A stretch of 35,958 bases of DNA, taken from Aestuariivirga sp. GTDB lineage: Bacteria > Pseudomonadota > Alphaproteobacteria > Rhizobiales > Aestuariivirgaceae. The notes under the pieces were generated by a model. That model saw only the letters and a list, made by a program, of their open reading frames with translations. It was not told the origin of the DNA and did not search any database. The position numbers and the translations under genes were made by a program. Location: assembly GCA_030680855.1 (NCBI GenBank), contig JAUXUN010000060.1, positions 1-35,958 on the forward strand, given 5' to 3'. Below, piece after piece: positions 1 to 35,958 of the stretch; positions within the stretch are counted from its first letter, which is position 1; every line of letters begins with the position of its first letter.

Positions 1-122
1 GACTTCACCTCATCCATATATTTGCTGCGTGGGGATTCGAAAAGTTCCACCAAGCGCTCAAAATCATCAGCGCGATGCGGTCGAAGCCTTACGCGCTCGC
101 CTTGGAGAGCAGGCGCAATCAC
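1..122 (-). CDS. GNAT-family N-acetyltransferase, N-terminal part (runs off the left edge)
   Basis: An open frame on the minus strand starts at a GTG (120-122) that overlaps the stop codon of the LysE gene by four bases (GTGA) and stays open to the window edge, giving 40 residues. The translation contains GERVRLRPHRADDFERLVEL, which resembles the first strand and helix of RimJ/RimL-type acetyltransferases (typically a run like ERLxLRPxxxxDxxxL). That family moves an acetyl group from acetyl-CoA onto an amine of a protein or small molecule; the substrate here cannot be told. The acetyl-CoA binding motif would lie outside the window. The four-base overlap suggests coupling to the LysE gene upstream. 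A G-rich stretch just before the GTG could act as a ribosome site but is very close to it, so the exact start is uncertain. Confidence 0.65.
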   Translation of the reverse strand, partial: MIAPALQGERVRLRPHRADDFERLVELFESPRSKYMDEVK

Positions 123-730
123 CGTCCCCGCAGCGCCATCCACACGCCGCCAGCCGTCAGGCAAACACCGCTGACAATCTCGATTGCCCGAATGCGTGAG
201 CGTGAAAGCCACGTACCGGCCTTCCCGGCCATCAATGCGTAGCAGGTGTCGCCCACCGCGGCGATCACCGCAAAGGTTACGCCCAGCAGCAACGTCTGCT
301 GCATCATGTTTCCATCCTTGGAAAGGAACGGCGGAATGAGCGCCCCAAAAAGCACCAGCATCTTGGGGTTGGACATGATCACCACGAAACCCTGTAGGAA
401 GAAACTTCCCCTGGGCCGCGCCCGGTCCACCGCAATGGCCAAATCACCATTGGAGCGGAACAGCTTGATGCCCAGCCACACGAGATAGATGGCCCCGGCC
501 CAGCGCAACACATCAAACCACATACCCATAACCTGGATGGCGGCACCAAGCCCAAGCGCTGCAATGGCGAGCCAAATCACCACGCCCGCCTGCGTACCCG
601 CCACATTCATCAACCCTGCCCGGGTCCCATAGCGCAGACTATTCGCAATGATCACGGTCACTGTCGGGCCTGGAACAAAGGCCAAGGCCATCGCCGCAAC
701 ACAAAAGGCAAGATAGGATTCGTACGACAT
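119..730 (-). CDS. LysE/RhtB family amino-acid exporter
   Basis: The 203-residue product is very hydrophobic, with about six predicted membrane helices, and has the usual length of LysE/RhtB proteins (about 200-210). The N-terminal part carries the family signature region FVPGPTVTVIIANSLRYGTR followed by AGTQAG, as in proteins that export lysine, homoserine, threonine or similar amino acids across the inner membrane by proton exchange. The actual substrate cannot be inferred. The ATG at 730 is preceded by a clear GAGGAG ribosome site. The gene lies 59 bases downstream of gyrA on the same strand and overlaps the start of the following acetyltransferase, so it may be read as the middle gene of a small transcription unit. 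Confidence 0.88.
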   Translation of the reverse strand: MSYESYLAFCVAAMALAFVPGPTVTVIIANSLRYGTRAGLMNVAGTQAGVVIWLAIAALGLGAAIQVMGMWFDVLRWAGAIYLVWLGIKLFRSNGDLAIAVDRARPRGSFFLQGFVVIMSNPKMLVLFGALIPPFLSKDGNMMQQTLLLGVTFAVIAAVGDTCYALMAGKAGTWLSRSRIRAIEIVSGVCLTAGGVWMALRGR

Positions 731-789
731 GATTTCAGCTCCTCATTCACCATAGGGAGCCAGAAATGCGGCAAGCCTGTCAAGCGGAA

Positions 790-3504
790 TTACGCCTCGT
801 CTTCCACCACCTCATCCTCGCTCAGACTCTCAACTGACACTACGTTCTCGTCATCAGCCGTATCGATCACGATCACCCCTTGCGTCGAGCGTCCGGCCTT
901 GCGGATGCCGTCAACCGGGCAGCGGATAAGCTGCCCGCCATCGGTCACCAGCATGATCTGGTCGGAATGCTCAACCGGGAAGGAAGCCACCAGCGGGCCG
1001 TTGCGCTCGTTCACCGCCATTGCCACAATGCCTTTGCCGCCGCGGTTGGTGATGCGGTATTCGAATGACGACGTGCGCTTGCCATAGCCGTTGCTCGATA
1101 CCGTGAGGATCACCTGCTCGGCCGCTCCCATCGCCGCATAGCGCTCCTGGCTCAGGCCCGCATCGGCCACTTCTTCTTCATCGGAAGTTTCCGTCTCCGC
1201 ATCCTCGCCCGCCACCGCGCGCGACATTTTGAGGAACGCCAAGCGCTCTTCCGCCGTCGCATCCACGTGGCGGATGACCGCCATGGAAATTACGTGATCG
1301 TCCTTTTCAAGCTTGATGCCGCGCACCCCGGTTGAATCACGCCCCTTGAACACGCGCACGTCATTCACCGGGAACCTGATGCATTGCCCCTGCGCCGTGG
1401 TCAGCAACACGTCGTCCGCATCCGTGCAGATCTCGACACCGGCAATCATGTCGCCAGATTCCAGCTTCATGGCAATCTTGCCGGAGCGATTGATGCTTTC
1501 GAAATCATCCAGCGCATTGCGCCGGACCCCGCCGGAGCGGGTGGCAAACATCAGATGCAGGTTCGCCGCATCCCCGTCATTTTCCGGCAGCGGCATGATG
1601 GTCGTGATGCGCTCGTCCTGAGACAGCGGCAGAATATTGATCAATGCCTTGCCCCGCGCCTGCGGATTGCCTACCGGCAGCCGCCACACCTTCATGCGGT
1701 AAACCATGCCCAGCGAAGAGAAGAACAATATCGGTGTATGGGTATTGGCCACGAAAAGCTTGGTGACAAAATCCTCGTCACGCATCTGCACGCCGGCCCG
1801 GCCCTTGCCGCCGCGCCGCTGCGCCCGGTAAGCCGAAAGCGGCACCCGCTTCACATAGCCCGCGTGCGAAACCGTCACCACCATGTCTTCCCGGGCAATC
1901 AGGTCTTCATCGTCAACCTCGCCATCGTTCTCAATAATTTCGGTGCGCCGCGGCGTGGCGAAATCAACCTTGATCTGCGCCAGCTCGCCCTTGATGATGT
2001 TCATCACGCGCAGGCGTGAACGCAGGATATCAAGGTATTCCGAAATCTCCTTGGCAAGCTTCTGCAGCTCGTCGGTGATTTCATCAATGCCCAGCGCCGT
2101 AAGGCGTTGCAAACGCAGATCGAGGATGGCCCGTGCCTGCTCTTCCGAAAGCCGGTAATTGTTGTCGGCTCCTAGCGAATGCCGAGGATCGGCAATGAGC
2201 GCGATCAGCGGCCCCAAATCCTTTGCCGGCCAGGCCCGCGCCATCAGGGCCTCGCGCGCTTCGCCAGCATCCTTGGACCGGCGGATCAGCTTGATGACTT
2301 CATCAATATTGGCAACCGCGATTGCCAGGCCCACCAAAATATGCGCCCGGTCGCGGGCCTTGTTCAAGAGGAACTTGGTGCGCCGTGTAACAACCTCTTC
2401 GCGGAATGATATAAAGGCTTGGAGCAAGTCCTTGAGATTCAACTGCTCCGGCCGCCCGCCGGTCAGCGCAATGTTGTTTACGCTGAAGGTGCTCTGCAAT
2501 TGCGAGAAGCGGTAAAGCTGGTTGAGCACCACATCGGTCATGGCATCCCGCTTGATCTCGATCACCACACGCATGCCCTGGCGTGAGGACTCGTCGCGGA
2601 TATCCGAGATGCCTTCGATCTTCTTGTCGCGCACCATTTCAGCGATGCGCTCGATCATCAGCGCCTTGTTCACCTGATAGGGAATCTCCGTGACAACCAG
2701 CGCTTCACGGTCCTTGCGCAGTTCTTCCGTATGCACCCGCCCGCGCAAAACAACGGAGCCGCGCCCCGTGTGGAACGCCGACTTGATGCCCATGCGTCCC
2801 AGAATGATTCCGCCCGTCGGAAAATCCGGCCCCGGCATGCGCCCAATCAGGTCATCGATGGAAATTGCCGGATTGTCGATGGTGGCAATCGTGGCATCGA
2901 TCACTTCGCCCAGATTATGCGGCGCCATGTTGGTGGCCATTCCGACAGCGATCCCGCCGGAGCCATTCACCAGCAAATTCGGATACTTGGCGGGAAGCAC
3001 AGCAGGTTCCTTGCGCTCGCCATCATAATTTGGCTGAAAATCGACTGTATCCTTGTCAATATCATCCAGCAGCGGCATTGCCGCTTCGGCGAGTTTGCTC
3101 TCCGTATAGCGCATTGCCGCAGGCGGATCTCCGTCAACCGAACCGAAATTGCCTTGGCTGCCGATAAGCGGCAAGCGCATGGAAAAGTCCTGCGCCATGC
3201 GCACCAGCGCGTCATAAATCGCGCTGTCGCCATGCGGGTGATAACGGCCCATTACATCGCCAACCGTCGTCGCGGACTTGGTAAACTTCTTGTCAGGCGT
3301 CCTGCCGGCTTCATGCATGGCAAAAAGAATGCGCCGGTGTACCGGCTTCAGGCCATCGCGCACATCAGGAAGCGCCCGGCTCACGATCACGCTCATGGCG
3401 TAATCGAGGTAGCTTTTCTTCATCTCATCTTCGATGGTGATGAGAGTAATTTCACCGGGATTGGCGGGCGGAACCACGCCATTCTTGTCGTCTTTGTCGG
3501 TCAC
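790..3504 (-). CDS. gyrA: DNA gyrase subunit A
   Basis: GyrA is the breakage-reunion subunit of DNA gyrase, which adds negative supercoils in an A2B2 complex with GyrB. The product is 904 residues, a normal length. The catalytic tyrosine is Y133 in the AMRYTES motif. The quinolone-resistance region reads [10 protein letters not shown] with serine at 94 and aspartate at 98, the residues equivalent to E. coli S83 and D87, so no classic resistance change is seen. The C-terminal domain contains the GyrA box QRRGGKG, needed for DNA wrapping, and repeated blade motifs such as RGGKGI further on. An acidic segment rich in Glu and Asp lies in the C-terminal third, and the tail is also acidic. Only the start of gyrB-independent context is seen: a LysE exporter follows and a small secreted protein gene precedes it. 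Confidence 0.97.
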
Positions 3505-3576
3505 GGACGGCCCTTAACTCAAGCTTCTGACCACTTCAAAAACGTCCTGATTGTTGGACGATTCGAGCGGCTGCTC

Positions 3577-3605
3577 AGTTTAGTTTGAGAGCGCTTCAAT
3601 CGCAA
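3577..3605 (-). promoter_or_regulatory. Candidate promoter for gyrA
   Basis: On the minus strand a TTGCGA (-35, at 3600-3605) is followed after 17 bases by TAAACT (-10, at 3577-3582), about 75 bases upstream of the gyrA ATG. A short hairpin with CGTCC/GGACG arms (3543-3560) lies in the leader. This is a pattern match to a housekeeping sigma promoter only. Confidence 0.35.
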
Positions 3606-3648
3606 CGAAAAGGAATGGGAAATCTGGAGAAAAACGGTGCAAAACTGG

Positions 3649-3996
3649 CTAGATTTTGCGGAATTTCACGCCATTGCCGCGATACCAGCCGTCATCGGCA
3701 ACGACCCGCGAACACGAGGCCTTGCCGTTCAGCCAGGTCGACCAGACAATGCACAGCTTGCCGCGCTCCACACTCCAGCGGCCACGGTCTTCCTGGCCCG
3801 TCATCTGGCCAATCAAGGTGCCATTGCCACGCGCCGTAATCTTGACTGTAACGGCGCCATTGACCACTGCATGGAAATTGCCGGGAAACAGCTTTCCGAG
3901 TTCAGCCTGGGATAGCACCGCCTCATCCGCTCCTGCACTGACGCCCGAAAATACCAATACGGAGGCAGCGAGGATGGAAATCATGAATTGTTTCAT
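3649..3996 (-). CDS. Small secreted protein of unknown function
   Basis: The product is 115 residues when the start is placed at the ATG at 3996, which begins MKQFMISILAASVLVFSG, a textbook Sec signal peptide with a likely cleavage after SAGA. A start 13 codons further upstream exists, but it would put charged and polar residues ahead of the signal and its DNA overlaps the promoter and palindrome. The mature part has two cysteines about 17 residues apart (CIVW and SCSR) that could form a disulfide, and a GRWSVERGKLCIVW stretch typical of small beta-rich periplasmic proteins. I do not recognise a named family. It stands alone between ssb and gyrA on the same strand, with its own promoter candidate. 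Confidence 0.7.
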   Translation of the reverse strand: MKQFMISILAASVLVFSGVSAGADEAVLSQAELGKLFPGNFHAVVNGAVTVKITARGNGTLIGQMTGQEDRGRWSVERGKLCIVWSTWLNGKASCSRVVADDGWYRGNGVKFRKI

Positions 3997-4019
3997 ATCG
4001 TGAACCCTGATTCCATTTG

Positions 4020-4060
4020 TGTTGCATTGCAACATAATTGACCCGCCTTTAGCCAGTCAA
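4020..4060 (-). promoter_or_regulatory. Candidate promoter with overlapping palindromic operator
   Basis: On the minus strand TTGACT (-35, 4055-4060) is followed after 18 bases by TATGTT (-10, 4031-4036). Overlapping the -10 and the presumed start site is a perfect 7-base inverted repeat with a one-base centre, TGTTGCA-N-TGCAACA (4020-4034). The placement is that expected of a repressor site for the small secreted protein gene that starts at 3996. The binding protein is not identified. Confidence 0.45.
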
Positions 4061-4163
4061 ATGTGAACATAATGTGGCCAAGTGGTAATTTCGGCACAAT
4101 CGTCCGGCCTTGCCAGTAACAACAATGACTTAGCAAGAAACGCGCCAAACAGGCGTCGGCCCC

Positions 4164-4649
4164 TCAGAACGGGACTTCGTCGTCCAAATCCCGGGCAAAG
4201 CTCTGGGCCTTCCCGGCCGCACCACGGGGCCTGTCCATAGGGCTGGACTGGCCAAACTCATCGCCGCCGGAACTGGTACTCTCCCCGGAACCGCCGCCCC
4301 GGCCGCCAAGCATGGTCAATTCACCCCGGAAATTCTGCAAAACCACCTCGGTTGAGTATTTCTCGACGCCGTCCTTGTCGGTCCATTTCCGCGTCTGCAG
4401 CGCCCCTTCGATATAAACCGTGGAGCCCTTCTTCAGATACTGCTCAGCCACCTTGGCCAGGTTTTCATTGAATATGACCACCCGGTGCCATTCCGTGCGC
4501 TCCTTGCGCTCGCCTGTGGCCTTGTCGCGCCAATTTTCCGAGGTGGCGAGGCTCAGGTTTACGATGGCCTTGCCGTCCTGGGTATGGCGCACCTCGGGGT
4601 CCTTCCCCAAATTGCCCACCAGAATAACCTTGTTGACCGAACCTGCCAT
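4164..4649 (-). CDS. ssb: Single-stranded DNA-binding protein
   Basis: SSB coats single-stranded DNA as a homotetramer during replication, repair and recombination, and recruits partner proteins through its tail. The product is 161 residues. The first 110 or so form the OB fold (starting [19 protein letters not shown], with the WHRVVIFNE strand and the [12 protein letters not shown] strand). A flexible Gly/Ser/Pro-rich linker follows, and the protein ends with the acidic tip DLDDEVPF that binds partners. The start is the ATG at 4649, preceded by GGGAG. Its promoter carries a perfect alphaproteobacterial SOS box, so LexA control is very likely. uvrA, usually a divergent neighbour of ssb in this group, lies 6.6 kb away here. 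Confidence 0.97.
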
Positions 4650-4726
4650 GACACATCTCCCTGTTTTCGCGCACCCTAGTCCTTCGCACGCAGGCTTTCA
4701 CCCGCTGGCTGGGTTTATCCACACCG

Positions 4727-4755
4727 TATATATGTTCTATTTTTGTTCCAAACAA
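4727..4755 (-). promoter_or_regulatory. ssb promoter with LexA (SOS) box in the spacer
   Basis: On the plus strand GTTC (4734-4737), seven bases, then GTTC (4745-4748) is a perfect match to the alphaproteobacterial LexA box. Read on the minus strand, TTGTTT (-35, 4750-4755) and TATATA (-10, 4727-4732) are separated by 17 bases, and the SOS box fills that spacer. LexA bound here would block RNA polymerase. Pattern and geometry are seen directly; LexA binding is inferred. Confidence 0.75.
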
Positions 4756-4757
4756 GG

Positions 4758-4787
4758 CAAAAAACACCCCCGGCATAACCCCGGGGC
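4758..4787 (-). terminator. Intrinsic terminator downstream of the microprotein genes
   Basis: Read on the minus strand, a CCCCGG stem pairs with CCGGGG around a seven-base loop (4768-4786). Three bases further on comes a run of six T (4759-4764). It lies just after the stop of the 47-aa microprotein gene and just before the ssb promoter, insulating ssb from the microprotein transcripts. Confidence 0.75.
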
Positions 4788-4801
4788 TGTGATTAAATCT
4801 G

Positions 4802-4945
4802 TTAGGCGCGACCGAACAGGCGCGCAATCCGGCCTGCGCTCTTGCCTTCGCTCATCTTCGCATTTGCGAGATGGGCTTCAACGTCCTTGTTCTGCATCAT
4901 GGCAGTGCTGTAAACGTTTGAATATGCTCCAAAAACCCAGTTCAT
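4802..4945 (-). CDS. Microprotein A (47 aa), paralogue of microprotein B
   Basis: A short minus-strand gene reads MNWVFGAYSNVYSTAMMQ at its N-terminus and ends with a basic GRIARLFGRA tail. No signal peptide or membrane helix is evident, though residues 1-17 are amphipathic and aromatic-rich. Two adjacent ATGs (4948 and 4945) follow a strong GAGGAG; the second gives better spacing and matches the start of the neighbouring paralogue. The first 16 residues match microprotein B at 13 positions, and several of the codon differences are synonymous, so the frame is under protein-level selection. The gene has its own promoter cassette and an intrinsic terminator. I do not recognise a named family. 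Small hypothetical proteins controlled by a LysR regulator (VtlR) are known in Brucella and Agrobacterium, and this may be an equivalent set. Confidence 0.75.
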   Translation of the reverse strand: MNWVFGAYSNVYSTAMMQNKDVEAHLANAKMSEGKSAGRIARLFGRA

Positions 4946-4980
4946 CATCGTTCTCCTCAAATCAAATCTCTGTTGTTCTC

Positions 4981-5009
4981 AATATGGACTTTTCGCGGTC
5001 GCAACACAA
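4981..5009 (-). promoter_or_regulatory. Promoter of microprotein A
   Basis: On the minus strand TTGTGT (-35, 5004-5009), a 17-base spacer and CATATT (-10, 4981-4986) lie about 40 bases upstream of the start codon. The same hexamers at the same spacing occur 230 bases upstream, in front of microprotein B, which supports both as real. Confidence 0.6.
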
Positions 5010-5032
5010 ACGGTATAAAGCTACACAACCAT

Positions 5033-5050
5033 CAGAAAAAGTTACACGTC
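5033..5050 (-). promoter_or_regulatory. Upstream activator-type box, copy 1
   Basis: The 18-base element CAGAAAAAGTTACACGTC (plus strand) matches a second copy at 5264-5281 at 16 of 18 positions. It lies about 24 bases upstream of the -35 hexamer of microprotein A, the usual position for LysR activator binding. The stop codon of microprotein B (5042-5044) falls inside it. Confidence 0.55.
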
Positions 5051-5179
5051 ACATTTACCATGAAAGCGCATCAGTCTCTGCTTCTGCTCCGCCGTCAGGC
5101 TGCCGGGCCGGCGATGAAGCGGGCGCTGCCCCATGGCCGTATTGTAGACGTTCGAATAGGCTTCAAATAACCAGTTCAT
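5042..5179 (-). CDS. Microprotein B (45 aa), paralogue of microprotein A
   Basis: A short minus-strand gene begins MNWLFEAYSNVYNTAMGQ and continues into an Arg/Lys/Gln-rich second half ending GKCDV. The ATG at 5179 is chosen because the GGGAG ribosome site lies seven bases from it, while an in-frame ATG at 5185 abuts that site; this start also lines up with microprotein A. The N-terminal 16 residues are shared with microprotein A and the rest differ, suggesting one conserved functional segment and a variable tail. The last codons are encoded by DNA that doubles as the upstream box of microprotein A. It is divergent from the LysR regulator gene, 106 bases away. No terminator follows it, so its transcript probably reads through microprotein A. 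Function unknown. Confidence 0.73.
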   Translation of the reverse strand: MNWLFEAYSNVYNTAMGQRPLHRRPGSLTAEQKQRLMRFHGKCDV

Positions 5180-5210
5180 GTTCATCTCCCATGATTTAGC
5201 GGGCCACTTG

Positions 5211-5239
5211 AATATCGGCTCTTGCCGGACGGGTCACAA
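5211..5239 (-). promoter_or_regulatory. Promoter of microprotein B
   Basis: On the minus strand TTGTGA (-35, 5234-5239), a 17-base spacer and GATATT (-10, 5211-5216) lie about 32 bases upstream of the start codon. Position and sequence mirror the promoter of microprotein A with an offset of 230 bases. Confidence 0.6.
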
Positions 5240-5250
5240 ACGGCAATAAA
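5222..5250 (+). promoter_or_regulatory. Candidate promoter of the LysR-type regulator
   Basis: On the plus strand TTGCCG (5222-5227), a 17-base spacer and AATAAA (5245-5250) could drive the regulator gene starting at 5286. It overlaps the -35 of the divergent microprotein B promoter, an arrangement that would let the regulator control itself and its target at once. The match to consensus is moderate. Confidence 0.35.
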
Positions 5251-5263
5251 CAACCAATCCCAA

Positions 5264-5281
5264 CAGAAAATGTTACAGGTC
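5264..5281 (-). promoter_or_regulatory. Upstream activator-type box, copy 2
   Basis: CAGAAAATGTTACAGGTC (plus strand) matches copy 1 at 5033-5050 at 16 of 18 positions. It lies about 24 bases upstream of the microprotein B -35 and ends four bases before the GTG start of the LysR regulator. A second conserved block, CACAAACGG (5235-5243 and 5005-5013), follows at almost equal distance in both copies and covers the -35. Confidence 0.55.
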
Positions 5282-5285
5282 TCTC

Positions 5286-6260
5286 GTGGCACGCCGACTC
5301 CCCTCACTCAATGCCCTCAAAGCCTTTGAAGCAGCCGCCCGGCATGTGAGTTTTACTGAGGCAGCCGGCGAGCTTTTCGTCACCCATGCCGCCATCAGCC
5401 GCCATATCCGCGAGCTGGAGGAATATCTCGGCACCCAGCTCTTCCTGCGCACCGGCCGTGGTGTGGCCCTCACCGAGGCCGGCAAGCGCTTTGGCGAGCA
5501 GTTGACGCCCCTCTTTGATGCCCTGTCCAATGCTTCGCGCGAAGCGGCAGCCGTCGGCGCCGCCCGCCCCCTCAATGTTTCGGTGGAACCGGCCATCGCC
5601 TCGCGCTGGCTCGTGCCGCGCCTCGGCCACTTCAAGGAGCTGCACCCGGATATTGAGCTCAACATTGATCCCACCACCCGCCTGGTGGATTTTCGCGTCG
5701 ATGAAGTTGAGCTCGGCATCCGCTATGGCCGCGGCAATTGGGAAGATGTGGAAATGACCAAGCTGTCATCCAACGTGGTGATCTTCCCCGTCTGTGCCCC
5801 CGCCCTCATCGCCGGCGTGCAGAACCTTAAGCCGGAGGATCTCAAGAACTACAATCTGCTCCATGAGCAGCGCAAGCAATGGTGGGCCGACTGGCTCACC
5901 GCCAACGGCATCGAAGGCGTCACCGATTGGAAGGGCACCGTGTTCCAGAATCACCTGGCCATTGAAGCCGCCGAATCCGGCCAAGGCTTCGCCCTTGGTG
6001 ATCAAATTCTGTGCACGGATTCAATCGTTGAAGGCTGGCTCGCCCGCCCCTTTGCCCTTGAAATGAAGGACCATGGCAATTATTGGATTGTCCGCGCGAA
6101 GGGCTCCAAGGAAACCGCAACGGCGCGCTCCTTCCGCGAATGGCTGACAAGTGAAATGGCTGAGACCAACAAGAAATTTGCCGCATTGAAGGCTTCATCA
6201 AAACCCGCCAAACAGGCAGTAGCACCTGCAGGGCTGTTTTATCCCCAGTCGAATCATTAA
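5286..6260 (+). CDS. LysR-type transcriptional regulator, GcvA/VtlR-like
   Basis: The 324-residue product has an N-terminal winged helix-turn-helix (MARRLPSLNALKAFEAAARH, then FTEAAGELFVTHAAISRHIR) and a C-terminal periplasmic-binding-like effector domain from about residue 95, the layout of LysR regulators of the GcvA subgroup. The length is slightly above the usual 300 because of a Lys/Ala/Pro-rich tail after residue 300. The start is a GTG with a weak AGG six bases upstream; the conserved N-terminus leaves no better choice. It is divergent from two microprotein genes that share an upstream box, so I infer it regulates them. In Brucella and Agrobacterium the LysR regulator VtlR activates small-protein genes and a small RNA, which is the closest precedent I know. 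The effector is not predictable. Confidence 0.88.
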   Translation: MARRLPSLNALKAFEAAARHVSFTEAAGELFVTHAAISRHIRELEEYLGTQLFLRTGRGVALTEAGKRFGEQLTPLFDALSNASREAAAVGAARPLNVSVEPAIASRWLVPRLGHFKELHPDIELNIDPTTRLVDFRVDEVELGIRYGRGNWEDVEMTKLSSNVVIFPVCAPALIAGVQNLKPEDLKNYNLLHEQRKQWWADWLTANGIEGVTDWKGTVFQNHLAIEAAESGQGFALGDQILCTDSIVEGWLARPFALEMKDHGNYWIVRAKGSKETATARSFREWLTSEMAETNKKFAALKASSKPAKQAVAPAGLFYPQSNH

Positions 6261-6300
6261 GTGCTAAGCTCTTCTCTCAACCCAAGGAACTCTCATTTAG

Positions 6301-6678
6301 ATGGCCCGAAAACTATACGACTGCATGAAATGCCCGGGCTACTGCTGCTCCTACCCCGTCATTGAAGTGAAGGACCGCGATGCCGAGCGCATCGCCAAGC
6401 ATTTTGAAATGCCGCTCGCCAAGGCGGAGAAGAAGTTCTTCAAGAAGGCCCATGGTTACAAGCGCATCATGCGCCGCCAGAAAGATAAGATCTATGGCAA
6501 GATCTGTCAGTTCTTTGACACCAAGGAACGCCGCTGCACCATCTATCATGCCAGGCCCTCAACTTGCCGCGCCTTCCCCGGCGAAGGCCACTGCGGCTAT
6601 TATGATTTTCTGAAATTCGAACGCGACGGCCAGGAAGATGAAACCTACGTCTCAGTCACCAACCATTCGGGAAATTGA
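6301..6678 (+). CDS. YkgJ-type cysteine-cluster protein
   Basis: The 125-residue protein has the cysteine pattern of the YkgJ/CxxCxxxCC family: C8, C11, C15 and C16 near the N-terminus, then C69, C79, C89 and C98. Such clusters are thought to bind zinc or an iron-sulfur centre, but the biochemical role of the family is not established. The segment between the cysteine groups is helical and lysine-rich. AAGGAA lies about 15 bases before the ATG. The gene ends 9 bases before the HisD-family gene, so the two are almost certainly one operon, and a metal-related or redox link to that enzyme is a reasonable guess. It follows the LysR gene by 40 bases and could belong to the same transcript. Confidence 0.8.
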   Translation: MARKLYDCMKCPGYCCSYPVIEVKDRDAERIAKHFEMPLAKAEKKFFKKAHGYKRIMRRQKDKIYGKICQFFDTKERRCTIYHARPSTCRAFPGEGHCGYYDFLKFERDGQEDETYVSVTNHSGN

Positions 6679-6687
6679 AAGACGTTC

Positions 6688-8013
6688 ATGACGTCACACA
6701 TCAACTGCCTTGTTCTGTCAGACCTGACAGCCGCCGACCGCGCCACCCTTCTCAAGCGCACCGAAAGCGATTTGACGCCTTTCATTGAGAAGGTGAAACC
6801 CATCATCGAAGCGGTGCGGACCGAAGGCGACACGGCCCTGGCGCGCTTTGCCGGGCAATTTGACGGTGCCCCGGTTGATGCAAATGCCCTTGCCGCGGCC
6901 GAGGAAGATTTTGACCGCGCCCACGGCGAACTGGAAGCGGACGTCAGGGAAGCCATCGCCTTCGCCGCCGTCAACATCCGCAAATTCCACGAGCTGCAAA
7001 AACCCGAAGAGTCTTGGAGTACCGAAATCCGCCCCGGCCTTCATGCCGGTGACCGCACCACGCCCATCGCATCCGTCGCCTGCTACATTCCGCGCGGCAA
7101 GGGCGCCTTCCCCTCGTCCGTCCTGATGACCTGCATTCCGGCCAGCGTTGCGGGCGTTGAAGACATTTGCATCGTAACGCCGCCCGACCCCGATGGAAAA
7201 ATCGATGCAGCGACACTTGTGGCCGCCCGCGCCGCCGGCGTGAGCAAGGTCTATAAGGCGGGTGGCGCCCAGGCCATCGCTGCTGTGGCCCATGGCACGC
7301 AAACCATTTCAAAATATGTGAAGGTCGTTGGCCCCGGTTCGCCCTGGGTCGTGGCCGCCAAACGCCTGCTCGCTGATCTGATCGACACAGGCACGCCCGC
7401 CGGCCCCAGCGAAGCCATCATCTTTGCCGACGAAACAACCGATGGCCGTCTCGCCGCGCTGGACCTGCTCATCGAAGCCGAGCACGGCGATGACAGCTCC
7501 GCCTTCATCGTCACAACCAGCAAGGAAGTGGCCGACGCAGCCCTTGCCGCCATCCCCGCCTATTGGCACAGGATGAGCGCCCAGCGCGTGAATTTCACCA
7601 AGGCGGTGCTTGCTTCAAGCCGCGGCGGCATTCTTCTGGCGAAAGACACGGGCCAGGCCATGGCCTTCATCAACGACTATGCACCGGAGCATCTGCAAAT
7701 CCTCTCCAAGGAACCGCGCAAATATCTGCCGCTGATCAAAAACGCCGGAGAAATTCTGCTCGGCGAACACACGCCGTCAACCCTGGGAAATTTTGTCCTT
7801 GGCCCCAGCCACGTCCTGCCCACTAGCGGCTGGGCCAAAACCTTCTCTGCCCTCAGCGTCCATGATTTCATGAAGCGCACCTCCGTCGTCGAAGTCACAG
7901 CCCAAGCCTATCCCGAACTGGCAAAGCACGCCGGCCTGATCGCCAAGTACGAAGGCTTCGACGCCCACGCCAATGCGGTATCGGACCTGCGCAAGAAACT
8001 ATTGGGAAATTAA
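6688..8013 (+). CDS. hisD: Histidinol dehydrogenase (HisD) family protein
   Basis: The 441-residue product aligns along its whole length with HisD, the zinc enzyme that oxidises histidinol to histidine in two NAD-dependent steps. The catalytic Glu-His pair is present (E334-H335 in YAPEHL), as are the conserved PAGPSE and HVLPTSG motifs. Of the four zinc ligands of E. coli HisD (Q259, H262, D360, H419), two are kept as H266 and H427, but the Gln is Glu (E263 in IEAEHG) and the Asp is Asn (N368 in LGNFVLG). The alphaproteobacterial biosynthetic HisD normally keeps Gln and Asp. The gene is not near other his genes and is paired with a cysteine-cluster protein. It may therefore be a paralogue acting on another alcohol substrate; the family assignment is firm, the reaction is not. 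Confidence 0.85.
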   Translation: MTSHINCLVLSDLTAADRATLLKRTESDLTPFIEKVKPIIEAVRTEGDTALARFAGQFDGAPVDANALAAAEEDFDRAHGELEADVREAIAFAAVNIRKFHELQKPEESWSTEIRPGLHAGDRTTPIASVACYIPRGKGAFPSSVLMTCIPASVAGVEDICIVTPPDPDGKIDAATLVAARAAGVSKVYKAGGAQAIAAVAHGTQTISKYVKVVGPGSPWVVAAKRLLADLIDTGTPAGPSEAIIFADETTDGRLAALDLLIEAEHGDDSSAFIVTTSKEVADAALAAIPAYWHRMSAQRVNFTKAVLASSRGGILLAKDTGQAMAFINDYAPEHLQILSKEPRKYLPLIKNAGEILLGEHTPSTLGNFVLGPSHVLPTSGWAKTFSALSVHDFMKRTSVVEVTAQAYPELAKHAGLIAKYEGFDAHANAVSDLRKKLLGN

Positions 8014-8441
8014 ACTTTGAAAACAATCAGCCCCGCTGCGGCTTATGTTGCGCCAGCGGGGCCCTCGACCCTTCGAGTATGTGACTTGATAGAATCCGGT
8101 TTACACCGGATCACTGGCGAGGCTGGGAGAATATCTTACCTCGCATGAGTTCTGATATGTGATTTGCAATCCGGTCAAGCGTCGATATTGTGCTGCAGCG
8201 CGCTAGCCGGAATGTGATCGCGAGACCTGCCGCGATCCGAGGTGGTGACCAGGTGGCGTCATGCTCCCTCCGATTGCTGTTTCATTCAATCACCTGCTCC
8301 GTGGAGTTCGGTGATGCGTTATATGTTGGACCGGTCCGTCGCAAAGTCAAGTAAACTATGCATGAAAAATACTTCGCAATTCCCTCAGCCCCTGTCGTTT
8401 CAGGTCACTACGGAATTAAAACGGCAGACTAGTCTCGTAAC
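8014..8441 (+). other. 428-base intergenic region with hairpins, no gene recognised
   Basis: Between the HisD-family gene and the EamA gene there are two inverted repeats: GCCCCGCTG/CAGCGGGGC (8030-8062) and a perfect ATCCGGT-TTAC-ACCGGAT hairpin (8094-8111). The rest shows no recognisable RNA, repeat or coding signal. A short frame (27 codons from ATG 8362, or longer from GTG 8242) ends with its TGA overlapping the ATG of the EamA gene, without a ribosome site. Confidence 0.5.
8030..8062 (+). terminator. Possible terminator hairpin after the HisD-family gene
   Basis: A nine-base GC-rich stem (8030-8038 with 8054-8062) around a 15-base loop begins 17 bases after the stop codon. No T-run follows, so it may only stabilise the 3' end or work with Rho. 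Confidence 0.45.
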
Positions 8442-9359
8442 ATGAATACGGCGACCCAAAGCATCCCTTCAACTGACCACGCCAGCAACAGGCGCCGCGG
8501 CATTCTTCTCGTTGCAGGTTCTGCCGTCGTCTGGAGCTTCGGTGGCGCCATTGCCCGCTTCCTCGAAGTTGGCGATAGCTGGACCGTGGTATTTTGGCGG
8601 TCCCTTTTTGCCGCCATTTTCCTTTTGGGTTTCATGCTCTGGCGCGATGGCCCGCGCGGCACGGTCACGCTCTTCAAGGGCATGGGGCTTGCCGGCCTCG
8701 GCGTGGCACTGTGCTTTGCCATCGCCTCCAGCTCCTTCGTGGTGGCGCTCGCCTATACGACGGTGGCGAATATCCTGCTCATGCAGGCCGGCGTTCCGCT
8801 GATCGCCGCACTCCTCACCTGGACCCTGTTTCGTGAAAAAATTTCAGGCGCAACCTGGGCCGCCATTGCCGCGGTGATTGCCGGGGTTGCCATCATGGTA
8901 TCGGAATCCTTCACCGGAAAGGTCTCGCCGATAGGCGATGGCCTGGCACTCCTGATCTCCGTGATGTTCGCCATAGCAACTGTGATCACGCGCCGTCATG
9001 CCCATGTGCGGATGACTCCTGCTGTTTGCCTCGGAACCGTGTTTGCCGCGTGTTTCTCAGGGATGCTCGCAGGCCACTATGCCGTAAGTGCCGCAGATCT
9101 CGGCTGGCTGGTTGCCTTCGGCGCACTCAACTTGGGCCTGGGCCTGGTCATGTTCACAACCGGCGTCAGGCTCCTCCCCGCGGCCCTGGCGGCCCTCGTC
9201 GGAACCCTGGAACCGGTCCTCGGTCCCATCTGGGTCTGGCTGGTCCATAATGAAATCCCGTCCGGGCGAACCCTGCTCGGCGGCGCCGTGGTCTTCACCG
9301 CACTGGTTATTCATTTGCTCATTGACTGGCAGCGGCAGTCTCGCGCGCAAAACCGGTAA
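8442..9359 (+). CDS. EamA/DMT-family transporter
   Basis: The 305-residue protein shows about ten hydrophobic segments in two similar halves, the EamA repeat architecture of drug/metabolite transporters. After a polar N-terminus of about 20 residues the first helix reads ILLVAGSAVVWSFGG. The second half contains GTLEPVLGPIWVW, the typical ExxxxPxxA-like motif of the second EamA repeat. The substrate is unknown; relatives export amino acids, metabolites or drugs across the inner membrane. No convincing ribosome site precedes the ATG, though a short upstream frame ends with TGA overlapping it (ATGA). The 3' end overlaps the convergent recQ gene by 41 bases, so both proteins have their C-terminal codons on opposite strands of the same DNA. 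Confidence 0.9.
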   Translation: MNTATQSIPSTDHASNRRRGILLVAGSAVVWSFGGAIARFLEVGDSWTVVFWRSLFAAIFLLGFMLWRDGPRGTVTLFKGMGLAGLGVALCFAIASSSFVVALAYTTVANILLMQAGVPLIAALLTWTLFREKISGATWAAIAAVIAGVAIMVSESFTGKVSPIGDGLALLISVMFAIATVITRRHAHVRMTPAVCLGTVFAACFSGMLAGHYAVSAADLGWLVAFGALNLGLGLVMFTTGVRLLPAALAALVGTLEPVLGPIWVWLVHNEIPSGRTLLGGAVVFTALVIHLLIDWQRQSRAQNR

Positions 9360-11142
9360 TCTCCGCCAAGAAAATCTCCGCGAATTTTTCCTGCTTGGCC
9401 GCCCCCACCCCATGCACCTCGCCGAAATCCCACTTGGTGAGCGGCACCCGCGCCGCCATGTCGATAAGCGTGCGATCCGAAAAAATCACATAGGCCGGAA
9501 CCCGCGCCTGCTTGGCAAGCTGCATGCGCAAGGCCTTCAGGAGCACCAGCAAAGCCCCGGCACGCGGATCGGCTTCACTGATTTTCGCCATGACCTCAGC
9601 CCGCGCCGCTTTCTTCGTGCCGCGCTGCTCCACCTTGCGATAGCGGAATTCGCCGCCGCCACTCATCAAGGAGCGAGCCTTGGGCGCCAGCGATAGCCCA
9701 CCATAACCACCCACATCATGAACCAGAAATCCGGCCCCCACCAGTTGCCGGATAATGCCCTGCCATTCCGTGCGCGGACGATCCTGGCCAAGCCCAAACA
9801 CCGGCAGTTCCGTGTGTCTCAACGCCACGGCCTTGTCGTTGGCCTTGGCCATCAGCACATCCACAATATGCATCGCCCCAAAGCGTTCGCCAGTGGCCCG
9901 CACCGTTTCAAAAACCTTTTTTGCTTCAGCACTGCCGTCAAGCGTTTCCCCGGGGCTCAGGCACACATCGCAATTGCCGCAAGGCTCCGCCGCCTCGCCG
10001 AAATAGCCCAGCAGAGAAACCCGCCGGCAGCTCGGCGCTTCGCAATAGGCCACCAGCGCATCAAGCCTGCGGTTCTCCCGGCGCTTGTGGTCCTCGCTCG
10101 CTTCGCCCTGCTCAATGAATTGCCGGCGCAGGCGAATGTCGCCAAGGCCAAACACCATATGGGCAACCGCCGCTTCGCCGTCACGCCCCGCCCGGCCAAT
10201 CTCCTGATAATAGGCATCAAGCGACGATGGCAAATCCGCATGAAACACAAAACGCACATCGGGCTTGTCGATCCCCATGCCAAAGGCAATCGTGGCGCAA
10301 ACAATCACGCCTTTCTCTGTCATGAATAAATCCTGCGCGTCCGCGCGCTGTGCCGGCGTCAACCCCGCATGATAAGCCACCGCACGATGCTTCTTCTCAA
10401 CCAGAAACGCGGCGATCTCCTCCGTGCTCTTGCGCGACAGCGCATAAACAATCCCGCTCTCGCCCGCGTGGGTATCAAGAAAGCGCAAGATCTGCTGCCG
10501 GGTGTTATCCTTGTTCTGCACCGTGAGCCTGATGTTTGGCCGGTCAAACCCCGCGACAAAAACCTCCGCTTTCCCGCCAAACAGCTTCTTCACAATATCG
10601 CGCCGCGCCCCTTCGTCGGCCGTTGCCGTGAACGCCCCAATCGGCGCTTCCGGAAACGCCTCGCGCAAGCCGTGCAGTGCCTCATATTCAGGCCGGAAGG
10701 AAGCGCCCCAATGCGAAATGCAGTGCGCCTCGTCAACCGCGATCAGCTTCACATCCAGCTTCTGCAGGGCCGCTATCATCTGCTCCGTCATCAAACGCTC
10801 CGGCGCCAGATACAAAATCCGCACCAGCCCCGCCGCCACACGCTGCCAGATGTCGACGTTCACCTCCCGCGAAGCCGCCGAATTGATCGTCTCCGCCGCA
10901 ACGCCCGCCAGTTTGAGCGCCGCAACCTGGTCCTGCATCAGCGCCACCAGCGGCGAAACCACAATCGTCAGCCCCTGCTTCACCAGCGCCGGCACCTGAT
11001 AACATAGTGACTTGCCGGAGCCCGTGGGCATGACAGCCAGAACATGCCGCCCACCGATCAGATGATCGACGATCTCTTCCTGCCCCGGCCTGAATCCGTC
11101 GAAACCAAAGACCTCACGCAAAACCTTTGCTTTCGGCGTCAT
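9319..11142 (-). CDS. recQ: ATP-dependent DNA helicase RecQ
   Basis: RecQ is a 3'-5' helicase that unwinds forked and recombination structures. The 607-residue product has the expected domains: Walker A MPTGSGKS (38-45), DEAH box (137-140), the aromatic-rich loop around HWGASFRPEY, a second RecA-like lobe with GRAGRDG (317-323), the zinc-binding cysteines C372, C388, C391 and C394 (C367 nearby), the winged-helix RQC domain, and an HRDC domain at the C-terminus (about 525-600). The residue before the loop tryptophan is His rather than the common Gln, but the key Trp, Phe and Arg are kept. The gene is divergent from uvrA with 115 bases between, and it overlaps the convergent EamA gene by 41 bases at its 3' end. 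Shared SOS control with uvrA is possible. Confidence 0.96.
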   Translation of the reverse strand: MTPKAKVLREVFGFDGFRPGQEEIVDHLIGGRHVLAVMPTGSGKSLCYQVPALVKQGLTIVVSPLVALMQDQVAALKLAGVAAETINSAASREVNVDIWQRVAAGLVRILYLAPERLMTEQMIAALQKLDVKLIAVDEAHCISHWGASFRPEYEALHGLREAFPEAPIGAFTATADEGARRDIVKKLFGGKAEVFVAGFDRPNIRLTVQNKDNTRQQILRFLDTHAGESGIVYALSRKSTEEIAAFLVEKKHRAVAYHAGLTPAQRADAQDLFMTEKGVIVCATIAFGMGIDKPDVRFVFHADLPSSLDAYYQEIGRAGRDGEAAVAHMVFGLGDIRLRRQFIEQGEASEDHKRRENRRLDALVAYCEAPSCRRVSLLGYFGEAAEPCGNCDVCLSPGETLDGSAEAKKVFETVRATGERFGAMHIVDVLMAKANDKAVALRHTELPVFGLGQDRPRTEWQGIIRQLVGAGFLVHDVGGYGGLSLAPKARSLMSGGGEFRYRKVEQRGTKKAARAEVMAKISEADPRAGALLVLLKALRMQLAKQARVPAYVIFSDRTLIDMAARVPLTKWDFGEVHGVGAAKQEKFAEIFLAEITGFARETAAASQ

Positions 11143-11230
11143 CGCCCCCCACTTAACGTTGCTGTGGATATCTGTAGTTCTGCTGACATCTGCTGACTGC
11201 TATATCCCTAGAATAACCCATATTGCATAC

Positions 11231-11245
11231 GTTCCCGTTTTGATC
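11231..11245 (+). promoter_or_regulatory. Near-consensus LexA (SOS) box upstream of uvrA
   Basis: GTTC (11231-11234), seven bases, then GATC (11242-11245) differs from the alphaproteobacterial GTTC-N7-GTTC box by one base and lies 12 bases before the uvrA ATG. A weak promoter pair TTGCAT (11223-11228) and TAGTCA (11246-11251) with a 17-base spacer would place the box between -35 and -10, exactly as in the ssb promoter. uvrA is a known LexA target in this class. Confidence 0.55.
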
Positions 11246-11257
11246 TAGTCAGGTCTC

Positions 11258-14185
<2,928 letters not shown>

Positions 14186-14206
14186 CCCTTCACGTTCAAA
14201 TATCCC

Positions 14207-14288
14207 TTTCTCATCTTGCCCGTGCTCGACACGGGCATCTCCACCGACGAAAGAAGGTGGCCGTGTCAAATAAGGCCATGATGAGAAA
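14207..14288. repeat. Palindromic intergenic repeat (REP-like)
   Basis: The outer arms TTTCTCATC (14207-14215) and GATGAGAAA (14280-14288) are perfect inverted copies. Inside, GCCCGTG-CTCGA-CACGGGC (14218-14236) is a perfect hairpin, and a decayed mirror copy with GGCC at both ends lies at about 14259-14276. Repeats of the type GCCCG-loop-CGGGCATC, mirrored by a second hairpin, are widely scattered between genes in alphaproteobacteria. It starts 22 bases after the uvrA stop and may also act as a 3' stabiliser or terminator. Confidence 0.65.
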
Positions 14289-14442
14289 GCAGTTTCCAAA
14301 TCAATTCCACCTGTGTTTTACCAAGCCGTCCATCCGAACAGCCAATAGGATTTCAGCGGTGCTTCTCTCTCAAGGAACCTTGCGCTCACAAGCCGGAAAT
14401 ACAATTTTGGAGAATAGCCGTTTATAGCCGAATGACTGTGCG

Positions 14443-14500
14443 CTGTCTAGGATTAAATTCCTGTCTAGGTTGAAGCGGTTACCTCCATGTGCGCGGTTAC
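14443..14500. repeat. Short direct repeats with 18-base offset
   Basis: CTGTCTAGG occurs at 14443-14451 and 14461-14469, and GCGGTTAC at 14475-14482 and 14493-14500; both pairs are offset by exactly 18 bases and adjoin each other, about 115 bases upstream of doxX. They could be degenerate repeats or regulator half-sites. Confidence 0.35.
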
Positions 14501-14614
14501 AAGCTCCATACTGGATCACGAACATTTGCTCTCAACAATATATCATTTCTCTTGTTACAGATTTCGAATCCGCTATTGGGGTTCCACTAATCAACAATCA
14601 AAGGCCCAACACTA

Positions 14615-15013
14615 ATGTTAAACGGAATTATCCCTGCCTCCTGGTCCGGCCCGCTTCATGCCGTTCTTCGCATCGTGGCAGGCCTCCTCCTGCTTGAGCA
14701 CGGCACGTCGAAGTATTTCAATTTCCCGCCCACTGAATATTTCGCCAATGGCGTCGAGGTCTTCTCCCTCATGGGCCTCGCCGGCGCCCTCGAAACCATC
14801 GGCGGCCTTCTCATCATCGTCGGCCTCTTCACCCGCATTACCGCTTTCGTGCTGGCAGGCTTCCTAGCCGCTGCTTATTTCATGGGACACGCCCCGCAAA
14901 GCTTCTTCCCGCTGATCAACAATGGCGATGCGGCCATCCTCTACTGCTTCATCTTCCTCTATTTCTCCGCCGCCGGCGGCGGCCCCTGGAGCCTCGACGC
15001 AAACCGGAAATAA
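14615..15013 (+). CDS. DoxX-family membrane protein
   Basis: The 132-residue protein has four hydrophobic segments and the DoxX landmarks: an N-terminal helix with LRIVAGLLLLEHGTSKYF, a second helix LAGALETIGGLLIIVGLFTR, and a final pair around AAYFMGHAPQSFFPL and AILYCFIFLYFSAAGGGPWS. DoxX proteins sit in the inner membrane and are linked to redox or quinone processes in some species, but the function of most members is unknown. It stands as a single gene with a strong intrinsic terminator at its 3' end that is shared with the convergent rarA gene. Confidence 0.88.
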   Translation: MLNGIIPASWSGPLHAVLRIVAGLLLLEHGTSKYFNFPPTEYFANGVEVFSLMGLAGALETIGGLLIIVGLFTRITAFVLAGFLAAAYFMGHAPQSFFPLINNGDAAILYCFIFLYFSAAGGGPWSLDANRK

Positions 15014-15033
15014 TTCTTCCCCGCAAAATAGAA

Positions 15034-15059
15034 AGGCCGGATTTCCTCCGGCCTTTTTT
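15034..15059. terminator. Intrinsic terminator between doxX and rarA
   Basis: AGGCCGGA (15034-15041) pairs with TCCGGCCT (15047-15054) around a five-base loop and is followed on the plus strand by a T-run (15055-15059). On the minus strand the hairpin is followed by a T-rich tract as well, so it may act in both directions. The rarA stop codon (15058-15060) lies in the A/T tract. Confidence 0.8.
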
Positions 15060-16365
15060 ATTCCCGCACTTTCCGCAGCTTCGCCCAGTAATCCAGGCGC
15101 TTCTTCACCTCGCGCTCAAAGCCGCGCTCCGGCGGGTTGTAATAGTGCTCGCGGCCCATCTCCGCTGGAAAATAGTTCTGCCCGGAAAAGGCCTCCGGCT
15201 CATCATGGTCATAGCGGTAGCCCGCGCCATACTCCTGTTCCTTCATCATCTTGGTGGGCGCGTTCAGGATGATCTTTGGCGGCGCCAGCGATCCCGTTTC
15301 CTTGGCCCGCTTCATCGCCGCACCGAAAGCCGTGTAGCCGGCATTGGATTTGGGTGCGGTCGCGATGTAAATCGTCGCCTGCGCCAGGGCCAACTCCCCT
15401 TCAGGGCTTCCCAAAAAATCATACGTGTCCTTGGCAGCCAGCGCCTGGTGAAGCGCATCCGGGTCCGCCAGCCCCACGTCCTCAATCGCCATGCGCACCA
15501 GCCGCCTAGCCAGGAACAGCGGATCCTCTCCCGCCGTCAGCATCCGCGCCAGATAATACAGCGCCGCATCTGGATCAGAGCCGCGCACCGACTTGTGCAG
15601 TGCGGAAATCAAATTGTAATGCCCGTCCGCCGCCTTGTCGTAAAGCGGCATGCGCTTTTGCACCGACTTGGCCAAAGCCTCCGAACTCAGCGGCAGCGCC
15701 CCTTCCGGAACACTGGAAAAAATCTCTTCAACCAGATTGAGAATGTAGCGCCCGTCGCCGTCAGCCATGGCAATTAGCGCCGACAACGCCTGGGCATCAA
15801 CCGGCAGCGGGCGCTTTTCAAACATTTCAGCCCGCGTCACCAGCGCCGTCATGGCATCCGCATCAAGCCGGTTCAGCACCAGCACCTGCGCGCGGGAAAG
15901 CAAAGCGCCATTCAATTCAAACGACGGATTCTCCGTCGTGGCGCCCACCAGCGTAATCGTGCCATCCTCCACATAGGGCAGAAAGGAATCCTGCTGCGAT
16001 TTGTTGAAGCGGTGGATTTCATCAACGAACAACAGCGTCCCCCGCCCCTGCTCGCGCCGGATGCGCGCCTGCTCGAAGGCCTTCTTCAAATCGGCAACGC
16101 CGGAAAAAATCGCCGACATTTGTTCAAAGGCCAGCCCGGTTTCGCCCGCCAAGAGCCGCGCAATTGTCGTTTTGCCCGTGCCAGGCGGCCCCCACAGGAT
16201 GATGGAAGGAATGCGCCCCGAAGCCAGCATGCGGCTGAGGATGCCGTCTTCCCCCGTCAGGTGTTCCTGGCCCACCACATCATTCAGCTTCTGGGGCCGC
16301 AGCCGGTCCGCCAGTGGCCGTGGCGCTTCCTTGCCAAAACTTGCAGCTTCGAAAAGCGTGCTCAT
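15058..16365 (-). CDS. rarA: Replication-associated recombination protein A (RarA/MgsA AAA ATPase)
   Basis: RarA is an AAA+ ATPase related to clamp-loader and RuvB proteins that acts at stalled replication forks. The 435-residue product has Walker A WGPPGTGKT (about 58-66), Walker B LLFVDEIHRF (111-120), a sensor-like TTENPSFELN segment, and the C-terminal tetramerisation part with the typical KMMKEQEYGAGYRYDHDEPE stretch. The start ATG overlaps the stop of the upstream protease gene by one base (TGATG), indicating translational coupling. I know this Do-protease/RarA pairing from Rhizobiales; no direct functional link is established. The gene ends at the terminator shared with doxX. Confidence 0.96.
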   Translation of the reverse strand: MSTLFEAASFGKEAPRPLADRLRPQKLNDVVGQEHLTGEDGILSRMLASGRIPSIILWGPPGTGKTTIARLLAGETGLAFEQMSAIFSGVADLKKAFEQARIRREQGRGTLLFVDEIHRFNKSQQDSFLPYVEDGTITLVGATTENPSFELNGALLSRAQVLVLNRLDADAMTALVTRAEMFEKRPLPVDAQALSALIAMADGDGRYILNLVEEIFSSVPEGALPLSSEALAKSVQKRMPLYDKAADGHYNLISALHKSVRGSDPDAALYYLARMLTAGEDPLFLARRLVRMAIEDVGLADPDALHQALAAKDTYDFLGSPEGELALAQATIYIATAPKSNAGYTAFGAAMKRAKETGSLAPPKIILNAPTKMMKEQEYGAGYRYDHDEPEAFSGQNYFPAEMGREHYYNPPERGFEREVKKRLDYWAKLRKVRE

Positions 16366-17759
16366 CAGCGCAGCGTCATTTGCAATTTACGCCCGCCGCG
16401 GTTGATCTCGAATTCCCAATAACTTTCGTCTGCCGCAACCGCCCTCTGCAAATCGTCCACGCTGGCAATGGAAACCCCGTTCACTTCAAGCAGGATATCG
16501 CCCTTGCGGAAAAACCGCTTCGCCACGCCGCCTTTGATTTCAAGGGCAACAACACCACTAAGGCTTGAAGGCACACCGAGTTCTTCCGCCACCGCCGGCG
16601 AAAGATTGGCCACCACCATTCCTTGCAAGGGATTCTTTCCTTCCATGAGAGTTTCGGCCCGCTCGGTTGTTTCAGGCGCTGCCACAAGCCTGATGCTGGC
16701 CTCGCGCGCCTTGCCGTCCCGCTGGAACTCAATGATCGACTCCTGCCCGATCTTCGATGTCGCCACCCGGTAGTTGAACTCCTTGGCGTTTTCAACGGGA
16801 TGCCCATCGAGAGCCAGAATGACATCTCCCCGCTTCAGCCCGGCGGCCAGCAGTGGACTGTCCGGGTGAAGGCTGGCCACCAGGGCCCCTTCCGGCCGCG
16901 CGAAGCCAAGTGACTCCGCAATGTCGGCGGTCACATCCTGAAGGTTTGCCCCGCTCCATGGCCGTTGGATCTTCGTGCCGCTCTCCGCCGATTGCACCAC
17001 GGTTTTCACCATGTTGGCGGGAATGGAAAAGCCAATGCCAATGGAGCCGCCCGAGCGCGAGAAAATCGCCGTGTTGATGCCCACCAGCTCGCCCGCCATG
17101 TTAACCAGTGCGCCACCGGAGTTACCCGGGTTGATCGCCGCATCAGTCTGGATGAAGAACTGGTAGTCACTGATGCCAACTTGTGTGCGCGCCAGAGCGG
17201 AGACAATGCCATTGGTCACCGTCTGCCCCACGCCAAAGGGATTGCCGATCGCCAGCACAAGATCGCCCACTTCCAGATTGTCGGAGTCGCCGAAGGGCAG
17301 CGCCGCCAACTCCTCATCGCCCGCATCAATCTTGAGAATGGCAAGATCGCTGCGCTCATCGGCCAGAAGCAGCTTCGCCTCGAATTCGCGCTTGTCGGCC
17401 AGCACCACGCGAATGTCCGTGCCGCCGCGGATCACATGGTTGTTGGTCACAATCAGCCCGCCGGCATCAACGATCACGCCGGAGCCCAGCGAATTCTCCA
17501 CCTGCTTGCGCGGCCGGCTGAAATTGCCGCGCTCGCCGAAGAACTGGCGGAAGAACGGATCGTTGAACAACCCCTGCCGGGAATCCTGCGCCGCCAGGGT
17601 CTTTGAATAAACGTTCACAACGGCTGGCGCCGTCATCTTCACCACCGGCGCAAAGGAAAGCTGCATCTGCACCTGGGACTTGGGGACTGCCGTTTCCGCC
17701 AGTGCAACCGAACCCGACAGGGCGAAACAGGTGAAAACCAAAGCTATTAACCAGCGCAT
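16365..17759 (-). CDS. Do/DegQ-type periplasmic serine endoprotease
   Basis: The product (464 residues from the chosen start) has an N-terminal signal sequence MRWLIALVFTCFALSGSVAL with likely cleavage near ALA-ET, a trypsin-like domain and two PDZ domains (about 268-355 and 375-460). The catalytic triad is H108 (TNNHV), D138 (RSDLAIL) and S214 (GNSGGALV). Such proteases degrade or refold damaged envelope proteins in the periplasm. The start at 17759 is preferred over one 11 codons upstream because GGAG lies just before it and because it begins the signal peptide directly. It is translationally coupled to rarA. It could be called DegP or DegQ; the sequence alone does not separate them. Confidence 0.93.
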   Translation of the reverse strand: MRWLIALVFTCFALSGSVALAETAVPKSQVQMQLSFAPVVKMTAPAVVNVYSKTLAAQDSRQGLFNDPFFRQFFGERGNFSRPRKQVENSLGSGVIVDAGGLIVTNNHVIRGGTDIRVVLADKREFEAKLLLADERSDLAILKIDAGDEELAALPFGDSDNLEVGDLVLAIGNPFGVGQTVTNGIVSALARTQVGISDYQFFIQTDAAINPGNSGGALVNMAGELVGINTAIFSRSGGSIGIGFSIPANMVKTVVQSAESGTKIQRPWSGANLQDVTADIAESLGFARPEGALVASLHPDSPLLAAGLKRGDVILALDGHPVENAKEFNYRVATSKIGQESIIEFQRDGKAREASIRLVAAPETTERAETLMEGKNPLQGMVVANLSPAVAEELGVPSSLSGVVALEIKGGVAKRFFRKGDILLEVNGVSIASVDDLQRAVAADESYWEFEINRGGRKLQMTLR

Positions 17760-17876
17760 TTCAGCTCCAAATTCTCCAGACTGTTCTATCAAGTCGCCCG
17801 CTTTGGCGATATGATGGCCGTCATAAGATTATAGCACGAATCGCCGAAACACACCCTTTTTGCAAAGCCCCCGGAC

Positions 17877-19049
17877 ATGCTTAACACCACCACAAACATG
17901 ACCTTTGAATCCGCCGCGGCGGCGTCCCTTGCCCTGAAGCCCGATGCACCCCTGTTCTGTTTCAGCGCCCCGCAATTGCTTGCGCGCGCCCAGATTTTTC
18001 TCAAAGGCTTCCCGGGTGAGGTGACCTTCGCGGTCAAGGCCAATTCGTCATCCCAGGTGATCAAGGGTTTGGCCGATGCCGGCGTCAGGGCCTGGGACGT
18101 GGCCTCCGTCCATGAAATGGCCACGGTCAGCAAAATCGTTCCCAAAGCCCGCTTCCATTATCACAATCCGGTCAAGTCGCGCCGTGAAATCAGTGACGCC
18201 TGCAAGGTCCACAAATGCCGGCGCTATGTCGTGGACTGCCGCGAAGAGCTCGCAAAAATTGCCGATGTCATTGGCCCTGGGAAAGACATCGAAATCGCCG
18301 TGCGCTTTGTGCTGCCCCGCGACCGCGCTTCATCGGCCCATGATTTTTCCACTAAGTTTGGCGCCCCCGACCATATCTGCGTCGAGCTGCTGAAGCAGGT
18401 CGTGGCCCTCGGCTACACGCCCCTTCTCACCTTTCATCCCGGCTCCCAGGCCACGGATCCGAACACCTATGTACGCCACATTGAGGCCGCTGCCCGCATC
18501 GCCCGCACCGCGGATGTATCGATATCGATGCTCAACGTCGGCGGCGGCTTTCCCGTCAATTATGTGCTGAGCCCGGCACCTGAGCCCCAAATTTTTTTCG
18601 AGGCCATCGAGAAAGCTGTGCTCAAGGCCTTCGGAAAGGCCAACAGGCCGGCGCTGGAATGCGAGCCGGGCCGTGGATTGGTCGCAACTTGCATGTCGCT
18701 GCTCACCCGCGTGAAGCTTGTCTGCACCGATGGTGATGACATCTTCATCAATGACGGGGTTTACGGCGGCCTCATGGAATACATGCAGGTGCCCGAACTG
18801 GAACCACCCTTCCGGGTGATCCGCAATGGCAAGGTCATTGAAGGCCCCACCAAATCATGGAAGGTTTTTGGCCCCACCTGCGATCCCCTCGACGTGCTGC
18901 CCCATAGGCTCGATATCCTCGCCGAACTGCGCGAGGATGATTACATCGAATTCGGCTCGCTCGGCGCCTATGGCCTCGCCACCATGACCAATTTCAACGG
19001 CTATGGCGGCAATGCCATAATCAGTGTGGATCGGGTTTTAGCGCTTTAA
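17877..19049 (+). CDS. Ornithine/lysine decarboxylase, alanine-racemase fold (type III PLP)
   Basis: The 390-residue enzyme matches eukaryotic-type ornithine decarboxylase: the PLP-binding lysine is K54 in FAVKAN, the phosphate-binding loop is GGGFP (222-226), EPGRGL lies at 263-268, the catalytic cysteine is C335 in GPTCDPLD, and Y365 is in the GAYG motif. It should decarboxylate ornithine to putrescine, the first step of polyamine synthesis; some relatives also accept lysine, and I cannot decide the preference. It starts at ATG 17877, divergent from the Do-type protease (117 bases between start codons). The transporter gene behind it, 77 bases on, could share its transcript. Confidence 0.92.
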   Translation: MLNTTTNMTFESAAAASLALKPDAPLFCFSAPQLLARAQIFLKGFPGEVTFAVKANSSSQVIKGLADAGVRAWDVASVHEMATVSKIVPKARFHYHNPVKSRREISDACKVHKCRRYVVDCREELAKIADVIGPGKDIEIAVRFVLPRDRASSAHDFSTKFGAPDHICVELLKQVVALGYTPLLTFHPGSQATDPNTYVRHIEAAARIARTADVSISMLNVGGGFPVNYVLSPAPEPQIFFEAIEKAVLKAFGKANRPALECEPGRGLVATCMSLLTRVKLVCTDGDDIFINDGVYGGLMEYMQVPELEPPFRVIRNGKVIEGPTKSWKVFGPTCDPLDVLPHRLDILAELREDDYIEFGSLGAYGLATMTNFNGYGGNAIISVDRVLAL

Positions 19050-19126
19050 GCACATCTGCACCCGTACATCGCAGCCATGCAGGTAGCGATCTTGCCGCCT
19101 TCAGCCGCCTACCCTAAGCACTGAAC

Positions 19127-19999
19127 ATGCATGTCTCACCAAACTTGCGCGGCATCGCCTGCATGGTCCTGGCCAGCGGCACGTTTGTGGCCAATGACAG
19201 TTTCATGAAGCTCGTGCTGGCCGATACGCCGCCGCTGCAGGTTCTCCTGATGCGCGGTATCGCTGCCACCATCTGGTGCCTGCCCCTGGTTTTCATCATG
19301 GGTTACGCCCGCGATATTCCCCGCGTACTCAATCCCTGGGTCCTTCTGCGCGCCGCGTTCGAAATCCTCGCCGTTGTCAGTTTTATCATGGCGCTCAAGC
19401 ACATGCCCATAGGCGATATTACCGCCATTTTCCAAACCTCCCCCCTGCTTGTGGTAGCTGGCGTTTCATTGATCTGGGGTGAGCGGATCGGCGGCCTGCG
19501 CATGGTGCTCATTGCCCTTGCCATTACCGGCGCATTGCTGATTGCCCAGCCCGGCAGTTCCACCGCTTCGCCCTATGCGGCGTTTGGCGTGCTTACCGCC
19601 ATAGGCTCCGCGCTGCGCGATATCGCGGGCAAGAACGTGCCCCATGACATTCCGGGCCTCGTGGTTGCCCTCGCCACCATTATCGCGGTTATGGCTGTTG
19701 CCGGATTCATTACTGCATTTTTTGAAACCTGGGTTCCCCCCAGCCGTTCCAACATTCTCATGATGCTGGCGGCGGGATTATTTTTGGTTGGCGGCCACAC
19801 CTTCGTGTTTTTGGCCTTCCGCTTTGCCAGGGCGGCGGCGGTTGCTCCCTTCTACTACACCTTCACCCTGTGGGCCGTGCTCTCCGGCCTGATTGTCTTT
19901 GGCGATGTTCCGAATTGGCTGTCGATTCTCGGAATGCTGCTTATTCTCACCAGCGGCCTTGCCAGCGTAGCCATGGATCAGCGCTGGATAAAGCAATAA
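19127..19999 (+). CDS. EamA/DMT-family transporter
   Basis: The 290-residue protein has about ten hydrophobic helices in two halves, as in EamA permeases: the first repeat begins GIACMVLASGTFVANDSFMK and contains TAIFQTSPLLVVAGV, the second begins after the GSALRDIAGKNVP loop and contains APFYYTFTLWAVLSG. It shares only general architecture with the other EamA protein in the window. The substrate is unknown. It lies 77 bases after the ornithine decarboxylase gene on the same strand; a role in polyamine or amino-acid movement is possible but unproven. It converges with the methyltransferase gene with 9 bases between stops and no evident terminator. Confidence 0.9.
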   Translation: MHVSPNLRGIACMVLASGTFVANDSFMKLVLADTPPLQVLLMRGIAATIWCLPLVFIMGYARDIPRVLNPWVLLRAAFEILAVVSFIMALKHMPIGDITAIFQTSPLLVVAGVSLIWGERIGGLRMVLIALAITGALLIAQPGSSTASPYAAFGVLTAIGSALRDIAGKNVPHDIPGLVVALATIIAVMAVAGFITAFFETWVPPSRSNILMMLAAGLFLVGGHTFVFLAFRFARAAAVAPFYYTFTLWAVLSGLIVFGDVPNWLSILGMLLILTSGLASVAMDQRWIKQ

Positions 20000-20008
20000 G
20001 GTCAGGTT

Positions 20009-21556
20009 CTATTGGGCAATTCCCAAGGCTTTCATGATCGGCAGCCGCTTGCCCTGGAAATCAACCGCCATGTCGCGCAAGGCGGAAAGGTTTTCTTCTT
20101 TCGTTTCAATGGTCTTTCCGCCCTTGATGAGCCGCTGGCCTTGTGCGTCCAACGAACCCCAAGCATCGGCCGCCCACTCCGCAGGAAGCTTCCTGGCATT
20201 CTTGATGGATTTCAAAAACAATTGCTGAAAACGTGTCACCCCAACGGCTCCGCCGATAACCGGGCTGGCAAGAGACGTCGTGCCGGATGAAAACTCCGCA
20301 TTGGCGATCAATGCGGCATTGAGGGAATTGCTGGTCGGCTGCGCCAGCTTGCTCTGCGTCGGATTCTGCGTGGGGCACACGTGCCCTGAACCAATCAGCA
20401 ATGCCAGCACCTGCATTATCTGCGCGTGGTTCTGCTTTGGCGGCCCCGCCAGCAGTTCGGTTCCGGTCTTGGGAATGAAGGCGTTGTGTGCAAGAAGGTC
20501 CAGAACCGGCAGGAAGGCCTCTTCCTGAAATTTCGTTTCACCCAATACCCCCATGATGCTGAGCGGCACCTCGGCAACCGGCGTCATGAGGACAAACGAA
20601 TGCGCTTTCACGCGTGCGGCCTGTTCGTGCGGCGGCATCGGCCTTGCCCCCTTCACCCAGATGTCCTTCCGGAACTGCTGGTTGACCATGTAATCACGCA
20701 CTGACTCTTTGAGGATGGGATGCTTGATATCATTCAACAGCTTCTGCTGGTCGGCCGTAAGGTTCATGCCATCATGATGCTCGATGAAACTGGCCGATGC
20801 CGCGAAGGAAAGCTTGGCCTCCGACAGGAATTCCGCCACGTCGGAGAATGGCATGGGCAGCCAGTCCGCGTTGAAATACTCGTGCGCCACATAGTGGCGG
20901 TCCTGCGCCTGGATCTTCACCAGCCGGTCGGCCACCGCCGGATTGGCTTTGAAATACCCGGCTTTCGAATCCACCACGCTCTGCGCGAACGCAAGGGCCC
21001 CATCGACTTTGGAAAGGACGCCCAGGCCTTCACCCGAAGCCAGATCCGCGTGCAGGTTCATAAGATGGCGCAACGGCATCGCCGCCGACCATCCCGGCGT
21101 CGAATTGTAAGAGATGTACAGTATGCCGCCAATCGCCAGGTGCTGGCGCGCGATCCTGACTATGATCCGGCGATTGGCATCGGAAATCCACGACCAGATG
21201 CCGTGCAAAACAATGACGTCAAATACTGGAAGATCATCGCGCGCGGCCAATTCCTCAAAGGAGGAATCCAGCACGCGGATATCCGCGCCTGAAGCCGCGG
21301 CCAAATCCTTGGCATTGGCAGCCTGTGCCGGATTGAAATCGGTCCCCCAATACTCGCCCGGCACGGTTGCGGCATGAACATTGAGGGATAGCCCCTGCCC
21401 ATAACCCAGTTCCAGGTAGCGCAACGGCCTGCCCACGCGGTGGCTCTGCATCTTTGAAAGCAGCGCAAACTCCAGCATCACCGGGGAAAGATCGCGGTAA
21501 TAGCCATGGGTGTAGCCAATGTCAGCCCGGTAGCCGAAGGTCCAATCATCTGGCAT
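20009..21556 (-). CDS. SAM-dependent methyltransferase with regulatory domain
   Basis: The product is 515 residues from the chosen ATG at 21556, which has a GGGGGA ribosome site at good distance; the frame extends 20 codons further, but that stretch is not protein-like and runs into the rplQ terminator. A class I methyltransferase domain is seen at about 20-200, with motif I YLELGYGQGLS (47-57) and the acidic strand VFDVIVLHGIWSWI. The middle part matches the methyltransferase regulatory domain type (HEYFNADWLPMPFSDVAEFL). The C-terminal 150 residues are less clear. Members of this group are annotated only as methyltransferases; substrate unknown. It lies between the EamA gene (convergent) and rplQ (same strand, but separated by a terminator). 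Confidence 0.85.
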   Translation of the reverse strand: MPDDWTFGYRADIGYTHGYYRDLSPVMLEFALLSKMQSHRVGRPLRYLELGYGQGLSLNVHAATVPGEYWGTDFNPAQAANAKDLAAASGADIRVLDSSFEELAARDDLPVFDVIVLHGIWSWISDANRRIIVRIARQHLAIGGILYISYNSTPGWSAAMPLRHLMNLHADLASGEGLGVLSKVDGALAFAQSVVDSKAGYFKANPAVADRLVKIQAQDRHYVAHEYFNADWLPMPFSDVAEFLSEAKLSFAASASFIEHHDGMNLTADQQKLLNDIKHPILKESVRDYMVNQQFRKDIWVKGARPMPPHEQAARVKAHSFVLMTPVAEVPLSIMGVLGETKFQEEAFLPVLDLLAHNAFIPKTGTELLAGPPKQNHAQIMQVLALLIGSGHVCPTQNPTQSKLAQPTSNSLNAALIANAEFSSGTTSLASPVIGGAVGVTRFQQLFLKSIKNARKLPAEWAADAWGSLDAQGQRLIKGGKTIETKEENLSALRDMAVDFQGKRLPIMKALGIAQ

Positions 21557-21614
21557 TTTTTGGTCCCCCAATGGGAAGCCCCTTTCTCCTCCGATTCTGG
21601 GAATAGACAAAAGC

Positions 21615-21643
21615 AAAAAAGGGCAGGATTTCTCCTGCCCTTT
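21615..21643 (-). terminator. Terminator of the ribosomal protein operon
   Basis: On the minus strand GGGCAGGA and TCCTGCCC (21621-21640) form an eight-base stem with a GAAA tetraloop, flanked by A3 before and T6 after. This is a textbook intrinsic terminator, 25 bases after the rplQ stop, ending the long ribosomal transcript. Confidence 0.92.
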
Positions 21644-21667
21644 GAAACTCTTCGGTAGCTGGACGGC

Positions 21668-22099
21668 TTACGCCGCGACAGCTTCCTTGGACTCTTCGCC
21701 CGACTTCATCGATGGGCCTGAATCCTTGCCCTTTTCAGATGGATCGCGGTCCACAAATTCGATGACAGCCATCGGCGCATTGTCGCCAAAGCGGAAACCC
21801 GCCTTCATGATGCGGGCATAACCGCCCTGGCGGTCCTTGAAGCGCGCCGCAAGGATATCAAACAGCTTCTTCACCTGCGTTTCATCGCGCACCTGGCTCA
21901 TCGCCTGGCGCCGGGCATGCAGTCCGCCCTTCTTGGCGAGCGTGATCAGCTTCTCGATCACCGGGCGCAAATCCTTGGCCTTTGGCAGGGTGGTGACGAT
22001 CTGCTCATGCTTGATCAATGCCGCCGACATGTTGGCAAACATCGCCAGACGATGCGGAACCGTGCGGTTGAACCGGCGACCTCTAAAACCATGACGCAT
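21668..22099 (-). CDS. rplQ: 50S ribosomal protein L17
   Basis: The 143-residue protein begins [20 protein letters not shown], the conserved start of L17, and has the LVTLAK-like segment [17 protein letters not shown]. After the core (about 120 residues) comes a charged, Ser/Glu/Lys-rich tail ending in KEAVAA, as in many alphaproteobacteria. L17 sits near the exit tunnel of the large subunit. It is the last gene of the alpha operon, 47 bases after rpoA. Confidence 0.98.
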
Positions 22100-22146
22100 A
22101 ACCGTTCTCCTTAAACCCGCCTGGCCTCGGCCAAGCGCTTAATTTC

Positions 22147-23169
22147 TCAATAGTGGGTTTCAAACTTCTTGGCGAGATCTTCGATGTTCTCAGGCGGCCA
22201 GTTCGGCACTTCCATGCCGAGATGCAAGCCCATCTGCGCCAGAACTTCCTTGATCTCGTTTAGCGACTTGCGGCCGAAGTTCGGGGTACGGAGCATTTCC
22301 GCTTCCGACTTCTGGATCAGGTCGCCGATGTAAACGATGTTGTCGTTCTTCAGGCAGTTGGCCGAACGCACTGAAAGCTCAAGCTCGTCAACCTTCTTGA
22401 GAAGGGCGGCATTGAATTCCAGTTCGGGGCGGGCCTCTTCAAGCACAACCTTGGAAGGTTCGGCGAAGTTGATGAACACCGTGAGCTGGTCCTGCAGGAT
22501 GCGCGCCGCATAGGCAACAGCGTCTTCAGGAGTCATCGAGCCATCGGTTTCAACCGTCATGATCAGCTTGTCGTAGTCGAGAATCTGGCCCTCGCGGGTG
22601 TTCTCGATCTTGTAGGACACGCGGCGCACCGGGCTGTAAATTGAGTCAACCGGAATAAGGCCAATGGGCGCATCTTCCGGGCGGTTGCGCTCGGAGGAAA
22701 CATAACCCTTGCCCGTGTTCACGGTGAATTCCATGCGTACTTCTGCGCCTTCATCCAGGGTGCAGATCACGTGCTCAGGGTTGAGCACATGAATGTCGGC
22801 GGTCTGCTGAATGTCGCCGGCACGGACCACGCCCGGGCCTTCCTTGCGAAGCGAAACCCGCTTGGGGCCTTCCGCATGCATCGCCAGGGCAATTTCCTTG
22901 ATGTTCAAGACGATGTCGGTCACGTCTTCGCGCACCCCGGCAATCGACGAAAATTCGTGCAAAACGCCGTCGATCTGAACCGAAGAAACAGCGGCGCCCT
23001 GAAGGGACGAAAGAAGAATACGGCGCAGCGCATTGCCCAGCGTCGTGCCGAAGCCGCGCTCCAGCGGCTCAGCCACCATGGTTGCAACCTTGCGGCGCTC
23101 GCGGCCCGGCTGGATGTCGAGCTTGGTCGGCCTGATGAGTTCCTGCCAGTTTTTTTGATTTACATGCAT
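22147..23169 (-). CDS. rpoA: RNA polymerase subunit alpha
   Basis: The product is 340 residues when started at the ATG at 23169 ([14 protein letters not shown]), the normal alphaproteobacterial start and length; a further 24 codons upstream are open but not conserved in character. The N-terminal domain (to about 235) holds the dimerisation motifs, such as [17 protein letters not shown]. The C-terminal domain (from about 250) has the helix-hairpin-helix region with [17 protein letters not shown] that binds UP elements and activators. The 99-base gap to rpsK is larger than most in the cluster. Confidence 0.98.
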
Positions 23170-23268
23170 TTTTGCTATCCCGTGGATTTCCCGGATGAGC
23201 AGGAAAATGCTCTCCGGTTCTCGGCCTCTTTTACTGGGCATCCCAAAGGGAAGCCCATGACTAACCTG

Positions 23269-23658
23269 TTAGACGCGGCGCCGCTTTGGTGGACGGCAGC
23301 CATTGTGCGGAATGGGTGTCACGTCGCGGATCGATGTCACCTGCAGGCCACAGGCCTGCAAGGCGCGCAAAGCTGACTCGCGGCCCGAACCGGGACCGGT
23401 GACTTCAACCTCAACCGTCCGCATGCCGTGCTCCATGGCAGCGCGCGCAACCTGCTCGCCCGCCATCTGGGCGGCATAGGGCGTGGACTTCCGCGAACCC
23501 TTGAACCCGAGTTTTCCAGCCGAGGCCCAGACGATCGTGTTGCCCTGAACGTCGGTAATGGTGATCATCGTGTTGTTGAACGACGAATTGACGTGAACCA
23601 CGCCGGACGAGATGTTCTTGCGCTCTTTGCGGCGCGGACGTGCTGCTTCTTTAGCCAT
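23269..23658 (-). CDS. rpsK: 30S ribosomal protein S11
   Basis: The 129-residue product contains the S11 landmarks [36 protein letters not shown] and the C-terminal [19 protein letters not shown]11 forms part of the platform of the small subunit next to the mRNA exit. It starts 11 bases after the rpsM stop. Confidence 0.98.
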
Positions 23659-23669
23659 GATCTGAGCCC

Positions 23670-24038
23670 TTACTTCTTCTTGCCGGCGATGGCCTTGGCG
23701 GGGCCCTTGCGTGTGCGTGCATTGGTGTGGGTGCGCTGGCCGCGAACCGGCAGGCTCTTGCGGTGACGGGTGCCGCGGTAGCAGCCCAAGTCCGTCAAGC
23801 GCTTGATATTGATGGAAACTTCGCGGCGAAGGTCACCTTCCACCATGTAATCGCGGTCAATCACTTCGCGGATCGCCAGAACCTCGGCATCGCTCAGCTC
23901 GTTGACCCGCTTGGAATGTGGAATCTTGACCTTGTCCATGATTTCGGCAGCGTTAACCGGGCCGATTCCATGGATGTAGCGCAGCGCAATAACGGCCCGC
24001 TTGTTGGTTGGTATATTTACGCCTGCAATACGGGCCAC
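23670..24038 (-). CDS. rpsM: 30S ribosomal protein S13
   Basis: The 122-residue product begins [20 protein letters not shown] and contains YIHGIG, RRGTRHRK-like [19 protein letters not shown] and a basic C-terminal tail [12 protein letters not shown] that reaches the tRNA anticodon region. S13 makes head-to-large-subunit bridges. A clear AGGAG ribosome site precedes it. It is the first gene after the 200-base gap behind adk and may have its own promoter. Confidence 0.98.
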
Positions 24039-24185
24039 TCATTTTCTCCTAAGCTTTCCAAGGACTTAAGAAGTCCAAGGGCTCATTTCTGTTATAGTCA
24101 CACCTGACGCTTCAATAGCGCAAAGCCGCGCTCTGGAAGGTTTCCCTCCCCGAGCCAGCTCGTATGCAGACCAAGATTGTGGGGT

Positions 24186-24214
24186 TCAATAGGCTGGAAT
24201 CGCTTACGCGTCAA
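24186..24214 (-). promoter_or_regulatory. Candidate internal promoter for rpsM-rpsK-rpoA-rplQ
   Basis: On the minus strand TTGACG (-35, 24209-24214) and TATTGA (-10, 24186-24191) are 17 bases apart, in the only large gap of the ribosomal cluster. The leader to rpsM then contains two hairpins: AGCGC/GCGCT (24117-24132) and GGACTT/AAGTCC (24062-24076), the latter just before the ribosome site. Confidence 0.55.
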
Positions 24215-24238
24215 CAGCATTGACCTACAAAAGTGGCC

Positions 24239-24889
24239 CTAAATCCCACCAAGAATGAGGCCGATTGAAGCCGTCACTACCTTGATGTCCGCCATCCCGT
24301 CCACACTGTGCAGATTGCCCCGCTTGGCATAGTAATTAACCAAAGGCGCCGTCTGCTTGTTGTAGACCATCAGGCGGTCTCTTACCGTCTTTTCATTGTC
24401 GTCGGCGCGCCGGGTGAACGTGGTTCCCCCGCACACGTCGCAAATTCCGTCCTTCTTCGGCCTGTCGAAGCTATCGTGATAGCCCTTGCCGCAGGTGGCG
24501 CAGGTGAAGCGTCCGGAAATGCGTTTCACCAGTTCCTCGTCCTCGACCTTCATTTCGATCACGGCATCAACCTTCTGGCCCCGTTCGGCCAGCATGCCGT
24601 CCAGGGCCTCCGCCTGGGCCGGCGTCCTGGGAAACCCGTCAAACACCACTCCGGCCTTGATGTCGGGTTGGTTCAACCGCTCGCCTACCACCGCCAGAAT
24701 GACCTCGTCAAAAACAAGGTCGCCGCGATCCATGATCGCCTTGGCCTTGAGTCCGATTTCGCTTCCCGCCGCAACCGCCGCCCGCAGCATGTCGCCCGTC
24801 GAGAGCTGCTTCATGCCCCGGCCCTGTTCAAGCAGCTTGGCTTGCGTGCCTTTTCCGGCACCCGGAGGTCCGAGCAGAATAATGTTCAT
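24239..24889 (-). CDS. adk: Adenylate kinase
   Basis: Adenylate kinase interconverts ATP + AMP and 2 ADP in the cytoplasm. The 216-residue product has the P-loop GPPGAGKGTQA (7-17), the AMP-binding segment STGDMLRAAV, and the FDGFPRTPAQAEAL motif. Its long LID domain carries four cysteines in CATCGKGYHD and CDVCGG, so it should bind a structural zinc, as in many Gram-positive and some alphaproteobacterial enzymes. The ATG overlaps the secY stop by four bases (ATGA), giving translational coupling. The next gene, rpsM, is 200 bases downstream. Confidence 0.98.
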   Translation of the reverse strand: MNIILLGPPGAGKGTQAKLLEQGRGMKQLSTGDMLRAAVAAGSEIGLKAKAIMDRGDLVFDEVILAVVGERLNQPDIKAGVVFDGFPRTPAQAEALDGMLAERGQKVDAVIEMKVEDEELVKRISGRFTCATCGKGYHDSFDRPKKDGICDVCGGTTFTRRADDNEKTVRDRLMVYNKQTAPLVNYYAKRGNLHSVDGMADIKVVTASIGLILGGI

Positions 24890-26217
24890 TTCCGGTTGCC
24901 GCGCAGCTTTGATTTCTTGATCAGGCCTTCATACTGCTGGGCGTAGAGGTGGCCCTGCAATTGCGCCACCGTATCCATGGTGACGCTAACGACAATAAGC
25001 AGCGAGGTCCCGCCGAAATAGAAGGGAACCCCGGTATAGCCGATCAGCAGTTCAGGCAGCAGGCACACAAGTGAGAGATAAAGGGCGCCGACAACCGTGA
25101 CGCGGGTCAGCACATAGTCGATGTATTCAGCGGTGCGCTCACCCGGACGAATGCCCGGAATGAACCCGCCATACTTCTTCAGGTTCTCCGCTGTCTCTTT
25201 CGGATTGAACATGATGGAGGTGTAGAAGAATGCGAAGAAAATAATCAGCATCACATAAAGGGCAAGAAACAGCGGCTGGCCGTGGCCCAATAGTGAAGTC
25301 ATTGCAATTAGCCAGTCCGGACCCTGCCCCGCGCTGAAATTTGCCACCGTGATCGGCAGCAGCAAGAGCGACGAGGCGAAAATCGGCGGAATAACGCCAG
25401 CCGTATTCAGCTTGAGCGGCAGATGCGAACTGTCGCCCTGGAAAACTTTTTGCCCGACCTGGCGCTTTGGATACTGAATAAGGAGGCGCCGTTGGGCCCG
25501 TTCAAACATCACGATAAAGGCAACAACGCCGAGCGCCATGATCATGATGCCCAGAATGACGAAGGTGGATAGCTGGCCCGTGCGCCCCAATTCCAGCATG
25601 GCCGCGATGCCGCCCGGCAAGCCTGCAACGATGCCCGCAAAAATGATCAGCGAAATCCCGTTGCCGATGCCGCGCGAGGTGATCTGCTCGCCCAGCCACA
25701 TCAGGAACACCGTGCCGCCGGTCAGCGTGATGACCGTGCTGGCGCGGAAAAACATGCCCGGTTCGGCAACGAGGTTGCCCTGCCCTTCAAGCCCAACGGC
25801 AATGCCATAGGCTTGCAATGCCGCCAGGACAACCGTGCCGTAGCGCGTGTACTGGTTCATCTTCTTGCGGCCGGACTCGCCTTCCTTCTTGAGTGCTTCA
25901 AGATGCGGCGAAACCGTGGTCATCAATTGCATGATAATGGAGGCCGAAATATACGGCATGATATTGAGGGCAAAAATCGCCATGCGGCCGAGAGCGCCGC
26001 CTGCCAGGCCGTTCACCCAGCCAAGTATGCCGGACGAGTTCTGCGCAGCAAATCTTGCCAGTTCAACGGTATCAATGCCGGGAATGGGAATGTAGGTGCC
26101 GAGGCGGTAAACAATCAAGGCACCCAGGGTGAACCAGATGCGGCTCTTCAAGTCTTCGGATTTGGCCAGGGCCCCGAAATTCAGGTTTGCCGCAAGTTGT
26201 TCAGCTGCCGATGCCAT
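24886..26217 (-). CDS. secY: Protein translocase subunit SecY
   Basis: SecY forms the protein-conducting channel of the inner membrane with SecE and SecG. The 443-residue product has ten hydrophobic helices; visible conserved parts are YIPIPGID near the plug, YISASIIMQL, the ERAQRRLLIQYPKRQVG loop, and the cytoplasmic C5 loop FIPGIRPGERTAEYIDYVLTR that contacts ribosome and SecA. It lies between rplO and adk, the standard spc-operon place; 63 bases separate it from rplO, with a short GAGCTT/AAGCTC hairpin. Confidence 0.98.
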   Translation of the reverse strand: MASAAEQLAANLNFGALAKSEDLKSRIWFTLGALIVYRLGTYIPIPGIDTVELARFAAQNSSGILGWVNGLAGGALGRMAIFALNIMPYISASIIMQLMTTVSPHLEALKKEGESGRKKMNQYTRYGTVVLAALQAYGIAVGLEGQGNLVAEPGMFFRASTVITLTGGTVFLMWLGEQITSRGIGNGISLIIFAGIVAGLPGGIAAMLELGRTGQLSTFVILGIMIMALGVVAFIVMFERAQRRLLIQYPKRQVGQKVFQGDSSHLPLKLNTAGVIPPIFASSLLLLPITVANFSAGQGPDWLIAMTSLLGHGQPLFLALYVMLIIFFAFFYTSIMFNPKETAENLKKYGGFIPGIRPGERTAEYIDYVLTRVTVVGALYLSLVCLLPELLIGYTGVPFYFGGTSLLIVVSVTMDTVAQLQGHLYAQQYEGLIKKSKLRGNRK

Positions 26218-26280
26218 GTTGTATCCTTGAGCTTTGGTTACAAGCTCCCTATGTGGGGTGGCCCGTTAACCCATGCAACC

Positions 26281-26769
26281 TTACTTTTTATGTTCGGACG
26301 GCACTTCAACAGGCCTTAATACCTTGACGCTGCCGCCTGCCTTTTCAACCGCGGCAATGGCTCCTTTGGTGGCGTAATACACCTCGAAAGCGAGCTTTGA
26401 CTTGATTTCACCCTTGGCCAGCAGGCGTACCCCGCCGAGCGGGCGCGAAATGACGCCAGCAGCGATCAACGAAGCCGCCGTAACAGGAGCCTTTATGTCG
26501 AGCTTCTTGGCGTCAACCGCCGCCTGGACGGTCTGGAGATTGACTTCGTTATAGGAAACTTGGTTTGGCTTGTTGAAGCCGCGCTTTGGCAACCGGCGGT
26601 AGATCGGCATCTGGCCGCCTTCGAAGCCGGCCTTTGCGCCGCCCTTGCGGGCCGTCTGGCCCTTGCCGCCGCGACCGGCGGTTTTGCCAAGGCCGGAACC
26701 CAGGCCACGGCCAACGCGCTTGCGGATCTTGCGGGCGCCGGCGTTATCGGCAATCTCATTGAGCTTCAT
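26281..26769 (-). CDS. rplO: 50S ribosomal protein L15
   Basis: The 162-residue product begins [20 protein letters not shown] and has the glycine-rich [19 protein letters not shown] segment that threads into 23S rRNA, followed by [20 protein letters not shown]. It is slightly longer than E. coli L15 because of a C-terminal tail. It follows rpmD by 17 bases. Confidence 0.98.
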
Positions 26770-26786
26770 TGTCGTATTCCTTAAAC

Positions 26787-26981
26787 TTATTCGACCACGC
26801 GAACGAGATGCGCGACCTTGGCAATCATGCCGCGAACCGCAGGCGTATCGTTCAGCGTTGAACGCCGGTTGATCTTGTTGAGGCCAAGCCCAACCAATGT
26901 GGCGCGCTGTTCCGCCGGCCGCCGTTGCGGGCTGGCATATTGCGTGACCGTGACTGTCTTTGCTGCTGGTGCTTTGGCCAT
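26787..26981 (-). CDS. rpmD: 50S ribosomal protein L30
   Basis: The 64-residue product contains [18 protein letters not shown] and [20 protein letters not shown], the L30 core. It starts 17 bases after rpsE and is followed by rplO. L30 is a small globular protein on the outside of the large subunit. Confidence 0.97.
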
Positions 26982-26998
26982 AATTCTACGTCCTCAAC

Positions 26999-27565
26999 TT
27001 ATTCTACTGCCGCATCCGGATCACGACGGCGCAAGACGTCGCTCACCTTCTTGCCGCGGCGCGCCGCCACCGAACGGGGGCTCGTTTGCTTCTTCAACGC
27101 ATCGAATGTCGCGCGCACCATGTTATAGGGATTCGACGAACCTTTGGACTTGGCCACGACATCGGCAACGCCGACTGATTCAAATACGGCACGCATCGGG
27201 CCGCCGGCAATGATGCCGGTTCCCGGAGGGGCGGCACGAAGGGTTACCTTGCCCGCGCCCCAACGGCCGTCAATATCGTGATGCAGCGTACGGCCTTCGC
27301 GCAGCGGCACGCGGATGAGCACGCGCTTTGCAGCCTCGGTCGCCTTCCGCACCGCTTCCGGCACTTCGCGTGCCTTGCCATGGCCAAAGCCAACGCGGCC
27401 CTTCTGGTCGCCCACGACAACAAGCGCCGCAAAGCCGAAACGCTTGCCGCCCTTCACAACCTTCGCAACGCGATTGATGTGCACGAGCTTGTCAATGAAC
27501 TCGCTGTCGCGCTCTTCGCGGTTGTCCCTGCGGTCTCCGCCCCGTTCGCTACGTTCTTTAGCCAT
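26999..27565 (-). CDS. rpsE: 30S ribosomal protein S5
   Basis: The 188-residue product has an Arg/Glu/Asp-rich N-terminus ([19 protein letters not shown]), then the double-stranded RNA-binding domain with [17 protein letters not shown] and [17 protein letters not shown], and the [15 protein letters not shown] loop of the second domain. S5 helps shape the mRNA entry site and decoding accuracy. No change is obvious at the spectinomycin loop (VKGGKRF). Confidence 0.98.
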
Positions 27566-27595
27566 GTGTTCTTTGCCTATTCGCCACTAATCAAT

Positions 27596-27958
27596 CTAGA
27601 AGTTCAGTCCACCCTCACGGGCAGCTTCCGCCAGCGCTTTGACGCGCCCGTGGAAAATATAGCCGCCGCGATCGAAAACCACGTCCTTGATGCCTGCCTT
27701 GAGGGCGCGTTCAGCCACCAGCTTGCCGATTTGGCTCGCTGCCGCCATGTCCGCGCCGGTCTTCTTGGCCGACTTGAATCCTTCTTCCATCGTTGACGCG
27801 GAAGCGACGGTTACGCCCTTCGAGTCATCAATGACCTGTGCATAAATGTTCTTGCTCGAACGGAACACCGAAAGCCGCGGGCGCAAATTTCCGCGCTTTG
27901 CCAGCGCTTTGCGAACGCGAGTTGTGCGCCGTGCGAGTGGAGTGATTTTTGTAGCCAT
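27596..27958 (-). CDS. rplR: 50S ribosomal protein L18
   Basis: The 120-residue protein begins with a basic stretch and contains [20 protein letters not shown] and the C-terminal [20 protein letters not shown], the L18 signatures for 5S rRNA binding. It sits 12 bases after rplF and 30 before rpsE. Confidence 0.98.
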
Positions 27959-27970
27959 TTATACCACCAA

Positions 27971-28504
27971 TTATTTCTTCTTGCCTTCCTTGCGGAAGAT
28001 GTACTCGCCTGCGTATTTGACGCCCTTGCCCTTGTAGGGTTCGGGGCCGCGATATTCGCGGATTTCAGCCGCAACCTGGCCAACCCGCTGCTTGTCGATG
28101 CCGCTGATCACGATTTCCGTGGGCTTGGGCACCTTGATTTCGATGCCGGGCGGAATGTCATAAGTCACGTCATGGCTATAGCCAAGGTTCAACTGCAGCG
28201 CCTTGCCGTTGATCGCCGCGCGGTAGCCAACACCGGTGATTTCCAAAGACTTGGAGTAACCGACGGTTACACCCGTCACCAGATTGGCAACAAGCGTGCG
28301 TGACAAGCCCCACGAGGAACGCGCCAGCTTGGACTTGTCCCTTGGGTCAACCTTGATCCCGCCCTGCTCCATCTTGGCCAGGACCTGGTCGTTCAGAACC
28401 ACCTTCAACTCGCCCTTTGGCCCCTTCACGGAAACCAACTGGCCGTTCACCGAAGCCGTGACGCCGGCTGGAACTGGAACTGCTTTTTTACCGATGCGAG
28501 ACAT
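27971..28504 (-). CDS. rplF: 50S ribosomal protein L6
   Basis: The 177-residue product begins [20 protein letters not shown] and ends with the conserved [20 protein letters not shown] segment. L6 binds near the sarcin-ricin loop and the factor-binding site. It starts 11 bases after rpsH. Confidence 0.98.
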
Positions 28505-28515
28505 TGCGACGTTCC

Positions 28516-28914
28516 TTAGAATACCGTGCAGAGAACTTCGCCACCCACGTTTTGGGTGCGAGCATCTGCATCGGACATTACGCCCTTCGGCGTCGACAGA
28601 ATGGATATTCCCATGCCGTTGAAAACGGTGGGAAGGGTTTCAACCGAAGCATAAACCCGGCGGCCCGGCTTCGACACGCGCTGAAGTTCGCGGATGACAG
28701 GTGCGCCATCGAAGTATTTCAGTTCGATTTCGATCTCGGCCTTGCCCGAGCCGTGGCTCACCGTGGTAAAGCCGCGGATGAAGCCCTCGTGCTGAAGCAC
28801 TTCAAGCACACGCTCGCGCAGCCGCGAAGCCGGCGAAGATACCTTGGCCTTGCCGCGTTCCTGGGCATTCCGGATGCGGGTCAGCAAATCACTGATCGGA
28901 TCACTTGCACTCAT
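28516..28914 (-). CDS. rpsH: 30S ribosomal protein S8
   Basis: The 132-residue product begins [18 protein letters not shown] and ends with [20 protein letters not shown], the S8 hallmarks. S8 binds central-domain 16S rRNA early in assembly; in E. coli it also represses the spc operon by binding its mRNA, and whether that holds here is unknown. It follows rpsN by 29 bases. Confidence 0.98.
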
Positions 28915-28943
28915 TTATTCGTCTCCTTGTCCGTCCGTTCGCC

Positions 28944-29249
28944 CTACCAGCTCGACTTGGTCATGCCAGGTACCATGCCCTGGTTGGCCAAATCACGAAG
29001 AGCCAGACGTGACACTTTCAATTTCCTGTAGAAGGCCCGTGGCCGGCCGGTGATTTCACACCGGTTGCGGATGCGGGTCTTGGCCGAATTACGCGGCATC
29101 GCCGAAAGCTTGATCTGGGCCGAGAAGCGCTCTTCCATGGAGATCTTCTTGTCCTGCGTAATCGCTTTCAGGCGCTTGCGCTTGGCCGCAAATTGCTTCA
29201 CCAGCCGCCTGCGTTTTTCGTTCTTTTCTACCGAGCTCGTCTTTGCCAT
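28944..29249 (-). CDS. rpsN: 30S ribosomal protein S14, zinc-independent form
   Basis: The 101-residue protein begins [20 protein letters not shown] and contains [20 protein letters not shown] and the C-terminal [10 protein letters not shown]. It has a single cysteine and no CxxC pairs, so it is the longer zinc-independent type usual in proteobacteria. It lies between rplE and rpsH. Confidence 0.98.
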
Positions 29250-29278
29250 ATGGGCTTCCTCAGGGATCCAGTTTGTTC

Positions 29279-29950
29279 TTAGGCAGCTTTGCGTGCGCTG
29301 CGGCGGAACGGGAAATTAAATGCGTCAATCAGGGCGCGGGCTTCGTCATCGGTATTTGCCGATGTGCAAATCACGATGTCGAGACCCCAAATCCGGTCAA
29401 TCTTGTCATAATCGATTTCCGGGAAAATCAGGTGTTCCTTGATGCCCAGGGCATAGTTGCCGCGGCCATCAAAGCTCTTTTCCGAAAGTCCGCGGAAGTC
29501 GCGTACCCGCGGCAGGGCAATGGTGATGAGCCTGTCGAGGAACTCATACATCCGCACCTTGCGCAAGGTCACCTTTGCGCCGATCGCCAGGTTCTCGCGA
29601 ATCTTGAACTGGGCAATGGCCTTTTTCGACTTGGTGATGACGACCTTTTGACCGGCAATCTTCTCTAGCTCGGCAGCAGCAACCTGCACCAGCTTGGAAT
29701 CCTGCGTGGCCTCGCCAACGCCCATGTTGAGGACGATCTTGGTGATCTTCGGCACTTCCATCACGTTCTTGTAGCCGAACTGCTCAATCAGCTTGGCGCG
29801 CACAACGTCGTCATAGTGCTGACGCAGACGCGGCACATAGCCTTCAGGCAGCTTGGCAACCTTGCCAGCAGGCCTCTCGGCAGCTTCTGATTTCTTCGGG
29901 GCCTTGGCCTGCTTTGCGGGCTTTGCCTTGACTTCTTTTTCGTCAGCCAT
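29279..29950 (-). CDS. rplE: 50S ribosomal protein L5 with N-terminal extension
   Basis: The L5 core is clear: [20 protein letters not shown], the [20 protein letters not shown] segment and the [20 protein letters not shown] region near the end. L5 binds 5S rRNA and contacts the P-site tRNA. The start at ATG 29950 has a good GGAGAAG ribosome site and overlaps the rplX stop by eight bases. This gives 223 residues, about 38 more than usual, all in an N-terminal Lys/Ala/Pro-rich stretch ([20 protein letters not shown] and following). A GTG in the frame (codon 39) near the usual start has a GAAGG upstream, so a short form cannot be fully excluded. Confidence 0.95.
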
Positions 29951-30269
29951 CGATGACTTCTCCAGAGCGTTTTGCAAACCGGACTTTTTTGCCGTCGCCG
30001 AGGGTCTTGTAGCCCACTCGGGTTGGCTTGCCATCCTTCGGATCGCGCAATGCCAGGTTCGAAATTTGTATCGGCATATCCTTGTTGATAATGCCGCCTT
30101 CCTGCGCCGCCGTCTGCTTCGTATGGCGGCGCGAAATGTTGATGCCCCCGACGACGGCACGGTTCTCGGCGGGAATCACGCGGAGCACTTCGCCCTGCTT
30201 GCCCTTGTCCTTGCCGGTAATGACGACAACCTTGTCGCCCTTCCTGATTTTGAGTTTCGCCGACATCAC
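29943..30269 (-). CDS. rplX: 50S ribosomal protein L24
   Basis: The 108-residue protein has the KOW motif [19 protein letters not shown] and the [10 protein letters not shown] segment. L24 is an assembly initiator of the large subunit near the tunnel exit. The start overlaps the rplN stop by four bases and its own end overlaps rplE by eight, indicating tight coupling. Confidence 0.98.
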
Positions 30270-30634
30270 AATACCTCCGGCGCCAGAGAAATGATTTTCA
30301 TTTGATTCTTGCCGCGCAACTCACGGGGCACGGGTCCGAAAATGCGTGTTCCCACCGGTTCGCCCTGGGCGTTGATCAGAACCGCCGCATTGCGGTCAAA
30401 CCGGATGGTGGAACCGTCAGCCCGGCGAATGTCCTTGGCGGTGCGCACCACGATAGCCTTCATCACGGCGCCCTTTTTCACGCGGCCGCGCGGGATTGCT
30501 TCCTTGACCGACACAACGATCACGTCGCCAATCGAGGCATACCTGCGCTTCGAGCCGCCAAGCACCTTGATGCACTGTACGCGCCTTGCGCCGGAATTGT
30601 CGGCGACGTCTAGGTTAGTTTCTTGCTGGATCAT
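30266..30634 (-). CDS. rplN: 50S ribosomal protein L14
   Basis: The 122-residue product begins [20 protein letters not shown] and contains [20 protein letters not shown], typical of L14, which forms part of the subunit interface. It follows rpsQ by 48 bases and overlaps rplX by four. Confidence 0.98.
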
Positions 30635-30682
30635 AAGATCACCTGTTTACCTGGAGCACGAACTGCCCGCTTGTCCTTTTGC

Positions 30683-30931
30683 TTATGCTTTGCCAGCAGC
30701 CACAGTTCCGAGAAGCGCCCAGCGCTTCTGCTTCGAGATGGGCCGTGTTTCTTCAATGCGAACAACATCGCCGGTCTTGGCGGTGTTCTTCTCATCATGC
30801 GCATGATACTTCTTCGAAAGACGAACCGTCTTTTTCAGAACCGGGTGGCGCAGGCGGCGTTCGACCTTGACCACGATGGTCTTGTCGTTCTTGTCGCTGA
30901 CTACCACGCCTTCGAGAACGCGTTTCGGCAT
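30683..30931 (-). CDS. rpsQ: 30S ribosomal protein S17
   Basis: The 82-residue product begins [20 protein letters not shown] and contains [20 protein letters not shown], the OB-fold S17 core that binds 16S rRNA early in assembly. It starts 11 bases after rpmC. Confidence 0.98.
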
Positions 30932-30942
30932 CTTCTATTCTC

Positions 30943-31137
30943 CTACTTCGAAGCAGAAGCCAGTGACTGCGCCGTCTTGAGACGGGCGATGTCACGGCGG
31001 ATCTGCCTGATACGCGATGTGTTTTCGACTTGGCCCGAAGCCCTCTGGAAGCGCAGGTTGAACTGCTCCTTCTTGAGCTTCAGGACTTCGTCCTTGACTT
31101 GATCTGGGGTCAAAACCTTGACGTCACTCATCTTCAT
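30943..31137 (-). CDS. rpmC: 50S ribosomal protein L29
   Basis: The 64-residue product ([19 protein letters not shown] and so on) contains [20 protein letters not shown], the L29 signature. The start at 31137 is chosen because GGAG lies nine bases upstream; the frame is open a further 40 codons but those lie inside rplP. L29 sits at the tunnel exit next to L23. Confidence 0.96.
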
Positions 31138-31153
31138 TTGCCAAGACTCCGGA

Positions 31154-31567
31154 TTATTCGCCAAGTCGCGCAACAAAGCGCGTCTTGACTGGAAGTTTTG
31201 CTGCCGCGAGGAGCAATGAATGCTCAGCGACGGCCTTTGGAACGCCGTCCACCTCAAATATTACGCGGCCTGGCTTCACCCGGGCTGCCCAATATTCGGT
31301 TGATCCCTTGCCGGAACCCATGCGCACTTCGGCTGGCTTCTTCGACACCGGAACGTCCGGGAACACGCGGATCCAGATGCGGCCGGCCCGCTTCATGCCG
31401 CGCGCCAGCGCACGCCGCGCCGCTTCGATCTGTCGGGCGGTCAGGCGGTCAGGCTCCGTTGCCTTCAATCCAAAAGCTCCGAAATCAAGCGTGTTGCAGC
31501 TTGTCGACTTGCCATGGATACGGCCCTTGTGGGCCTTCCGGAACTTTGTTTTCTTTGGTTGCAACAT
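31154..31567 (-). CDS. rplP: 50S ribosomal protein L16
   Basis: The 137-residue product begins [20 protein letters not shown] and contains [20 protein letters not shown], the L16 landmark near the A-site. It starts 18 bases after rpsC and is followed by rpmC. Confidence 0.98.
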
Positions 31568-31585
31568 AATCGCTTACCTCAAACC

Positions 31586-32299
31586 TCAGTTCGCGCCATC
31601 ACGGTCGCGGCGAGGACGTTGTCCACTATCAGGCGTCTCGGCCATGCGCTTGTCCTGCGCCATTGGATCATGCTCAAGGATTTCGCCCTTGAAGATCCAG
31701 ACCTTCACGCCATTGGTGCCGTAGGCCGTGTGGGCCGTGGCGACACCGTAATCAATGTCAGCGCGCAGCGTATGCAAGGGCACGCGTCCCTCGCGGTACC
31801 ACTCAACGCGGGCAATTTCCGCGCCGCCAAGACGGCCCGAACAGGTGATCTTGATGCCTTCCGCACCCATGCGCTGCGCCGACTGCACCGAACGCTTCAT
31901 CGCCCGGCGGAACGCCACGCGGCGTTCAAGCTGCTGCGCGATGCTTTCGGCAACGAGCGTTGCGTCAACTTCCGGCTTGCGGATTTCGACAATGTTCAGA
32001 TGAACTTCTGAACCCGTCATGTCGGCAACCTTCTTGCGTAGCTTTTCGATGTCAGCGCCCTTCTTGCCGATAACCACGCCAGGACGCGCCGAGTAAATCG
32101 TCACCCGGCACTTCTTGTGCGGGCGCTCGATCAGAACCTTGGCAACGCCGGCCTGCTTGAGCTCGCTCTTGAGATAGCTGCGGATACCCATGTCTTCGTG
32201 CAGGAGCTTCCCGTATTCCCGACTGTTCGCATACCAGCGCGAGTCCCAGGTCCGGTTAATTCCCAGACGCAGACCAATCGGATTGACTTTCTGACCCAT
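31586..32299 (-). CDS. rpsC: 30S ribosomal protein S3
   Basis: The 237-residue product begins [20 protein letters not shown], has the KH domain with [16 protein letters not shown], and the C-terminal [15 protein letters not shown] segment followed by a charged tail. S3 lines the mRNA entry channel. The ATG shares one base with the rplV stop (TAATG), implying re-initiation. Confidence 0.98.
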
Positions 32300-32679
32300 T
32301 AAGCGGCCTCCTTCACTTCGCGAACGATAATCGTCAGTTCGCTGAAGAATTTCTCGATTCTGCCTACCCGGCCGCGCGCACCTGGCATAAAGCGCTTCAT
32401 AACCAAATTCTTGCCAACCCAGGCTTCGGCCACGACAAGATCGTTGATGTCGAGGTCGTGGTTGTTTTCGGCGTTGGCGATGGCCGACTCCAGCGTCTTC
32501 TTCACGTCTTTCGCGATGCGGCGGCGTGAGAAGGTCAGTTCGGCCAGGGCCTTGGACGCTTTCATGCCACGGATGATCGTGGCCAATTCGTTGAGCTTGC
32601 GCGGGCTGATGCGGATAGACCGAGTCACGGCCTTTGCCTCATTGTCAGCGAGCGAGCGTTTTCTGGCTGGTTTGCTCAT
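32299..32679 (-). CDS. rplV: 50S ribosomal protein L22
   Basis: The 126-residue product contains [20 protein letters not shown], the [20 protein letters not shown] segment and the tunnel loop [17 protein letters not shown], whose tip faces the macrolide region of the exit tunnel. It overlaps the rpsS stop by four bases. Confidence 0.98.
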
Positions 32680-32966
32680 GGTGTTGGAGCCTTCGTTGCC
32701 TTCTTGTCTGATGCCGAGTGGGCCCGGAAGGTCCGCGTCGGCGCGAATTCACCAAGCTTGTGCCCGACCATTTCTTCCGAAATGTTCACCGGGATAAACT
32801 TGTTGCCGTTGTGAACCTGGAACGTGAGCCCCACGAACTGCGGCAGGATTGTCGAGCGGCGGCTCCACGTCTTGATCGCTGAATGACGGCCGGCTGCGCG
32901 CGCAACATCGGCCTTCTTCAGAATATATCCGTCTACAAACGGGCCTTTCCAGGACGAACGTGTCAC
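32676..32966 (-). CDS. rpsS: 30S ribosomal protein S19
   Basis: The 96-residue product begins [20 protein letters not shown] and contains [20 protein letters not shown] and [16 protein letters not shown], the S19 core. S19 forms part of the small-subunit head. It lies 9 bases after rplB. Confidence 0.98.
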
Positions 32967-32975
32967 GGGCTACCT

Positions 32976-33806
32976 CTACTGCGATTTCTTGCGATCGTGG
33001 CGGCTGCGCACGATGAACTTGTTGGTTGACTTGTTGGAGCGGGTCTTCTTGCCCTTTGTCGGCTTGCCCCAGGGCGTGGCCCAGTGCTTGCCGCCATTGG
33101 TACGGCCGCCGTTCGGATGGTCGACCGGGTTGCGGGCGATACCGCGCGAAACCGAACGGGCCCCCTTCCAGCGGGCGCGGCCGGCCTTGCCTATCACTTC
33201 GTTGATGTGATCCGGATTGGAAACCGCACCGACCGTCGCCATGCAGGCAGCATCTACCATGCGGGTTTCGCCTGACTTGAGCTTGAGAAGCGCAAAACCC
33301 TGGTCACGGCCGGCAACCATGGCATAAGTGCCAGCTGAGCGTGCCAGTGAACCACCCTTGCCGGGCTTGGTTTCAACGTTATGGACAATCGTGCCGACCG
33401 GCATGGCGCCAAGCGGCATCGCGTTGCCGGGCTTCACGTCAGCGCTCTGGCCCGAAATCACCTGATCGCCAACCGCCAAACGCTGCGGCGCCAGAATGTA
33501 GGACAGTTCGCCGTCGGCATACTTGATCAGCGCGATGAATGCGGTCCGGTTGGGATCATATTCAATGCGCTCAACCGTTGCCGCAACGTCAAACTTCGTG
33601 CGGCGGAAATCCACCAGTCGGTAAGCCGTCTTGTGGCCTCCACCCTTGCGGCGCGAGGTAATGCGGCCCGTGTTGCCACGGCCGCCATTCTTGTTTTGAC
33701 CTTCCACGAGCGCCTTGATCGGGCCGCCCTTCCACAATTGGCTGCGGTCCACCTGGATGAGGTGGCGGCGGCCTGGGCTGGTCGGTTTGAATGTTTTGAG
33801 AGCCAT
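32976..33806 (-). CDS. rplB: 50S ribosomal protein L2
   Basis: The 276-residue product begins [20 protein letters not shown] and ends with the peptidyl-transferase-proximal region [20 protein letters not shown], which holds the conserved histidine (in VDHP) implicated in peptide bond formation. It starts 15 bases after rplW. Confidence 0.98.
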
Positions 33807-33821
33807 TTTCTATCTCACCAC

Positions 33822-34115
33822 TCAGAGGCCAGTTGTCACATCAAGCCGCTGACCTTCTTCGAGGGTCACATAGGCGCGCTTGATATCGCTCAGTCTGGCA
33901 AGCTGGCCCTTGAAACGGCGCTGCTTGCCCTTGCGTACGAGAGTATTCACCGACTTCACCTTCACTCCAAAAAGCCCTTCAATGGCTTTCTTGATCGCAG
34001 GCTTCGTCGCATCCCGCGCCACGTTGAACACAATCTGGTTGTGCTCGGAAACCAGGGTTCCCTTTTCGGTGATCGCCGGACTGCGAATGATGTTGTAAAA
34101 ATGCTCTTTGCTCAT
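33822..34115 (-). CDS. rplW: 50S ribosomal protein L23
   Basis: The 97-residue product contains [20 protein letters not shown] and [20 protein letters not shown], the L23 core that docks trigger factor, SRP and SecY at the tunnel exit. Its ATG overlaps the rplD stop by four bases. Confidence 0.98.
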
Positions 34116-34732
34116 TTGAACCGCGCCTCCAGGGCTTCGACGGCAGCTTTGGTCAGGACCAAATTCTTCCGGCGCAGGATGTCATAAACGTTGATGCCCT
34201 GCACTGGCAGCACATCGATATTCGGAATGTTGCGGGCCGCATTGGCGAAACCTTCGTTGACCGTCGCGCCGTCAATGATCAGCGCGTTCACCCAGCCAAG
34301 CTTTGCAAAAGCCGCCTGAATGAGCTTGGTCTTGGCTTCCTTTACTTCGGCCTTGTCGATGATGATGATCTCGGAAGCCTTGGCTTTCGTCGAAAGCGCA
34401 TGACGCAGACCAAGCGCCCGGACCTTCTTGTTCAGCGACGTTTCATGGCTGCGGAAACGGGGACCGAAGGCCTTGCCGCCGCCCACGAAAATACCGGCCT
34501 TGCGCGAACCATGACGCGCCCCGCCGCCGCCCTTCTGGTTGCCGAATTTTTTCGTCGTGTGGCTGATTTCGCCGCGCGACTTGGCCTGATGGGTACCCTG
34601 CTGGCGCTTGTTGAGCTGCCACTGGATAACCCGGTGAATGATGTCAACGCGAGGCTCGAGACCGAAAATGTGGTCCGCCAGCTCCACCGAGCCTGCCTTC
34701 TTTGCGTCAATGCTATGAACGTCGGCTTTCAT
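34112..34732 (-). CDS. rplD: 50S ribosomal protein L4
   Basis: The 206-residue product has the tunnel loop with [20 protein letters not shown] and the C-terminal region ending [13 protein letters not shown]4 helps form the exit-tunnel constriction; in E. coli it also represses the S10 operon, and whether it does so here cannot be seen. It starts 7 bases after rplC. Confidence 0.98.
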
Positions 34733-34739
34733 GTGAGCC

Positions 34740-35456
34740 TTACTCCTTCACAGCTTCTGGTGCTGCGGCTGCCGCAGCAACCGGTGCCTTGAAGGCGCCG
34801 GGCTTTGGTGCTGCATCGGGAAGCTTGCGCTTAACTGCATCACGAACGGAAACCCAGCCGCCCTTGCTTCCGGGAACTGATCCCTTCAGCATGATGAGGC
34901 CGCGGTCCTTGTCAGTGCGCACAACAACGATGTTCTGCGTGGTCACCGTTTCTGAACCGAGGTGGCCAGGCATTTTCTTGCCCTTGAACACCTTGCCCGG
35001 ATCCTGGCGGTTGCCCGTCGAACCAATCGAACGATGGCTCACCGAAACACCGTGGGTGGCGCGAAGGCCCTTGAAGTTCCAGCGCTTCATGCCGCCCTGG
35101 AAGCCCTTGCCCAATGAAGTGCCGGTGACATCCACGAACTGGCCGGCCACGAAGTGATCTACCGTCACCTCCGAGCCAACCGGCATGGTATTGTCGGAAC
35201 TCACGCGGAATTCCTGCAGCTTGCGCTTCGGTTCAACCTTGGCAGCCGCGAAGTGGCCGCGCTCGGCTTTCGACAAGCGCTTGATCTTTGCGACGCCAAC
35301 ACCCAGCTGAACCGCCGTGTAGCCGTGCTTTTCGTTCGTTTTTTGCGCAACAACTTGGCAATTATCCACCTTCAGCACGGTGACTGGAACAACTGTTCCC
35401 TCTTCCGTGTAGATCCGTGTCATGCCCAGTTTTACGGCGATGAGGCCAGAACGCAT
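34740..35456 (-). CDS. rplC: 50S ribosomal protein L3
   Basis: The 238-residue product starts at ATG 35456 ([20 protein letters not shown]), the conserved start and preceded by GGAGAG; an extra 16 open codons upstream are not part of the gene. The loop near the peptidyl-transferase centre is visible as [20 protein letters not shown]. The C-terminal 25 residues are an Ala/Pro-rich extension ([19 protein letters not shown]), often seen in alphaproteobacteria. Confidence 0.98.
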
Positions 35457-35478
35457 CGCTACTCTCCTAATGCCCGCC

Positions 35479-35787
35479 TTAGAGCTTGATTTCAACATCA
35501 ACACCTGCAGCCAGGTCGAGCTTCATCAAAGCATCAACTGTCTGCGGGGTTGGATCGACTATGTCTAACAGACGACGGTGCGTCCGCATCTCGAACTGCT
35601 CACGGCTCTTCTTGTCAACGTGCGGCGAGCGGTTCACGGTGAACTTCTCGATACGTGTTGGAAGAGGAACAGGCCCACGCACTTGTGCGCCCGTGCGTTT
35701 TGCCGTGTTCACGATCTCGCGCGTTGACGTATCGAGAATGCGATGGTCATACGCTTTGAGACGGATACGGATGTTTTGTCGTTGCAT
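35479..35787 (-). CDS. rpsJ: 30S ribosomal protein S10
   Basis: The 102-residue product begins [20 protein letters not shown] and contains [20 protein letters not shown], the S10 landmarks. Besides its ribosome role S10 (NusE) binds NusB in antitermination. It lies 14 bases after tuf, the alphaproteobacterial junction of the str and S10 gene groups. Confidence 0.98.
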
Positions 35788-35801
35788 CTTGGTTACCCGC
35801 C

Positions 35802-35958
35802 TTATTCAGTAATCTTGGCAACAACGCCGGCGCCAACGGTACGTCCGCCTTCACGGATGGCGAAGCGCAGCTTCTCCTCCATGGCGATCGGCGTAATCAG
35901 CTCGACGTCAAACGAGATATTGTCGCCCGGCATCACCATTTCCGTGCCCTCGGGCAGC
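35802..35958 (-). CDS. tuf: Elongation factor Tu, C-terminal end (runs off the right edge)
   Basis: The last 51 codons and the stop of a minus-strand gene are present. They read [20 protein letters not shown], then [20 protein letters not shown], then [11 protein letters not shown], the unmistakable C-terminus of EF-Tu (domain 3). EF-Tu brings aminoacyl-tRNA to the ribosome. The 5' part lies beyond the window. Position directly before rpsJ matches the usual order in this class. Confidence 0.95.

Follow-up and report, generated by a model that had tools for sequence, protein, structure and literature searches.

We consider it rather likely that the two tandem genes A and B, found in the window (the whole 35,958-nucleotide stretch analysed, contig JAUXUN010000060.1 of Aestuariivirga sp., assembly GCA_030680855.1), are microgenes of one family which are switched on by a divergent GcvA-like LysR-type regulator (LTTR), and that they act like the DUF1127 proteins driven by VtlR/LsrB. 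The microproteins are probably the main output of the adjoining LTTR, in view of the conserved adjacency and of what looks like its own promoter. The coordinates of the genes, of their promoter/operator units and of the regulator are summarised in Table 1.

Table 1 Features of the microprotein locus (positions in the window).
Feature	Position	Strand	Basis or remarks
Terminator-like hairpin + T run 3' of B	4768..4786	(-)	Hairpin scan
Microprotein gene B	4802..4945	(-)	47 aa; starts MNWVFGAYSNVYSTAMMQ/MNWVFGAYSNVYSTAMM; ends GRIARLFGRA, the family-typical tail
Promoter/operator unit of B	4967..5054	(-)	Model R1, 66.3 bits
CATATT of B	4981-4986	(-)	Read from sequence
Promoter of B, CCGTTTGTG	5005-5013	(-)	Read from sequence
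Operator of B, inverted repeat	5030-5046	(-)	Read from sequence
Stop codon TAA of A, within operator of B	5042..5044	(-)	5/5 tandem loci
Microprotein gene A	5042..5179	(-)	45 aa; starts MNWLFEAYSNVYNTAMGQ; tandem paralogue, divergent tail
Promoter/operator unit of A	5206..5283	(-)	Model R1, 44.2 bits
GATATT of A	5211-5216	(-)	Read from sequence
Promoter of A, GCCGTTTGTG	5235-5244	(-)	Read from sequence
Operator of A, right half degenerate	5261-5277	(-)	Read from sequence
Divergent LysR-type regulator, GcvA-like	5286..6260	(+)	Pfam/NCBIfam, loci comparison; proposed dedicated activator

The preliminary description of this DNA had reported two tandem short frames with a shared N-terminus and a ribosome site each. 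Both frames are present on the minus strand, and a recount from the sequences gave 13 identical residues among the first 16, with seven of the first 16 codons differing and four of these seven differences being silent; GGAG/GAGG, similar to a ribosome site, precedes each gene. An additional in-frame ATG lies immediately upstream of the start of B, and A would be 47 aa long if read from its upstream ATG. The motif was also rightly described as lacking a named domain: neither A nor B matches Pfam or NCBIfam, and membership of DUF1127 (PF06568) was rejected, with no match of at least 23.3 bits in A, in B, or in any of the family members scanned, which were 41 of 45 main genes. Profile A3, consisting of B-type rows only, matches no chain in the PDB. 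A phage or defence origin was rejected as well, PHROGs and PADLOC showing no match for either gene.

Homologous short frames, one of the things to be looked for in related genomes, are present, and no frameshifts were seen in close relatives. Using A as the query against 61 genomes, an ATG-started gene with this N-terminus was detected in 25 of the 36 other genomes of the same genus, and both A and B recur in two near relatives (G023 and G009); this recurrence indicates that the frames are not chance. The scan of named genomes provided 25 loci, including those of Aestuariivirga litoralis and Taklimakanibacter lacteus, and the start typical of the family is MN(N)W[VIL][FL]xx[YT]..., as in MNWxFxxYSxVYxxAM. 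When 397 genomes of the order were searched with the profile, 17 gave a match (E<=0.01): 15 belong to the window's family and two, with weak matches, do not; the weak match of G074, outside the family, is genuine by its neighbourhood, and that of G296 (order-wide search with A1) has no ATG start and looks like chance. Members beyond the window's family mostly retain only a helical N-terminus carrying AY or a comparable aromatic-hydrophobic pattern, with a basic tail behind it. The small-protein family spans the Aestuariivirgaceae and several other families of Hyphomicrobiales. It appears undescribed within the literature searched: the titles, the first parts of abstracts and the passages covered held no such microprotein-LTTR pair, and none of the motif strings.

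Conservation is concentrated in the first residues. The dN/dS ratio was 0.108 over residues 1-16 (pooled from 13 related pairs, not all independent, two of them pairs of A genes) and 0.440 in the tails (12 equal-length pairs), indicating that the N-terminal start is under purifying selection and that the tail is looser, in agreement with the earlier claim that the motif is kept at the protein level. Within the window clade, three genomes share the same DNA sequence at the start of B, so the B genes of this clade are uninformative alone on constraint; the start of A varies mostly silently. Residues 2-18 are amphipathic when read as a helix: the mean hydrophobic moment of 50 proteins was 0.263, compared with 0.170 in shuffles (0 of 1000 reached 0.263), and none of 1000 shuffles reached the moment of 11 divergent proteins either; B alone has a moment of 0.153, under the shuffle mean. 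Residues 19-35 are not amphipathic (952 of 1000 shuffles reached the observed moment). Of 53 proteins, 52 have a tail of net positive charge and none looks transmembrane (Kyte-Doolittle, no 17-residue window at 1.6). AlphaFold2 predicted a single long helix of low confidence (mean pLDDT 67.5, pTM 0.28), and hence no fold that would speak for a partner.

These coding constraints bear on another reading, in which the transcripts work chiefly as regulatory RNAs, in the manner of the VtlR-controlled AbcR1/2, with the reading frame of lesser importance. An own promoter, a short transcript and a terminator do resemble sRNA genes, and VtlR controls sRNAs as well as small proteins, according to passages of PMC7486931. 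Terminator-like hairpins were found 3' of 24 of 50 family genes, against 1-9 of 50 in ten shuffles, and the remaining 26, which include all the A copies but one, have no clear terminator within 110 nt; for the hairpin scan behind the site following B, shuffles yield 0.7 such sites on average. Nevertheless, the low dN/dS of the first 16 codons, the ATG-started short frame present in 45 of 45 LTTR regions (see below) and the lack of any Rfam family within the window at gathering scores make this reading very improbable, and a purely sRNA function was set aside on the dN/dS values and the Rfam result.

The hairpin lies between B and ssb, as would be expected of leader peptides attenuating ssb. 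This idea is scarcely credible and was rejected: the distance to ssb ranges from approximately 150 nt to more than 2 kb among relatives (e.g. L050 versus L071), no ssb match was found in the other-family loci examined (1.5-kb flanks), and a codon run typical of attenuators was not seen by eye. Between ssb and gyrA, a frame of 128 aa (3649-4035) has no Pfam match and has relatives in 8 of the 25 named loci. Beyond the LTTR, a gene encoding a CxxCxxCC domain, of the zinc- or iron-chelating type (6301-6678), is present in all the 25 named loci.

The regulator is the constant companion of the microgenes. The window LTTR carries HTH_1 and LysR_substrate domains and passes the NCBIfam model PRK11139 (GcvA subfamily) with 319.9 bits against a cut-off of 288. 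The preliminary description had named many hits near LysR genes as something that would support it, and such pairing was found from both directions: all the 25 named loci fetched through the small gene have a divergent LTTR orthologue at one flank and ssb at the opposite flank; and with the LTTR as the query (E<=1e-80), which is the unbiased direction of the pairing test, orthologues were found in 17 of 249 genomes of the order and, at class level, in one of 289, the window's own, with all the 17 LTTR-fetched genomes having a divergent short ORF (four of these 17 LTTR matches hold one stop within the aligned stretch). A divergent ATG-started short ORF was present in 45 of 45 distinct LTTR regions (LTTR identity of at least 48%, at least 250 bases of upstream DNA), which is not an unbiased count, since many of the regions were fetched via the small gene; 42 of these ORFs came from an automatic ribosome-site filter and three (L083, L084, L109) were read by eye. 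In the LTTR tree, the window LTTR falls outside a group of eight other paralogues from its own genome, with a root support of only 81/52.

The DNA upstream of the microgenes has a common order. Alignment A2 was built from 53 candidate segments, of which 45 remained after removal of five that were near-duplicates or A copies and of three chance segments; it shows a TGTAA-N7-TTACA inverted repeat, GTAG or GTCA, GCCGTTTGT with its GTTTG core, and a CATATT-like -10. Both half-sites keep at least four of their five letters in 32 of the 45 aligned segments, and do not in 13. T-N11-A is the layout of LTTR sites; the TGTAA-N7-TTACA dyad fits it and is located upstream of the promoter, with the regulator gene divergent. 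From the constant divergence, the dyad and the common promoter we infer that the LTTR controls the microgenes.

In the window's own genome (3.73 Mb), model R1 finds two sites up to E=10, both at this locus (150 of 394 first-look candidates were scored). An exhaustive pattern search allowing up to three mismatches gave the two microgene sites (0 and 2 mismatches) plus 15 further matches with 3 mismatches, a level at which the reversed control pattern gave 19. On this evidence the LTTR would be without another target of this promoter type in the genome, R1 being blind to other layouts. The missing third promoter copy, together with the constant pairing (25/25 and 17/17), would also suit a feedback in which the microproteins, as the only target of their LTTR, bind that regulator as anti-activators or co-activators; peptides with a helix and a basic tail, and without another fixed partner gene, would fit such a local loop. 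We regard this feedback as unlikely; its "only target" premise extends no further than promoters of the R1 layout.

The promoter also served as a probe independent of the protein sequence, matching (R1, E<=0.01) in 36 of 397 order genomes and in 45 of 69 family genomes. Thirteen genomes with matches at E<1e-5 were outside the model and had not come up in the earlier protein searches (a first five: G072, G147, G344, G358, G394; and a further eight: G003, G022, G382, G706, G707, G709, G713, G722), and in each of them an LTTR match stands divergently to a small gene, which encodes a microprotein in 11 cases (27 aa in G358, read by eye) and a DUF1127 protein in two; L186, L187, L192 and L193, whose genes had already been seen, were excluded from the count. 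The promoter model thus recovers members missed by protein search, as in G003 and G022, where the protein search was without match and the microgene was found via the promoter. The order-wide search also gave two reverse-strand partial R1 matches at known sites, and there were eight weaker R1 matches, seven of which were examined (E 4e-4 to 7e-3; G015, G020, G278, G393, G203, G416, G079): three (L206, L211, L212) lack an LTTR match and appear to be chance; L210 has an LTTR match and no short ORF listed; and L205, L208 and L209 have an LTTR-like gene plus a short ORF.

The short ORFs of L208 and L209 look DUF1127-like by eye, and neither matches the Pfam model; in L209 (G393, around 1622) the LTTR-like gene (25% identical) faces an arginine-rich ORF of 86 aa. 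In L205 (G015:C38, around 1545), an LTTR paralogue (37% identical) is divergent from a 45-aa ORF starting MYKIVDRLRAAY..., followed by a hairpin and T run seen by eye; it is a possible further type of microprotein under another LTTR.

The preliminary description had interpreted the fixed N-terminus and the unrelated tails of A and B as an adaptor with changing partners. The tails are indeed unrelated by sequence, but the adaptor interpretation was not supported, none of the tests made speaking for partner exchange: the tail of B is that typical of the family, and A is best read as a local duplicate ending in the operator of B. The two-gene arrangement occurs in 5 of the 45 regions (the window clade of three, and G013/G014), and in each of the five tandem loci the frame of A stops at the TAA of the left half-site in the B operator. 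We infer that A is a tandem duplicate of the promoter and gene start whose frame runs into the operator of the next unit, which would explain the new tail without partner exchange; on this view the "swapped tails" are probably a side effect of the duplication. Homology of the A tail to the B tails was not clear at the protein level in four of the five loci, where the scores were within the shuffle range (12 of 300 shuffles reached the fifth), and a look-alike stretch (RLMRFHGK/RIARLFGR) exists, with the score of A within the shuffle range. Nor was homology of the A tail DNA to the B coding DNA accepted, its score being reached by 21 and 25 of 500 shuffles in two loci and by 385-494 of 500 in the other three. 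L052, the nearest relative of the window clade on the LTTR tree, has a single gene, so that one duplication followed by loss and two separate duplications are both possible.

The mechanism that we propose for the LTTR-driven microgenes would be as follows. The LTTR would bind the TGTAA-N7-TTACA repeat and, on sensing a co-inducer, activate the weak GTTTGT/CATATT promoter, activation rather than repression being suggested solely by the layout of the site. A short transcript would be made, of around 200 nt for B if counted from the -10 to the hairpin. The first 18 residues of the microprotein may form an amphipathic helix docking on the inner membrane face or on a partner, and the basic, fast-changing tail would add electrostatic binding. 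The tandem duplication of promoter and gene start would have provided gene A as an additional copy, nearer the LTTR and with a new tail.

A link to DUF1127 is suggested by f36. In its two probe genomes (G072, G147), an 84-aa protein with DUF1127 (E 5.8e-9 and 4.5e-7; above cut-off) is encoded by a gene preceded by an R1 promoter and a divergent LTTR; this LTTR is only 40% identical to that of the window, and its placement in the clade is weakly supported (81/52). As judged from the promoter sequence, the f36 case links DUF1127 proteins and microproteins via a common promoter, with a weak placement in the tree. The R1 promoter was found in only these two f36 loci among 38 DUF1127 and paralogue loci scanned. 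In 8 of 30 fetched DUF1127 loci an LTTR homologue lies no more than 1.5 kb away, recognised in four of them solely through its DNA-binding part. The DUF1127 protein in the same promoter slot and the LTTR homologues near DUF1127 loci would be expected if the microproteins were shortened DUF1127 proteins that had lost the box and were now drifting or narrowed in role. This is decidedly unlikely: the motif is under purifying selection, so the proteins are not drifting; the scanned members have no DUF1127 similarity; and the f36 regulator is distant and weakly placed.

The window's genome itself has 14 DUF1127 matches at E<=0.01, 12 of them over the cut-off and some clustered (C80, C33), compared with 0-8 in seven other genomes. 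One of its LTTR paralogues (L111, G000:C59:26461-27677; 35% identical) is divergent from a gene whose DUF1127 match falls short of the cut-off (20.9-21.4 bits against 23.3).

A tentative extension, which we would not bet on, is that the LTTR exists solely to dose one peptide, whose helical head is fixed and whose basic tail is free to evolve, this module having come to occupy the place of the DUF1127 proteins of a sister lineage. If true, DUF1127 proteins and the proteins described here would be mutually replaceable variants within a broader class of LTTR-driven regulators with an amphipathic helix and a basic tail in Hyphomicrobiales. With a promoter by which it can be recognised, a regulator that always accompanies it and a head sharply more constrained than the tail, the family is a clean comparative system for asking which part of such small proteins matters.

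LysR-type-driven very small proteins affect phosphate and sugar use in alphaproteobacteria, according to passages of PMC12595884 and PMC12501420. The closest known system is VtlR/LsrB, also a Hyphomicrobiales LysR-type regulator, which passages of PMC7486931 and PMC12595884 describe as directly activating very small DUF1127 proteins in Brucella (BAB1_0914, BAB2_0512, BAB2_0574) and Agrobacterium (Atu1667); unlike these targets, the A/B family does not carry DUF1127. A passage of PMC11975290 places lsrB in an operon with trxB, whereas the window LTTR has no thioredoxin reductase neighbour, its neighbours being the microgenes and ssb in one direction and, in the other, the genes for the CxxCxxCC domain and for histidinol dehydrogenase. 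The published VtlR boxes (GCAT-N3-TG-N3-T or CAATGCAGCCATGCA) have no match at 4700-5400, with window-wide counts at or below chance, and the operator here is TGTAA-N7-TTACA instead. The identity of the window LTTR with VtlR/LsrB was rejected on the trxB neighbour and the VtlR box, neither of which was found. It passes the GcvA-subfamily model, but the only R1-type sites detected are the two microgene promoters. According to passages of PMC11707872 and PMC12501420, DUF1127 proteins are rich in arginine and bind PhoR, a sensor kinase; YjiS is peripheral at the inner membrane, which the authors credit to an N-terminal amphipathic helix (passage of PMC11707872). The family described here differs from YjiS/DUF1127 in lacking the domain, in its sequence and in having its own divergent LTTR, and has a comparable amphipathic start.
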